The translations under genes and the position numbers were made by a program. A stretch of 64,000 bases of DNA from Pararhizobium capsulatum DSM 1112 (GTDB lineage Bacteria; Pseudomonadota; Alphaproteobacteria; Rhizobiales; Rhizobiaceae): the NCBI RefSeq assembly GCF_030814475.1, contig NZ_JAUSVF010000001.1, positions 62,001 through 126,000 on the forward strand, in the 5' to 3' direction. The notes beneath the pieces were generated by a model. The model was not told the origin of the DNA. It made no database searches and saw only the letters and a list, made by a program, of their open reading frames with translations. Positions 1 through 64,000 of the stretch are shown one piece after another. Position 1 is the first letter of the stretch; the number at the start of each line of letters is the position of its first letter.

Positions 1-196
1 GATAATCTTCATAGGCCGCAAGGCTTGGAAAACTGAAAAGCGCCAGAGCTATGTTGTTTGCTCCCTCGCTTGGCAGGAAATAGCCGTGGTGCGTTCCGCC
101 CATGCGGTTCACGATCGGAATCCAGAGCCGGGCATAGTCCTCAAACTCCGCCAATTTGTGGGGATCAATCACATAGCGCAGATAACAGGTGATCAT
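1..196 (-). CDS. NIPSNAP-family protein, partial (3' end outside window)
   Basis: The frame begins with ATG at 196 and runs off the left edge, giving 65 residues that start MITCYLRYVIDPHKLAEFED. That opening, followed by a GGTHHGYFLP segment, is typical of NIPSNAP-domain proteins, small ferredoxin-like-fold proteins of uncertain role. The lpd operon ends 183 bp upstream, with a terminator between, so this gene probably has its own promoter. The family call is from recognition of the N-terminus only; the C-terminal half is not visible. Confidence 0.75.
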   Translation of the reverse strand, partial: MITCYLRYVIDPHKLAEFEDYARLWIPIVNRMGGTHHGYFLPSEGANNIALALFSFPSLAAYEDY

Positions 197-330
197 TCAG
201 GGCTGCCTTTCTTCATCGGTCACTGATTGCAAAAGCGTGTAATCCAAGCACAAGCACCCGGACAGACCGCAATCGTGCCATAGGCACGCAGGATCGTGCC
301 AAAATGCTGCTTTGTATCGGCGGCGCAAAC

Positions 331-352
331 AAAAAAGGCGACCGAAGCCGCC
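331..352 (-). terminator. Rho-independent terminator after lpd
   Basis: On the minus strand a GGCGGC stem, a TTCG tetraloop and GTCGCC (one G-U pair) are followed directly by six T. It lies just downstream of the lpd stop and should end the long mdh-suc-lpd transcript. Confidence 0.8.
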
Positions 353-379
353 CTTTCAGAAACGCAATTCTGCACCAAT

Positions 380-1786
380 TTACATATGGATCGGCTTGAA
401 GAAGGTCGCGAGCGCCGCTTCCTTGACGGCTTCCGACATGGTCGGATGTGCGTGGCAGGTGCGGCCGAGGTCTTCGGAGGAGCCGCCGAATTCCATGAGG
501 ACGGCAATCTCATGGATCATCTCGCCGGCGCCGAAGCCGACGATGTGGCCTCCGAGAACACGGTCGGTCTCCTTGTCGGCGAGGATCTTTACGAAGCCAT
601 CGGTCTGCAGCATGGCGCGGGCGCGGCCATTGGCGGTGAAGGGGAACTTACCGACCTTGTAGGCGATGCCTGCGGCCTTCAGCTCCTCTTCCGTCTTGCC
701 GACGGAGGCGACTTCCGGCTGGGTGTAGACGACCCCCGGAATGACATCGTAGTTCACGTGGCCAGCCTGACCGGCAAGGATTTCGGCAAGGGCGACGCCC
801 TCGTCTTCCGCCTTGTGGGCCAGCATCGGGCCACGTACGACGTCGCCGATCGCGTAGATGCCATCGACATTGGTCTTGAAGTGGCCGTCGATCTCGACGC
901 GACCGCGGTTGTCCAGAGCAACGCCGGCTTCTTCGAGGCCGAGGCCTGCCGTGTAGGGCTTGCGGCCGGTGGCGATGAGCACGACTTCGGCTTCCAGCGT
1001 CTGAGCTTCGCCGCCCTTGACCGGCTCATAGGTAACCTTGGCGCCGGCGCCGGACTTTTCGACGCCGGTGACCTTGGCGCCAAGCTTGAAGTCAAAGCCT
1101 TGCTTCGCCAGCATGCGCTGGAACTGCTTGGAGACTTCGCCATCCATGCCACCGAGGATCGTGTCGAGATATTCGACGACGGTGACCTTGGCGCCGAGGC
1201 GCTGCCAGACCGAGCCGAGTTCGAGGCCGATGACACCGCCGCCGACCACGATCAGGGTTTCCGGAACCTTCTTCAAGGCGATGCCGCCGGTCGACGAGAT
1301 GATGACCTGCTCGTCGATCTCGACCTGGACGCCGGGGATGCCCGCGACGTCGGAGCCGGTGGCAATGACGATGTTCCTGGTTTCCAGCACCTGCTCGGAG
1401 CCGTCTTCGGCCTTCACGGCAACCTTGCCGGCCGACAGGACACGGCCAGTACCCAGGATGCCGTCGATCTTGTTCTTCTTGAACAGGAAGGCAACGCCAT
1501 CGGTGTTGGACTTCACCGTTGCATCCTTGTGGGCCATCATCTTGTCGAGGTTCAGCTTCGGCGTTGTGACTTCGACGCCGAGGACGTCGATGCCATGGGA
1601 AGTGTGGGCAAACACTTCCGACGCGTGCAGCAGTGCCTTGGAGGGAATGCAGCCGATGTTGAGGCAGGTGCCGCCATAGGTGGCGCGCTTTTCGACGACG
1701 GCGACCTTCAGGCCGAGCTGGGCTGCCTTGACGGCGCAAACGTAACCACCGGGGCCGGAACCGATTACAACGAGATCATAAGCCAT
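380..1786 (-). CDS. lpdA: Dihydrolipoyl dehydrogenase (E3)
   Basis: FAD-dependent E3 of 468 residues that reoxidises the lipoyl arm of 2-oxo acid dehydrogenase complexes, passing electrons to NAD. Seen: the FAD-binding GSGPGG at residues 9-14, the redox disulfide in GGTCLNIGCIPSK (Cys41 and Cys46), a second nucleotide site GGGVIG near residue 185, and the C-terminal HAHPTMSE active-site His/Glu. The ATG at 1786 (MAYDLVV) is preferred over the one at 1792 because AAGGA is better spaced and the family usually starts MAYDLVV. It is the last gene of the mdh-suc run, separated from sucB by four passenger genes, and most likely serves the SucAB complex. Confidence 0.96.
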   Translation of the reverse strand: MAYDLVVIGSGPGGYVCAVKAAQLGLKVAVVEKRATYGGTCLNIGCIPSKALLHASEVFAHTSHGIDVLGVEVTTPKLNLDKMMAHKDATVKSNTDGVAFLFKKNKIDGILGTGRVLSAGKVAVKAEDGSEQVLETRNIVIATGSDVAGIPGVQVEIDEQVIISSTGGIALKKVPETLIVVGGGVIGLELGSVWQRLGAKVTVVEYLDTILGGMDGEVSKQFQRMLAKQGFDFKLGAKVTGVEKSGAGAKVTYEPVKGGEAQTLEAEVVLIATGRKPYTAGLGLEEAGVALDNRGRVEIDGHFKTNVDGIYAIGDVVRGPMLAHKAEDEGVALAEILAGQAGHVNYDVIPGVVYTQPEVASVGKTEEELKAAGIAYKVGKFPFTANGRARAMLQTDGFVKILADKETDRVLGGHIVGFGAGEMIHEIAVLMEFGGSSEDLGRTCHAHPTMSEAVKEAALATFFKPIHM

Positions 1787-1819
1787 GGGCATGTCCTTCC
1801 TTGGGGCGGCTTAGCTTGC

Positions 1820-2572
1820 CTAGCGGCCGCCGCTGACGTTGAGAATGGCACCCGTTACATAGGATGCCGAAGGCGAAAGTAGGTAGAGAACGGCGTCGGC
1901 GACTTCCTGTGCTTCGCCGGGCCGCTGCATCGGAATGCTGGGCGCCATGTCGCGGGCTCGGGTTGGAAGGCCGCCGGAGGCGTGGATTTCGGTATCGATG
2001 ACCCCGGGGCGCACGGCATTGACGCGGATACCTTCGATGGCCACTTCGCGTGCGAGACCGATGGTGAAGGTATCGATGGCGCCCTTGGCGGCGGCATAGT
2101 CGACATACTGTCCGGCAGAACCGAGAAGCGCGGCCATGGACGAGATGTTGACGATCACGCCACCATTGCCGCCCCTGCTCTTCGACATGCGTCGCACGGC
2201 CTCTCCGGCGCAGAGGATGGAGCCGGTGACATTGACACGCAGCATGCGGTCGATGCGGGCAAAATCCATCTCGTCGATGCGCTGCGGCGAGCCAACGATG
2301 CCGGCATTGTTGACGAGACCATCTAGCCGGCCATAGGTGCTGTCGATCGTGGCAAACATCGCCTCGATATCACCGGGCTGGGCGACATCGCCGACAACCG
2401 CGATCGCCTCGCCGCCGGCATTGACGATATCCGCCACGACCGCTTCGGCTGCAGCAGCGTTTGTCGCGTAATTGACGACCACCAGCCAGCCGGCGCGAGC
2501 CGCGGAGCGGCAGATGGCGGCGCCGATGCCGCGGCTGCCGCCGGTGACCAGAACAACAGGCTTTTCCGTCAT
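1820..2572 (-). CDS. SDR family oxidoreductase
   Basis: Classical short-chain dehydrogenase of 250 residues. The NAD(P)-binding TGGSRGIG is at residues 10-17, NNAG follows at mid-protein, and the catalytic pair is visible as a Ser in NISSM and YAAAK. The C-terminal YVTGAILNVSGGR is typical of FabG-like enzymes. The substrate cannot be read from sequence. The start at 2572 forms an ATGA overlap with the stop of the upstream exported-protein gene, which argues for translational coupling; another ATG lies 9 bp further upstream. It sits 33 bp before lpdA. Confidence 0.88.
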   Translation of the reverse strand: MTEKPVVLVTGGSRGIGAAICRSAARAGWLVVVNYATNAAAAEAVVADIVNAGGEAIAVVGDVAQPGDIEAMFATIDSTYGRLDGLVNNAGIVGSPQRIDEMDFARIDRMLRVNVTGSILCAGEAVRRMSKSRGGNGGVIVNISSMAALLGSAGQYVDYAAAKGAIDTFTIGLAREVAIEGIRVNAVRPGVIDTEIHASGGLPTRARDMAPSIPMQRPGEAQEVADAVLYLLSPSASYVTGAILNVSGGR

Positions 2573-3057
2573 GTCGCGCATCCTTTCAAGCCAAACACAT
2601 CCCAGGGCGCGACGGTGAGCTTGCCCCAGAGGGCAGAGGCCTTGATCGCGGGGCCGAGATCGGGGAGCAGTAATTGCAGAGCCGCAGCTTTCGTTTCGGC
2701 TGGCAGGAGATCAACCTTGCCGGCGGCATCAACGGAATAGATCACGCCCTGCCAGATAACGCAGGCAGCCAGATCATCGCCGGTTACATCGCCCTCCGGG
2801 CAATTGTTCATGATCATGCCATTGGCACGCTCCGGATCACCGGAAATCATGACGAAACCTTCAAGCTTCAGGTCCGCCTTGAGGGCTGCGACCTCGAAGC
2901 GATTGCTGGTCGTTGCACTCTCCGAATCGACAGGGAGGAAACGCAGCTCATAGGCACCATCTGCATCGCCGTAGACGGCTTTGCTCTGCAGGCAATCGGC
3001 CGCCTGCACCCCAAGGGGGGCAAGCGAAAACAGCACTGCCGCGGCAAGACGCTTCAT
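2569..3057 (-). CDS. Exported protein of unknown function
   Basis: 162 residues with a clear Sec signal peptide (MKRLAAAVLFSLAPLGVQA, likely cleaved after VQA) and four cysteines in the mature part, including ADC at its start and GC near the end, which suggests periplasmic disulfides. I do not recognise a family. It starts 2 bp after the LysE-type gene stops and its own stop overlaps the next gene start as ATGA, so it is embedded in the operon. Longer in-frame extensions exist but lack a signal-peptide-compatible start. Confidence 0.72.
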   Translation of the reverse strand: MKRLAAAVLFSLAPLGVQAADCLQSKAVYGDADGAYELRFLPVDSESATTSNRFEVAALKADLKLEGFVMISGDPERANGMIMNNCPEGDVTGDDLAACVIWQGVIYSVDAAGKVDLLPAETKAAALQLLLPDLGPAIKASALWGKLTVAPWDVFGLKGCAT

Positions 3058-3059
3058 CG

Positions 3060-3701
3060 TCAGGCCGCCTTTTCCGTTGCGAGCTTGAGGCCGAGCGCAA
3101 TGAAAACGAGACCGCTGGCGCGGTCGATCCACTGGCTCATGCGCGAGAAGGTCGAGCGCATCTTCGGCGTCGTCATGAACAGGCTGACGCCGACGAACCA
3201 CAGGATGAGGCAGCATGCCATGACGAGCCCATAGCCGAACTTAACCGGGATCGGCGTATGTGCCGAAACCACCGTCGAAAAGATCGACAGGAAGAAAAAC
3301 ACCGGCTTCGGGTTCAGCGCATTGGCCGCAAAGCCAAGGCCGAAGGCCTTGAGCGCCGACTGCTCCTTGTGGGCGCCTTCAGCATCCGCCGCCGGCACCG
3401 TCATGTCCGTCTTGCCAGCCCGAAGAGCCTTGATGCCGATATAGATGAGGTAGGCGACACCGCACCACTTGACGATATTGAAGAGGTAGATCGACTGGGA
3501 AATGATCAGCCCGAGACCCAGGATCGTGTACGTCACATGGAACATCAGCGATGTGCCGATGCCGAAGGACGTGATAACAGCGGAGCGACGGCCATGAACG
3601 ATCGACTGGCGCATGACCATGGCAAGATCTGCACCGGGCGAGACGATCGCGAAGGAGAAGATCGCCATCAGCGAGGCGAGTTCGAAAAGATAGGGATGCA
3701 T
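3060..3701 (-). CDS. LysE/RhtB-family amino-acid exporter
   Basis: 213-residue inner-membrane protein with about six hydrophobic segments. The N-terminal SPGADLAMVMRQS and the central NALNPKPVFFF are hallmarks of the LysE/RhtB exporters, which expel amino acids such as homoserine, threonine or lysine. The substrate is not predictable. GGAG precedes the ATG at 3701 at normal spacing. It is a passenger between sucB and lpdA. Confidence 0.88.
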   Translation of the reverse strand: MHPYLFELASLMAIFSFAIVSPGADLAMVMRQSIVHGRRSAVITSFGIGTSLMFHVTYTILGLGLIISQSIYLFNIVKWCGVAYLIYIGIKALRAGKTDMTVPAADAEGAHKEQSALKAFGLGFAANALNPKPVFFFLSIFSTVVSAHTPIPVKFGYGLVMACCLILWFVGVSLFMTTPKMRSTFSRMSQWIDRASGLVFIALGLKLATEKAA

Positions 3702-3737
3702 GCAATTACTCCGGCAGGAAGCTCAGCCCGTCTTCTA

Positions 3738-4151
3738 TCAAAAGATAAGCCGCGAAACCATGATCAGCAGGCCAATGAGAGAGCCGACCCAGACCAGCGA
3801 GCGGATATAAGGCACGCCGGCGAGATAGAGCGGAATGTAGACCAGACGGCATATGAACCACGTCCATGCGCCGATCAGACCCCAGCCGCTCGGGTCCCCC
3901 ACCGTCGCCAGGGCCAACGCCAGGCCAACGAAGGCCGGATAGGTCTCGCGGAAATTTGCCGATGCCCTGTCAGCACGCCCGGCGATCTTGCCGGACGGCT
4001 GCTGATGGTCGTCACGCGGACCGGCATTCCAGGCCGATCCGAGCTCTATCGTCGCAAGCTGGCCCTGCAGTCCGATATGGAACACCAGCAGCACGACGCT
4101 CCATCCAAGAAGCGTCAGGAACGGCGAGCCTGCCAGTGCTGCTGCGTCCAT
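3738..4151 (-). CDS. MAPEG-family membrane protein
   Basis: 137 residues with four predicted membrane helices. The middle segment containing RADRASANFRETYPAF matches the MAPEG family (microsomal glutathione transferase-like membrane proteins), where the N-Q-x-E/N-F-R-E-type loop lies near the glutathione site. The ATG at 4151 is chosen; a TTG 30 bp upstream would add ten residues. Its role in a TCA operon is unknown; it may just be co-transcribed. Confidence 0.8.
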   Translation of the reverse strand: MDAAALAGSPFLTLLGWSVVLLVFHIGLQGQLATIELGSAWNAGPRDDHQQPSGKIAGRADRASANFRETYPAFVGLALALATVGDPSGWGLIGAWTWFICRLVYIPLYLAGVPYIRSLVWVGSLIGLLIMVSRLIF

Positions 4152-4226
4152 GATCAGGTGTCCCTCAAGCGATTCCAGCAAAAGTGCGAAGCGGTTTTGC
4201 GTCCGGAATCGCGTTAAACAAAAAGC

Positions 4227-5462
4227 CTAGAGATCGAGAACCAGACGTTCCGGATCTTCCAGGCTTTCCTTCACGCGCACCAGGAAGGTCACGGCTTCCT
4301 TGCCGTCGACCATGCGGTGATCGTAGGACAGCGCGAGATACATCATCGGACGAATGACGATCTGGCCACCGACAACCACCGGACGGTCCTGGATCTTGTG
4401 CATGCCGAGGATGCCCGACTGGGGCGCATTGAGGATCGGGGAGGACATCAGCGAACCGTAGACGCCACCATTGGTGATGGTGAACGTGCCGCCCTGCATG
4501 TCGGCCATCGACAGCGTGCCATCGCGGGCAGCCTTGGCGAGACGACCCAGATCCTTCTCGATCTCGGCAACCGTCATCTGGTCGGCGTCACGGATAACGG
4601 GAACGACAAGACCCTTGTCGGTGCCGACGGCCATGCCGATGTGGCAGAAGTTCTTGTAGATGATGTCGGTGCCGTCTATCTCGGCGTTGACGGCCGGCAG
4701 TTCCTTCAGCGCGTGCGTCACGGCCTTGGTGAAGAAGCCCATGAAGCCGAGCTTTACGCCATGCTTCTTCTCGAAGATGTCCTTGTACTTTGTGCGCAGC
4801 GCCATGACGGCCGACATGTCCACCTCGTTGTAGGTGGTCAGCATGGCCGCCGTGTTCTGCGCATCCTTGAGGCGGCGCGCAATCGTCTGGCGAAGACGGG
4901 TCATCTTGACCCGCTCTTCACGCGGCGCGTCTTCAGCCGGCGACGGCGCACGGGCGACGACCTTGGCCGGCTCGGAAGCGGCAGGCGTCGAAATGCCCTT
5001 GGCAACAGCAGCAATGACATCGCCCTTCAGCACCTGGCCACGCTTGCCGGAGCCATCGACGTCGGAAGCGGAGAGGTTGTTTTCAGCGAGCAGCTTTGCG
5101 GCAGCAGGAGCAGCCGGCATTGCGGAAGCGACCTGCGGAGTGGCCGGAGCAACAGCCGGTGCAGAGGCGGCAGGCGCGGCGACCTTCTTTTCGGCAGCCG
5201 GCGCCGGAGCGGCAACGCCTGCTCCGCTTGCGGAGATCTGGCCAAGCAGCGCGCCGAGGCCCACCGTTTCGCCGGCAGCGGCGACGATTTCGGCGAGAAC
5301 ACCGGCGGCAGGCGCCGGAACTTCGATCGTCACCTTGTCGGTTTCGAGTTCCAGGATCGGCTCATCGGCCTTGACCGTATCGCCGACCTTCTTGAACCAG
5401 GTACCGACGGTGGCTTCGCTGACGGATTCGCCCAGGGTGGGCACGCGGATTTCTGTAGCCAT
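4227..5462 (-). CDS. sucB: 2-oxoglutarate dehydrogenase E2, dihydrolipoyl succinyltransferase
   Basis: 411 residues. An N-terminal lipoyl domain (about 1-77) carries [17 protein letters not shown] with the lipoylated Lys43. An Ala/Pro-rich swinging linker, a peripheral-subunit-binding domain ([20 protein letters not shown]) and the catalytic domain follow, with the active-site [10 protein letters not shown] near the C-terminus. It transfers the succinyl group to CoA. It lies 58 bp after sucA in the same direction. SucB rather than the PDH E2 is indicated by the sucA neighbour and the [14 protein letters not shown] start. Confidence 0.97.
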
Positions 5463-5520
5463 GATTTTAAAGTCCGTTCTTCGGGTATCGGTTTCAACTA
5501 CGGGGAGAGCGGGAGGCTTT

Positions 5521-8517
5521 TCAGCCTCCCAGCGCGTCTTCCAGGAATGCCGCGAGCTGCGCGAGGTGCTTCGACATCAGGCCGGTAGCGGGCGATGCCG
5601 CGGCCGGACGGCCGGTGTAGCGCACGCGCTGGTACTTGGCGTCGATATGGGCAAGCACCCATTCCAGATAGGGATCGATGAACGACCACGCACCCATGTT
5701 CTTCGGCTCTTCCTGGCACCAGACCATCTCCGCATTGCGGAAGCGCGAGAGCTCGTTGATGAGTGCCTTGGCCGGGAACGGATAGAGCTGTTCGACACGC
5801 AGCAGGTAGACGTCATCGACGCCGCGCTTTTCACGCTCTTCCAAAAGGTCGTAATAGACCTTGCCGGTGCAGAGCACGACGCGGCGGATTTTGGCATCCT
5901 TCTGCAGCTTGATCGGGCCATCCTTGATGACTTCGGCATCATCCCACAGCAGGCGGTGGAACGAGCTTTCGCCGGCCATTTCCGAAAGGCTCGATACGGC
6001 GCGCTTGTGGCGCAGCAGCGACTTTGGCGTCATCATGATCAGCGGCTTGCGGAAGTCCCGCTTCATCTGGCGGCGAAGGACATGAAAATAGTTCGCCGGC
6101 GTCGTGACGTTGGCAACCTGCATGTTGTCTTCGGCACACATCTGCAGCCAGCGCTCGAGGCGGGCGGAAGAGTGCTCCGGCCCCTGACCTTCGTAGCCAT
6201 GCGGCAGGAGGCAGACGAGGCCGGACATACGAAGCCACTTGCGTTCACCAGACGAGATGAACTGGTCGAACACGACCTGCGCACCGTTGGCGAAGTCGCC
6301 GAACTGGGCTTCCCAGAGGGTCAGCGCATTCGGGCGGGCCAGCGAATAGCCGTATTCGAAACCAAGTACAGCCTCTTCGGACAGCATCGAATTGATGACT
6401 TCGTAACGCCCCTGCGTCGGTGAAATATTGGCAAGCGGAATGTAGCGATCTTCGGTCTCCTGATCATAGAGAACCGAATGGCGCTGCGAGAAGGTGCCGC
6501 GTTCGCAATCCTGACCGGAAAGCCGGATCTTCGTACCTTCGGCGCAGAGCGTGCCAAAGGCCAAAGCCTCCGCCATCGCCCAGTCGACACCCTCGCCAGA
6601 GGTCACCATGCCGGCACGGTTATCCATGAAGCGCTGGATGGTCTTGTGGACGCGGAAGCCTTCGGGAACTTCCGACAGCTTGCGGCCGATTTCCTTCAGG
6701 CTCTTCATCGGCACCGAGGTCTTGCCGCGGCGCTGTTCGTCCTGATTGTCGGCGGCACGCAGGCCTGACCAGGCACCGTCCAGCCAGTCGGCCTTGTTGG
6801 GCTTGTAGGACTGGCCGGCCTCGAATTCCTGCTCCAGGTGGGCGCGCCAATCGGCCTTCATCTTTTCAAGGTCGCCGTCGGTGATCAGTCCTTCGGCAAT
6901 CAGGCGCTCTCCGTAGACCTGCACGACCGGCTTGTGAGCGCGGATGACCTTGTACATCTTCGGCTGCGTGAATGACGGCTCATCGCCTTCGTTGTGGCCG
7001 AAGCGGCGGTAGCAGAACATATCGATCACGACCGGCTTGTGGAACTTCATCCGGAATTCGGTCGCGATCTTGGCAGCGTAGACAACCGCTTCCGGGTCAT
7101 CGCCATTGACGTGGAAGATCGGCGCTTCGATCATCTTGGCGACATCGGACGGATAGGGCGACGACCGTGAGAAGGCCGGATTGGTGGTGAAACCGATCTG
7201 GTTGTTGATGATGAAGTGCACGGTGCCGCCAACACGATGGCCGCGCAGACCGGACAAGCCGAGAATTTCCGCGGTAACACCCTGGCCGGCAAACGCCGCA
7301 TCACCGTGCAACAGCAGCGGCATGACCTTGGAGCGTTCCTTCAAAGGGATAACATCGCCTTCGAAGACAGTCGCCATCTGGTCCTGCTTGGCACGGGCCT
7401 TGCCCATGACGACGGGGTTGACGATTTCGAGATGCGACGGATTTGCCGTTAGCGACAGGTGAACCTTGTTACCATCGAATTCGCGGTCGGAAGACGCACC
7501 GAGATGGTACTTCACATCGCCCGAACCTTCGACATCATCAGGCGCATAGGAGCCGCCCTTGAACTCGTGGAACACGGCGCGATGCGGCTTGCCCATGACG
7601 TTGGTCAGAACGTTCAGACGGCCGCGATGGGCCATGCCGAGGATGACCTCCTTTAGGCCTTCCTGACCACCGCGCTTGATGATCTGCTCCAGCGCCGGGA
7701 TCAGCGATTCGCCACCATCGAGACCGAAGCGCTTGGTGCCCTTGTACTTGACGTCGATGAACTGCTCGAAGCCTTCGGCCTCAATGAGCTTCGACAGGAT
7801 GGCCTTCTTGCCTTCAGGTGTGAAGGCGACGCCCTTGTCCGGACCCTCGATGCGCTCCTGTATCCAGCCTTTGATTTCTGGATCGGAGATATGCATGAAC
7901 TCCACGCCGAGCGTGGAACAATAGGTGCGCTCGAGGAGATCGACGATCTCGCGCAGGGTCGCGTATTCGAGACCGAGCACATTATCCAGGAAAATCGGGC
8001 GATCCATGTCTTCCGGACCGAAGCCGTAGTTGGACGGGGAAAGCTCGTGATAATCGTCCACCGGAGCGGCAATGGCAAGCGGGTCGAGCTTGGCATGAAG
8101 GTGGCCGCGGGCGCGATAAGCGCGGATCAGCATGATGGCGCGGACGCTGTCGCGGGTCGCCTGGTGGACGTCGGCGGAAGCAACGGCAACGCCGGTTACG
8201 GCAGCCTGCTCCTCGGCCTTGGCCTTCACCTTCTTTTCGATGACCTTCTCGACCGTGCCCCAATCGCCGTCGAGCGCGGAAACCAGTTCGCTGCGCTCGG
8301 TGACGGGCCAGTTCGGCTTCTTCCAGGAGGCGCCCTTGGCGGCCTTCACGACATCGCCCGGCTCGTCCTGCAGCGCCTTGAAGAAGGACTGCCACTCACC
8401 GGAAACCGACGACGAGTCGCTTTCATAGCGCGCATAAAGCTGTTCGATATAGCTGGCGTTCGCTCCGTCGAGGAACGATGTCAGCAGGAATTGTTCGTTG
8501 GCTTCTTGCCTTGCCAT
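5521..8517 (-). CDS. sucA: 2-oxoglutarate dehydrogenase E1 (thiamine diphosphate-dependent)
   Basis: 998 residues, normal for rhizobial OdhA/SucA. Recognisable blocks include [44 protein letters not shown], the diphosphate-binding GDDPEAVV and the C-terminal transketolase region ending near EDALGG. It decarboxylates 2-oxoglutarate and loads the lipoyl arm of SucB. The frame extends 25 codons upstream, but ATG at 8517 ([10 protein letters not shown]) is the usual start in this family. The 153-bp spacer to sucD is the longest within the core operon and contains GC-rich inverted segments but no clear terminator. Confidence 0.97.
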
Positions 8518-8670
8518 TGTGTACCGCGGACCTGTCCGTCCGCCTCCTGACTGGTTGGTACCGTCCGGTCCGTCCGGGCGGTTTTGCGCCACAAAAGCGC
8601 GAGCATCCGATGCTTAGATGGTGCGAATGAGGCGAAACGACAGTCTCGCCCCATTCGATTTCGTGGTGTC

Positions 8671-9573
8671 TCAGCCCTTGAGGACTTCGACAAGGGTGGT
8701 GCCGAGGCGCGCCGGGGACGGCGACACCTTGATGCCGGCCGCTTCCATGGCCGCGATCTTGGATTCTGCATCGCCCTTGCCGCCGGAAACGACAGCGCCG
8801 GCGTGGCCCATGGTGCGGCCCTTCGGAGCCGTACGGCCCGCGATAAAGCCAGCCATCGGCTTCTTGCGGCCCTTTTTGGCCTCGTCGATCAGGAACTGGG
8901 CTGCATCTTCTTCAGCCGAGCCGCCGATTTCGCCGATCATGATGATTGACTTGGTTTCGTCGTCGGCGAGGAACAACTCGAGCACGTCGATGAACTCGGT
9001 GCCCTTGACCGGGTCGCCGCCGATGCCGACAGCCGTGGTCTGGCCAAGGCCTTCGTTCGAGGTCTGGAACACGGCTTCATAGGTGAGCGTGCCGGAGCGT
9101 GAAACGATGCCGACCGAGCCCTTGCGGAAAATCGAGCCCGGCATGATGCCGATCTTGCACTCTTCCGGCGTCAGGACGCCCGGGCAGTTCGGGCCGAGAA
9201 GGCGCGACTTGGAGCGATCAAGGCGAGCCTTGACGCGAACCATATCCATGACCGGGATGCCTTCGGTGATGCAGGTAATGAACGGGATCTCGGCTTCGAT
9301 CGCCTCGATGATCGCATCCGCAGCACCGGCCGGCGGAACATAGATCACGGACGCATCGGCGCCGGTCTTTTCCTTGGCTTCGGCAACGCTTGCGAAGATC
9401 GGCAGGGTTTCGCCCTTCGAGCCGGTCCAGGTTTCGCCACCCTTCTTCGGGTGGATGCCGCCGACCATCTGCGTGCCGTAATAGGCAAGCGCCTGCTCGG
9501 TGTGGAAAGTACCGGTCTTGCCGGTCAGGCCCTGAACCAGGACCTTGGTGTTCTTGTTGACGAGAATCGACAT
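8671..9573 (-). CDS. sucD: Succinyl-CoA synthetase alpha subunit
   Basis: 300 residues. The CoA-binding Rossmann segment [12 protein letters not shown] is at the N-terminus, and the phosphohistidine loop is visible as [12 protein letters not shown] near residue 240. With SucC it converts succinyl-CoA and NDP to succinate, CoA and NTP. ATG 9573 is preceded by GAAGGACC at good spacing; a start five codons upstream is unlikely. It begins 15 bp after sucC ends. Confidence 0.97.
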
Positions 9574-9588
9574 GAGTAGGTCCTTCAA

Positions 9589-10782
9589 TTAACCGTTGAT
9601 CGCAGCGACGATCTTCTTGGCAGCGTCGTCCAGATCGTCAGCGGCGGTGATTGCCAGACCCGACTCGTTCAGGATTTTCTTGCCAAGCTCGACATTGGTG
9701 CCTTCGAGGCGAACAACGAGCGGAACCTTCAGGCCGACTTCCTGCACGGCTGCGACGACACCTTCCGCGATGACATCGCATTTCATGATACCGCCGAAGA
9801 TGTTGACGAGAATGCCCTCGACCTTCGGATCGGCCGTGATGATCTTGAAGGCTGCAGCAACCTTCTCCTTGCCGGCGCCGCCGCCGACGTCGCAGAAGTT
9901 TGCCGGCTCCTTGCCGTAAAGCTTGATGATGTCCATGGTCGCCATGGCAAGGCCAGCGCCATTGACCATGCAGCCGATGTTGCCGTCGAGCGCCACGTAA
10001 GCGAGATCCCACTTGGAGGCCTCGATTTCCTTGGCGTCTTCCTCGGTCTCGTCGCGCAGCGCCTTGACGTCGTCATGACGGAAGATCGCATTGCCGTCGA
10101 ACGACATCTTGGCGTCGAGAACGCGCAGATGGCCATTCTTCATGACGATCAGCGGGTTGACCTCAAGCAGGGCCATGTCCTTGTCGTTGAAGGCCTTGTA
10201 GAGCAGCGGGAAGAGCGACTTCGCGTCTTGGGCAGCAGCACCGGCAAGCTCAAGCGCCTTGGAGATCGCGGCGATATCCGCATCCGTCACGCCGGCTTCC
10301 GGATCGATGGCGATGGTGTGGATCTTCTCGGGCGTGTCGTGGGCGACGGCCTCGATGTCCATGCCGCCTTCCGTCGAGACGACGAAGGCAACGCGACCGA
10401 CGGAACGATCGACCAGCAGCGAGCAATAAAGCTCGCGGTCGATATCGGCACCGTCTTCGATGTAGAGGCGGTTGACCTGCTTTCCGGCTTCGCCGGTCTG
10501 CGCGGTCACCAGCGTGTTGCCGAGCATGTCCTTGGCATGGGCCTTGGCTTCCTCGATCGAGAAGGCCAGGCGAACGCCGCCCTTGGCATCCGGGCCGAGT
10601 TCCTTGAACTTGCCCTTGCCGCGGCCGCCCGCATGGATCTGGCTCTTGACGACGTAGAGCGGGCCTGGAAGCGACTTTGCCGCAGCTTCTGCCTCATCGG
10701 CGGAGAAGATGGCGACACCTTCAGCAACCGGCGCACCAAAGGTCTTCAACAGAGCCTTGGCCTGATATTCATGAATGTTCAT
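9589..10782 (-). CDS. sucC: Succinyl-CoA synthetase beta subunit
   Basis: 397 residues, full length for SucC. An ATP-grasp domain is indicated by [14 protein letters not shown] near residue 50, followed by the C-terminal ligase/CoA domain with [15 protein letters not shown]. It starts [13 protein letters not shown], as SucC proteins usually do, with GGAAAG upstream. It is the second gene of the operon, 46 bp after mdh. Confidence 0.97.
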
Positions 10783-10828
10783 GGGAAACTTTCCTGTTTA
10801 GGCTGAACGGCGACTATTTGAGGCGCAA

Positions 10829-11845
<1,017 letters not shown>

Positions 11846-11951
11846 TCAAGACGTGCGAGCGCCAAACCTTACGCGGCAAGGACTTAAGACGCAAATTCTA
11901 AAATATCAACTAATACTTTCGAGGGGAACGATTTCAATCGGTTAGATCATA

Positions 11952-11977
11952 AATTTCTTACGTAAACGTAAGAAATT
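11952..11977. promoter_or_regulatory. Perfect inverted repeat in the mdh-suc promoter region
   Basis: Two perfect 12-bp arms, AATTTCTTACGT and ACGTAAGAAATT, are separated by AA. The element is centred about 173 bp before the mdh start. On the mdh strand a TTGACA (11990-11995) lies just upstream, so the repeat covers the place expected for the -10 box. There is no T-run, so it is not a terminator for zapE. I infer an operator for a dimeric repressor; I do not recognise whose. Confidence 0.6.
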
Positions 11978-11997
11978 CTGTCGCGATTTTGTCAAAA

Positions 11998-13146
11998 TCA
12001 CGCCGCGTCGGAGGTGGTGCGCTGCGCGTATTCCTCACTCTGCATCTCGATCAGTCGAGAAACCGTGCGCGCGAATTCGAAACCTTCGGTATCCTTCCTG
12101 GCCGTCAGGAGATCCCCCGGGAGAGCCGCAGCCGACGCGAAGAAGCGCGCGCCCTGGTCGTAGATCGTATCGATCAGCAGAATGAAACGCTTGGTTTCAT
12201 TGCGCCGCTCGGGGCCGAGATGAGGGACATGATCAAGGAAGATAACGCGGTAATGTGACAGGATCGCGAGATAGTCTGCCGCCGCAAGGGGCTTTTCGCA
12301 AAGGTCCGAAAACGAAAACCGGGCGCAATCGCCTGCCGCCTGCGGAACCACGATCGTGCGACCCTTGTGCTGGATTTCGGCCGGTGCAACAGCAAGCCCC
12401 GCTGTCGCCTGCTTCCAGGAACGATCCATCACCGCATCCGCCTCAGGCCCCATCGGCGCCGACCAGACGGGGAGGCCGGATGTCTTCAGCATGCGATAAT
12501 CAGTCTGGGTATCGAGCGGCACGATCTCGGCATGGGCGCGCAGAAGATCGATGAAAGGCAGGAAGAGACCGCGATTGAGCCCATCCCGGTAAAGATTGGA
12601 GGGCTCGACATTCGATGTCGCCACCAGCACGCAACCGCGAGAGAAGAGCTCACCGAACAGCCGCGACAGGATCATTGCATCGGCAATATCCGTGACCGTG
12701 AACTCGTCGAAACACAGAAGGCGCGCCTCGGCAAAAATCGCCGAAGCGACCGGCGGGATCGGATCAGCCTGCTTGGTTTCGCCGTTTTTCAGCTTCTGGC
12801 GATGCTGGAAGATGCGATCGTGAACATCGGCCATGAATTCATGGAAATGCGCCCGGCGTTTGCGCTGGATGGCAACCGTCTCGAAGAACAGGTCCATCAG
12901 CATGGTCTTGCCACGCCCGACGCCGCCGTAAAGATAAAGGCCCTTGATGGGAACGTGATCCGGGCGGCGCGCAGCAAAGAGCCATCCGAGTGCACTCGAC
13001 TTGCGCTCGCCGCGGCTCGCCGTAAGATCGCTCGCCAGGCGATCGAGCTTGCGTGCGATCACTTGCTGCGCCGGATCAGAACGCATTGCACCCTCGGCGA
13101 TCAGCGCTTCGAGTTTTCGCGAGATGCTATCTTCGGAGTTCGGCAC
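11998..13146 (-). CDS. zapE: Cell division protein ZapE / AFG1-like ATPase
   Basis: 382 residues. The Walker A YGGVGRGKTMLMDLFF and Walker B LLCFDEFTVTDIAD are typical of the AFG1/ZapE AAA-like ATPases, implicated in Z-ring destabilisation in E. coli and in mitochondrial protein quality control in eukaryotes. It starts with GTG (VPNSEDSISR); no upstream ATG fits. It lies before mdh on the same strand, a position I recall for many rhizobia. Confidence 0.92.
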   Translation of the reverse strand: MPNSEDSISRKLEALIAEGAMRSDPAQQVIARKLDRLASDLTASRGERKSSALGWLFAARRPDHVPIKGLYLYGGVGRGKTMLMDLFFETVAIQRKRRAHFHEFMADVHDRIFQHRQKLKNGETKQADPIPPVASAIFAEARLLCFDEFTVTDIADAMILSRLFGELFSRGCVLVATSNVEPSNLYRDGLNRGLFLPFIDLLRAHAEIVPLDTQTDYRMLKTSGLPVWSAPMGPEADAVMDRSWKQATAGLAVAPAEIQHKGRTIVVPQAAGDCARFSFSDLCEKPLAAADYLAILSHYRVIFLDHVPHLGPERRNETKRFILLIDTIYDQGARFFASAAALPGDLLTARKDTEGFEFARTVSRLIEMQSEEYAQRTTSDAA

Positions 13147-13280
13147 GGATGGCCCCGGTTGGTCGCTCTAGAGAATTCAGGTGAAAAAATATTCCCCAAA
13201 ATGCTCTGTCTCTTTGTTTTCACGCAATGCAGAAGGCAAGACCGCTTCGCATTTTGACTGGAACGGCTCTTGCCGGCGAC

Positions 13281-13306
13281 AAAAAAGCCCGGCTGATACC
13301 GGGCTT
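13281..13306 (-). terminator. Rho-independent terminator after the Omp19-like gene
   Basis: AAGCCCGG and CCGGGCTT form an 8-bp stem around CTGATA (plus-strand reading). On the minus strand it is followed by a T-run. It starts 5 bp past the stop codon of the lipoprotein gene. Confidence 0.85.
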
Positions 13307-13310
13307 GGTC

Positions 13311-13862
13311 TCAGCGGCTGAGGCTCACGGGCTGGCCGCCATTGGTCGAGCCGTCAAAGCGGGCATCGGCGCTCTTGTAAAGGCGGGCGAGCGGATTGCC
13401 GTTGCGGTCCTTCAGGATAACCTGCTTGCCGGCCACTTCCCACGAACCCATCTGGGTGAGCTCGCCTGCGCAGCCGCGCGTGCCGCCGCGCGAACCGCTG
13501 CCAAGGTTGGTCAGCGTCAGGAACATGTCACAGGAACTGCCGCCATTCGAAACACGCCAGTTGCCGACCATCGATTCTTTGGTCACATCCAGACCTGCGG
13601 TTGCCGCAGCGGTATCCGTTGCACCCGGCACGACGCCGCCGACTGCGGCGGTACCGCTCACCGGTGCTGCCGGGAACTGCGAGGAGTTGGCAGCCGCATT
13701 GGCTGTTGGATCGGGAAGCTGGCTCGAGGAAACACCGCCAACAGGCTGAGCCTGGAGAGGAGCCGGCTGCGACATGCTGCTATAGTCGTTCATGGATGTC
13801 CGCTGACATCCCGTCAGCGCCAGCACCACTGCCAGACCTGCTGCCGCATGGATTACCCGCAT
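13311..13862 (-). CDS. Omp19-like lipoprotein with AprI/Inh inhibitor domain
   Basis: 183 residues. The signal [19 protein letters not shown] ends in a lipobox with Cys19, so the mature protein is lipidated. A Ser/Ala/Pro-rich linker (about 25-85) precedes a C-terminal beta-barrel-like domain ([18 protein letters not shown] ... GCAGEL) of the AprI/Inh metalloprotease-inhibitor family; the two domain cysteines probably pair. It resembles Brucella Omp19, an outer-membrane protease inhibitor. An upstream in-frame ATG would remove the lipoprotein signal from the N-terminus, so I reject it. Confidence 0.85.
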
Positions 13863-14036
13863 GTCGTAACTCCCGATTACCGCTGATTGCGTGCCCGATA
13901 GGAATATAGGCGCCATTAACTTAAAACTACCTTTTCAATCAAGCCTAAGCATGAATCTTTGCCTTGATGTGGCGCGATTGAAACGATTCCGGGACGATAT
14001 CCGGGCAGGCAATTCCTGCAACCACTCGATATGACA

Positions 14037-14056
14037 ACGCCGGGCAAGCCCGGCGT
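14037..14056 (-). terminator. Hairpin downstream of sdhB, possible terminator
   Basis: A perfect 9-bp inverted repeat, ACGCCGGGC and GCCCGGCGT separated by AA, lies 28 bp past the sdhB stop. The following minus-strand sequence (TTGTCAT) has only a poor T-tract, so termination may be weak or factor-assisted. Confidence 0.5.
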
Positions 14057-14084
14057 CTGTTTTGATGACAGCAAAAGACGCGGA

Positions 14085-14864
14085 TCAGACCCGGCGCTCG
14101 ACCATCATCTTCTTGATTTCACCGATCGCCTTGGCAGGGTTCAAACCCTTCGGGCAAGTCTGGGCGCAGTTCATGATCGTGTGGCAACGATAGAGGCGGA
14201 AGGGGTCTTCGAGATTGTCGAGACGCTCGCCCTTGGCTTCGTCACGACTGTCGATCAGCCAGCGATAGGCCTGCAGCAGCACGGCAGGACCAAGATAACG
14301 GTCGCCATTCCACCAGTAACTGGGGCACGAGGTGGAACAGCAGGCGCAGAGAATGCACTCGTAGAGACCGTCAAGCTTGAGGCGGTCCTCATGGCTCTGC
14401 TTCCATTCCTTGGCCGGGGTCGGCGAAACGGTTTTGAGCCAGGGCTCGATCGAGCGATGCTGGGCATAGAAATTCGTGAGATCCGGAACGAGATCCTTGA
14501 CAACAGGCAAATGCGGCAGCGGATAGACCTTCACCGAACCCTTCACCTCGTCCATGCCCTTGGTGCAGGCGAGCGTGTTGGTACCGTCGATGTTCATGGC
14601 ACAGGAGCCACAGATGCCTTCGCGACAGGAGCGGCGCAGCGTCAGCGTCGGGTCGATCTTGTTCTTGATGTAGAGCAGCGCATCGAGAACCATCGGACCG
14701 CAATCATCGACATCGATATAGAACGTATCGATCGACGGGTTCTTGCCATCGTCCGGGCTCCAGCGGTAGACGCGAAATTCGCGGGTATTGGTGGCCCCGG
14801 CCGGCTTCGGCCAGACCTTGCCTTCAGTCATCTGCGAATTCTTGGGGAGAGCGAGTTCAACCAT
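14085..14864 (-). CDS. sdhB: Succinate dehydrogenase iron-sulfur subunit
   Basis: 259 residues. The N-terminal ferredoxin domain has [15 protein letters not shown] with a later Cys for the [2Fe-2S] cluster. The C-terminal domain has [16 protein letters not shown] and [17 protein letters not shown] for the [4Fe-4S] and [3Fe-4S] clusters. It carries electrons from SdhA to quinone at the SdhCD anchor. It starts 8 bp before the DUF3052 gene ends, and is the last gene of the operon. Confidence 0.97.
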
Positions 14865-15324
14865 TCGACCTGTCCGTTCTTTCCTTGCGCCGATCCTTGC
14901 GGATGACCAGCTTCAGCCCCGACCATACCGGGTCGATCGCTGCGACCTTCACATCCACCAGATCCAGATCGAGGGCCGTCAAGCGCACGACATCCTCGGT
15001 CACATCCGTCCTAACCTTCGAAGCTTTCTTCGGCCATGAGACCCAGATCATGCCATCCGGCGTGATCCGGTCCTGCAGCCCGGAGAGCTCGTTCTCAATC
15101 TCCGCCCGCACCATCGTGAAGGCATGGATCGCATCATAAGTCTTGCCCGCTGCCCGCATCGCTTCCCAGGACGGGAACCGGTCACAGGCAGCGAAATCGG
15201 CCGAAACCACCAGCTCCACCAGACTGTCCGGCAGCGCGATGAAGGCCGCCGTCATTCCAGACTTGAAGCCCAGCTTCTTTGGAAGAGGCGTGCCGGAATA
15301 TCCCGTCTCCGCCGCTGCCATCAT
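14857..15324 (-). CDS. DUF3052-type protein inside the sdh operon
   Basis: 155 residues, soluble, no signal. The middle [17 protein letters not shown] and the start [16 protein letters not shown] match the DUF3052 family, whose function I do not know. Its ATG at 15324 overlaps the sdhA TGA by one base and its end overlaps sdhB by 8 bp, so it is translated as part of sdhCDAB. A second ATG (15321) and a TTG (15327) are possible starts. The coupling suggests a role tied to the complex, but that is inference. Confidence 0.8.
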
Positions 15325-17168
15325 CAATACACGCGTGCCTTCGGCGCGATCTTGTAGGGATCGATGCCCTCGGCAATGAGATCGGTGTGAACCGGGCGGT
15401 AGTCGAGGGTCACTTCGCCCGCTTCGTTGACCCAGGACAGCGTATGCTTGCGCCAGTTGACGTCGTCGCGACCGGAAAATGCACCTTGAGTATAGTCCTC
15501 GCGGGCGTGGGAGCCGCGGCTCTCCTTGCGAGCTTCGGCGGCGTAGATGGTAGTGATGGCGTTGGCCATCAGGTTTTCCAGCTCCAGCGTCTCGACCAGA
15601 TCGGAGTTCCAGATCATCGAGCGGTCGGTGACCTTGATATCAGGCAGTTCCTTCCAGATCGCACTCATGCGGCGGCAGCCGTTTTCGAGCGATTCCTGGG
15701 TGCGGAACACGGCGGCGTCTTCCTGCATGGTGCGCTGCATCTTCTCGCGCAGAACCGCTGTCGGCGTGCTGCCATTGGCATGACGCAGGCGGTCGAAGCG
15801 TTCCATGATCTTGTCGCTTGCCTTTTCGTTGATAGCCGGCACCGGCGACGCGCGATCGATGACCTCGCCGGCGCGGATTGCGGCGGCGCGACCGAAGACC
15901 ACGAGGTCGATCAGCGAGTTGGAACCGAGACGGTTTGCGCCATGCACCGAGGCGCAGCCGGCTTCACCGACGGCCATCAGGCCGGGGATGATCCGTTCCG
16001 GGTTATTGCTGTCGGCATTCAGCACTTCGCCCCAGTAGTTCGTCGGAATGCCGCCCATGTTGTAGTGGACGGTCGGCAGGACCGGGATCGGCTCGCGGGT
16101 CACGTCGACACCGGCGAAAATCTTGGCGCTCTCGGAGATGCCCGGCAGGCGCTCGTGCAGCACCTTTGGATCGAGATGGTCGAGATGCAGGTAGATGTGG
16201 TCCTTGTTCTTGCCGACGCCACGGCCTTCGCGGATTTCCATCGTCATGCAGCGGGAAACAACGTCACGCGAGGCAAGGTCCTTGGCCGACGGAGCATAGC
16301 GCTCCATGAAGCGCTCGCCCTCGGAATTGACGAGATAGCCGCCTTCGCCGCGCGCACCTTCGGTGATGAGACAGCCGGCGCCGTAGATGCCGGTCGGATG
16401 GAACTGGACGAACTCCATGTCCTGGAGCGGCAGTCCGGCGCGTGCAATCATGCCACCGCCGTCACCGGTGCAGGTGTGCGCCGAAGTCGCCGAGAAATAG
16501 GCGCGGCCGTAACCGCCGGTCGCCAGCACCACCATCTTGGCGGCAAAGCGGTGGATCGTGCCGTCGTCGAGGTTCCAGGCAACGACGCCGGTGCAGCGGC
16601 TACCGTCATCCGACATGATGAGGTCAAGCGCGAAATACTCGATGAAGAATTCGGCGTTGTTCTTCAGCGACTGGCCGTAGAGCGTATGCAGGATGGCGTG
16701 GCCAGTACGGTCGGCAGCGGCACAGGTGCGCTGAACCGGCGGGCCTTCGCCGTAGTTCTGCATGTGGCCGCCAAACGGGCGCTGGTAGATCTTGCCTTCC
16801 TCGTTTCGCGAGAAAGGCACGCCGTAGTGCTCAAGCTCATAGACCGCCTTCGGCGCTTCCATGGCGAGATACTGCATGGCATCGACGTCGCCGAGCCAAT
16901 CGGAACCTTTGACGGTGTCATAGAGGTGCCATTGCCAGCTGTCAGGGGTCATGTTTTGCAGCGAGGCCGCGATACCGCCCTGCGCTGCAACCGTATGGGA
17001 GCGCGTCGGAAACACCTTGGTGATGCAGGCGGTGCGGAAACCCTGTTCGGCCATGCCGAGCGTTGCGCGCAGACCCGCGCCACCGGCGCCAACGACGATC
17101 ACGTCATAGGAGTGATCGACATACTTGTAGGCTTTGCCGCCAACGGCAGGAGATGTGGTGGTTGCCAT
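15324..17168 (-). CDS. sdhA: Succinate dehydrogenase flavoprotein subunit
   Basis: 614 residues. The FAD-binding [19 protein letters not shown] is followed by [11 protein letters not shown], containing the His that takes covalent FAD. The active-site region [18 protein letters not shown] and the C-terminal RGSHAREDY are also present. It oxidises succinate to fumarate. ATG at 17168 (MATTTSPAV) is chosen over one six codons upstream. It begins 7 bp after sdhD stops. Confidence 0.97.
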
Positions 17169-17175
17169 TTTTGAA

Positions 17176-17556
17176 TTACCCTGCAAACGCGATCTTCAGG
17201 ATGGCGAAAAGACAGAGCCCGCCCACCACGATCGCAAAAAACATGTTGAGCATGACGAGCAGCACCTTAAGCGCTTCCCCGTGCACGTAGTCCTCGATGA
17301 TCACCTGCATGCCGAGCTTCATGTGAATGAGGCCGGACATCACCACCAGCCCCATGATGACAGCAACGAAGGGATTGGAAAGGGCGACAATGACTTCTTC
17401 GTAGGGAGAGCCCGCATGGGTCATCACGAACAGAATGAAAAAGATGAGAAGCGGAACGTTGGCGACGGCCGTCACGCGCTGACGCCAGAAATGCTCGGTG
17501 CCATCCTTGGCCGAGCCGAGGCCGCGAACCTTGCCAAGGGGAGTGCGCATATCCAT
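17176..17556 (-). CDS. sdhD: Succinate dehydrogenase membrane anchor subunit D
   Basis: 126 residues with three hydrophobic helices (around 32-52, 60-80 and 95-120). The N-terminal [20 protein letters not shown] and the [12 protein letters not shown] segment are typical of alphaproteobacterial SdhD. With SdhC it binds heme b and ubiquinone. A much longer frame is open upstream but overlaps sdhC; the ATG at 17556 is the sensible start. Confidence 0.93.
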
Positions 17557-17567
17557 GGAATATCCCT

Positions 17568-17960
17568 TCAGCGGATCGCGTAGCCGACGATCCAGATCAG
17601 GAGCGTCAGGACAACCGAGCCAACAGCATTGGCAATGGCGAGCTTGGTGGAAAAATGCTTGTCGTAGCCGTGGCCGAGGTCCCACATGAAGTGGCGCAGG
17701 CCGCCAAGCAGATGGTGCACCAGCGCCCAGGTATAACCGAACAGAACGATCTGCCCGATGATGGTGCCGAAGAACCAGCTGACCCATTCATAATAGGCCG
17801 GCCCGCTGGCCGCGGCGATCAGCCACCAGGCGACCAGCAGCGTGCCGAAATACAAGGCGGCGCCAGTGATGCGGTGCATGATCGACATGACCATCGTGGG
17901 TATCGGCTTATAGATTTGAAGATGCGGCGACAAAGGCCGGCTTTTGGTGACATCCGTCAT
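17568..17960 (-). CDS. sdhC: Succinate dehydrogenase cytochrome b556 subunit
   Basis: 130 residues, three membrane helices. The motif [12 protein letters not shown] at the N-terminus followed by SIMHRITG is diagnostic of SdhC, and the heme-ligand region [17 protein letters not shown] is present. ATG 17960 ([10 protein letters not shown]) is preferred; another ATG lies 18 bp upstream. First gene of sdhCDA-DUF3052-sdhB. Confidence 0.95.
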
Positions 17961-18265
17961 CGGAACCTCACGGAACAACCGGCTCTCAAATGCCCAAAAA
18001 CTGGACTAATTTTATCCGGTATTGCACCTGATTGTGCACAATTCAGTTAGCCGACCTTTAATCACCATAATCGTTAACGACAAGTGTGTTTGCACTGCAA
18101 AATCATTTTAATCGATTAGAGAAAACAAGGCCTCCGTACACCGGTGGGGCTGGCCGCCCGTTAACGATAGATCGCCTTTTTCCGGGCATTTACGTGACTT
18201 TTGCAACGATCTGCCCCAAATTGCCCTTTAAGGATTTGTTAAGAGTTATCCGGAGGGCCGCCCAA
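17961..18265. other. Divergent intergenic region, sdhC / exported protein
   Basis: 305 bp, AT-rich in its middle (around 18000-18130). It should hold the sdh promoter on the minus strand and that of the exported protein on the plus strand. I see an imperfect repeat ATTGCAC / GTGCACAAT near 18023-18041 but no box I can assign with confidence. Confidence 0.4.
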
Positions 18266-18871
18266 ATGCGTCCGACTAGTCTCCTGAGTGCGACCAAAGT
18301 ACTAGCGACCGTCATCGTCCTGATCTTCGGGATGGTTGACCTGGCAGCCGCCCGTGACATCGGGGAGCGCACGATCTACCGGCGTGGCCATTATGATCGC
18401 CTTTCCCACTCGCGTCCTGACCACTCGCGCCCGGAATTTTTGAGCAGGAACCGACATCGCTATGACGATCGCCACGATCGGCATAGCGACCGGCGCTTTG
18501 CGCATCGTCGTGATCGCCAATGGCGTGCGGATAACCGTCGCGACCGTCGTTACGATCGACCTCGTGAATTTGTTCGCGAATACAGCGGACCGAGAGGTCG
18601 GGGTAACGTAACGATCTATGGTGGAGACGGCTTCCCTTCGCCGATCCCAGGCATCGGCACCTATGCAGGCGGCCTTTCGGCCTGGCGTGATCCGGGCAAC
18701 GGCATCTATTTCAGTAATGAGAATTACGGCAGCTATGGCTATGGCGACGTGAGCATTGACGTCGATCTCGGGGCCTACATGGGTGGGCCGCAGATCCTCG
18801 ACGTAGACCCTGCCGCAGTCGATAACGCCTGCTCCTACGAGAAGGGTGTCTGCGTCATCAGGCGTCGGTAA
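18266..18871 (+). CDS. Exported basic His/Arg-rich protein, unknown function
   Basis: 201 residues. A hydrophobic signal (about residues 9-30, ending DLAAA) is followed by an extraordinarily Arg/His/Asp/Tyr-rich stretch (about 31-115) with repeated RHRYDDRHDRH-like runs, then a Gly/Tyr-rich C-terminal part with a CSYEKGVCVI disulfide-like pair. The ATG at 18266 has CCGGAGGG upstream; earlier in-frame ATGs lack a signal peptide. I do not recognise a characterised family. Its end overlaps the convergent methyltransferase gene by 14 bp. Confidence 0.75.
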   Translation: MRPTSLLSATKVLATVIVLIFGMVDLAAARDIGERTIYRRGHYDRLSHSRPDHSRPEFLSRNRHRYDDRHDRHSDRRFAHRRDRQWRADNRRDRRYDRPREFVREYSGPRGRGNVTIYGGDGFPSPIPGIGTYAGGLSAWRDPGNGIYFSNENYGSYGYGDVSIDVDLGAYMGGPQILDVDPAAVDNACSYEKGVCVIRRR

Positions 18872-19517
18872 GGCCGCCGAAGCGCCAGACAGTCGTGCGC
18901 TTGACCTCGCTGTCTTCGAGCGCGCGCGTCACGGGCACCTCGTAGGTTGCAAGTGGCTGCATCAAATCCCGGGGGCAATAGGCGCGTCCGGGATCTCCAA
19001 CCAGCACCGTACCGCCGTGGACAACGATTTCCGAAAACCACGGGACGAGAACGTCGGCAAAGGCCTTGTCGTAAAAGACGTCGCCGGCCAGCAGCACAGC
19101 GCCAGGCTTGACCTCACCCACGATGTCGCGCCCGGTGAAAGCGATATTTGCGCCGTTGAGCTTGGCATTGAGGCGCACGGCCGTCTCGGCCCAGGGATCG
19201 ATATCGGCCGCAAGCACGGACGCGGCCCCGGACTTTTCCGCGGCAATCCCCACCAGCCCCGACCCGGTGGCAAAGTCGATGACGTCATGGCCGCGCACCA
19301 CCTCGGGATGATCAAGGATATAGCGGGCCAGCCCCTGCCCGCCCGCCCAGGCAAAGGCCCAGAATGGCGGCGGCAGTCCAATCTCTTCCAGCTCTTCCTC
19401 CGTCTTCAGCCAGAGGTCATGCGCCTCACTGGCCAGATGAAGCGCAATCTCCGGCACATGTGGCGGCGCGAGAATGCCGGTATTGGCGAGGATGAAGGTT
19501 TCGGGATCGGTTTTCAA
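18858..19517 (-). CDS. SAM-dependent protein lysine methyltransferase, ETF-beta/L7-L12 type
   Basis: 219 residues of a seven-beta-strand methyltransferase. DFATGSGLVGIAA is the SAM-binding motif I, and LAADIDPWA supplies the acidic motif II residue. GDVFYDK is the post-motif characteristic of the METTL20/ETFBKMT group. An Agrobacterium member was shown to methylate ETF beta and ribosomal protein L7/L12, so that is the likely activity here. FILANTGILAPPHVPEI at the N-terminus also fits. Convergent with the exported protein (14-bp overlap). Confidence 0.82.
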   Translation of the reverse strand: MKTDPETFILANTGILAPPHVPEIALHLASEAHDLWLKTEEELEEIGLPPPFWAFAWAGGQGLARYILDHPEVVRGHDVIDFATGSGLVGIAAEKSGAASVLAADIDPWAETAVRLNAKLNGANIAFTGRDIVGEVKPGAVLLAGDVFYDKAFADVLVPWFSEIVVHGGTVLVGDPGRAYCPRDLMQPLATYEVPVTRALEDSEVKRTTVWRFGGLTDA

Positions 19518-19532
19518 AACAAGCTTCCGACG

Positions 19533-19964
19533 TCAGCGCGGCGGATTTTCAAGACCGCCCATGCGGCAGACTTCGAGATATTCCTCTTCCGTCACCGCCT
19601 GTACCGAAAGACGCATCGACGTGACGAGCTGCATCTTTTCGAGCGTCGGGGTCACCTTGATCTCCTTCAGCGACACCGGACGCGGCAGATCACAGACGGC
19701 GCGGATATCGACGCAGTCCCAGCGGGCATCTCCGTCGGCTGTCGAATCAGGATGGGAGAGAGCGCAAACCTCGGTGATGCCGACGATCTCTAGCCCTTCG
19801 TTCGAATGATAGAAGAAGCCCTTGTCGCCGATCGTCATGGCCCGCATGTTGTTGCGAGCAAGATAGTTGCGCACGCCGGTCCATTCAGTACCAGTCGCGC
19901 CGACATCCTTCTGCATCGCCCAGGACCATTTGAACGGTTCGGACTTGTAAAGCCAATATCCCAT
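19533..19964 (-). CDS. EVE domain-containing protein
   Basis: 143 residues forming a single PUA-like EVE domain: MGYWLYKSEPFKWSW, GTEWTGVRNYLARNN and the GFFYHSNEG segment are the family signatures. EVE proteins bind modified bases in RNA or DNA; the ligand here is not known. The frame is open much further upstream, but ATG 19964 is the canonical start, 7 bp after the YciI gene. Confidence 0.92.
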   Translation of the reverse strand: MGYWLYKSEPFKWSWAMQKDVGATGTEWTGVRNYLARNNMRAMTIGDKGFFYHSNEGLEIVGITEVCALSHPDSTADGDARWDCVDIRAVCDLPRPVSLKEIKVTPTLEKMQLVTSMRLSVQAVTEEEYLEVCRMGGLENPPR

Positions 19965-19971
19965 CCCAGCC

Positions 19972-20265
19972 TCATGCCTGCGGATTGTTGAAGACCCAGT
20001 TCCAGGGCTTGATATCGACTTCGGCGAAGAGGCCGGCCTTGGCATATGGGTCAGCGGCGGCCGTCGTCTTGGCTTCCTCGATCGTATCGAGCTTGAAGAC
20101 CACGAGACTGCCATTCGGCTTGCCGGCGTCGTCAAGGAAAGGGCCGGCGAAGGCGAGCACGCCCCGGGCGTTGAGATCATTGAGGAAGGCGACGTGCTCG
20201 GACCGTGTGTCCATGCGCAGCTGCAGCGAATCGGGCTTGTCCTTGCAGAGAACGGCAAAAAGCAT
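19972..20265 (-). CDS. YciI family protein
   Basis: 97 residues. MLFAVLCKDKPDS and SEHVAFLNDL, with the conserved His and a downstream AGPF, identify the YciI fold, a small ferredoxin-like domain with a putative His/Asp active site but unsettled function. It lies between gpsA (17 bp upstream) and the EVE gene (7 bp downstream), so the three are probably co-transcribed. Confidence 0.9.
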   Translation of the reverse strand: MLFAVLCKDKPDSLQLRMDTRSEHVAFLNDLNARGVLAFAGPFLDDAGKPNGSLVVFKLDTIEEAKTTAAADPYAKAGLFAEVDIKPWNWVFNNPQA

Positions 20266-20282
20266 CGGGTTTTCTCCTGAGA

Positions 20283-21278
20283 TTATTCCTGGCGGATGGG
20301 GCGGGTCATAAGCTGTTCGAGTGCTGATTTCACGTCCAGCCGACCGTCGATGATCGCGGCAACGGCATGGGTGATCGGCATCTCGATGCCAAGTTCTGCG
20401 GCAACGGAAGCGGCGACGGAAGCTGCAAAGGCGCCTTCCACCAGCTCCCCGGTCTCCGTTCGTGCACGGCCTTCGCGGCCGATGGCAATGCCGTAGCGCA
20501 GATTGCGCGATTGATGGCTCGTTGCCGTCAACACAAGATCACCGAGGCCCGATAGACCGCGCACCGTTTCGGCATCGCCGCCACGCGCAGCAATGAGGCG
20601 CGACATTTCAGCAAGGCCACGGGAGATCAGCGCTGCGCGGGCCGAATCGCCAAGTCCGGCGCCCTCGACGATGCCGCAGGCAATCGCCAGCACGTTTTTC
20701 AGCGCACCGCCCAGCTGGACGCCAATGCGATCAGCCGACGGATAAAGCCGGAAGGTGGGGCTGGAGAGCGCTTCCGCAAGATATGCGGCGCGATCCATCG
20801 TCTCGGCGGCGACGGCCATCGCGGTCGGCAGCCCCCTGGCAATATCGGCGGCGAAACCCGGCCCGGACAGCACGGCCACATTGTGCAGATGCAGCTCTTC
20901 AGCCACGACATCAGTCAGGAGCCGGCCGCTCGATCGCTCAATACCCTTCGCGCAGATCACGACATCGGTGCCGGGACGGATAAACCCGAAGAGCGAGCGG
21001 GCCGCCTCGCGCTGCGCCTGCGATGGCATGGCGAAGAGCACGATATCGGCTCCTTCCAGCACGGAAGGATCGATGGAAACCTGAAGCGATTGTGGCAGGT
21101 CGATATCCGGCAATGCATCGTCATTGCGCCCGGACGTCTTGATATCGTCTACCACGCTTTCACGTCGCGTGAGGAGCGTCACCGGCACCTTGTCGGATGC
21201 CGAGGCGACGGCGGCCAGTGCCGTGCCGAAAGCGCCGGAGCCGACGACAACGATGCCCTTTGGTGTTTCTGCTGTCAT
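20283..21278 (-). CDS. gpsA: NAD(P)-dependent glycerol-3-phosphate dehydrogenase
   Basis: 331 residues. [10 protein letters not shown] is the NAD(P)-binding loop, and [17 protein letters not shown] with [14 protein letters not shown] are the catalytic-domain signatures. It makes sn-glycerol-3-phosphate from dihydroxyacetone phosphate for phospholipid synthesis. Its ATG immediately follows the tsaD stop without a spacer, indicating a tsaD-gpsA-yciI-EVE transcript. Confidence 0.96.
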
Positions 21279-22376
21279 CTAGGCTTTTGCTCCCCGTTTT
21301 CCCGAGCCGAGCAGGGTTTGCGCCGTCGCATCAAGCGGCCAGCGCGAGCGCGGTGCAACCGCCAGATCGTCCGAAGGCAGGCCGGCTGCCATGCGCTCGG
21401 CGCCAGCCCAGGCGATCATGGCGGCGTTGTCGGTGCAGAGCTGAAGCGGCGGCGCGATGAAGCGGAAACCATTGGCATCGCAGAGCGACTGCAAGGTTGT
21501 CCTTAGCGCCTGATTGGCTGCAACACCGCCGGCAACGACCAGCGCAGGCTCGCAAGAAAGGTCTGAAAATTCCGTCTTGAAGCGCTGGAGGCCGCGGCCG
21601 ATGCGATCTTTCAGCGTGCGCGAAATCGCCTTCTGGAAGGAGGCGCAGATATCGGCAATGTCCTGCTCTGTTACCGGTTCGATCGATTGCGCAGCCTGAC
21701 GCACGGCCGTCTTCAAGCCCGAAAAGGAGAAGTCAAGTCGGGCTTCTCCCACCAGCGGTCTTGGAAAGACGAAGCGATCCGGGTTTCCGCTGCGGGCAGC
21801 CCGCTCCACCGCCGGACCGCCGGGATAGGGCAGGCCGAGCAGCTTCGCCGTCTTGTCGAAGGCTTCACCCAGCGCATCGTCGATCGTCGTGCCCCAGCGC
21901 TCGTATTCGCCGACGCCGCGCACGAGGATGAGTTGTGTATGGCCGCCCGAGACAAGCAGCATCAGATAGGGAAAGGCGAGACCATCGGTGAGGCGCGCTG
22001 TCAGCGCATGACCCTCGAGATGGTTGACGGCATAGAGCGGTTTGCCGGCGGAGCGGGCGATGGCCTTGCCGGTCATCAGGCCGACAAGCAAGCCGCCTAT
22101 CAGGCCAGGGCCGCTGGTTGCGGCGATCGCATCGATATCCTTCAACGTCTTGCCTGCGCGGGCAAGCGCCTCCTCGATCAGCGTGTCCAGCGCCTCGACA
22201 TGGGCGCGGGCTGCGATCTCGGGCACGACGCCGCCATAGACGCTGTGCTCTTCCAGCTGGCTCAGCACCACATCGCCGAGGATCTCGCCATGGCCGTCCG
22301 CATCGCGCAGCACGACGGAAGCTGCGGTTTCATCGCAGCTCGTTTCGATGCCGAGGATGGTCAGGGGCGCGGACAT
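21279..22376 (-). CDS. tsaD: tRNA N6-threonylcarbamoyladenosine transferase
   Basis: 365 residues. [12 protein letters not shown] at the N-terminus, [11 protein letters not shown] with the metal-binding His residues, and VSGGHTQLI define TsaD/Gcp. With TsaB, TsaE and TsaC products it installs t6A37 on tRNAs reading ANN codons. ATG 22376 ([13 protein letters not shown]) is chosen; longer in-frame extension would enter the divergent hemC leader. Divergent to hemC, a common arrangement in alphaproteobacteria. Confidence 0.96.
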
Positions 22377-22461
22377 GGGGGCTCGGATATGAGGGACTCG
22401 AATGTTGCGGTCGCGGATAAAGGTGGGTACACGGAACTCCGGTAACAATGGATCGCTGTTG

Positions 22462-23391
22462 ATGCAAACAAAACCTTTCCGGATCGGCACGCGCGGCAGC
22501 ACGCTGGCGTTGGCGCAGGCCCACGAAACCCGCGACCGGCTGATGGCGGCTCATGGCCTGCCCGGTGACATGTTCGAGATCGTCGTGCTGTCCACGGCCG
22601 GCGACCGCATCACCGATCGCTCGCTTTCGGAACTTGGTGGCAAGGGCCTGTTTACGCAGGAAATCGAGGACCAGCTTGCCTCCGGCGATCTCGATTTTGC
22701 AGTTCACTCCTCGAAGGACATGCCGACAAAGCTGCCGGACGGCCTGTTTCTGTCAGCCTATCTGCCGCGCGAAGACGTGCGCGATGCGTTTATCGGCCGC
22801 ACGGCCGGCAAGCTCATGAACCTGCCCGATGGTGCGACAATCGGCTCGTCATCGCTGCGCCGGCAGGCGCTGATCCGTAGGCTTCGACCCGATATCAACG
22901 TCATCACATATCGCGGTCTTGTTGAGACGCGGCTGCGCAAGCTTGCCGAAGGTCAGGTGGACGCAACACTGCTCGCCTTTGCCGGCCTGAAGCGGCTCGG
23001 CAAGCAGGATGTTCCGACCGAACTGCTGGATGAAGCCGAATTTCCGCCGGCACCGGCGCAGGGCGCGATCTGTGTCGAAAGCCGGATCGGCGACGACAGG
23101 ATCAACAGCCTGCTCGAAACCATCAACGATATCAGGACCCACGAAGCCGTCACCTGCGAGCGCAGTTTCTTGTCAACGCTCGACGGTTCCTGTCGCACGC
23201 CGATTGCCGGCCATGCGGTCTCGGACGGTACGACACTGCGCTTCTTCGGCATGATCCTGACACCGGACGGCAGCCGCTATCACCGGATTTCGGCAGAAGG
23301 CAAAGCAAGCGATGCCGCTGCTATCGGCGAAAAGGCGGGCGCGGAAATCCGGGCTGCTGCCGGAGCGGATTTCTTCGCAAGCTGGACTTGA
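22462..23391 (+). CDS. hemC: Hydroxymethylbilane synthase (porphobilinogen deaminase)
   Basis: 309 residues. [14 protein letters not shown] at the start, [11 protein letters not shown] in domain 1 and the dipyrromethane-cofactor cysteine in [13 protein letters not shown] are all present. It polymerises four porphobilinogens for heme and siroheme synthesis. ATG at 22462 is family-typical ([13 protein letters not shown]). Followed after 4 bp by hemD. Confidence 0.96.
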
Positions 23392-23395
23392 AGCC

Positions 23396-24091
23396 ATGCG
23401 CGTCCTTGTCACGCGCCCCGAAACTTCCGCCGCTTCGACGGCGGAGAAGCTCGCAGCGCTTGGCCATCAGGCGCTGCTGCTGCCTTTGGCAAAGCCTGTG
23501 CATAACTCCGCCATTGCAGAAATGGCCCTTGCCCAAGAGCCTGGCGCCGTCGCGGTGACAAGTGGCGAAGCGCTGCGTGCTCTGACAGCCGAAAGCATTG
23601 AAAGCAATCGGGATATCCCGCTTTTTTGCGTAGGGAATGCAACGGCTCGGGTTGCTAAAGACCTCGGTTTCAGGCGTGTCATTTCCGGTTCGGGAACAGG
23701 GCGAGAACTCGCAAAAATCGTCGTCGATGCCAACCCTGGAAACCTGCTCTATCTTGCTGGCAGACCGCGCTCGCAGGATTTCGAGCAGCTTCTGGCGCAA
23801 GCCCAAGTCCCGTTTCGCACGGTCGAGATCTATGAGATGATCGCAATCAACCATGACGCCACAGTGATCAACGAACGGCTGCGCCGCGAAAGGCCGGAAG
23901 TGATCCTCCTCTATTCCCGCGAGACCGCACGACGATTTTTCGATCTCGCCGATATCGATACCCTCATCGCCTTGAAAGACCTGCGCTTCCTCTGCATGAG
24001 CGCCTATGTCGCAGGCGCCGTTCCCGATGGCGTCGGCGAAATCGAAATTGCGGAAGAGCCGAGCGAAAGAGCGCTTATGGCCCTTGTCTGA
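23396..24091 (+). CDS. hemD: Uroporphyrinogen-III synthase
   Basis: 231 residues beginning MRVLVTRPETSAASTAEKL, the usual HemD opening, with the weakly conserved two-lobed pattern (GNATARVAKDLGF at mid-protein, VILLYSRETARRF in the second half). It closes hydroxymethylbilane to uroporphyrinogen III. Sequence conservation in this family is low, so context (directly after hemC) carries much of the call. Confidence 0.92.
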   Translation: MRVLVTRPETSAASTAEKLAALGHQALLLPLAKPVHNSAIAEMALAQEPGAVAVTSGEALRALTAESIESNRDIPLFCVGNATARVAKDLGFRRVISGSGTGRELAKIVVDANPGNLLYLAGRPRSQDFEQLLAQAQVPFRTVEIYEMIAINHDATVINERLRRERPEVILLYSRETARRFFDLADIDTLIALKDLRFLCMSAYVAGAVPDGVGEIEIAEEPSERALMALV

Positions 24092-24225
24092 GACCGCAGT
24101 GACCGCTGGAGCCGTGTCATGTCGCGTTGTGGATCAAGGAATTATGCGATTGGGGCTTTTCCTGATCACACTCGGTGACTAGGTTTAACCAGATGGAATG
24201 GATGCGATAACCGGAAGAGATGACC

Positions 24226-25506
24226 ATGGGACCCGAAGACCCTCCGCGCCGCTCGAAATCCGAACAGGAGCCGTTGACGATCGATCTGGAAGCAAGCCGC
24301 CTCCCCTCCGATGAAACGGTTAAGGCCGGTGCAGAAGAGATCCCTCCGGCTGATGAGCCTGCTGCGGTAGAAAGCGGTGTCGCCAGCGAGGACATATCTT
24401 CGAGGATTGCCGAGGAGAATTCTGCGGAAGTGGCCGAGACAATTGAGGCCCCGCGGGCTGATGCAGACACGACCGACGATGCGCGCACGGAGGCAGCCGC
24501 AGCCGCCTTTGCCGAGGAGCCCAATCATACCGAATCCTACAATCGACCCACCTTTGACCAACCTGCCCCCCGACCGTCCAATTCCAGCGCACTTGCCGCC
24601 GGTATTCTCGGTGGCTTGATCGCTCTGCTCGCTGCTGGTGGCCTGCAATATGCTGGCATTTTCCCGTCGCTCGCTCCGAGCGGCACGGCAACCGATAGCG
24701 GGCTCTCGGCAGAAATCGAGGCGATCAAGACGCAACTGGGTCAGTCACCTTCGCCATCCGTCGATCTTGCGCCGCTCGAAAGCCGGCTCGCAGCTTTGGA
24801 GAAAGCTTCCACTGGCGACGCTTCGGCGGCCAGCGCCGATGTTTCCGGATTGGAAGCCCAGATCACCAATCTGACAAATGAGCTGACCGGCCTCAAATCC
24901 GAACTCGCCGATGCTCGCCAGAGCACGCAGGCCTCTGCGAGTGAACTGGCAAGCCGTCTGGACGCCGCAGAAAAGAAGATCGAAGAGCCGGCAAGCGACG
25001 TGCAGCTCGCACGCGCAGTAGCCGTCACTGCGCTCAAGACCGCGATCGACCGCGGCGGACCTTTCCTCGCAGAACTTGATGCGCTGAAGAGCGTATCGGC
25101 CGATGATCCGGCCGTCAGCGGTCTCACCGGCGATGCCGCGACGGGTGTTGTCTCGCGCGCCGATCTGGTGCGCGACTTCCCGGATGCCGCCGACAGCATG
25201 CTTGCAGCCATCAATGGCACCGACCCCAACCAGGGCGTCTTCGCCCGCCTGATCGACAGTGCCTCCTCGGCGATCCGTGTCCGCCCTGTGGGCAGCGTTG
25301 AAGGCACCGGACCGGAAGCGGTGGTTGCCCGCATCGAGAACAAGCTTTCCAATGGCGACCTCAAGGGCGCATCCCTGGAATGGGAGACCTTGCCAGATCA
25401 GGCGAAATCCGCCGACAATGGCTTCAAGGCAAAGCTCGACCAGCGCATCCGCGTCGAGGGACTGATCGACAGCGCCGTCTCGGGCGCCATGACGAAGCAG
25501 GGCTGA
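24226..25506 (+). CDS. Mitofilin/Mic60-like inner-membrane protein (COG4223 type)
   Basis: 426 residues: an acidic, Pro/Glu-rich cytoplasmic N-terminus (about 1-120), one membrane helix (SALAAGILGGLIALLAAGG, about 124-145), a long predicted coiled coil rich in Ala/Leu/Glu (about 165-260), and a mitofilin-like C-terminal domain. Position between hemD and hemY is the reported location of alphaproteobacterial Mic60, which shapes intracytoplasmic membranes. GGAAG fits this ATG better than one 6 bp upstream. Confidence 0.82.
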   Translation: MGPEDPPRRSKSEQEPLTIDLEASRLPSDETVKAGAEEIPPADEPAAVESGVASEDISSRIAEENSAEVAETIEAPRADADTTDDARTEAAAAAFAEEPNHTESYNRPTFDQPAPRPSNSSALAAGILGGLIALLAAGGLQYAGIFPSLAPSGTATDSGLSAEIEAIKTQLGQSPSPSVDLAPLESRLAALEKASTGDASAASADVSGLEAQITNLTNELTGLKSELADARQSTQASASELASRLDAAEKKIEEPASDVQLARAVAVTALKTAIDRGGPFLAELDALKSVSADDPAVSGLTGDAATGVVSRADLVRDFPDAADSMLAAINGTDPNQGVFARLIDSASSAIRVRPVGSVEGTGPEAVVARIENKLSNGDLKGASLEWETLPDQAKSADNGFKAKLDQRIRVEGLIDSAVSGAMTKQG

Positions 25507-25516
25507 AGGAGACCCC

Positions 25517-27190
25517 ATGATCCGCATTCTTTCCTTCGCCGTCGTCGTTCTGGCTCTCGCAGCCGGCTTCGCCTGGCTTGCCGACCGGCCGGGCGAACTG
25601 TCACTGATCTGGCAGGGCCAACGCATCGAGATGAGCCTGATGGTTGCGGCCACCCTGCTCGCTTCACTGATCGCGATCATCCTGATTGCCATCTGGATCG
25701 TTCGTGTCGTCTGGCTCTCGCCCCATTCGATCTCCCGCTATTTCCGCGCCCGCAAGCGTGACCGCGGCTATCAAGCGCTGTCGACCGGCCTGATCGCTGC
25801 CGGCGCGGGTGATGCCGCGCTTGCGCGCAAGATGACGGCTCGTACCCGCGGCCTGATCAGCGCCGACCAGGAGCCGCTGATCCACCTCTTGGAAGCCCAG
25901 ACGGCGCTGATCGAGGGCAAGAACGACGATGCCCGCAAGAAATTCGAGCTGATGGCCGATGATCCCGAAACCCGGGAACTGGGCCTGCGCGGCCTCTATC
26001 TCGAAGCCAAGCGGCTTGGTGCAAACGAGGCCGCCCGGCAATATGCCGAACGCGCCGCCGACAAGGCACCGCATCTGCCCTGGGCGACGCTGGCGACGCT
26101 CGATTATCGCAGCCAGTCCGGGCACTGGGACGAGGCGATCAAGCTCCTCGACCAGAGCCGGGCATCGCACGTCATTGAACGCCACGAGGCCGATCGGAAG
26201 AAAGCCGTGTTGCTCACCGCGCGCGCGAAAGACAAGCTCGAATCGGATCCCAAGGGTGCACGCGACGATGCGCTGGCGGCCTTGAAACTCTCTGAAAACC
26301 TCATACCTGCCGGACTGATTGCCGCCAAGGCGCTTTTCCGCGAGGACAATCTGCGCAAGGGTGCTTCGATCCTCGAAAAGCTCTGGAAGCACGAGCCGCA
26401 GGCTGAGATTGCAAAGCTCTACGTGCGTGCCCGCAGCGGCGATTCCGCCGTCGATCGCCTGAAGCGCGCAAGCAAGCTGGAGGCGATCCGGCCCAACAAC
26501 GCCGTTTCGCTGGCGGCTGTTGCCGAAAGCGCGCTGGAAGCCCGCGAACTGTCGCTCGCACGCAGCAAGGCCGAGGCCGCGGCCCGTATCCAGCCGACGG
26601 AAGGCATCTTCCTGCTGCTCGCAGATATCGAGGAAGCCGATACCGGCGATGACGGCCGCATCCGCCACTGGATGAACCAGGCGCTGAAGAGCCCGCGCGA
26701 TCCGGCATGGACCGCGGAAGGAATGACCTCTCCCGAATGGCTGCCGGTGTCACCGGTCAGCGGCCGGCTCGATGCCTTCGAATGGAAGATGCCCGTCGCC
26801 CAGATCGCAGGCCCGGTCGAGGAACATGCAGAAGAAACGGCAAACGCCGCCATTCGCAGCCTGCCGCCGGTTTCCGCCAAGCAGCAACCGGAATCTGTAA
26901 GGCGCACGCCGGAAACGATTGTAAAGGTGGAAACGGTCAAGGAAGAGCCGATCACCCGCACCATCGCCGTGCCGGCACCGAGCGAATCCGTGCTCGTGCC
27001 GGAAACGGTGGTCGTCGGGACCACGACCGTCACGACATCGGAGCCGAAATCCGAGAAACCCAAGGCGATGCCGCGCCGGCCGGAAGACGAGGACGCCGCA
27101 CCTGCCGAACCCTTCTTCGGGCGACCGCCGGATGATCCGGGCGTCCGCGAGGTGCCATCGGCTGAAAAAACCAATTTTCGACTGTTCTAG
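25517..27190 (+). CDS. hemY: HemY-family membrane protein with TPR domain
   Basis: 557 residues. Two N-terminal membrane helices (about 1-22 and 40-65) precede a HemY_N region and TPR-like helices (about 100-380), then a Pro/Glu/Thr-rich tail. It is the TPR-type HemY linked to the heme genes, not the protoporphyrinogen oxidase of that name; its biochemical role is not settled. It starts 10 bp after the Mic60-like gene. Confidence 0.9.
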   Translation: MIRILSFAVVVLALAAGFAWLADRPGELSLIWQGQRIEMSLMVAATLLASLIAIILIAIWIVRVVWLSPHSISRYFRARKRDRGYQALSTGLIAAGAGDAALARKMTARTRGLISADQEPLIHLLEAQTALIEGKNDDARKKFELMADDPETRELGLRGLYLEAKRLGANEAARQYAERAADKAPHLPWATLATLDYRSQSGHWDEAIKLLDQSRASHVIERHEADRKKAVLLTARAKDKLESDPKGARDDALAALKLSENLIPAGLIAAKALFREDNLRKGASILEKLWKHEPQAEIAKLYVRARSGDSAVDRLKRASKLEAIRPNNAVSLAAVAESALEARELSLARSKAEAAARIQPTEGIFLLLADIEEADTGDDGRIRHWMNQALKSPRDPAWTAEGMTSPEWLPVSPVSGRLDAFEWKMPVAQIAGPVEEHAEETANAAIRSLPPVSAKQQPESVRRTPETIVKVETVKEEPITRTIAVPAPSESVLVPETVVVGTTTVTTSEPKSEKPKAMPRRPEDEDAAPAEPFFGRPPDDPGVREVPSAEKTNFRLF

Positions 27191-27198
27191 GAGCTCGT

Positions 27199-27684
27199 AT
27201 GTTCGAACGTTTCCGTAGCTTTATTGAAAACCTCGCCGGAAACGGAACAGACAAAATAGCCCCCGACGACCCGCGCATTGCCGTGATGGCGCTCTGCATT
27301 CAGGTGATGGAAGCCGATGGTGAAATCCTTGAAAGCGAGCGCCGCAAAGTGCGCACTATGATCAAGGATCACTATGATCTTGACGATGCGGCACTCGACG
27401 CCCTGATCGCGGCCGGCGAAAATGCCGAAAGCGAGGCGATCGACTTCTTTCGCTTCACCTCCGAGATCAAAAGGCATTTTTCCGAGGAACAATGCATCGA
27501 CCTCGTCGGCATGTTGTGGGAGATTGTCTATTCGGACGGCAAGCGCAGCGAGATGGAAGATCACGTCATCTGGCGAATTGCCGATCTTCTCGGGGTTTCC
27601 GGGCGGGATCGTGTGCTGAAGCGGCAGGAGGCGGCCGCCAAACTGGATGTTGCGGAGGAGACCACGGCGCAACAGGACGAGTGA
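27199..27684 (+). CDS. TerB-family (DjlA-like acidic) protein
   Basis: 161 residues, helical. DDPRIAVMALCIQVMEADG followed by ESERRKVRTMI is the TerB signature, with Asp/Glu clusters that may bind metal. The second half repeats the pattern (LVGMLWEIVYSDGKRSEME). TerB-like proteins occur in tellurite-resistance and membrane-stress contexts, but here no other ter genes are near. It follows hemY by 8 bp. Confidence 0.87.
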   Translation: MFERFRSFIENLAGNGTDKIAPDDPRIAVMALCIQVMEADGEILESERRKVRTMIKDHYDLDDAALDALIAAGENAESEAIDFFRFTSEIKRHFSEEQCIDLVGMLWEIVYSDGKRSEMEDHVIWRIADLLGVSGRDRVLKRQEAAAKLDVAEETTAQQDE

Positions 27685-27685
27685 C

Positions 27686-28432
27686 ATGCTTTTCGACGGT
27701 CGGTTGATCGGCAACCCGAAGACAAAGCCGATCCTCATTGTGCTTCACCAGGAGAAATCGAGCCCCGGCCGCGTCGGGCAAATCCTGCTGGAAAAGGGAC
27801 TGAGCCTCGATATCTGCCGCCCGGTGCGCGGCGATCTCCTGCCCGCCACGCTTGAGCAGCATTCCGGCGCTATCGTCTTCGGCGGTCCCATGAGCGCCAA
27901 CGACGAGCACGATTTTATCCGCCAGGAGATTGACTGGCTCTCCGTTCCGCTTTCCGAGAACAAGCCTTTCCTCGGCATCTGCCTTGGCGCGCAAATGCTT
28001 GTTCGCCATCTCGGCGGCATAGTGGCCCCGCACCAGGAGGGGTGGACGGAGATCGGCTGGTATCCGCTCATCGCCACGGAGCGCGGCAAGGCGCTGATGG
28101 ACTGGCCGGACATGGTCTACCAGTTCCACCGCGAGGGTTTCAACCTCCCTGATGGTGCAGAACTACTGGCCAAAGGAGATCACTACCCCAACCAGGCCTT
28201 CCGCTATGGCGAAAACGCCTGGGGCATCCAGTTTCATGGCGAGCTAACCCGTGCGATGATGCAGCGCTGGGTGGTACACGGAGCGCATCGCTTCGAACTG
28301 CCGGGTGCGCAGCTGGGCCAATTTCATCTCGATGGGCGCATGAGCCATGACGCGCCATTGCGCGCCTGGATAGACCGCTTCCTCTCCCACATTTTCCTGC
28401 GCAAAGGCGAGCCAATCGCCGCCTGCGCCTGA
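27686..28432 (+). CDS. Class I glutamine amidotransferase-like protein
   Basis: 248 residues. GICLGAQMLVRHLGG carries the nucleophilic Cys, and GIQFHGE the catalytic His and Glu of the class I triad. PILIVLHQEKSSPGRVG at the start fits the stand-alone GuaA-N-like amidotransferases, whose substrates are mostly unknown. It starts 1 bp after the terB-like stop and ends 5 bp from the convergent MFS gene. Confidence 0.88.
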   Translation: MLFDGRLIGNPKTKPILIVLHQEKSSPGRVGQILLEKGLSLDICRPVRGDLLPATLEQHSGAIVFGGPMSANDEHDFIRQEIDWLSVPLSENKPFLGICLGAQMLVRHLGGIVAPHQEGWTEIGWYPLIATERGKALMDWPDMVYQFHREGFNLPDGAELLAKGDHYPNQAFRYGENAWGIQFHGELTRAMMQRWVVHGAHRFELPGAQLGQFHLDGRMSHDAPLRAWIDRFLSHIFLRKGEPIAACA

Positions 28433-28437
28433 AAGGC

Positions 28438-29679
28438 CTACTCTGCGTGTTGCGGTGCGTTGAGTGTATCGATGCGGCGCAGTTGCGGGAAACCGATCGA
28501 CCATAGAAGCGCGACCAGCAGCGTACCTGCGCCACCGAAGACCACCGCATGCACCGCGCCGAAACCAGACGCCATCATGCCGGCGCGGAACTCGCCAAGC
28601 TCGTTCGATGCCCCGACGAAGACCATGTTGACCGCATTGACGCGACCACGCAGCTCGTCCGGTGTCCACAGCGTGATCAGGATCTCGCGGACATAGACGG
28701 AGATCATGTCGGCCGCGCCCATGACGACGAGCGCCGCGATAGAAATCCACGGCGTCGCCGAAAGCCCGAAGATGATGGTGCCGAGGCCGAACAGCGCGAC
28801 ACCGATGAACATCAGCACACCGGCGCGGTGGCGGATCGGATGGGCGGCGAGCCAAATGGCCATGCCGACGGCGCCGATGCCGGGTGCTGCCCGAAGCAGA
28901 CCGAGCCCCCACGGACCGAGATTGAGAACATCACGCGCGAAAACCGGCATGAGCGCCACCGCGCCGCCGAGCAGCACGGCAAAGAGATCGAGCGAGATCG
29001 CGCCGAGCACGATCTTTTCCGCCTTGATGTAGCTGAAGCCGGCGGTGATCGTGTTCCAGCTCTGGGCCGCGGCGCTCGTGCGTTGCGCCGGCTTCGGCAC
29101 GGCAAAGACCATGACAGCACTAGCGGCAAAGAAGCAGAGCGCGACGACGTAAGGAACAGCAGCACCCAGCGCATAGATCAGGCCGCCGGCAACCGGGCCG
29201 ACGATCATCGCCGTCTGCCAAGACGTCGAATTCCAGGCGATGGCGTTGGGCAGATCTTCGGCCGGCACGAGATTGGGCGCAAGCGACTGGGATGCCGGCG
29301 CCAGAAACGCCCTTTCGATGCCGAAGACGACGAGAATGCCGTAGACCGGCCAGGGCGAGAAAGTCCCGGTGAGCGTCAGGATAAGCAGCCCTGCGGCACA
29401 AAGCGTGCTGACCATCATGCAGAGAGCCATGATCATGCGGCGATTGTAACGGTCTGCGACCGAGCCGGTAACGAGGATCAGCACCAGCGACGGCAGGAAC
29501 TGGAAAAGCCCGATCAGGCCCAGATCGAAGGGATCGCGCGTCTGGTCATAGATCTGCCAGCCGACGGAGACGCTGATGATCTGGATGGCGAAATAGGCGA
29601 GGAACCGGGCGAAAAAATACCGTCTATAACCCGCATGTCGAAAGGCTGCGAAGCGATGGCCTTGATGGGGCGCTGACAT
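28438..29679 (-). CDS. MFS transporter (EntS/DHA3-like)
   Basis: 413 residues, about twelve membrane helices. GSVADRYNRRMIMALCM after helix 2-3 is the MFS motif A region, and LAPNLVPAEDLPNAIAWNS is typical of the EntS-like efflux branch. Likely a drug or siderophore exporter; the substrate is not predictable. Convergent with the amidotransferase and divergent from yggT. Confidence 0.9.
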   Translation of the reverse strand: MSAPHQGHRFAAFRHAGYRRYFFARFLAYFAIQIISVSVGWQIYDQTRDPFDLGLIGLFQFLPSLVLILVTGSVADRYNRRMIMALCMMVSTLCAAGLLILTLTGTFSPWPVYGILVVFGIERAFLAPASQSLAPNLVPAEDLPNAIAWNSTSWQTAMIVGPVAGGLIYALGAAVPYVVALCFFAASAVMVFAVPKPAQRTSAAAQSWNTITAGFSYIKAEKIVLGAISLDLFAVLLGGAVALMPVFARDVLNLGPWGLGLLRAAPGIGAVGMAIWLAAHPIRHRAGVLMFIGVALFGLGTIIFGLSATPWISIAALVVMGAADMISVYVREILITLWTPDELRGRVNAVNMVFVGASNELGEFRAGMMASGFGAVHAVVFGGAGTLLVALLWSIGFPQLRRIDTLNAPQHAE

Positions 29680-29811
29680 ATGCGTTTGCTCCTGGACCGC
29701 TGCGAAGACCCAACAGCCGCATTAAACATGTTCGTCGCCCTGCAGTTCGCCGGACTTGCCGGTTTAGTCGCCAATGTCTACATGTCTGTCAATAACGAAT
29801 TGGAGACTGGC

Positions 29812-30108
29812 ATGCTTGCTGTCATTGGCACCCTGAACTTCATCATCAACATCGCGTGGTTTCTGATCATCGCCTCGGCCATCTTCTCGTGGCTTTACGC
29901 GTTCAACGTGATCAACGTGAACAACCAGGCGATCAACATGATCGGGCGCTCCCTCTACCAGCTCACCGAACCGCTTTACCGGCCGATCCGCCGCGTGTTG
30001 CCGGACATGGGCGGCGTCGATCTCTCGCCGCTGGTCGTGCTGGTCATCCTGTATTTCATCCAGCTGTTCCTGAACACAACGATCGCGCCGGCTCTGCTCG
30101 GGTACTGA
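29812..30108 (+). CDS. YggT family membrane protein
   Basis: 98 residues with two hydrophobic helices (about 8-30 and 72-94) and the family block YQLTEPLYRPIRRVLPDMGG. YggT proteins are implicated in osmotic-shock tolerance and, in some bacteria, division-site membrane organisation. The frame is open upstream, but ATG 29812 (MLAVIGTLNF) with GGAGACTGGC before it is the usual start. Confidence 0.9.
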   Translation: MLAVIGTLNFIINIAWFLIIASAIFSWLYAFNVINVNNQAINMIGRSLYQLTEPLYRPIRRVLPDMGGVDLSPLVVLVILYFIQLFLNTTIAPALLGY

Positions 30109-30135
30109 CCGCCGCAACGCACGCTCAAAACAAAA

Positions 30136-30167
30136 CCTCCGGAACGCTGCCGTTCCGGAGGTTTTTT
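30136..30167. terminator. Bidirectional terminator between yggT and ppa
   Basis: A perfect 11-bp stem (CCTCCGGAACG / CGTTCCGGAGG) around CTGC is followed by six T on the plus strand and preceded by four A, so it can stop both the yggT transcript and the convergent ppa transcript. Confidence 0.93.
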
Positions 30168-30199
30168 ATATTTGCCTGACGCCGTGTGCGGAGAGAAGC

Positions 30200-30736
30200 T
30201 TACTTCTTGTCCTGCTTGGCGCGCTCGATCGCCTCGACGATGAGCTGACGGGCTACGCCCGCATCCTTCCAGCCAAAGATCTTGACCCACTTGCCGGGCT
30301 CCAGATCCTTGTAGTGTTCGAAGAAGTGCTCGATCTGCTGCAGGGTAATTTCCGGCAGGTCCGTGTATTCCTTGACCTTGTCGTAACGCTTGGTCAGGTG
30401 ATAGTTCGGTACGGCAACGATCTTCTCGTCCTTGCCAGAATTGTCTTCCATCATCATGACGCCGATCGGGCGCACATTGATGACGCAGCCCGGAACCAGC
30501 GGACGGGTCGAGGCGATCAGCACGTCGATCGGGTCGCCATCATCGGACAGCGTGTGCGGCACGAAGCCATAATTGCCCGGATAGGTCATTGGCGTGTAGA
30601 GGAAGCGATCGACGACCAGCGTACCGGCTTCCTTGTCCATTTCGTACTTGATCGGATGGCCACCGACCGGCACTTCGACGATCACGTTGATATCTTCCGG
30701 CGGATTCTTGCCGATGGAAATTGCATCGATGCGCAT
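30200..30736 (-). CDS. ppa: Inorganic pyrophosphatase, family I
   Basis: 178 residues. [14 protein letters not shown] and the metal-binding [10 protein letters not shown] (the DGDPID signature) are conserved, as is the downstream [11 protein letters not shown] segment. It hydrolyses diphosphate to drive biosynthesis. The 286 bp between it and the GNAT gene should hold its promoter, but I see no clear box. Confidence 0.97.
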
Positions 30737-31022
30737 TGGGGCTCCCCAGCTGTCGTGTTTGGATGGCCAGTCCGATAACGGGAAATCTGCGGCAACGCAA
30801 CATGACTTTCAGTTGCCGAACCGAGCCGCGGGAAGCATGGAGACCATTAGCGATGAAAATGAGACCGCGTGCGGGATGCCAACGCGCTTGCCCGCAAGAT
30901 TGCGCCGTCATTTAAATGTGGCCGTCAGACACCTGTCTATCATGGGAATCGCGGCCCAAGAGCGGCCGAACCGGGTCTCTATCTGCCCGAAGAACCGACG
31001 AAGTGACGGACTTACCGGATCG

Positions 31023-31529
31023 TCAGTTCCAGATATAGCCGACCTTTTTCAGATGCTTTTCGCCGAAATCTTCCATGCCTTCGCAGATATCGCGACCACC
31101 GGCCATGCGGAAAAACCGATCGGCATGATGGCTGTCTTCGAGGCACCAGACGACAAGGCCCTGGCAGCCCAGCGAACGCAATAAGTTCTTGGCTTCACCG
31201 AAGAGAATGCGGCCGAGACCGATGCCCTGATATTCCGGTCTGAGATAAATCTCGTAGACCTCGCCTTCCTGCGGCAGGGAGCGGGCACGGTTGAGACCAA
31301 GCGTCGCGTAACCGGCGATAACCCCGGCGACGTCGATAACGAGAAGCGTTGCCGGCCCGCGCGTCGCCTTACGCCACCACGCTTCGTTACGACGGTCCAC
31401 CATCTGATTGAGCGGGCGATGCGGGATCAGGCCAGCATAGGCTTGCAACCATGACACCCGATGCACATCCGAGATGGCAGCAGCGTCTTTGGGCTCGCCT
31501 GGGCGCACCTCGATAGACAATGTTTTCAT
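31023..31529 (-). CDS. GNAT family N-acetyltransferase
   Basis: 168 residues. EIYLRPEYQGIGLGRILF contains the acetyl-CoA-binding Q-x-x-G-x-G/A signature (motif A), preceded by LLVIDVAGVIAGYA, followed by GLVVWCLEDSHHADRFF. Substrate unknown. Divergent from rpoH2. Confidence 0.9.
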   Translation of the reverse strand: MKTLSIEVRPGEPKDAAAISDVHRVSWLQAYAGLIPHRPLNQMVDRRNEAWWRKATRGPATLLVIDVAGVIAGYATLGLNRARSLPQEGEVYEIYLRPEYQGIGLGRILFGEAKNLLRSLGCQGLVVWCLEDSHHADRFFRMAGGRDICEGMEDFGEKHLKKVGYIWN

Positions 31530-31954
31530 AGCGCAACTCTAAACCGGTGCCGTGCAAACAGGAATCCCGCGCCAGGCGCGATCACCGTCAACTCACAGAC
31601 AAGTTCAGACGGCGACCGGTAAAAGTTAACGCAATTTTAACTTTCCCGGCAAGCACCAAAAATTACGGCACACAACAAAGGCGCATCAGAGCCAGCAGCT
31701 CGCGAATGCGAAACGGCAAAAAAATTTGCTGAAAGCACACGGAACCTTTTTCGGCCCGAGGCGTTGAGACATGTCCGGTTGCGCGCGTCAGCGCGTCTTT
31801 CTATGCCGGATGCGCGTCACAGCCGAACCTTTACGGCTGTCGGTCAACCAGGAAGTAGGGCGTTTCGAGTGCTGGTCAAGCTTCTTTCACGGAAATCAGC
31901 CAGTCGGGGGAACCCTATCCCGCCAAGGGGCATGGCCCCGCCATGGAGCAGCCG
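31530..31954. other. Intergenic region upstream of rpoH2
   Basis: 425 bp between the GNAT start and the rpoH2 start. It holds the EcfG-type promoter at 31741-31765 and about 190 bp of leader. No gene is supported in it; short frames here lack coding character. Confidence 0.6.
31741..31765 (+). promoter_or_regulatory. EcfG (RpoE2-type) promoter of rpoH2
   Basis: GGAAC at 31741-31745 and CGTT at 31762-31765, 16 bp apart, match the general-stress sigma factor consensus GGAAC-N16/17-CGTT of alphaproteobacteria. In Sinorhizobium rpoH2 is a known target of RpoE2, so the position fits. The start codon is about 190 bp downstream. Confidence 0.8.
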
Positions 31955-32821
31955 ATGAAAAATTTCTCCGCAGACAGGCGTATGATCAAGATTGCAATGG
32001 CCGCTCCCTATCTCGAGCGTCAGGAAGAACAGCAACTTGCACAGGCTTGGAAGGAAAATCACGATCAGGAGGCCCGCAACAAGATTGCGATGTCCCATAT
32101 GCGGCTGGTCATTTCCATGGCCTCCAAGTTCCGCAATTTCGGTCTTCCGATGAGCGATCTTGTTCAGGAAGGCCACCTTGGCCTTCTTGAGGCCGCCGCC
32201 CGTTTCGAGCCAAGCCGCGAGGTCCGGTTCTCAACCTACGCCACCTGGTGGATCCGGGCATCAATGCAGGACTATGTGCTGCGCAACTGGTCGATCGTCC
32301 GCGGGGGAACAAGCTCAGCGCAGAAAGCGCTTTTCTTCAATCTCCGCCGCCTGCGCGCCAAACTGGCCCAGGGCGACAAGCACCTGACGGCCCAGGCCGT
32401 ACATGAGGAGATCGCTACGGCCCTTGGCGTCAGCCTTGCGGACGTGCAGACCATGGATGCCCGGCTTTCCAGTAACGATACCTCGCTTCAGGCGCCGATA
32501 TCTTCGGGAGATTCCGACAGTGGCGAGCGACTGGACATGCTGGCCTGCAGCGCGCCTCTACCCGATGAGCAGGTTTCGGAAATGATCGACCAGGAGCGCC
32601 GCAGCATCTGGCTGCGCCACGCCCTCAGCAAGCTCAACGAACGCGAAATGAAGATCATTCGCGCTCGTCGCCTTTGCGAGGATAGCGCGACACTCGAAGA
32701 ACTCGGCGTCGATCTCGGTATCTCCAAGGAAAGAGTGCGCCAGATCGAAACGCGCGCATTGGAGAAACTAAAAATTGCCCTGGTCGCCCAGGCCCCTGTG
32801 CTGGCAAGCATGCCGCACTGA
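31955..32821 (+). CDS. rpoH2: Heat-shock sigma factor RpoH2 (sigma-32 type)
   Basis: 288 residues. Region 2 is visible in GLPMSDLVQEGHLGLLEAA and REVRFSTYATWWIRASMQDY, the RpoH box in QKALFFNLRRL, and region 4 in LGISKERVRQIETRALEKL. RpoH2 rather than RpoH1 is suggested by the MKNFSADRRMIKIAM start and the EcfG promoter, from recall of rhizobial paralogues. ATG 31955 has GGAG six to seven bases upstream; an ATG 12 bp earlier does not. A strong terminator follows. Confidence 0.92.
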   Translation: MKNFSADRRMIKIAMAAPYLERQEEQQLAQAWKENHDQEARNKIAMSHMRLVISMASKFRNFGLPMSDLVQEGHLGLLEAAARFEPSREVRFSTYATWWIRASMQDYVLRNWSIVRGGTSSAQKALFFNLRRLRAKLAQGDKHLTAQAVHEEIATALGVSLADVQTMDARLSSNDTSLQAPISSGDSDSGERLDMLACSAPLPDEQVSEMIDQERRSIWLRHALSKLNEREMKIIRARRLCEDSATLEELGVDLGISKERVRQIETRALEKLKIALVAQAPVLASMPH

Positions 32822-32841
32822 AGATTTCGCCACTGAAAAAG

Positions 32842-32863
32842 CCCGCCGATCGGCGGGTTTTTT
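32842..32863. terminator. Bidirectional terminator, rpoH2 / M48 protease
   Basis: The perfect 16-bp palindrome CCCGCCGATCGGCGGG is followed by six T on the plus strand and preceded by a run of five A plus one G, so it can serve both convergent genes. Confidence 0.9.
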
Positions 32864-32868
32864 ATGTT

Positions 32869-34341
32869 CTATTCCGAAATGATTTTCAGCTTGTCACCCG
32901 GCTGGATCATCGACGTCATCTGCAGAGCGTTGATCATGCGGAAGAGGTCAAGCTTGCGATCGGTGCCCTGCATGCGGGCGGACAGGGTGGCAAACGTATC
33001 CCCGGGCTTTGCCGTGATTATACGGATCCGCAGGGGCTTGAGCGCTGCGATCTCCTGTGGAGTCATTCGCCGGAAGGATGCGCGCAAGGCATCCGCGGTT
33101 GGTTCCAGTGAGGCCGCGCCCTTCGGCACCGCCGTCAGGAACCGGTAGATCTGGGTATCGATGCGGATCACGGTGACATCGAAATCCCACCGTTCTGCCG
33201 AGGCACGCGCGGTTGCGGCTTCAAGACCATTGATGTCGATCGCCCGGATGGTGTCCGGCTGCAGACCGGTCACCCAGCCGCTCGCGATATAATCGGTGAG
33301 GCTGCGATGCTGTGCGTCGGCCACTCCATCGAAGCGGATAGCGACGTCACCGGGTCCGGTCGCCAGAACAGCTTCCGCCTTGTTGTCGATCTGGAAGCCC
33401 GTCGGAACATCGAAGCGAATGCCGAGCTTGCCATGCAGGAAGGTCTGGCCCCGCACATAGCCTTCTTGGGGACTGTCACCGTAGAGCAGGCCGTCGATGC
33501 CTGCGAGATAGTAGTCGCGGCCCCGATCGCCGACACCTTCAGGCCCGAACGCCCGCGCATGACGGCGGGCAAGATCGACGCGCTGCGGCGCACTGGGATG
33601 GCTTGAAAGGAAGTCGAGGCTCTGGTCGGCATCGGGATCGACCGAGGAGAAGCGCGCGTAAGCCGCCATCGAATCGAGGAAGCGGGCCGCAGCATAGGGA
33701 TCGTAGCCGGCTTCGCCGAGCATGCGAACGCCGATAACGTCGGCTTGCAGTTCCTGATTACGGGAAAAGGCGGCGAGCCGTAGCTTTCCGCGGGCGAGCG
33801 CCTGCTTGCCGGCGAGATCGCTGGAAAGGACCTCCGACACGACCCGGCTGGCAATGACCTCGGCCTCTTCCCGCTGTTGGCGCTCGATACCGTGATTGGC
33901 GGTAACGTGGGCCATTTCGTGGGAGAGTACGGCCGCGACTTCCGAGGCGTCGTCGGCCAGTGCAAGCAGACCGCGCGTCACATAGAGATAGCCGCCGGGC
34001 AATGCAAAGGCGTTGATCGCGGGGGAATTCAGGATGGTGATGCGATAGGACTGGTTCGGATTTTCCGAAACCGCGGTCAGCGCGCCGGCGATGCGGGCCA
34101 CAAGCCGCTCGGTCTTGGCATCCTTGTATTCGCCGCCATAACTCGCAACGATACGGGGGTGCTCACGGGCGCCCATCTGGGCACGGGGGTCGTTTTTCTG
34201 GACTTCATCGACGATCTGGGGTGTCGATGAGGGAGCGACCTGGGGCTCATAGGTCTGTTCGATGACCGACTGGCAGCCGGCCATGAGCGGCAGCAGGAGC
34301 AGGGCTACGCAAACGCGCAAGGACATACCGGCGCGCTTCAC
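32869..34341 (-). CDS. M48-family metalloprotease lipoprotein with LysM domain
   Basis: 490 residues. The start GTG at 34341 follows AAGGA and gives a signal ending LLLLPLMAGC, a lipobox. The zinc site is HEMAH with NHGIERQQ behind it, as in BepA/LoiP-type periplasmic proteases. The C-terminal part has a LysM-like domain (AKPGDTFATLSARMQG ... INALQMTSMIQPGDKL), suggesting peptidoglycan binding. It probably performs outer-membrane quality control. An ATG 12 codons upstream and another 5 codons downstream are alternatives. Confidence 0.9.
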   Translation of the reverse strand: MKRAGMSLRVCVALLLLPLMAGCQSVIEQTYEPQVAPSSTPQIVDEVQKNDPRAQMGAREHPRIVASYGGEYKDAKTERLVARIAGALTAVSENPNQSYRITILNSPAINAFALPGGYLYVTRGLLALADDASEVAAVLSHEMAHVTANHGIERQQREEAEVIASRVVSEVLSSDLAGKQALARGKLRLAAFSRNQELQADVIGVRMLGEAGYDPYAAARFLDSMAAYARFSSVDPDADQSLDFLSSHPSAPQRVDLARRHARAFGPEGVGDRGRDYYLAGIDGLLYGDSPQEGYVRGQTFLHGKLGIRFDVPTGFQIDNKAEAVLATGPGDVAIRFDGVADAQHRSLTDYIASGWVTGLQPDTIRAIDINGLEAATARASAERWDFDVTVIRIDTQIYRFLTAVPKGAASLEPTADALRASFRRMTPQEIAALKPLRIRIITAKPGDTFATLSARMQGTDRKLDLFRMINALQMTSMIQPGDKLKIISE

Positions 34342-34679
34342 GGATGATCCTTGATCTGCGCCTGCCCCTGACTTCATCCCTAAGCCTGCTTCCCGTCTTT
34401 AAAAATCAGCCCGTAAATCTGTCACGTCCGCGCGGCACACGACAAATTTGTCATACTTTACAGCCGTATAAATAGGCGTGGCATCCATTTCGACAATAGA
34501 ATTGCTCTAACCTATTCACAGCGCCCATGCCTAGACCAAGCACCGGTCCCACGCCCTAGAATTAGTTGCTCCGTGGTATCACAGCAACGGATGCGCGCAT
34601 TTGTCGCCCAATCCAGCCGAGGGCTCGCATAGGGTGGCGTTCAAATTGTGGCGGAAGCGGCGGCCGGGACGTGCCCGTT
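34342..34679. other. Intergenic region upstream of the M48 gene
   Basis: 338 bp. On the minus strand TTGTCG (about 34490) and TATTTA about 16 bp on could be a promoter for the protease gene. A perfect 12-bp palindrome GACAAATTTGTC sits at 34441-34452. The thiQ end lies at the right border with no strong terminator. Confidence 0.4.
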
Positions 34680-35402
34680 TCATTTTTCCAGAAACCGCGC
34701 GATCTCCGCCGGGGCGGCACGCTCGAGAAAGGCCACCTTGGGCTCCTGCACAATGATCGCACCCTGTTCGAGGAAGACGACGCTGTCAGCCAATCGGCGC
34801 ACATCCTCCGGATGATGCGTTACCAGAAGGATCGTCACCTCCTCGTTGCGCCTGAGATCGAGAATAAGTGCACCCATGCCGGTGCGAAGCGCCGGATCGA
34901 GTGCGGCAAAGGGCTCATCGAGAAGCAGGATCGGCCGGCGACGCACCAATGCCCGGGCAAGCGCAATCCGCTGACGCTCGCCGCCGGAGAGCGTGGCCGG
35001 CATGCGCTTGGCAAACCCGTCCAGGCCCACCCTCAGCAGGGCCGCGGCAATCCGCGCCTTGTCGGCCACATCAAGCTTGAGGCCGGGATCGATCCCGAGA
35101 CCGACATTGGTGCCGACGTCGAGATGGGTGAAGAGATTATGATCCTGGAAGATAACACTGACGGGGCGTTCGCCCGGCGCGGTGTCCGTCATGTCGCGTC
35201 CAAGGATTACGACGCGACCCCTGTCCGGCCGTTCGAAACCCGCCACGATATTCAGCAGGGTCGACTTGCCCGAACCGGACGCACCCGTCACCGCAACAAT
35301 CTCACCCCTCTGAAAGGCGCAGGTGAAGGAAAGCCGTGTCTTGCCGAAATCCACCCGGACGCTGTCCAGAAAAATGGCTGGATTGTCGTTCTCAACGGTC
35401 AT
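34680..35402 (-). CDS. thiQ: Thiamine ABC transporter, ATP-binding protein
   Basis: 240 residues. Walker [12 protein letters not shown], signature [15 protein letters not shown], Walker [13 protein letters not shown] and the switch His in [14 protein letters not shown] are all intact. It energises thiamine/TPP uptake with ThiP and ThiB. ATG 35402 overlaps the thiP end by 11 bp. Confidence 0.93.
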
Positions 35403-37020
35403 CAACGCGCTCCGATTGCCCCTCTACCGGCGTTCCCGCAATCGTCAGAATGAGGCAAACGAACCCGAGCAGGAGCGCAAGCCCCGCAGCATCCATTGTC
35501 CGGTAGCTGCCCATGCGGCTGTAGAGCAGATAGGGCAACGTCACCATATCCTGCGATCCGAACAGCGCGACGGCGCCGAGGTCGCCCAGCGACAGCGCAC
35601 AGGCGAAAGAAAGCGCCATCAGGATCGGCCGCCGCAACCCCGGCCAATCGACCAGGTGCAGCCGGTTGAAAAACTGCAGGCCGAGGCTCTCCGACAGAAC
35701 CTCGGTGCGGGCACGGTGGCTGGAGATTGCCGGATCGAGGATGCGGTAGGCGAACGGAAGGGCCATCAAGGCATTGATGACGATCACGATCAGCGGCGCG
35801 AAACGCGCTACGTCTCCGAAAGGGCGCAGCAACAGAAACCAGCCTGCACCCAAAACAACAGGTGGTACCAGCAGGATGAGCGAGGAGCCGCCAGCGATGC
35901 CGGCGGCAAGACTGCGAGCCCCCCGTCCAGGCCGTCTCGGTCGAAGGGCAGTCTGGCGCGCGAAAACCATGGAGAGTGTGCCGGCAACACAAAGCAGCGC
36001 CGACGCAAGAGCGATCGTGGTGCTCGTCACAACAGCGCGTTGGACAACCGGATCTGTCGCTAACCTCAGAAGGTCGGATTGCAGACCTGAGACAACGACT
36101 GCGGCCAGCGGCAGGGCAACGAAGCCTGTACAGATCGCGATGCCGAAGCCATCCACAAGGCGTCCGGCAACATCGCGACCGTCGAAGCGCCGAGCACTGC
36201 GGCCAAGGGTCACCGATTCCGCCACCCGCGGCGTCAATAGCCGCGCAATCACCAGCAAAAGACCGGTCATCGCGATTTGCAGCAGGCTAAGCGCAATCAC
36301 CCGCGGCGGATCGAAGTCGAAGCGCAAGGCCTGATAGATCGCCACTTCGATCGTACTTGCAGCAGGGCCGCCTCCGAGCGTCAGAACAAGCGTGAAGCTC
36401 GTCGCGCACAGCATGAAGATGAGACCAGCGATGCCCGGGATGAGACCGCGAATGACCGGCCATTCGATGAAGCGGAAGAGATGGAACCGCCGCATGCCGA
36501 GATTGACACCGATCAGCCAATATTCACCCGGCAACCGCTCGAGCCCGGCAAGCATCAGCCGGGCCGCGAGCGGCAGGTTGAAGAAGACATGGGCGATCAA
36601 TATACCGGCCAGACCATAAATGCTGAGCGGCTGTGCGAGACCGATGTCTGCCAGAAGCGAGTTCACGACGCCTTGACGCCCCCACACGCCGATCAGGCCA
36701 AGAGCGGCCACCAGAGCCGGGAGACCGAGCGGCAAAGCCAACAGCCGCACGATCCAGATGCGTCCCGGAAAGGTGGACTGGCGAAACAGCGCCAGCGCCA
36801 GAGGGATGGCAAACAGGATCGACAATGCAGTGGATAGCAAAGCCTGCAGCAGCGTGAAGCGTGTCACGCGCCAGACATAGGCGTCGAAAATAACCCGGTC
36901 GGAGCTGCCACCTATATCAACGGTCAGGAGCGCATAAGCCGCCAGACCGACGAACAATGCGATGCCGCCGAGGATCGAGACCCCGACAGCAAGCGTTATC
37001 CGTCGTTCAGGCAGCGCCAT
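35392..37020 (-). CDS. thiP: Thiamine ABC transporter permease
   Basis: 542 residues, a fused permease with two six-helix halves typical of ThiP and ferric-iron permeases. Each half carries an EAA-like cytoplasmic loop ([17 protein letters not shown] in the first, [16 protein letters not shown] in the second). It starts 7 bp after thiB and lies in the riboswitch-controlled operon. Confidence 0.93.
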
Positions 37021-37027
37021 GAGTGGC

Positions 37028-38035
37028 TCAGTTCTGGCTCATGGCCGACAGCCATTCGTCGATCCAGGCCTTGCGGTTTGCCGCGACCTCATCCGGCGAC
37101 ATCAGAAAGGTCTTTTTCGGTGAAACGAGCTTGCTGAAAGCATCAGGCAACGGTTCCTTGCCGGCGGCGACCGGCATCATCCAGTTGGTGGTCGGAATGA
37201 TCGACTGGAAATCCGGTCCTGTCATGAAGGCGAGGAAGGATTTTGCAAGCTCCGGATCATGAGCACTCTTGGTCATGCCCGCCACTTCGATCTGGATATA
37301 GTGACCTTCGGAGAAGGCGGCTGCCTGATAGCGCTCGGTATTTTCCGCGATCACGTGATAGGCGGGCGAGGTCGTGTAGGAGAAGACCATCGGTGCTTCG
37401 CCTTTGGTGAAGAGGCCATAGGCCTCCGACCAGCCGGGCGTGACAGTCAGCACGCGGCCCTTGAGCTTCGCCCAGGCGGCAGCGGCCTCATTGCCATAGA
37501 CCGACTTTACCCAGAGCAGCAGGCCGAGACCGGGCGTGGACGTGCGAGGATCCTCGATGACGATCTTTTCGTTCGGATCGCCTTCCACCAGCTCCTTCAG
37601 GCTCTTCGGCGGGTTCTTCACCGTCTCGGTGTCGTAGATGACCGCGAAGTGGGCATAGTCATAGGGTACGAAGACATCGTCGCTGAAGCCGCCAGGCACC
37701 TTCGCAGCCGAACCGTCGAGACCGTGTGGCGCAAAATAACCGGTGGCCTTCGCTTCGGTAATCAGGTTGGTGTCGAGGCCGAGCACGATGTCGGCCTTGG
37801 ACGAGGCGCCTTCGAGCTTCAGGCGCGTGAGAAGTTCGACCCCATCGGCAACGCTGACATAATCGACCTTGCAGGCGCAGGTTTTCTCGAAGGCTTCCGC
37901 CACCTTGGCCCCGGGGCCCCATTCGCTGGTGAAGCTCTCATAGGTATAGACGGTGAGCGTCTGGTCGGCAGCCGAAGCGGCCGAGAACGAAAATACGGCT
38001 GCGGCCGCCATCAGGGAAAACAGAATTCTGCGCAT
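37028..38035 (-). CDS. thiB: Thiamine-binding periplasmic protein
   Basis: 335 residues with a Sec signal (cleavage likely after AASA). [27 protein letters not shown] and [18 protein letters not shown] are signatures of the ThiB/TbpA binding proteins, members of the iron/thiamine-type substrate-binding family. First gene after the TPP riboswitch. Confidence 0.95.
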
Positions 38036-38089
38036 CAGCGCCTCCTCTTCGATTATGAATGGGAATAGGGCGCTGAAGTGTGCCGTCTA

Positions 38090-38178
38090 ATCCCTCCGCC
38101 GGTACAAACCGGATCAGGTTCCGCGGGTTGGCCGAAGCCTCTCAGCCGATGTCCTGGAAGGACAGCGGCACCCCGTTA
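38090..38178 (-). promoter_or_regulatory. TPP riboswitch (THI element) before thiBPQ
   Basis: Read on the minus strand, ACGGGGTGCC begins the element, GGCTGAGAGG is the pyrimidine-sensing loop (CTGAGA at 38140-38145), GGAACCTGATC (38112-38122) is the diphosphate-side core, and GGCGGAGGGA ends it with a possible ribosome-binding sequence. It lies 55 bp before the thiB start, so thiamine diphosphate should repress uptake. Confidence 0.95.
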
Positions 38179-38240
38179 GAGCGACAGCAGATTTAGACGC
38201 GAGCGCGGCCCTTGGCAAGAGCCGCGTTCGGGTAGCTTTG

Positions 38241-39743
38241 TCAGGCGGCAACCTTCTGGGGCAGGTGAACCGACTTCAGGCAGATGGCGCAGACAAGGCC
38301 TGTCAGCGCAATGATGGCTGCTGTCACAAAGAGCGGATGGAAGGCCTGTGTGTAATAGTCGGCAACCATCTGGCGCGATGCCTCCGGCAAGGCGGCAAGT
38401 ATCTGCGGCGTCATCTTCTCGATCGACTCGAGGCCGGGAATGGCAAAATCCTGACGCGCCAAACCCGCGGCATTCGTCGCCCCGTAGATGGAAATACCGA
38501 TCGAAGCGCCACCCATGCGTGCCAATGTCACGGAGCCCGTTGCCGCCCCGACATCGCGCTTCGGGGCGCTATTCTGTACGCCGAGCACCGGCACCTGCTG
38601 GCCGAGACCGATACCAATGCCGTGCAGGCCCATGATCGCGCCGATCAGGAAGATCGATGTACCCGGCTGCACCTGGCTCATCAGTAGCAATGACAGGATG
38701 GCGATTCCGGGGCTAGCGATAGCGAACGGCTTGTAGCGGCCGGTCTTCGAAATCATCCGGCCCGCCGAGATCGATCCGCAAACGATGCCGCCGGTCAGCA
38801 TCACGAACATCAGGCCGGCAAGCGAAGGCGTGAGCCCCGTCGTAGTCTGCAGGAAAAGGGCAAAATAATTGACAAGCCCGATGCCGATCGCGCCGCTTGC
38901 CAGCGAAATGATCAGAAACAGGCTGAAGGTCGAATTGGCAAACAACGGCAGCGGCACCACCGGTTCCGGCGCACGCCGCTCGACGATCACCCAGGCAACA
39001 GCACACAGCAGACCGAACGCAATGACGGCAAGGCCGCCCGTCGAGAGCAGCGATCCGAAAAGCTCCGAACCGTCAGCCAGCAGCACGACACTGGTGATCG
39101 CACCGGCAAGCAGCAATGCGCCCGCATAATCGATCTTCGGCACCCGCGTCGGGCGGCGATAGGGCAGGAAGACCATCAGGCCAGCGATCACCAGCACACC
39201 GATCGGGATATTGACGAGAAAGATCGAGCGCCAGCCGAACAGATCGCTCATAGCGCCGCCGAGCACGGGGCCGATGGCGCCGGACGCCATCAGGACCAAG
39301 CTCGAATAACTCTGGTAGCGGGCACGTTCGCGCGGCTCGAACAGATCGGCATTGATCGCGAAGATCGACACCATGATGCCGCCACCGCCCAACCCTTGGA
39401 GAACGCGAGCGGCGATCAGCGTGTTCATCGAAACGGCAAAACCGCAGGCGATCGAGCCGACCGTGAAGATCAGGATCGCCGACAGCATCACGTATTTGCG
39501 GCCGAAGAGATCCCCCAGCTTGCCGTAGAGCGGCATCACTGCGCAGGTGGCCAGCAGATAGGCCGAGCCCACCCAGCCGAAACGCTCCATCTGGCCGAAT
39601 TCGCCGACAATGGTAGGCAGTGCGGTGGAGACGATCTGGTTATCGAGCGTCGCCATGAACATCGCCGACATCAGGAAAAGAAAAAGCGTGAGCCGGAGCG
39701 CCTTGCTCTCGACGAGCGGCGCGGGCGCGACGTGCATGTCCAT
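38241..39743 (-). CDS. MFS efflux transporter, DHA2/EmrB-QacA type
   Basis: 500 residues with about fourteen hydrophobic segments. DNQIVSTALPTIVGEFG in helix 1 and YGKLGDLFGRKYVM (motif A) define the drug:H+ antiporter-2 family. ATG 39743 (MDMHVAPAP) is chosen; the frame is open far upstream but that part is not coding-like and crosses the MarR gene. Divergent to a marR-type regulator with a palindrome between, so it is probably inducible by its substrates. Confidence 0.9.
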   Translation of the reverse strand: MDMHVAPAPLVESKALRLTLFLFLMSAMFMATLDNQIVSTALPTIVGEFGQMERFGWVGSAYLLATCAVMPLYGKLGDLFGRKYVMLSAILIFTVGSIACGFAVSMNTLIAARVLQGLGGGGIMVSIFAINADLFEPRERARYQSYSSLVLMASGAIGPVLGGAMSDLFGWRSIFLVNIPIGVLVIAGLMVFLPYRRPTRVPKIDYAGALLLAGAITSVVLLADGSELFGSLLSTGGLAVIAFGLLCAVAWVIVERRAPEPVVPLPLFANSTFSLFLIISLASGAIGIGLVNYFALFLQTTTGLTPSLAGLMFVMLTGGIVCGSISAGRMISKTGRYKPFAIASPGIAILSLLLMSQVQPGTSIFLIGAIMGLHGIGIGLGQQVPVLGVQNSAPKRDVGAATGSVTLARMGGASIGISIYGATNAAGLARQDFAIPGLESIEKMTPQILAALPEASRQMVADYYTQAFHPLFVTAAIIALTGLVCAICLKSVHLPQKVAA

Positions 39744-39775
39744 GGAAAATATCCTGTTTGACGTTGCGGCGATTT

Positions 39776-39794
39776 TATGTGCTAATAGCATATA
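39776..39794. promoter_or_regulatory. MarR-type operator in the mfs/marR intergenic region
   Basis: TATGTGCTAATAGCATATA is a 19-bp palindrome with one mismatched pair and a perfect TGCTA-A-TAGCA core. It sits between TTGACA (39797-39802, minus strand) and ATAAAA (39773-39778), the likely promoter boxes of the transporter. That position would let a repressor block the promoter. Confidence 0.7.
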
Positions 39795-39867
39795 AATGTC
39801 AAACGCATATTTATGAACGCGGCATATTGAACTTGGAAGGGGCGGCACGAAGCTGCTATTGTCACGC

Positions 39868-40383
39868 ATGGACAGACTTGAAGCCACCCGGGACCCCCAG
39901 ACCGATCGTGACCGTATCAGCGGCGCGCTGACCCGTATGCGCATGCTGATCGGGCGGCGCGTCATCGCGCGGCTGGCGCTCGACTCCGTTGCCCCGGGGC
40001 TGGAGATATCTCATGTCGACGTACTCGACGTGGTGAGGCGCGCCGATGACGGCCAGGAAGTCACCGTTGGGATCATCGCCGAGAAGCTGCGCATCGATCC
40101 TTCCCGCGCGAGCCGGATCGTATCGGAGATGGTAACGCGCGGCGTGCTGCGCCGTGAAGCATCGCAGGCGGATGCGCGCCGCATCGTGCTCGTCGTGACA
40201 GAGATAGGTGCCCGGCTCGTGGCCGAGATGCACCGCGTCAAGCAGGCGATCATCGCCGACATCGTTGCCGACTGGTCCGAAGAGGAGATTGAAATCTTTT
40301 CCCATCTGTTCGATCGGTTCACGGCTTCCTTCGAGAAGGCTTACGAGGCTCGGCAGAGCGCCGGCATTGAAGCGGCCGAATAG
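39868..40383 (+). CDS. MarR family transcriptional regulator
   Basis: 171 residues. The winged helix-turn-helix lies in about 50-125: DVLDVVRRADDGQEVTVG, then LRIDPSRASRIVSEMVTRG (recognition helix), then the wing LRREASQADARRIVLVVTE. ATG 39868 is used; a TTG lies 9 bp upstream. It probably represses the divergent MFS gene and itself. Confidence 0.9.
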   Translation: MDRLEATRDPQTDRDRISGALTRMRMLIGRRVIARLALDSVAPGLEISHVDVLDVVRRADDGQEVTVGIIAEKLRIDPSRASRIVSEMVTRGVLRREASQADARRIVLVVTEIGARLVAEMHRVKQAIIADIVADWSEEEIEIFSHLFDRFTASFEKAYEARQSAGIEAAE

Positions 40384-40443
40384 GCCTCGAATCGCGCCGC
40401 CGCCCCTTCCCCTGATAATCACTTCGCGCTATGGCCTTGCGCC

Positions 40444-41094
40444 ATGACCGATCAGGCTTTCACGATACTCATGGGCGGGCCTCTTGCCGCCACCGACCGG
40501 CTGCTCGGACGCCTGAAGGATACGCGGGTCATCGCGGCCGACGGCGGCATGCGCCACGCGGCCGTTATCGGCATCACGCCTGAACTCTGGGTTGGCGATT
40601 TCGACTCGACGTCGGCGGAACTGATCGCAGCGTGGCCGCGGGTTCGCCGCGAGCCCTATCCGCCAGCCAAGAACGAGACAGACGGCGAAATCGCTGTCGA
40701 AGCCGCCCTTTCCCGCGGCGCCCGCTCGCTGATTTTTGCCGGCGCACTCGGCGGCGAGCGCAGCGACCATGCCTTCATGCATCTGATCTATGCCGTCAGG
40801 CTTGCCGAAACCGGTCTCGCCGTGCACCTGACTTCGGGCGAGGAGGAAGCGACGCCACTTCTGCCGGGGACACTGGACCTCGACCTGGCGAAGGGCAGCC
40901 TCTTTTCCATTCTCGGCCTCGATACGCTCGAGGGTCTCTCTATCGAAGGCGCGCGGTATCCGCTCTCGAATTTCCATCTGCCCTTCGGCTCCTCGCGCAC
41001 GATTTCCAACGTCGCTGAAGGGCCGGTGCGCTTTACCCTTTCCTCCGGCAGGGCAGTCGTTCTTGCCCGCCCCTATGACCTGACGGGAGCCTGA
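40444..41094 (+). CDS. thiN: Thiamine diphosphokinase
   Basis: 216 residues. RVIAADGGMRHA, WVGDFDSTS and KNETDGEIAVEAAL are the ATP/thiamine site signatures; GALGGERSDHAFMHL follows. It makes TPP from thiamine, completing a thiamine salvage route with ThiBPQ encoded 5 kb away; SucA and E1 enzymes use the product. An ABC-F gene starts 2 bp after its stop. Confidence 0.92.
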   Translation: MTDQAFTILMGGPLAATDRLLGRLKDTRVIAADGGMRHAAVIGITPELWVGDFDSTSAELIAAWPRVRREPYPPAKNETDGEIAVEAALSRGARSLIFAGALGGERSDHAFMHLIYAVRLAETGLAVHLTSGEEEATPLLPGTLDLDLAKGSLFSILGLDTLEGLSIEGARYPLSNFHLPFGSSRTISNVAEGPVRFTLSSGRAVVLARPYDLTGA

Positions 41095-41096
41095 CC

Positions 41097-42920
<1,824 letters not shown>

Positions 42921-42979
42921 GCCGCTCCAGCGATTTTTCCGGGCATTGCATTTGCCCGGAAGCAGCGCTATTTAAGCAT

Positions 42980-43032
42980 TCGTGGTGATTTGGCCGGCCG
43001 GCTTGCAGCCACGTTAAACAAGTCGCTAAAGG
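42980..43032 (+). promoter_or_regulatory. SAM-II riboswitch before metA
   Basis: CGTGGTGATTTGGCCGG, then GCAGCCACG closing the P1 stem (GTGG 42982-42985 with CCAC 43009-43012), then TTAAACAAGTCGCTAAAG match the short SAM-II (metA motif) aptamer of alphaproteobacteria. A second stem, ACCGG (43049-43053) with CCGGT plus a T-run (43072-43081), could be its attenuator. It lies about 80 bp before metA. Confidence 0.9.
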
Positions 43033-43113
43033 GCCGTGGGTGAAGCGGACCGGTTGCGATATTTTTCGTTGCCGGTTTTTTGTTTTCCGGCTCTTGTTCG
43101 TCGAGTGAGAACC

Positions 43114-44037
43114 ATGCCCATCAAGATCCCCGATACGCTGCCCGCTTTCGAAACCCTCACCAAAGAGGGCGTGCGGGTGATGACCGAGACGATGGCTATC
43201 CGCCAGGATATCCGCCCTCTGCAGATCGGACTCCTGAACCTCATGCCGAACAAGATCAAGACCGAAGTGCAGATGGCGCGCCTCGTCGGCGCCTCGCCAC
43301 TGCAGGTCGAGTTTTCCCTGATCCGTCTCGGCGGACACAAGGCGAAGAACACGTCCGAAGAGCACCTGCTTGCCTTCTACGAAACCTGGGAAGAGGTGAA
43401 GGCGCGCAAGTTCGACGGCCTGATTATCACCGGCGCGCCTGTGGAATTGCTGGATTATGAGGACGTGACCTATTGGGAGGAGATGAAGCAGATCTTCGAC
43501 TGGACGCACACCAACGTGCACTCGACGCTCAATATCTGCTGGGGTGCGATGGCGGCGATCTATCATTTCCATGAGGTGCCGAAACATGCCTTGAAGGAAA
43601 AGGCGTTTGGCGTCTATCGCCACCACAATCTCAATCCGTCATCCGTCTATCTCAGTGGCTTTTCCGATGACTTCCAGATCCCCGTCTCCCGCTGGACAGA
43701 GGTTCGCCGCGCCGATATCGAAAAGGTCGACGGCCTGGAAATCCTGATGGAATCGGACGAAATGGGTGTCTGTTTCGTGCATGAGAAAACCTGCAACCGG
43801 CTCTACGTCTTCAACCACGTGGAATATGATTCGACCTCGTTGTCTGACGAATACTTCCGTGATGTCGATGCCGGCGTGCCGATCAAGATGCCGTTCAACT
43901 ACTTCCCGCATAACGATCCAAGCCTGCCGCCGCAGAACCGTTGGCGAAGCCACGCGCATCTGCTTTTCGGCAACTGGATCAACGACATCTACCAGACCAC
44001 CCCTTATGAGCTTTCAGCTATCGGCAACGACGACTGA
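43114..44037 (+). CDS. metA: Homoserine O-acyltransferase (MetA type)
   Basis: 307 residues. [14 protein letters not shown] near the start, [13 protein letters not shown] with the nucleophilic Cys, and the His/Glu residues of the later GVYRHHNLN and [11 protein letters not shown] segments identify MetA. It activates homoserine for methionine synthesis; whether succinyl- or acetyl-CoA is used depends on an active-site residue I have not aligned. ATG 43114 ([10 protein letters not shown]) is family-typical. Controlled by the SAM-II riboswitch upstream. Confidence 0.95.
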
Positions 44038-44059
44038 ACCGACAGAGGGCAGATATGAT

Positions 44060-44098
44060 GCTCATGAACACCCGGAAACGTTGTGGGTGTTCATGAGC
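44060..44098. repeat. Perfect 14-bp hairpin downstream of metA
   Basis: GCTCATGAACACCC and GGGTGTTCATGAGC flank an 11-nt loop. It starts 23 bp after the metA stop. No T-run follows directly, so it is either a weak terminator, an mRNA 3'-end stabiliser or a small repeated element. Confidence 0.7.
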
Positions 44099-44183
44099 CA
44101 TGAATTGTATGACTTTTTGGTTGCCGCGCCTTCGGAAATGGCGCAGTTTGCGCCAAACGGGTGCCAGGAGGAGACGCAGGGCC

Positions 44184-45200
44184 GTGGAAGCATTGAATAA
44201 AGAATTCGGCCGACTGCCATCCGGCGAGCCTGTCCATCAGCTGACGATCAAGGGTGGCGGCCTGACGGCCCATATCCTGACCTGGGGCGCCGTGATCCAG
44301 GATCTGCGCCTTGAAGGCCACGCGGCGCCGCTCGTGCTCGGCTTCGAGCGCTTTGAGGATTACCTCGCCCATTCCCCCTATTTCGGTGCAACGCCCGGCC
44401 GCAACGCCAACCGCATCGGCGGCGGACGCTTCAGCATCGATGGCAACGACTACCAGCTTGAATGCAACGAAAAGGGTGTGACCCACCTGCATGGCGGCAG
44501 CGACGGCGTCGCCAAGCAGCTCTGGAGCGTGGTTGAGCACGCACCGGATCGCGTCGTTCTCGAAATCGTCGATCCGGAGGGCCGCGCCGGCTATCCCGGC
44601 AACTGCGACATCCGCTGCACCTACGAACTCAAGGACGGCGGCGTCCTTAGCGTCAGCTACGCATCGACAACGGACAAGGCCACCATCGCCAATGTCTGCC
44701 AGCACAGCTACTTCAATCTCGACGGCGGCCCCGATGCGCTCGACCACGACATCATGATTGCCGCCGGCCACTATCTGCCGACGGACGAACGGCAGGTGCC
44801 GACCGGCGACATCCGCCCGGTGGATGGCACCGCCTTCGATCTGCGCAGCATGACCTCAATGCGCCGGCAGATGGAAGGCGACAAGATCGGCTACGACCAC
44901 AACTTCTGCCTCTCGCCCGCCCGTGGTCCGAAGCGCTCCGTCGCACTGGTGCGCAGCGTCAATTCGGGTGTCGCATTGGAACTTCGCACCACTGAACCGG
45001 GCGTGCAGTTTTACACCGGCTTCAAGATGAAAGTGCCGGTGCCGGGGCTTGAAGGCAAGACATATGGCCCCTTTGCCGGCTTTTGCCTGGAAACCCAGAT
45101 CTGGCCGGATGCCGTCAACCACTCGAATTTCCCTGAAGGCATCCTTCGCCCGGGCGAGACCCTGCTGCAGGAAACGGATTACGTCTTCAGCCGCAGCTAA
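44184..45200 (+). CDS. galM: Aldose 1-epimerase (mutarotase)
   Basis: 338 residues. TWGAVIQDLRLEGH, FGATPGRNANRIGGGRF, THLHGG and NVCQHSYFNLDGG (with the catalytic His) are GalM signatures, and the catalytic Glu is in the late FAGFCLETQIWPDA. There is no ATG at the expected place: GTG 44184, behind AGGAGG 12 bp upstream, is used. In-frame sequence further upstream overlaps the hairpin region and looks non-coding. Confidence 0.9.
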   Translation: MEALNKEFGRLPSGEPVHQLTIKGGGLTAHILTWGAVIQDLRLEGHAAPLVLGFERFEDYLAHSPYFGATPGRNANRIGGGRFSIDGNDYQLECNEKGVTHLHGGSDGVAKQLWSVVEHAPDRVVLEIVDPEGRAGYPGNCDIRCTYELKDGGVLSVSYASTTDKATIANVCQHSYFNLDGGPDALDHDIMIAAGHYLPTDERQVPTGDIRPVDGTAFDLRSMTSMRRQMEGDKIGYDHNFCLSPARGPKRSVALVRSVNSGVALELRTTEPGVQFYTGFKMKVPVPGLEGKTYGPFAGFCLETQIWPDAVNHSNFPEGILRPGETLLQETDYVFSRS

Positions 45201-45233
45201 CGGCAAGGCAGCGTCGATCGGGAGGGGATGGAT

Positions 45234-46013
45234 ATGGCAGGCACACGGGATAAATCCGCCGGTGGCATCGCGCTGGTGACAGGGGGCGGCACCGGTATCG
45301 GGCGGGCCATCACATCGGCCCTTCTGGCACAGGGCTATACGGTGGTCATCGCCGGACGTCGTACCGATATCCTTGATATCGCAGCCGGTGAGCTTGCGTG
45401 GGAAAATCCTGAAAGCACCGTGCGGGCCATTGCGGCCAACATCGGTGATCCGCGCTCCGTCGAGGCGCTGTTTGCGAGGATCTCTGCGGAATTCGGCCGG
45501 CTCGACTTGCTCGTCAACAATGCCGGCCGAGGGTTACCGGCCGTCCCGATGGAAGATATTTCCTTCGAGGACTGGAACGACATCGTCGCCGTCAACCTGA
45601 CGGGCGCTTTCCTGTGCACCCAACAGGCAATGCGCATGATGAAGGCACAGACCCCGCGCGGCGGCCGGATCATCAACAACGGCTCGATCTCGGCCTCGAC
45701 ACCCCGCCCGCTCTCAGCGCCGTATACAGCAACCAAACACGCAATCAGCGGCCTCACCAAATCCACCGCCCTCGACGGCCGCCCCTTTGACATCGCCTGC
45801 GGCCAGATCGACATCGGCAATGCCGCGACCGACATGACGGCGCGCATGAGCAAGGGCGTGCTGCAGGCCAACGGCGAGACGGCAGCGGAAGCAACCATCC
45901 CCGCCCATCTCGTTGCCGACGCGGTCATCTATATGGCCGGACTACCACTGTCAGCTAATGTCCTTACCATGACGGTGATGGCGACACAGATGCCCTATGT
46001 GGGTCGGGGATAA
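45234..46013 (+). CDS. SDR family oxidoreductase
   Basis: 259 residues. TGGGTGIG is the coenzyme loop, NNAGRG follows, and the catalytic Tyr/Lys are in [10 protein letters not shown] with the Ser in NNGSISA. C-terminus ends [12 protein letters not shown]. Substrate unknown. ATG 45234 has GGAGG at good spacing; the ATG 6 bp before is too close. It follows galM by 33 bp and could be co-transcribed. It is the last gene of core-like character before the accessory region. Confidence 0.88.
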
Positions 46014-46054
46014 CCTCCAATATCAGCATCGACATATGAGAAAATCGAACGCGC

Positions 46055-46156
46055 AGAGATGATGTCCGGTTCGGATTGAACGAGACATCCCTAGATTCTT
46101 TTGTTTTCGTTTGCCTTTTCGGAAAACCGGTTCCCACTGTTCCCTGACAAACTCTA
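46055..46156 (+). repeat. RIME-like intergenic element, copy A (degenerate)
   Basis: About 100 bp: a worn palindrome (GATGTCCGGTTCGGATTG ... GAGACATCC), then ATTCTTTTGTTTTCGTTTG and a second palindrome around GGAAAACCGG, ending ACAAACTCTAGA. Same design and sequence as the copies at 46894-46997 (inverted) and 55351-55454. Two-palindrome elements of about 108 bp are known as RIME1 in rhizobia. Confidence 0.75.
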
Positions 46157-46325
46157 GATAACGTATGACCGTTCCAAGTCCGGGTGACCGATAAGGATCA
46201 AGACAAACCAGACATTTCTCGCCGTCCCATTTCAGCACTTCTTCCCGACAGTCGGATAAGGAGCCGGGAAGGACCTCGTAAGAGGGCGGGCCGTCGAGTC
46301 CAACCAGGGCGGGGCAAAAACGGGC

Positions 46326-46724
46326 TCAGTTTCCAATTGTGGAAACAGCATGTACCTGCATGTCGTCTCGCACCTCGTAGAACTTGTTTCCATCGGTGTA
46401 GATCATATGGCAGGTAGGTTTTTCACCTTTGCTGGTGGAGCACGCCTTGTCGCCCTCGAAAGACAGCTTCGTCTTCACATTGATTTTCTTGCCGTTCACG
46501 CTGGCCTTGCCGGTGATGGTCTTTTTTGCCCAACTCCACGTCAGGTTGGCGGTAACAGGAGTGCCCAGATCAAAGATCTCAACTGAAACCGGTTTACTAT
46601 CGGCGAGTGACTTAAAGTCTTCCATCGAGACTTTTTTGGCATCCTTGGGTAAGTCCATCGCCCAGGCGCTGGAGCACGCTGCTGAGACGAGTAGAAAACA
46701 ACCGAAGATCACTGTCTTGCGCAT
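46326..46724 (-). CDS. Small exported protein of unknown function
   Basis: 132 residues. A Sec signal (about 1-22, ending SSAWA) and a Lys-rich mature part with one Cys pair (ACSTSKGEKPTC). No family recognised. It stands alone between two inverted RIME-like copies. Cys17 in AACSS could form an alternative lipobox, but the hydrophobic pattern favours cleavage at AWA. Confidence 0.65.
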   Translation of the reverse strand: MRKTVIFGCFLLVSAACSSAWAMDLPKDAKKVSMEDFKSLADSKPVSVEIFDLGTPVTANLTWSWAKKTITGKASVNGKKINVKTKLSFEGDKACSTSKGEKPTCHMIYTDGNKFYEVRDDMQVHAVSTIGN

Positions 46725-47074
46725 GGAAGCCCCCCCGACAACGAAATTTAGCAGTTTCTTGTATCAGTAAATGTGAAGGCGAACTATCTAGCGGGTACCC
46801 CCTGAAGGGTGGTGTCAAGCACCACGCCTTCAGCCGAAAGAGGTGGCTACGCTACCTATTCGTGAACAGACCTGATCCTTCCATACGTGCTTTTAGAGTT
46901 TGTCAGCGAAAAGTGGAAACCGGTTTTCCCGAAAAGACAAACAGAAACAAAAGAAGTTAGAGGATGTCTGGTTCAATCTGAACCAGACATCCTCTAACTG
47001 GCGGCAGATTGGAGGACACCCGAAAATGTCACCCGGCAATTGACTCTCGAAGGTGGTCTATCGATCATTCAAGT
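46725..47074. other. Intergenic region with an imperfect hairpin and RIME copy
   Basis: 350 bp. An imperfect 32-nt palindrome at 46802-46833 pairs CTGAAGG with CCTTCAG and TGGTG with CACCA, and RIME copy B fills 46894-46997. No gene is supported. Confidence 0.6.
46894..46997 (-). repeat. RIME-like intergenic element, copy B
   Basis: 104 bp, reverse orientation. On the minus strand it reads AGAGGATGTCTGGTTCAG ... ATCCTCT (near-perfect 37-bp palindrome), a T-rich linker, and a second palindrome centred on AAAACCGGTTT, ending ACAAACTCTA. Nearly the same sequence as the copy at 55351-55454. Confidence 0.85.
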
Positions 47075-47392
47075 ATGATCCGCACTACCGACTTCATTGC
47101 TGACCTGATCAGGGCCGCGAACGAGGTTGAGAAACTTGGCGCGCCCGAGAAAAGACGTCTGCTTCTGCGGGCCATGCGACGCACGATCTACGACTTGTGC
47201 GCATGGCGCGGATGGTGCCGGGCACAATGTTTGCGGACGCTGCTGACCGTATCAGGACGGCTGAAAACAAGCAATCACGTGCTATTGGCGCCGCTCCTGG
47301 CGATCAATGTTATAAGCACACTCAAGTTTGTAGCGGACGCAAAGGATGAGATTATCAAGGAGCAACCAAGATGCAAAAAAACCGTGCATTGA
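47075..47392 (+). CDS. Small protein of unknown function
   Basis: 105 residues, basic, helical at the N-terminus (DLIRAANEVEKLGAPEKRR), with a hydrophobic stretch late (NHVLLAPLLAINVIS). ATG 47075 is chosen because the preceding 22 codons look non-coding; ribosome binding is weak. It overlaps the next gene by 22 bp. I do not recognise a family. Confidence 0.5.
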   Translation: MIRTTDFIADLIRAANEVEKLGAPEKRRLLLRAMRRTIYDLCAWRGWCRAQCLRTLLTVSGRLKTSNHVLLAPLLAINVISTLKFVADAKDEIIKEQPRCKKTVH

Positions 47393-47625
47393 TTTCCGCC
47401 GGAGCCGTTGCTCTTTCGGCCTCGGCAACGGTAGCAGCTCTGATGGCCCATCTTCGACGAATAGGCGCCGTCAGCGAGCAGGCTGAACGTGCAATCTACA
47501 AGGATGCATTGCTGATGCTTGAGGAAGGCCAGGCCGACGATGCGAGCGGAGTATTCGCCGCCGCCAGAGAGCTTATCGAAAAGCAATTGGTGATCGACGA
47601 GGGTGTGCGAGGTGAAGGAGGATGA
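47371..47625 (+). CDS. Small membrane-anchored or exported protein, unknown
   Basis: 84 residues. A hydrophobic N-terminal segment (about 6-26, ALISAGAVALSASATVAAL) without a clear cleavage site is followed by an acidic helical tail (LLMLEEGQADDASGVFAAA). AAGGAG lies about 8 bp before the ATG. The start lies inside the end of the preceding gene in another frame, which suggests coupled translation. Confidence 0.6.
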   Translation: MQKNRALISAGAVALSASATVAALMAHLRRIGAVSEQAERAIYKDALLMLEEGQADDASGVFAAARELIEKQLVIDEGVRGEGG

Positions 47626-47985
47626 GCAAAAACCGTCCATTACCGCACAAGCTGCCACTGTGACCCCCGAACGTTCCCGCAGCAACCCGGATTAAATGTA
47701 TTCAAATTTGAACGCATCTTCCTGGATCTCGGATATTCCCGACGTCGGAAAAATTTCACCTCGCGTGCGCCTAAAGCTGTCTTCGTGATCCACCTAACGA
47801 CTATCTTGCCGTGGGATGAAAGCACCCTATGATTCCCAGCAGATGATGTGCAGACCACGGATGTACTGGCTGCGGATCGACACGGAAGGCTGGGTTTTTA
47901 CCCAGCCTTTCTGTATGCCGATTGTCGCGACATACAGGCCCGCTGGCGAGCGATCGCCAATACGCTGAACAAATGGGGACGCCTG
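47626..47985. other. Intergenic region, no gene seen
   Basis: 360 bp between two small genes. The frame of the next gene is open from 47848 but no convincing start or homology-like pattern is seen before 47986. No repeats or hairpins found by eye. Confidence 0.4.
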
Positions 47986-48288
47986 ATGTCTGAGAACGAA
48001 GTTGTCGTGAAGTCCGGAAGAACGCTGGCTGTCGGTAACGACTTGTGGGAGATAAGAGACAATGGGATGCCCGTTACCTATGTCGACATGCTTACCGAGC
48101 TGCGCCATCACAACAACGTTATCTATCTGAGCCTCGGACAGGCGATCATCGACGGGAAGAATGAGCCTATCGTCAACATTACGGCGCGGCATCGCATCGA
48201 TCTTGGAACCGCGAAAAACCTGCATCGTCTTCTCGGAGAGATGATCGCGGATATCATCAAACCTGACGCTAAATCCCAGGCGAATTAA
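47986..48288 (+). CDS. Small protein of unknown function
   Basis: 100 residues, soluble, mixed alpha/beta look (VVVKSGRTLAVGNDLWEIRD, then DMLTELRHHNNVIYLSLGQA). ATG 47986 is the first sensible start; the frame extends 46 codons upstream. A 159-codon frame on the opposite strand covers the same DNA, but its composition is shadow-like. No family recognised. Confidence 0.5.
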   Translation: MSENEVVVKSGRTLAVGNDLWEIRDNGMPVTYVDMLTELRHHNNVIYLSLGQAIIDGKNEPIVNITARHRIDLGTAKNLHRLLGEMIADIIKPDAKSQAN

Positions 48289-48945
48289 ACGGATGAGGGT
48301 GATCATGCTGCACGCTCCGCAGACGCGAAGTACACGTCAAAAGCCTCGGCTTTCGTGACGGGCGACCAACGTCATCAGGCCAGATTGCGCCTTCTGACCG
48401 GTTTTCGAAGAACCAGACCAAAGCGCTATCGTATCGGCCAACGGTGATGTCCGCACCGCGGCGGATCGCACAGGGTTACTTACTGTCTTGGAAAACACGG
48501 CTGCTGATAGTCTTGTCTTCGAACTCCGTGGCTTTTCGGTACGCGTCGGCGATTCACTGAGGATTCGAAACGGTTGGCCGGAGGCTGGCTTTGGCCACGA
48601 TCCCATTCCGATGAAGACGTGCGGAGCCATCAGATGGTGAGGATCTCACAGCAATGGACACACCTGGGCGCTGGCCAGGTCTCGGCTGAAGTATCTCCCT
48701 CGGCTATTTCCGGTGGAATTGCCGACACCTCGCGCACCAGTCGCGAAGCGACAAACAGAAGCCGTGCGTCGTCACGTCAACGTTTCATCGGCGCAGAGTC
48801 GTATTAACCGACACGACAGCCAGCCGACGGTCCAAAAACCTGCCAAAGGTGCAAATCACGATAGACCCGGCCGAAAATAGGCGGAAATGCTGCCAAAACG
48901 CACAAAAGCCCCGGCGAACCGAAGCTTGCAGCGTCTTGGAGAAAA
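48289..48945. other. Intergenic region with a possible decayed coding stretch
   Basis: 657 bp. On the plus strand 48397-48636 reads without stop (PVFEEPDQSAIVSANGDV ... CGAIRW then TGA) and looks protein-like, but it has no start codon and follows an in-frame stop. I cannot name it. The rest shows nothing. Confidence 0.35.
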
Positions 48946-48996
48946 TGGAGCGGGTGAGGCGATTCGAACGCCCGCCCCCGACCTTGGCAAGCGAGA
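48946..48996 (-). other. tRNA-Gly(GCC) 3' fragment, putative attachment-site scar
   Basis: On the minus strand CTTGCCAAGG (anticodon loop with GCC), a GTTCGAATC T-loop, and CACCCGCTCCA (acceptor 3' strand, discriminator and CCA) are in tRNA order. The upstream side (beyond about 48996) cannot form the D arm or the 5' acceptor strand. It is therefore the 3' half of a tRNA, the usual duplicated core left by an integrase. Confidence 0.75.
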
Positions 48997-49254
48997 AATT
49001 ACGCTGTCGAGGCATTCAAGAAGAATATCGTAAATTTCGTTGCAGTACGTAAGAGTGTTCGTTCTTCCCGGATTCGCAGAATTGGCTGCTCATAACGGGA
49101 CGATACCGGCCATGGAGGTCGTCATTGCGCCCGCCTGAAAGCAGACATCGTCTTGTAGCGGTGTCACGGCGTCCGTGCGCCAACAGCGGCCTATCTGTCG
49201 GCGTCAGAAGAGACCGGGATGCGTCAATCCTTGCTCGTCGTTGCCTCGCGGCCA
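48997..49254. other. Gap after the tRNA fragment, nothing recognised
   Basis: 258 bp between the tRNA-Gly fragment and the LysR stop. No integrase, excisionase or repeat is visible here. Confidence 0.4.
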
Positions 49255-50142
49255 TCAGCCTGCGAGAGCCAAAGTACCATGACGGCCGGTGTCCTTTTCA
49301 ATCTCGCCGACCAGGCTGTCTAGCGCCGGATTTCTCGATTTCCGTGCGCGGCGGACGACATATGCCAATGCCGGTGGCCGGGGCAACCGGTCAATGACGA
49401 CATGCATCTCGCCACGGATGTGGCGGTCACTCAACAGCGCAACGCCCATCGCCGCATTGACTGCCGAGATGATTCCGGCGGCACTCGAGCACTCGAAGAT
49501 GGTTTCGAAAACCGCATCGTCCTGCCCGATCTCGAGCGCCCACTGGCGGTAGAAACACTCGTCGTCGAACGACAGGAACGGAATAGGCCCATCCTGCGGC
49601 AGCGCCAGATCCGGATGCTTCACCCAGTGAAGGTCTTCACGATAGAGGACGACGTCGGTCGGGCGTACCTCGTGGCTGAAGATCTGGACGATCGCGGCAT
49701 CCAGTTCACCGCGTTCGAGCATCGCGCGCAGAACGAGGCTCATGCGAACCTTGGTTCGAACCGAGACATTTGGATGCAGACGCCGAAACCGACCCAGAAT
49801 GCGGGCGAGGTCCGTACAAGCCGTGTCTTCTGTGAGACCCAGGGTGAGCCGGCCTGCGAGCGGAGTTTTCGAAAGGCTGAGAAGAGCCTCGTCGTGCAGC
49901 CCGAGGATGCGGTTGGCGTAGTCAAGCAGGTCTTCTCCCGCTGCCGTGAACATCGGTCCGCCCGACTTGCGGCCAAGCAGCTCGCAGTCCAGACTGACTT
50001 CCAGCCTTTTGATTTTGTGGCTTACCGCGGACTGTGAGAGGCCCAGAGCGAGGGCTGCCCGCGTCACGCCGCCATGATGGCGGATTGCCGAAAGCGCACG
50101 CAATGCGTCGATCTCGAGGCGCCGGCTGTTGAGTTCGTTCAT
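49255..50142 (-). CDS. LysR-type transcriptional regulator
   Basis: 295 residues. The N-terminal helix-turn-helix (LRALSAIRHHGGVTRAALAL ... LSQSAVSHKIKRLE) and the periplasmic-binding-like effector domain from about residue 90 (GRLTLGLTEDTACTDLARIL) define the family. ATG 50142 has AGGGAG six bases upstream; the ATG 6 bp before does not. Divergent from an EamA transporter with a dyad between, so it most likely controls that gene. Confidence 0.9.
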   Translation of the reverse strand: MNELNSRRLEIDALRALSAIRHHGGVTRAALALGLSQSAVSHKIKRLEVSLDCELLGRKSGGPMFTAAGEDLLDYANRILGLHDEALLSLSKTPLAGRLTLGLTEDTACTDLARILGRFRRLHPNVSVRTKVRMSLVLRAMLERGELDAAIVQIFSHEVRPTDVVLYREDLHWVKHPDLALPQDGPIPFLSFDDECFYRQWALEIGQDDAVFETIFECSSAAGIISAVNAAMGVALLSDRHIRGEMHVVIDRLPRPPALAYVVRRARKSRNPALDSLVGEIEKDTGRHGTLALAG

Positions 50143-50193
50143 GGCCATCTCCCTTCGTTCACGTCACGAAGAGCCATACCACAGAACACTCCG

Positions 50194-50224
50194 ATCATGA
50201 CACTGATCTGCTGAATGTCATGAT
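50194..50224. promoter_or_regulatory. Dyad operator between lysR and eamA
   Basis: Perfect 9-bp arms ATCATGACA and TGTCATGAT are separated by 13 bp, and a third half-like TTGTCATG follows at about 50236. Position midway between divergent genes fits a LysR recognition site. Confidence 0.6.
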
Positions 50225-50301
50225 ACCATCGAAATTTGTCATGTGCATACTCGGTGAGACCCGCCTATCGGTAGTCCGAATTGCTGACACCAGAGCACCT
50301 T

Positions 50302-51198
50302 ATGACCGACATCCCGCTTGATACCCCCGCGTTGCGCCGCCATCCCTTGTTATGGCCATTGCTCGCCACCCTCCTGATCATCGGATGGAGTTCAGGCTTC
50401 GTCGGTATCCGCTATGCAAATCAGGAGGCCAGCGTCATGCTCCTCCTGTTCTGGCGGACGCTGCTTTCAGGCCTGATCCTTCTGCCCTTCGCGTTGCTGA
50501 TCGGCCCGAAAATATCCATGCGTGCGGTCAGGGACCAGGCCCTGTTCGGCATCATGGCCGTGTTCCTGTATCTGGGAGGCTTCGCGCTGGCGATCGAGCA
50601 AAAGGTGCCTACGGGGCTGGTCGCGCTCATCGCTGATCTGTTGCCGCTGGCGATTGCTGCACTTTCACAACCCGTCCTCGGCGAACGGCTGGCTCCGCGG
50701 CAATGGCTCGGAACCGCGATTGCCGTCCTCGGGGTTTTAATCGTGTCCTTTGACAGCCTCAGTTTTGGTACGGCCCCTGTGTGGGCGTACGGCCTGACTG
50801 TCGGTTCGATGCTGGTATTTGCCGTCGCTTCGGTCCTGCACAGGCAGTGCAAGACGCAGCATATGCCCGTCCACCAGAGCCTTTGCATCCAGACGTTGAT
50901 GGGCTCGGTACTCTTCGGCCTCTGCGCGTTGACGCAAGGCAGCCTCGCGCCACCCTTGACCCGCGATTTTGCGGTCGGGATAATCTGGCTCGTTTTGATC
51001 GCGACGTTCCTCGCCTACGCCGTCTACTACACCAGCCTGCGTCTGTTTCCGGTGGCCAAAGTCAGCGCGGCGATCTACCTCAGTCCTCCCGTGACAATGC
51101 TGTGGGCATGGATGCTGTTTTCAGAGCCTTTGACAGTTGCGATGTTCGTGGGGCTGGCGGTGACGCTGGTGGGCGTATGGATGACATCGCGCGAGTAA
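50302..51198 (+). CDS. DMT-superfamily (EamA) transporter
   Basis: 298 residues with about ten hydrophobic helices in two EamA repeats: WSSGFVGIRYANQEAS in the first half, VSAAIYLSPPVTMLWAW in the second. Such proteins export amino acids or metabolites. ATG 50302 is chosen over TTG 50281. The divergent LysR gene probably regulates it. Confidence 0.88.
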   Translation: MTDIPLDTPALRRHPLLWPLLATLLIIGWSSGFVGIRYANQEASVMLLLFWRTLLSGLILLPFALLIGPKISMRAVRDQALFGIMAVFLYLGGFALAIEQKVPTGLVALIADLLPLAIAALSQPVLGERLAPRQWLGTAIAVLGVLIVSFDSLSFGTAPVWAYGLTVGSMLVFAVASVLHRQCKTQHMPVHQSLCIQTLMGSVLFGLCALTQGSLAPPLTRDFAVGIIWLVLIATFLAYAVYYTSLRLFPVAKVSAAIYLSPPVTMLWAWMLFSEPLTVAMFVGLAVTLVGVWMTSRE

Positions 51199-51665
51199 GT
51201 AAGGGCATGTCCCTGCCATTTCACGACATTTAGCATCGTCAGACTTCGCAAGCCATGCGACTGTCGCTGCGCGATGGGATTGGTTCGCTTTGGGCCGACA
51301 GCGGAAATGATTTCCGCTTGGCCCCGCCATTTCGGCCCGTCACACCACCTGCTGAAGTTCCTGAAAGTCGTCCGTCCGTGTCGCTAAAGTGGGTCGCGAT
51401 CTTTCAGATTCGCTTCCTACGCTGTAGCTCTTTGTTTTTGCGCATGTCGTTATCGCAAAACCGCTGCACACTTTTGCGCGACATGCTCTGGTGTGGCCCC
51501 GTCCGGAACGCGCCGTCATTGCGGTCATAGGCCCTGACCTGCCATGATGCGAGGCCGCCAAGCGGCGCCAACGTCTCCGCGATTGACAAATGGGGGGCAG
51601 CCCATAAGCTGAAGGAACGCCTTAAGATCGGAGATGAGGATCATGCAGGTGCCTAGCAGACACAC
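51199..51665. other. Intergenic region with a rhizobial REP-like repeat
   Basis: 467 bp before the solute-binding protein. Only the palindromic repeat at 51418-51488 stands out. A promoter for the downstream gene is expected but not evident; AGGAACG and GGAGATGAGG occur shortly before it. Confidence 0.5.
51418..51488. repeat. REP-like palindromic intergenic repeat
   Basis: GCATGTCG (51442-51449) and CGCAAAA (51454-51460) pair with TTTTGCG (51472-51478) and CGACATGC (51479-51486), preceded by CTGTAGCTCTTTGTTTTTGC. I recall near-identical sequence as a common intergenic repeat in Rhizobiaceae genomes. Confidence 0.7.
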
Positions 51666-52553
51666 ATGGCCAAGCACATGAGACGGCTACTGCTGGCGGG
51701 TCTGGCCTTTTGCCTTTCGGCCTTCTCAGCGGGCGCTGCAACGCTCGATACGATTGGGGAGCGCGGAAGCCTGCGCATCGGCTATATCTCCGACGAAGCG
51801 CCGTTTTCGTCCAGCAAGCCAGGAGCCGAACCGGTGGGATACGCCATCGACCTGTGCGACAGGATCGCTGATGAAATCGAGCATCAACTTCCCCAACTGA
51901 AGCGCGAATATGTCGAAATGACTCTCGCCCACGGCTTCGATGCGGTGAAGAATGAAGAGATCGACTTGCTTTGCGGTTCTATTACCGTGAATTTGGACAG
52001 ACGGGAAACCGTCGACTTCTCACAACCTATCTTCCTTACCGGGGCAAGCGCGCTGCTGCGCAAGGATTCACCGAACTACCTGCAGACGCTCTTTCTCGAC
52101 GGACCTGTGGTTCACACCGTCGGCGGGCGCGCTCCCACGGCTCCCACAAATGTCATCGGTATGCGTGCAAACACCACGACGGCGGCGGCGCTTCGCGAGG
52201 CACTTGCAATTCAGGTGTCGAAGACGAAACTCGCCGATTTCAACACGCATGAGGACGGGCTCAAGGCGCTGGAGGATCACAAGATCGATGCTTACATCGC
52301 CGATCAGGTACTGCTCATCAGCCTGGCCAAGCGGGCGCGCGATCCGTCCTCTCTCGATGTCGGCGATCGTCTGCTCACACACGAACCCTATGCGATCGCG
52401 TTGCGCCGCGACGACGCCGACTTCCGCCTGCTGGCGGACCGCGCGCTGACGGATTTATACCTGTCAGACGATTTTATGCCATTGCTCGAAAAATATTTCG
52501 GAGCCGAGGCGGCGATGCTGCACACGCAAATCATCATGCAGCATGTGCCATAG
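51666..52553 (+). CDS. Amino-acid-type ABC substrate-binding protein (SBP family 3)
   Basis: 295 residues with a Sec signal (about 1-24, cleaved near AGAA). The mature protein opens TLDTIGERGSLRIGYISDEA and has GYAIDLCDRIADEI, EIDLLCGSITVNLDRRETVDFSQP: family 3 binding proteins for polar amino acids. An unusually solitary gene: no permease or ATPase follows. It may feed a transporter elsewhere or act as a sensor. Confidence 0.88.
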   Translation: MAKHMRRLLLAGLAFCLSAFSAGAATLDTIGERGSLRIGYISDEAPFSSSKPGAEPVGYAIDLCDRIADEIEHQLPQLKREYVEMTLAHGFDAVKNEEIDLLCGSITVNLDRRETVDFSQPIFLTGASALLRKDSPNYLQTLFLDGPVVHTVGGRAPTAPTNVIGMRANTTTAAALREALAIQVSKTKLADFNTHEDGLKALEDHKIDAYIADQVLLISLAKRARDPSSLDVGDRLLTHEPYAIALRRDDADFRLLADRALTDLYLSDDFMPLLEKYFGAEAAMLHTQIIMQHVP

Positions 52554-52739
52554 TTAGTGTGAGTCGAGCGGAACCAGCTTGCCTGAAGATTGTTTGCAGG
52601 ATGCCTGCTTTCCGCCCCAGACGTGCCAAGCCCCGATGCGCCCTTATTTCGGTCGTCGAGGATTCCTCAGAGGCACCCCGAAAGCGGACATCACGGTGAG
52701 TTGGCAGCGGTATTTGCGCACAGAGTAGCCCTGCCATTT

Positions 52740-53162
52740 TCCGACCAATCTACCGCCGCCGCCACCCTCGGTGTCAACGTGGTTGCGACGAAGCGAATTC
52801 TGTTTGTTCTTGCCGCCTTCGGGACTGGGATTGCCGGCGCAGTTTGGCTTGCAAGTGCGACGAGCTTCCAGCCGAAGACATATTTTTCAGTCCAATGGAC
52901 AGCGTACATGATCTTCATGGTGCTGGTGGGCGGGCTCGGCCGCTTCGAAGGGGCAATCCTCGGAGCCGTGATCTTCTTCGCAATCGAAACGGCGTTCGGC
53001 GCGATGGGCGTCTGGTATCTCATCGGGCTGGGCCTCGTGGCGCTCTTGTTTTCGCTCTTTCTTCCTCGCGGCCTCTGGGGCGCAGTCGAGGAACGGCTGG
53101 GCATTTCGCTTATGCCTGTCGGGTACAGGCTGGAACTCAAAGCTAAGAAAGCAATGGAGTAG
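52740..53162 (+). pseudogene. Truncated LivM-type branched-chain ABC permease
   Basis: The last roughly 140 residues of a LivM permease: AAATLGVNVVATKRILFV, FSVQWTAYMIFMVLVGGLG and FLPRGLWGAVEERLG. About the first two thirds (membrane helices and start) are missing; upstream sequence is unrelated, so the 5' end has been deleted. Its stop is 3 bp before the fusion dehydrogenase start, and its last codons supply that gene's GGAG. A Liv transporter for aromatic acids may once have headed this operon. Confidence 0.8.
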
Positions 53163-53165
53163 GCA

Positions 53166-55313
53166 ATGCTATACGGAAAGACCGTAGTCATCACCGGCGT
53201 GTCAGCCGGCATTGGAGCCCGGACGGCGGAACTCGCGGTGTCTCTTGGAGCTGACGTTGTCGGCATCGACCTCAACGAGCCGAAGGTACCAAGTGCCAGC
53301 TTCATCAAGGGAAACCTCTCCACGCCCGAAGGTGTCCTCGACGTCGTTCAACAATTGCCAAAGTGCTTCGATGCGCTGCTTAACGTTGCAGGCATATCTG
53401 GGACGGTAGGAGCCGAAGCGACACTGGCTGTCAACTTCTATGGGTTACGGGCTCTTTCCGAAGCCGTGGCGCCATCGATCCGCGAGGGCGGAGCGATCGT
53501 AAACGTAGCCTCGGTCGCGGGCTACGGTTGGCGCGCCAACCTGGAGCGCGCGAAGGCGATGGTCGGGGTGCCGGGCTTTCCGGACATCAAGGCAGTTATG
53601 CAGGAAAACGGCATCCCCGATGAAATAGGGTATCCGCTGTCCAAGGAACTGCTCATCCTCTGGACGCAGAAGGCCGCTCAGCAAGCCCTGTTCAAAGACC
53701 GTGGGATCCGGGTGAACGCCGTGAGCCCAGGACCCGTCGAAACGACCATCCTCAAGGAGTTTCGCGCCGTGCTCGGCGATAAGAAGGTCGATTCCGACAT
53801 AACGCGGGTAGGACGCGCGGCAACGCCATCCGATATCGCGCCGGTCATACTGTTCCTTGCCTCGGACGGTGCCCGCTGGATCAATGGCGCAAACATTTCA
53901 AATGATGGCGGCCTCGAAGCCTCCATCAACGCCGAAGTGCTCGACACCGGTAAGATCGCAAGCCGTGCTCCAGCGTCCGGCCTGGACGACGTTAAGGCTG
54001 CGGTGTCCGCCGCGGCGGAAGCTTTCCCCGCATGGTCGAAAACCGGCCCTGGCGAGCGCCGAGCCTTACTGTTCAAAGCCGCCGACGTCCTCGCGTCAAA
54101 GGCGGACGAATTTGCGAAGATCATGATCGAGGAGACGGGCGGTACCGCTCCCTGGGCTGGCTTCAACACGATGCTCGCCGCCGGGATCCTTCGCGAAGCC
54201 GCGAGCATGACGACCCAGATCCAAGGCGAGATCATTCCCTCGGACAAGCCGGGCACTTTGTCTATGGGCGTGCGACAGGCCGCGGGTGTATGCCTGGGCA
54301 TCGCTCCCTGGAACGCGCCGGTCATTCTCGGCACCCGCGCTATCGCGATGGCGCTCGCTTGTGGCAATACCGTGATTCTCAAGGCGTCGGAGGCCTGCCC
54401 AGGACTGCATCTGCTCATCGGCCGCTCGCTCGTCGAAGCGGGCTTTCCCGATGGCGTTGTGAATGTTCTCACGAACGCGCCTCAAGACGCCGCCGAAATC
54501 GTGGAGGCCCTGATCGCCGCCCCCGAAGTGCGCCGGGTGAACTTCACAGGCTCCACCAAGGTGGGCCGCATCATCGGCGAACTTTGCGGCCGGCATATCA
54601 AACCGGCGCTGCTTGAGCTTGGCGGCAAGGCGCCGTTCATCGTCCTGGACGACGCGGACATCGAAGCTGCAGTGAACGGAGCGATCTTCGGAGCGTTTGC
54701 GAACATGGGGCAGATCTGCATGTCGACTGAACGCATCATCGTCGACGAAAAGATTGCAGATGAGTTTGTCGAAAAGCTCGCAGCGCGCGCTCGCAAGCTC
54801 CCTGCAGGCGACCCTCGCGGTCACGTCGTCCTTGGCTCGCTCGTTACTCAGGAAGCCGCTGCTAAGATGGAAGAACTGATCGCAGACGGTGTCGGGAAGG
54901 GCGCAAAACTGGTTGCCGGCGGCAAGCGCGAAGGATCGGTTGTCGAAGCGACCCTGCTCGATCACGTCAAGCCGGGGATGCGCAGCTTCGAAGAGGAATC
55001 ATTCGGGCCAGTGAAGCCGATTATCCGCGTGAAGGATGAAGCCGAAGCGATCAGGATAGCCAACGAATCCGAATACGGCCTTTCGTCCTCGGTCTACAGC
55101 CGCGACGTACAGCGAGCCATGGCGGTCGCGGAGCAGATCCAGTCCGGAATTTGCCATATAAATGGACCGACCGTGCACGACGAAGCGCAGATGCCGTTCG
55201 GCGGTGTGAAGAACTCCGGGTACGGGCGCTTTGGCGGCAAGGCGGCGATCAACGAATTCACGGACCTGCGTTGGATTACCATCGAAGATCCGCACCAACA
55301 CTATCCGTTCTGA
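53166..55313 (+). CDS. Fused coniferyl-alcohol-dehydrogenase-like SDR and aldehyde dehydrogenase
   Basis: 715 residues in one frame. Residues 1-250 are an SDR: TGVSAGIG coenzyme loop, NVAGISG, catalytic Tyr156/Lys160 in YPLSK, and GARWINGANISNDGG, the pattern of coniferyl-alcohol dehydrogenases. A short linker follows (about 251-270). Residues 270-715 are an aldehyde dehydrogenase of the vanillin/benzaldehyde type with catalytic Glu484 (LLELGGKAPF) and Cys518 (GQICMSTERI). The ALDH lacks the usual N-terminal strand of roughly 25-30 residues. It could oxidise an aromatic alcohol to the acid in two steps. All key residues are intact. Confidence 0.85.
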   Translation: MLYGKTVVITGVSAGIGARTAELAVSLGADVVGIDLNEPKVPSASFIKGNLSTPEGVLDVVQQLPKCFDALLNVAGISGTVGAEATLAVNFYGLRALSEAVAPSIREGGAIVNVASVAGYGWRANLERAKAMVGVPGFPDIKAVMQENGIPDEIGYPLSKELLILWTQKAAQQALFKDRGIRVNAVSPGPVETTILKEFRAVLGDKKVDSDITRVGRAATPSDIAPVILFLASDGARWINGANISNDGGLEASINAEVLDTGKIASRAPASGLDDVKAAVSAAAEAFPAWSKTGPGERRALLFKAADVLASKADEFAKIMIEETGGTAPWAGFNTMLAAGILREAASMTTQIQGEIIPSDKPGTLSMGVRQAAGVCLGIAPWNAPVILGTRAIAMALACGNTVILKASEACPGLHLLIGRSLVEAGFPDGVVNVLTNAPQDAAEIVEALIAAPEVRRVNFTGSTKVGRIIGELCGRHIKPALLELGGKAPFIVLDDADIEAAVNGAIFGAFANMGQICMSTERIIVDEKIADEFVEKLAARARKLPAGDPRGHVVLGSLVTQEAAAKMEELIADGVGKGAKLVAGGKREGSVVEATLLDHVKPGMRSFEEESFGPVKPIIRVKDEAEAIRIANESEYGLSSSVYSRDVQRAMAVAEQIQSGICHINGPTVHDEAQMPFGGVKNSGYGRFGGKAAINEFTDLRWITIEDPHQHYPF

Positions 55314-55350
55314 AGCGAGCCGGCTGGAGGTCGTTGGATCTCTGGCCGAC

Positions 55351-55454
55351 TAGAGGATGTCTGGTTCAGATTGAACCAGACATCCTCTAGATTCTTTTGT
55401 TTTCGTTTGTTTTTTCGGGAAACCCGGTTTCCATTTTTCCCGGGCAAACTCTAA
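55351..55454 (+). repeat. RIME-like intergenic element, copy C
   Basis: 104 bp: AGAGGATGTCTGGTTCAG and its complement form a near-perfect 37-bp palindrome, then ATTCTTTTGTTTTCGTTTG, then a second palindrome around GGGAAACCCGG, ending CAAACTCTAA. Sits in the 261-bp gap between the fusion gene and pcaR, where nothing else is recognised. Confidence 0.85.
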
Positions 55455-55574
55455 GCCCATCAATCGATCCTGTCCTGCGTGCCAATCTCCCAGGCGTGAA
55501 GCCATCGCGACCCTGTAAAATTCCAATGAAGGGATTGGAGGCGTCGTGCATTCACACAGCTTCCTTTGCCGATG

Positions 55575-56336
55575 TTATGCGAGAATGCCAGCCAGTTCGT
55601 TGCTCACGTCCAGGAGCGGATGGAGAAATCTTCCGACGATTGCGGACATGGGCTCGTCGGAAGCAGGCAGGCCTGTATTGAGGGCCGCCACGACCGAACC
55701 GCGCGCGTTCTTCAGTGGTACCGCGATCGAGCGAAGTCCAATTTCGACTTCCTGGTCGACGCATGCGTAGCCCTGGTGACGCACCTTGGCGATCTCCTGT
55801 TCGACAGCCTCCGGATCGGTGAGCGTGAACTGGGTCCTGGGCGTCATCGGGAAGCCCTCAAGGAGCGCTCGCGCGTCTCCTCCGGGAAGGCTGGCCAGCA
55901 ATACCCTTCCCATGGATGTGCAGTATGCGGGAAGCCGGGAGCCGGGCATGAGGGCGATGGACATGACCTTCCTCTGCGCAGCGCGGGCGACGTACACGAT
56001 TTCGCCTTCGTCGAGAATTGCCACGGAGGTGCTCTGGCCGATCTTCTCCGAGAGCTGGTCAAGCCATGGCTGAACAATACGTGGCAATGGCATGGAGGCC
56101 AGGCACCCGGTTCCGAGCCGCAGCACCCGCGGCGTCACGGTAAAGTACTTCCCGTCGTAGGCGCAGTAGCCGTGCTCGAAAAGTGTTAACAGGCATCGGC
56201 GCGTAGTCGCTCGGTCCAAACCCGAAATGGATGCAGCCTCAGAAATGCTGAGGCGAGGGGTGTCCGCCGTGAAGGCTTCGATGACACGCAGGCCTTTCGC
56301 AAGTCCGCCCATCATGTCGCTCTGCTTCGTTTCCAT
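55575..56336 (-). CDS. pcaR: IclR-family regulator, PcaR/PcaU/PobR type
   Basis: 253 residues. The helix-turn-helix is in LSISEAASISGLDRATTRRC, then the IclR effector domain (SLATSM-like IGQSTSVAILDEGEIVYVAR ... CTSMGRVLLASL). The PMPRI-like MPLPRIVQPWLDQL and GLRSIAVPL blocks match the protocatechuate-pathway group. ATG 56336 begins METKQSD; the frame runs far upstream but there it is an antisense shadow of pcaI. Divergent from pcaIJF with a strong dyad between, so it likely controls both. Confidence 0.9.
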   Translation of the reverse strand: METKQSDMMGGLAKGLRVIEAFTADTPRLSISEAASISGLDRATTRRCLLTLFEHGYCAYDGKYFTVTPRVLRLGTGCLASMPLPRIVQPWLDQLSEKIGQSTSVAILDEGEIVYVARAAQRKVMSIALMPGSRLPAYCTSMGRVLLASLPGGDARALLEGFPMTPRTQFTLTDPEAVEQEIAKVRHQGYACVDQEVEIGLRSIAVPLKNARGSVVAALNTGLPASDEPMSAIVGRFLHPLLDVSNELAGILA

Positions 56337-56351
56337 AGGAGTTCGATCCGC

Positions 56352-56390
56352 TTTGTGCGATATGTCAACAAAGTATTCATATCGCACAAA
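56352..56390. promoter_or_regulatory. PcaR operator between pcaR and pcaI
   Basis: Perfect 13-bp arms TTTGTGCGATATG (56352-56364) and CATATCGCACAAA (56378-56390) are 13 bp apart. A minus-strand TTGACA at 56363-56368 overlaps the left arm. IclR-family proteins of the beta-ketoadipate pathway bind such GTGCGATA-like halves. Confidence 0.8.
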
Positions 56391-56471
56391 ATCGTTGCCG
56401 TCGATGCTTTCGAGAGGTAGAAGCGCGCAAAGGCTCCGGTCTCGGATCGAGCCTCTCGATGGAGGATTTTC

Positions 56472-57179
56472 ATGGACAAGACGAAGATGAGCACCGCCGC
56501 GGCGGTAGAGCAGATCGGCGACGGCGCGACCGTCATGATTGGGGGCTTCGGTGGCTCTGGAGCCCCAATCGAGCTCATTCACGCGCTGATCGACAAGGGT
56601 CCCAGGAACCTTACCGTGATCAACAACAACGCGGGTAACGGACGAATTGGCATCGCTGCCATGATTGATGCGGGCATGGTCAAGAAGATGATCTGCTCGT
56701 TCCCGCGTTCCTCCGACCCACGCGCTTTCACCGACCGTTATGTCGCAGGCGAGATCGAGCTTGAGCTCGTACCGCAGGGAACGCTTGCAGAGCGCATTCG
56801 CGCTGGCGGTGCGGGAATACCGGCATTCTATACACCGACAGGCTACGGGACCGAACTGGCTGAGGGAAAACCGATCGAAGTCTTCGATGGACGCCACTAC
56901 GTTCAGGAGCGTTGGTTGAAAGCTGACTTCGCCATCGTCAAGGCGCAGCTTGGCGACATCCACGGGAACCTCACCTACAACAAGGCCGGTCGGAATTTTA
57001 ATCCGCTGATGTGCATGGCGGCCGCCAAGACCTTCGTACAGGTTTCCAGGATCGTGCCCCCGGGTGGCATCGATCCCGAGCAGGTAATCACGCCCGGTAT
57101 TTTCGTGGACGGCGTGGTCGAAGTCCCAAATCCGCAACAAGAAGAAGACCTTATCCGGGCTGGAGTGGCATACGCATGA
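56472..57179 (+). CDS. pcaI: 3-oxoadipate CoA-transferase subunit A
   Basis: 235 residues. DGATVMIGGFGGSGAPIELI carries the CoA-binding GGFG loop, with the NNNAGNG segment downstream. With PcaJ it transfers CoA from succinyl-CoA to 3-oxoadipate. GGAGG precedes the ATG by 6 bp. It overlaps pcaJ by 4 bp (ATGA). Confidence 0.94.
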   Translation: MDKTKMSTAAAVEQIGDGATVMIGGFGGSGAPIELIHALIDKGPRNLTVINNNAGNGRIGIAAMIDAGMVKKMICSFPRSSDPRAFTDRYVAGEIELELVPQGTLAERIRAGGAGIPAFYTPTGYGTELAEGKPIEVFDGRHYVQERWLKADFAIVKAQLGDIHGNLTYNKAGRNFNPLMCMAAAKTFVQVSRIVPPGGIDPEQVITPGIFVDGVVEVPNPQQEEDLIRAGVAYA

Positions 57180-57865
57180 CCATCGACACGCGCGACGACA
57201 TCAAACTTTCAAACGCCCAGATTGCATGGCGGGCGGCGCAGGACATTGAGGATGGCGCCTACGTCAACCTTGGTATCGGGTTTCCGGAGATGGTTGCCCG
57301 CTATCAGCCTCCAGGCCGCCAGGCGATCTTCCACACGGAAAATGGAATCCTCGACTTTGGCGAGCCGCCAGCAGCAGGTGAAGAGGACTGGGATCTTATC
57401 AATGCCGGCAAGCGGGCCGTAACACTGAAACCAGGTGCCGCTTTCTTCCACCATGCGGACAGCTTTGCCATGGTTCGCGGCGGTCATCTCGACGTCGCCA
57501 TTCTCGGCGCCTATCAGGTAGCCCAGAACGGTGATCTCGCAAATTGGCGCGTTGGCAATAAGGGCGTGCCGGCGGTTGGCGGGGCGATGGACTTGGTCCA
57601 CGGGGCCAAGCAGGTCTTCGTCATCACCGAACATGTGACCAAGGACGGCAAACCGAAACTCGTCGGCGAATGCACTTTTCCCCTGACGGGCGTCGGCTGC
57701 ATCACGCGCGTGTACACGAGCCATGCCGTCATCGACATCGTCGATGGGCGTTTCGTCGTGCGCGAGAAGTTGGCCGCAATGACGATGGAGGAACTTCAGG
57801 CGATGACTGGCGCGCCGCTCCATGCCGACGGTCTCGTCGTCGATCTCGTCGTTCCACAACTCTGA
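57176..57865 (+). CDS. pcaJ: 3-oxoadipate CoA-transferase subunit B
   Basis: 229 residues. GAYVNLGIGFPEMV and HTENGILDFG (with the catalytic Glu) define the beta chain, and GGHLDVAILGAYQVAQNGDLA follows. ATG 57176 overlaps the pcaI stop as ATGA, so the two chains are coupled. The product 3-oxoadipyl-CoA is cleaved by PcaF, encoded next. Confidence 0.94.
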   Translation: MTIDTRDDIKLSNAQIAWRAAQDIEDGAYVNLGIGFPEMVARYQPPGRQAIFHTENGILDFGEPPAAGEEDWDLINAGKRAVTLKPGAAFFHHADSFAMVRGGHLDVAILGAYQVAQNGDLANWRVGNKGVPAVGGAMDLVHGAKQVFVITEHVTKDGKPKLVGECTFPLTGVGCITRVYTSHAVIDIVDGRFVVREKLAAMTMEELQAMTGAPLHADGLVVDLVVPQL

Positions 57866-57877
57866 GAGAACTTTCCC

Positions 57878-59080
57878 ATGAGCGAAGTCTTAATCTGCGA
57901 CTATATCCGCACGCCGATCGGCCGCTACGGCGGCGCGCTCTCGTCGGTGCGAGCCGACGACCTTGGTGCGGTTCCGCTCAAGGCGCTCATGGCACGCAAT
58001 GCCAGCGTGGATTGGGAGGCCGTCGATGATGTGATTTTCGGCTGCGCCAACCAGGCAGGGGAAGACAATCGCAACGTTGCGCGGATGTCGCTTCTGCTCG
58101 CGGGCCTGCCGGTAAACGTGTCGGGCACGACCATCAACCGCCTCTGCGGATCGGGCATGGATGCGGTGTTGACGGCAGCACGGGCGATCAAGGCGGGCGA
58201 GGCCGAGCTTATGATCGCCGGCGGCGTCGAAAGCATGTCCAGAGCGCCATTCGTAATGCCCAAGGCCGATGCCGCTTTCTCCCGAGCTGCGGAGATCTAT
58301 GACACGACGATCGGCTGGAGGTTCGTCAATAAGTTGATGAAGGCCCAGTATGGCGTCGACTCGATGCCTGAAACCGGGGAAAACGTGGCTGAGGATTTTG
58401 GTATCAGCCGTGAGGATCAGGACGCCTTTGCACTGCGCTCCCAGGCCAAGGCAGCGGCTGCGCAGCAGGATGGCCGGCTTGCTCGGGAGATCACGCCCGT
58501 CTCGGTCGCGCAACGAAAAGGCGATCCAATCCTCGTGGAGAAGGACGAACATCCCAGAGCAACAACCATGGAAGCTCTAGCGAAACTGCCGACACCGTTC
58601 CGCAACGGCGGAACCGTCACGGCTGGCAACGCAAGTGGCGTCAACGATGGCGCGGCTGCACTTCTGCTTGCATCGCCTGAAGCTGCGAAAAAGTATGGTC
58701 TCGTGCCGATCGCGCGCGTCGTTGGTGGAGCGACCGCGGGCGTGCCACCGCGGATCATGGGCTTCGGTCCAGCACCGGCCTCAAGGAAGCTGCTTGCGCG
58801 CCTGGGATTGTCGCAAAAGGATATCGACATCATCGAGCTCAACGAGGCTTTCGCCTCTCAAGGATTGGCCACGCTGCGTGATCTGGGTATTGCCGATGAC
58901 GACCCGAGGGTGAATACCAAGGGCGGGGCGATTGCTCTTGGACATCCGCTTGGAATGTCTGGAGCTCGTATCACGGGGACAGCCGCGCTAGAGCTCCAGG
59001 CGAACGGTTTGCGGCGGTCTCTGTCCACGATGTGCATCGGCGTCGGCCAGGGCATCGCCGTCGTTCTGGAGCGCGTCTAG
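57878..59080 (+). CDS. pcaF: 3-oxoadipyl-CoA thiolase
   Basis: 400 residues. NRLCGSGMDAVLTAARAI contains the nucleophilic Cys, NASGVNDGAAALLLAS the second signature, and GGAIALGHPLGMSGARI plus CIGVGQGIAVV the third with catalytic His and Cys. It yields succinyl-CoA and acetyl-CoA, which enter the TCA cycle. Starts 12 bp after pcaJ. Confidence 0.95.
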   Translation: MSEVLICDYIRTPIGRYGGALSSVRADDLGAVPLKALMARNASVDWEAVDDVIFGCANQAGEDNRNVARMSLLLAGLPVNVSGTTINRLCGSGMDAVLTAARAIKAGEAELMIAGGVESMSRAPFVMPKADAAFSRAAEIYDTTIGWRFVNKLMKAQYGVDSMPETGENVAEDFGISREDQDAFALRSQAKAAAAQQDGRLAREITPVSVAQRKGDPILVEKDEHPRATTMEALAKLPTPFRNGGTVTAGNASGVNDGAAALLLASPEAAKKYGLVPIARVVGGATAGVPPRIMGFGPAPASRKLLARLGLSQKDIDIIELNEAFASQGLATLRDLGIADDDPRVNTKGGAIALGHPLGMSGARITGTAALELQANGLRRSLSTMCIGVGQGIAVVLERV

Positions 59081-59138
59081 GATTTTGGCATTCTGCGCAA
59101 TCGCGAGCCCATGGCTGTACGTGCTCTACAGCATACGG

Positions 59139-59785
59139 TTAGTCCGGTTTGTATTCGCGGTGGGCTTCCGGATCTCTTACGGCGTAACTCAACGCGCCGA
59201 GTTCGCTCCATACATCCGAAGGCAGGGACGCTTCAGTCCAGTCCAAGGTCTGGAGTATTCGTCGGGGTTGCGAAACGCCCACGACCGTCGACTGTATTCG
59301 GGGATCACGAAGCGAGAACTGCAGGCCGCTGCGCCGAGCGGAACAGATTGCTTTGAACAAATTTGCTCGATGCTTCGCACCGGCTCAAGATCTCGCTCGT
59401 TGGCCTCTTGATAGGTTAGTCTCTGCACCTGCGAACTTCCCTTTGCAAGGACGCCTCCCGCAAAGGGAGCTGCATTCAGGATTGAGATGCGATTGGCCGA
59501 CGCAAATTCGAACAGTGCGTCCGCGTTCCGGTTCAACAAGGTGTATCGATTGTGGCTGAGAATAAGATCAAATGGATAATCTTTCACGAGCGAGAGCATT
59601 AGATCGACGCGGCCCATCGCAAGACCGACGGCTGTCGCCAATCCTTCCTCTTTCATTTTAAAGAGCGCGTCTAACGCTCCTCCCGGACGTGTCACCTGTT
59701 CAATATCTTCCGCGTATTCCGGATCGTGCAGATGCAGGACCTGCACGTGGCCGGGGATACGGCGCGTGCAGCAACCTCCGACCAG
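59139..59785 (-). pseudogene. Aldo/keto reductase remnant, frameshifted and cut by IS21-type element
   Basis: The C-terminal part of an aldo/keto reductase (VQVLHLHDPEYAEDIEQV, LILSHNRYTLLNRNADALFE, then GVSQPRRILQTLDWTEA) is read in two frames. A one-base deletion near 59324 splits it (GVPLGAAA | LQFSLRDPRI). The 5' half is missing at about 59785, exactly where the IS element begins. The type resembles L-fucose/D-threo-aldose dehydrogenases. Confidence 0.8.
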
Positions 59786-59910
59786 TGTCAACGGCGGAGC
59801 AAAAGCAGGCCAGTGCGGCGGAGTAAAACCAGGCCAGCGGCAGGGCTGTGTTGCCGACATGGAAATGGCCCCGATCGGGGCCATTTCCATGTCGGCGGCG
59901 GTGATTTCGA

Positions 59911-60777
59911 TCAGGGTGTGAGGATTTCGCCGGTATCGGGGTCGACGGTTTGGGTGGCCTGGTTTTGCTCCGCCCCTGATGACGGATTGCGGCGGCGGGC
60001 GGCGGACTGTTTCAGCCGGTAGCTGTCACCATTCATGGTTAGGATGCTGACGTGGTGGGTCAGCCTGTCGAGCAACGCACCGGTCAGCCGCTCGGACCCT
60101 AGCACCGACGTCCAGTCCTCAAACGGCAGATTGGACGTGACGATCGTCGAGCCGCGTTCGTAGCGTTGCGAGAAGGTCTCGAACAACAGCTCCGCTCCGG
60201 TCGATGACAAGGGGACATAGCCGAGTTCATCGATGATCAGCAGTTTTACCGAAGCCAGATCGCGCTGCAGCTTGAGAAGCCGCCGCTCGTCACGCGCCTC
60301 CAGGAGCTGACTGACCAACGAGGCTGCAGTGGTGAACGTGACGGTGAAGCCTTTCTGGCAGGCGGCGAGGCCCAGAGCGAGCGCGACATGGGTCTTGCCG
60401 GTGCCACTGTTGCCGAGAGCGATGATGTTGTCGCGCCGCAGGATGTATTCGCAACGGGCAAGCTCCAGGACAAGCATCTTGTTCAAGCCGGGTATGGCCG
60501 TGAAGTCGAAGGTGTCGAAGCTTTTGACCGCCGGGAAGCGAGCCGCGCGAATGCGCCGTTCGACTGTCCGGCGTTCCCGGTCGATCAGTTCCAATTCAAT
60601 CAGGCGCAACAGATAGCGGGGATGGTCGACGCCGCTCTCGGCGCATTCCCGTGCTACCTTCTCATACTCGCGCAACACCGTCGGCAGTTTTAATTGCTTG
60701 AGATGGTGGGACAGAAGGATTTGCGGGGTTCCACCCGTTGTGCCTGATGGCATCGTGTCGCTTGCTGTGCGGGTCAT
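59911..60777 (-). CDS. istB: IS21 ATP-binding helper protein IstB
   Basis: 288 residues. Walker A GNSGTGKTHVALALGLAAC and Walker B LLIIDELGYVPLSS are those of the DnaC-like AAA+ helper of IS21. It overlaps istA by 4 bp (ATGA). It ends inside the left part of the element and keeps all motifs. Confidence 0.93.
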   Translation of the reverse strand: MTRTASDTMPSGTTGGTPQILLSHHLKQLKLPTVLREYEKVARECAESGVDHPRYLLRLIELELIDRERRTVERRIRAARFPAVKSFDTFDFTAIPGLNKMLVLELARCEYILRRDNIIALGNSGTGKTHVALALGLAACQKGFTVTFTTAASLVSQLLEARDERRLLKLQRDLASVKLLIIDELGYVPLSSTGAELLFETFSQRYERGSTIVTSNLPFEDWTSVLGSERLTGALLDRLTHHVSILTMNGDSYRLKQSAARRRNPSSGAEQNQATQTVDPDTGEILTP

Positions 60778-62262
60778 GCTGCCAACACCGAATAGTCTGC
60801 CGCCAAGGTAATCTTCACATCCATCTTCGGCAGATGCGGATAGGCAGCAAGATCAAGTCGGGCTGGACGACGTTCGATACGTGCCAGTGCAATCAGTTTG
60901 ACCGCATCGAAGCCGGCTGCGCCCAGATGGATCGCTTCGGTCACAGCAAAGGTGACGACGTCCTTTGGCATTGCCTCCAGAAGCCGCAGCACCTGGATGA
61001 ACTCACGCTTACCCCGATTGCCCATTCGCGCTTCCAGCAAATGGCGCAGATGCTGGAACACCTCCGGCAGGTCCCACCCCTGCAAGGCGGCTGCCTGGTC
61101 GCGCGCATTGGGCTTCATCTCGATCAGCGCCAGATAATGCAGCGGATTGGAGACGAATACGCCTTCGCCATAGGACCGTGGGTGGCGTGCGATCTCCTGG
61201 CCTCTACACAGGATGACGACCTCCTCGACAAAGCCCTTCACCACAATATCCTGGAAGCCGTAGGCGGTCGGCACTGAATAGTCGTTGGTGCGATAGCGCA
61301 CCAACGACATTGATGAGACACGACCGGCACGCTTCTCGCAGGGTTCAAGCGGCACGGCCGGGAGGCGGCGCAGTGCCGCGGTATCGGCCACCAGACGTTC
61401 ACCAATGGTCTCGGTGTGCCGACCGGCGCATTCACTCTGGCGGCCCCGACAACGGTCTTCGAGCATTGCGTTCAACGCCTCGAAGCTTGCCACCTGCGGG
61501 ATCGGCACCATGAAGTTGGCACGCGAGAACTTCACCAGCCCCTCGACCTTGCCCTTGTCGTTGCCCTTGGCCGGTCGCCCGAACCGGTCCCGGAACAGGT
61601 AGTGACTGACGAGTTCGGTGAAGGCACGGGTTCGATCGCGTTTGCCGTCGCCGCAGATTTTGGCCACCGCGATCTTGAGGTTGTCGTAGAGGATCGAAAG
61701 CGGCACGCCGCCAAAGAATGCAAAGGCCGAGACATGCCCATCGAGGAATGCCTCCGTCGTCTCGCGCGGATAGGCCTTCACGAAACACGCATCCGACTGC
61801 GGGATATCCATGCAGAAGAAATGTATCTTCTGGCGCACACCGCCGATGATGGCGATCGCCTCGCCAAAGTCGACCTGTGCATGTCCCGGCGGATGCGATA
61901 GCGGCACGAACGTCTCTCGACCCTTGGATCGGCAAATCCTGACGTAGTCCTTCACCACCGTGTAGCCACCGCCAAAGCCATGTTCGTCACGCAACCGTTC
62001 GAATATCCGCTTGGCACTGTGTCGTTGCTTCACCGGCCCGGCCTGATCCGACTGCAAAATCTCATCGATGACTGGAAGCAAACATTCCAAGCTTTGGCTT
62101 GCCTACAGGCTTCGTGCGCGTATAGCCCGGTGGAAGCGAGAATCGGCACATCTTCGAAACCGTCTCACGGCTTAAACCGAAGACCCGAGAGGCCTCGCGG
62201 CGGCTGTGACCCTCAACGAAAACAAACCGGCGAACGGCGGCGTAACTCTCCACGACAAACAT
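60774..62262 (-). pseudogene. istA: IS21 transposase IstA, frameshifted
   Basis: The N-terminal helix-turn-helix (MFVVESYAAVRRFVFVEG ... GLSRETVSKM, 62262 downward) and the remaining 438 codons (LECLLPVIDEIL ... with DFGEA and integrase-core YDNLK) lie in different frames. One extra base near 62088-62092 separates KPVGKPKL from ECLLPVID. The catalytic DDE region is downstream, so unless rescued by slippage the product is inactive. Confidence 0.8.
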
Positions 62263-62483
62263 CCCCGGCCGCCCTCAAAAAGAGGACAGCCTACCACTGG
62301 CTGGATTTTACTCCACCCCGCCAGGCAATATGCCGGCGTTCACTGGTAGACTTTGTCACCGCCCTGCCCATAATCAGGATGAAAATTGCAACGCAATGAA
62401 GAACGCAAAATCGGCGGCGACCGGTCAGGATATCGTGTGGGGACCGGTAACCTCGTCGGAGGAGTCCGATAAAAACAAGTTCA

Positions 62484-62774
62484 GTGGAAAGGTTACCTAT
62501 AATTATCACTGCAGTGCTCAAGCATCCTGGGCCCCGATTTACAGCCTCGCAAGAAGTTCGGAGTGTGGAGAGTCGCCGCCAACTCCTAGAAACGAGCAAA
62601 TGCCGAAATCATGTGGAAGCCGCCGGCCAAGCGACCGAAGACACCGCGCTCGAACCCTACGCCCGCATCGCCGGCGCAGTGATGGGAAATGCAGGCGTCG
62701 CGGCGGCACGATCGGCCAGTACGCCAGAAAGCGTTATCAGACGCGCCGTCGGTAACGCCGATGACATCGACTGA
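62484..62774 (+). pseudogene. In-phase 5' part of an interrupted long frame
   Basis: The second half (ATEDTALEPYARIAGAVMGN, then SASTPESVIRRAVGN) has the same composition and phase as the long frame that follows the TGA at 62772-62774. It may be the upstream part of one protein broken by a nonsense codon. The true start is not identifiable and the first third looks non-coding. Confidence 0.45.
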
Positions 62775-64000
62775 GAACGCGCCGTTCAACTGCAAAACAA
62801 CGGCCGAGGCGTGCGGTTGACCGGCCCCGAGGCGATCACTCAGGCGCAGAACGGTGCGACCGCACTTCCCAACCTGCAGCGCGTTGTGGAAGGCTCTGCG
62901 GACGGCCGCGCGAGAACCGCCCCATTCTTCAGCGCACGACCTGGCCAGGTCCACAATGCAGTTGACGAGGTCTTGAACCTGATCGCGCAACAAAGCGACA
63001 ATCCGTCCTTACTAGGGCAGCGCGCTTCGGAGGCGGCGACGTCGGCAATTCGCGATGTCGAACAAGCCCGCACCGCGGCCGTCAATCCCGCCTACAGAGC
63101 CGCCGGCGCTGACCGCGTGCCGGTGGAAGGCGTTCAAGCACTGCTTGACGATATTGCCGCGATGACGGCCGCTGACACGACTGGTGTGCTATCCGGAACG
63201 CTCAACGATCTCCGCAATCGTTTGACCGCACGGCCCGCGCAGGCGGGCCGGCCCGCGACCCGTACTCCGGTCATGGGACCGAACGGTCAGATCATCCGCT
63301 ATAGGCAGACCCCGGCCGTGGACGCCGTCCCCGCGCTACCAAGTACGGATATCGAGAACCTTGACCGGACACGCAAGTATTTCCGCGACCGGATGGACCT
63401 GCCACAGATCGGGCAGGATGCGATCACCAAGGAACAGAACGCCGCGGTAACCGGCATGCTTACGCGGCTCGATGACTTGATGACACAGCACAGTTCGAAT
63501 TTCGCCGCTGGCAAACAGCAGTACGCAGATATCACGCGCGACGTGGTCGAGCCGGTAGCCCTCGGCCCGCTCGGGAAGGTGGCCGCCGCCCAAGAGACGA
63601 CCGCTGCGGGCAACGCCATCTTGCCAGCCAATCCGCTGACCGGCTCGCGCGACGAGACGATCGACGCGATCACCCGGCTTATGGATCAAGACCCCGCCAC
63701 GACAACCGGATTGATCCGGCAGAACCTCGCCGATCGTTTCCACAGCGCCGCCACGGACACGCAGGAAGGCGCGAACGAATTCGTCGGCTCGAAATACCAC
63801 AAGGACATTGCCGGCAATGAGCCCCGCCGCCAGACCCTGGACGCGGCGTTGTCCGCACTGCCCGATCAGCGCGCAGCCACGACGATGCCCGAGCTGCTGG
63901 ACGTTCTCCAGGCGACCGGCCGACGCAAGCCGATCGGCAGCGCCACAGCGTTCAACAGCGCCTTGCAAAGTGAGTTGGGCACTGGATCGTTGTTAGCGAC
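62775..64000 (+). CDS. Long open frame, partial, unrecognised (phage-like feel)
   Basis: 408 codons without a stop run from just after the TGA at 62772 to the window end. The protein is helical and Ala/Gln/Asp-rich (GVRLTGPEAITQAQNG, then AARPAQAG..TPVMGPNGQII), with no signal or membrane segment. It feels like a phage internal or structural protein, but I recognise no family. A start inside the frame (for example GTG in GRGVRLTG) is possible; the 3' end is outside. Confidence 0.55.

Follow-up and report, generated by a model that had tools for sequence, protein, structure and literature searches.

Among the described fusions of an aldehyde dehydrogenase (ALDH) with an alcohol dehydrogenase (ADH), the closest systems are AdhE and BdhE. 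According to the paper describing them, neighbouring ALDH and ADH genes were inferred to be able to fuse by small deletions, with interfaces coming later (PMC12454647). The locus studied here resembles them in that an ALDH is fused with an alcohol dehydrogenase from neighbouring genes. However, AdhE and BdhE carry an iron-type ADH (PF00465) at their C-terminus and form fused clades with ALDH-ADH interfaces (PMC12454647), whereas here the partner is a short-chain dehydrogenase (SDR) that comes first, PF00465 is absent among the five Pfam families matched, and no clade was found. On this comparison, the locus matches only the first step of the AdhE/BdhE fusion route.

Among solved structures, those closest in sequence to the ALDH half are SALDAP (6qhn), a vanillin dehydrogenase (9ihb) and NahF (4jz6), all of them stand-alone enzymes, whereas here the ALDH is fused; a fold search again placed 6qhn and 4jz6 on top. 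The best solved relative of the SDR half, the 3-alpha-hydroxysteroid dehydrogenase/carbonyl reductase 1fjh (E 9.4e-22), is likewise stand-alone, and distant. SALDAP oxidises benzaldehyde and hydroxybenzaldehydes (PMC12718228). According to the paper on its crystal structure (PMC8996149), it is a dimer, and its short N-terminus is a surface region without contacts to other subunits. This N-terminus is shortened as in the ALDH half studied here, but less so: before the aligned start of the fused ALDH, SALDAP retains 14 residues and 9ihb retains 10. Given that the active SALDAP is shortened too, a complete N-terminus was not taken as defining the salicylaldehyde/vanillin type of ALDH.

The analysed window is a stretch of 64,000 nucleotides from Pararhizobium capsulatum DSM 1112. 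The features relevant to the fusion are the following:

52743..53159, + strand: C-terminal stub of a LivM-type permease, equivalent to residues 267-405 of the ORF in the nearest intact locus (L037) and 86% identical to it; matches PF02653 at profile positions 163-252 only
53166..55313, + strand: fused SDR-ALDH reading frame, 715 codons and a TGA stop
53166..53942, + strand: SDR half, equivalent to residues 1-259 of a 261-residue coniferyl-alcohol-dehydrogenase-type SDR, 82% identical to residues 1-259 of the L037 SDR
53943..53945, + strand: joint codon GAC (residue 260), where a net 102 bp are absent compared with L037
53946..55310, + strand: ALDH half, equivalent to a 482-residue salicylaldehyde/vanillin-type ALDH from residue 28 onwards, 90% identical to residues 28-482 of L037
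55350..55390, + strand: 19-bp perfect inverted repeat with a T-rich tail just 3' of the fusion stop, inside a dispersed repeat; possible terminator

The sequence-only reading had described one frame joining an SDR to an ALDH with intact catalytic residues, and this observation is confirmed as a real and unusual frame: it starts with ATG, contains no internal stop over its 715 codons, and carries the named residues at the positions given. Pfam places short-chain dehydrogenase matches at residues 5-119 and 144-250, and the NF009092 coniferyl-alcohol dehydrogenase model scores 324.7 bits, above its curated cut-off of 242. Aldedh (PF00171) matches residues 261-704 with 500.7 bits, while none of the NCBIfam ALDH models among the best 25 of 209 attains its cut-off. 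In a 15-row alignment with relatives, N90, S116, Y156 and K160 of the SDR and N383, K406, E484 and C518 of the ALDH are invariant; which of these residues are catalytic follows from what is known of the two families. The nearest listed stand-alone proteins are an SDR of 261 residues (88% identity) and an ALDH of 482 residues (92%). No other close copy of either half exists in the genome itself, where other SDRs are 26-31% identical to the SDR half in their long matches and the best other ALDH reaches 38%.

In relatives, the two genes are separate. The main comparison comprised 36 distinct SDR-ALDH neighbour pairs, where pairs sharing the same first 300 SDR bases entered only once, and a pair qualified with at least 38% SDR identity, at least 50% ALDH identity and a gap of no more than 400 bases; a stop lies between the genes in 35, and the window alone lacks one. 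Fourteen further loci yielded five intact pairs, all with a stop, one unfused pair with a broken SDR, and eight loci without an upstream SDR match. Hence the genes are separated by a stop in 40/40 intact pairs outside the window (35 + 5), which bears out the claim that these enzymes are usually encoded apart. Distant SDR-ALDH pairs in Curvibacter (L049 and L055; 41% and 62-63% identity) also lie side by side, in one frame that a single stop interrupts, so the pairing is not confined to rhizobia.

L037, the nearest pair, spans 2250 bases between its SDR start and its ALDH stop, and the window 2148, i.e., a net loss of 102 bases that preserves the frame. BLAST alignments against L037 end at SDR residue 259 and resume at ALDH residue 28, with one codon between, so that a single codon stands where L037 has 105 bases, made up of two SDR codons, the stop, a 15-base spacer and 27 ALDH codons. 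The SDR half hence lacks its last two residues relative to the 261-residue form (261 codons in 31/32 relatives, 259 in L100), and the ALDH half lacks its first 27, starting at the residue-28 equivalent of relatives with 481-483 residues. The missing ALDH N-terminus is also evident from the Aldedh match, which is entered only at profile position 16. These values agree with the earlier proposal that an in-frame deletion fused the neighbours at the expense of the ALDH N-terminus. No microhomology of note was seen by eye at the joint, as compared with a relative and not with the direct ancestor.

It is very unlikely that the 102 bp are present in the cell and were lost in sequencing or assembly. 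The genome is a single assembly with an estimated contamination of 4.68, and a frameshift in another gene (pobA, see below) may itself be an error, which would speak for such an artefact. However, the junction is in frame and lies inside a 4.27-Mb contig, 24/24 ALDH-type matches listed for this genome lack an internal stop, and long-read errors usually involve one or two bases, compared with 102 bp here.

A single match covering residues 1-715 was found in 1/26 genus, 1/394 family and 1/397 order genomes, and each time in the window's own genome. These genome sets overlap; the family search (E <= 1e-110) refers to the matches listed, ordered by E-value, and the order search (E <= 1e-200) is strict and would miss weaker fusions. 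With the SDR half as query, a search of some 5.8 billion clustered proteins, limited to lengths of roughly 393-1251 residues, gave 6837 scored candidates and eleven matches: eight LivM-SDR and three SDR-ALDH proteins, the window's own protein being absent. The three SDR-ALDH proteins (P0127, P0129 and P0131) contain out-of-frame stretches and were rejected as frameshifted composites. Relatives with open-frame lengths of about 640-1136 were also considered, and direct reading of the fetched loci showed none to be fused; rows with a shorter open frame and rows beyond the matches listed were read in part. In L176, the broken pair among the fourteen further loci, the SDR is split over two frames and stop codons precede the ALDH, and two apparent compact pairs (L075 and L088) were discarded because the ALDH there precedes a different SDR. 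An established SDR-ALDH fusion family is hence rejected, with zero clean members in the genus, family and order genomes, the long proteins and the extra loci. No SDR-ALDH fusion was described in the titles and abstract openings of the literature covered, which included few subscription papers.

Two side observations concern other long frames. The eight LivM-SDR proteins (P0122-P0126, P0128, P0130 and P0132) combine a LivM-type permease and an SDR from this type of operon in a single chain, a junction at the opposite side of the SDR gene; the window's LivM stub and SDR share a frame, with a TAG between them that starts six bases 5' of the SDR ATG. In L177 (G677), an ALDH relative (72%) lies in a 1015-codon frame, whose 581 codons preceding the match show no SDR similarity.

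In L037 and in Agrobacterium cucumeris pO132a, the same two genes occur in the same order and on the same strand as in the fusion, but as separate genes with a stop and an own ALDH start, at the end of a whole operon; this operon, annotated as complete in pO132a, encodes an ALDH, a substrate-binding protein, two ATPases, two permeases, the SDR and the ALDH. The window's version is fused and the operon truncated: the only upstream remnant is the LivM stub, i.e., the last 139 residues of the operon's second permease. Besides this stub, which is matched over LivM residues 265-404, no LivM was found in the genome (E <= 1e-15). A search for the operon's substrate-binding protein found none there but detected it in 4/4 other genomes. 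Matches to the upstream stretch 51300-52740, among those listed in genus genomes, are all short and nearly all belong to a dispersed repeat.

Between the window and L037, dN/dS ranges from 0.040 (ALDH half) through 0.054 (LivM stub) to 0.063 (SDR half); these tests are weak because synonymous sites are near saturation (pS 0.65-0.69). Low dN/dS was discarded as proof of a function of the fusion: the stub is equally conserved even though most of its permease is missing, and the low values are hence no sign of selection on the fusion. Given that the value for the stub resembles those of the SDR and ALDH halves, the damage looks recent, and a recent break of the operon is the simplest reading of these sequences. 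With L041, L117 and L121 as outgroups (the stub without L121), replacements on the window and L037 sides number 9 v 3 for the stub, 13 v 7 for the SDR and 8 v 12 for the ALDH; with L041 as sole outgroup, the counts are 8 v 4, 19 v 13 and 14 v 26. At columns otherwise invariant over 32 rows (L100 excluded), the window has four changes in the SDR and three in the ALDH, compared with 0-4 and 0-5 in other rows; its changes are mild in kind, and none affects a listed catalytic position.

The frame may also be a dead remnant, open but useless, either unexpressed or with one half unable to assemble, and decaying along with the LivM stub. We regard this as a possible though less probable explanation. 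It fits the loss of the upstream operon genes, the equal conservation of a stub missing most of its permease, and the split state of the genome's only strong match to 4-hydroxybenzoate hydroxylase (pobA). Against it stand the 715 codons without a stop or frameshift, the intact state of the catalytic residues checked, a GGAG seen by eye 5' of the fusion ATG, and the replacement counts against L037, which show no clear excess on the window side. No sigma-70-like site was found in 52400-55600, which carries little information since only 1.0 was expected by chance.

The pobA match just mentioned (G000:C2:398576-399737, L165) is split over two frames; it may be a pseudogene, in line with lost aromatic catabolism, or else reflect an error of assembly. 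Downstream of the fusion, two CoA-transferase ORFs and a thiolase (56472-59080) probably correspond to pcaI, pcaJ and pcaF, names that follow from Pfam matches and gene order. The fusion does neighbour these genes, as had been noted. Given the inverted repeat and an IclR-type gene on the opposite strand (from the domains of ORF 55575-57140) lying between, the fusion and these genes adjoin each other but do not clearly form one operon. The thiolase/CoA-transferase stretch is matched over most of its length in G003, G004 and G011, and the thiolase alone in many other genomes; it is a stretch separate from the fusion operon. Dispersed repeats of about 105 bp lie at 55350-55454 and 51384-51490, with further copies in the genome (those listed mostly 86-96% identical) and in the genus. 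They resemble rhizobial mosaic repeats; a search under a name for rhizobial repeats returned no match. At 59189-62090, an IS21-type istB and a Mu-transposase-like ORF lie beside a partial aldo/keto reductase (profile positions 103-245 of 291), which suggests further disruption near the CoA-transferase/thiolase genes.

An AlphaFold2 model of the monomer, built on a 51-row alignment, has a mean pLDDT of 86.4 and a pTM of 0.62; with 15 rows, the model had been poor (mean pLDDT 71.9). A folded structure is predicted for both domains, and the modelled ALDH half superposes on 6qhn with a target TM-score of 0.93. The joint is modelled with low confidence: residues 248-266 fall below a pLDDT of 50, as do residues 674-680 and 683-689 in the ALDH, so that, with the pTM of 0.62, both the joint and the domain arrangement are uncertain. 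ALDH activity of the fusion is likely but not assured, since the 14 N-terminal residues that SALDAP still has are absent. The SDR half has lost two residues only, yet a large partner has been added at its C-terminus. SDRs are usually oligomers and SALDAP is a dimer; hence the fusion could block oligomer assembly.

It is plausible that one polypeptide would perform both the alcohol and the aldehyde steps, as two tethered enzymes. The SDR, using an NAD-type cofactor, would turn an aromatic alcohol into its aldehyde, which the ALDH would convert to the acid with NAD+. We consider it unlikely that this is a selected bifunctional enzyme in which a toxic aldehyde is handed from one site to the other, the mechanism proposed for AdhE/BdhE. 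In favour of it, the reactions are consecutive, neither half has another close copy in the genome, and two independent ALDH-ADH fusions of neighbouring genes, with small deletions proposed, are described in PMC12454647. However, the searches found no clean fused relative, the joint is of low confidence with uncertain domain placement and no sign of an interface, and the adjoining transporter has been lost. Channelling and selection are thus unsupported. The sequence-only reading hence holds for the separate genes and the deletion origin, and lacks support where it supposed that the toxic aldehyde could be held within one protein, as does the idea that the fusion was kept for that purpose: the searches showed no clean fused relative, the rest of the operon is gone, and the permease stub is equally conserved.

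The fusion looks like a recent one-off and not an established new enzyme. We favour, with a probability of roughly 55%, a recent in-frame deletion in a decaying aromatic-compound operon, giving two independent tethered enzymes if expressed, as an unselected by-product. The deletion (net 102 bp compared with L037) would have removed the 3' end of the SDR gene, the spacer and the 5' end of the ALDH gene, while upstream the operon also lost its first ALDH, the substrate-binding protein, both ATPases, one permease and most of the other. If expressed, the product would fold into two enzymes that are independent of each other and joined by a flexible tether, and the aldehyde would pass between the halves through solution, with no channel. 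The fusion would then be a by-product of operon decay and no selected new enzyme. Several points weigh against this explanation: the fusion could block oligomer assembly, as mentioned; the intact 715-codon frame, with a chance of keeping frame of 1 in 3, would also fit selection; the loss from the ALDH is a full 27 residues, where SALDAP and 9ihb keep 14 and 10, so tolerance of so large a loss is uncertain; and the model has two stretches of low confidence in the ALDH.

If the frame is dead, it is an instructive case of operon decay yielding a convincing but meaningless fusion frame. More tentatively, and in our view doubtfully, it may be a newborn, independent SDR-based fusion of an aromatic ALDH and alcohol dehydrogenase, just after the deletion, with both activities and as yet no channel or interface. 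If expressed and active, it would represent the first step predicted in PMC12454647, with close unfused relatives as the state before fusion, and one could measure how tethering alone affects aldehyde release and fitness.
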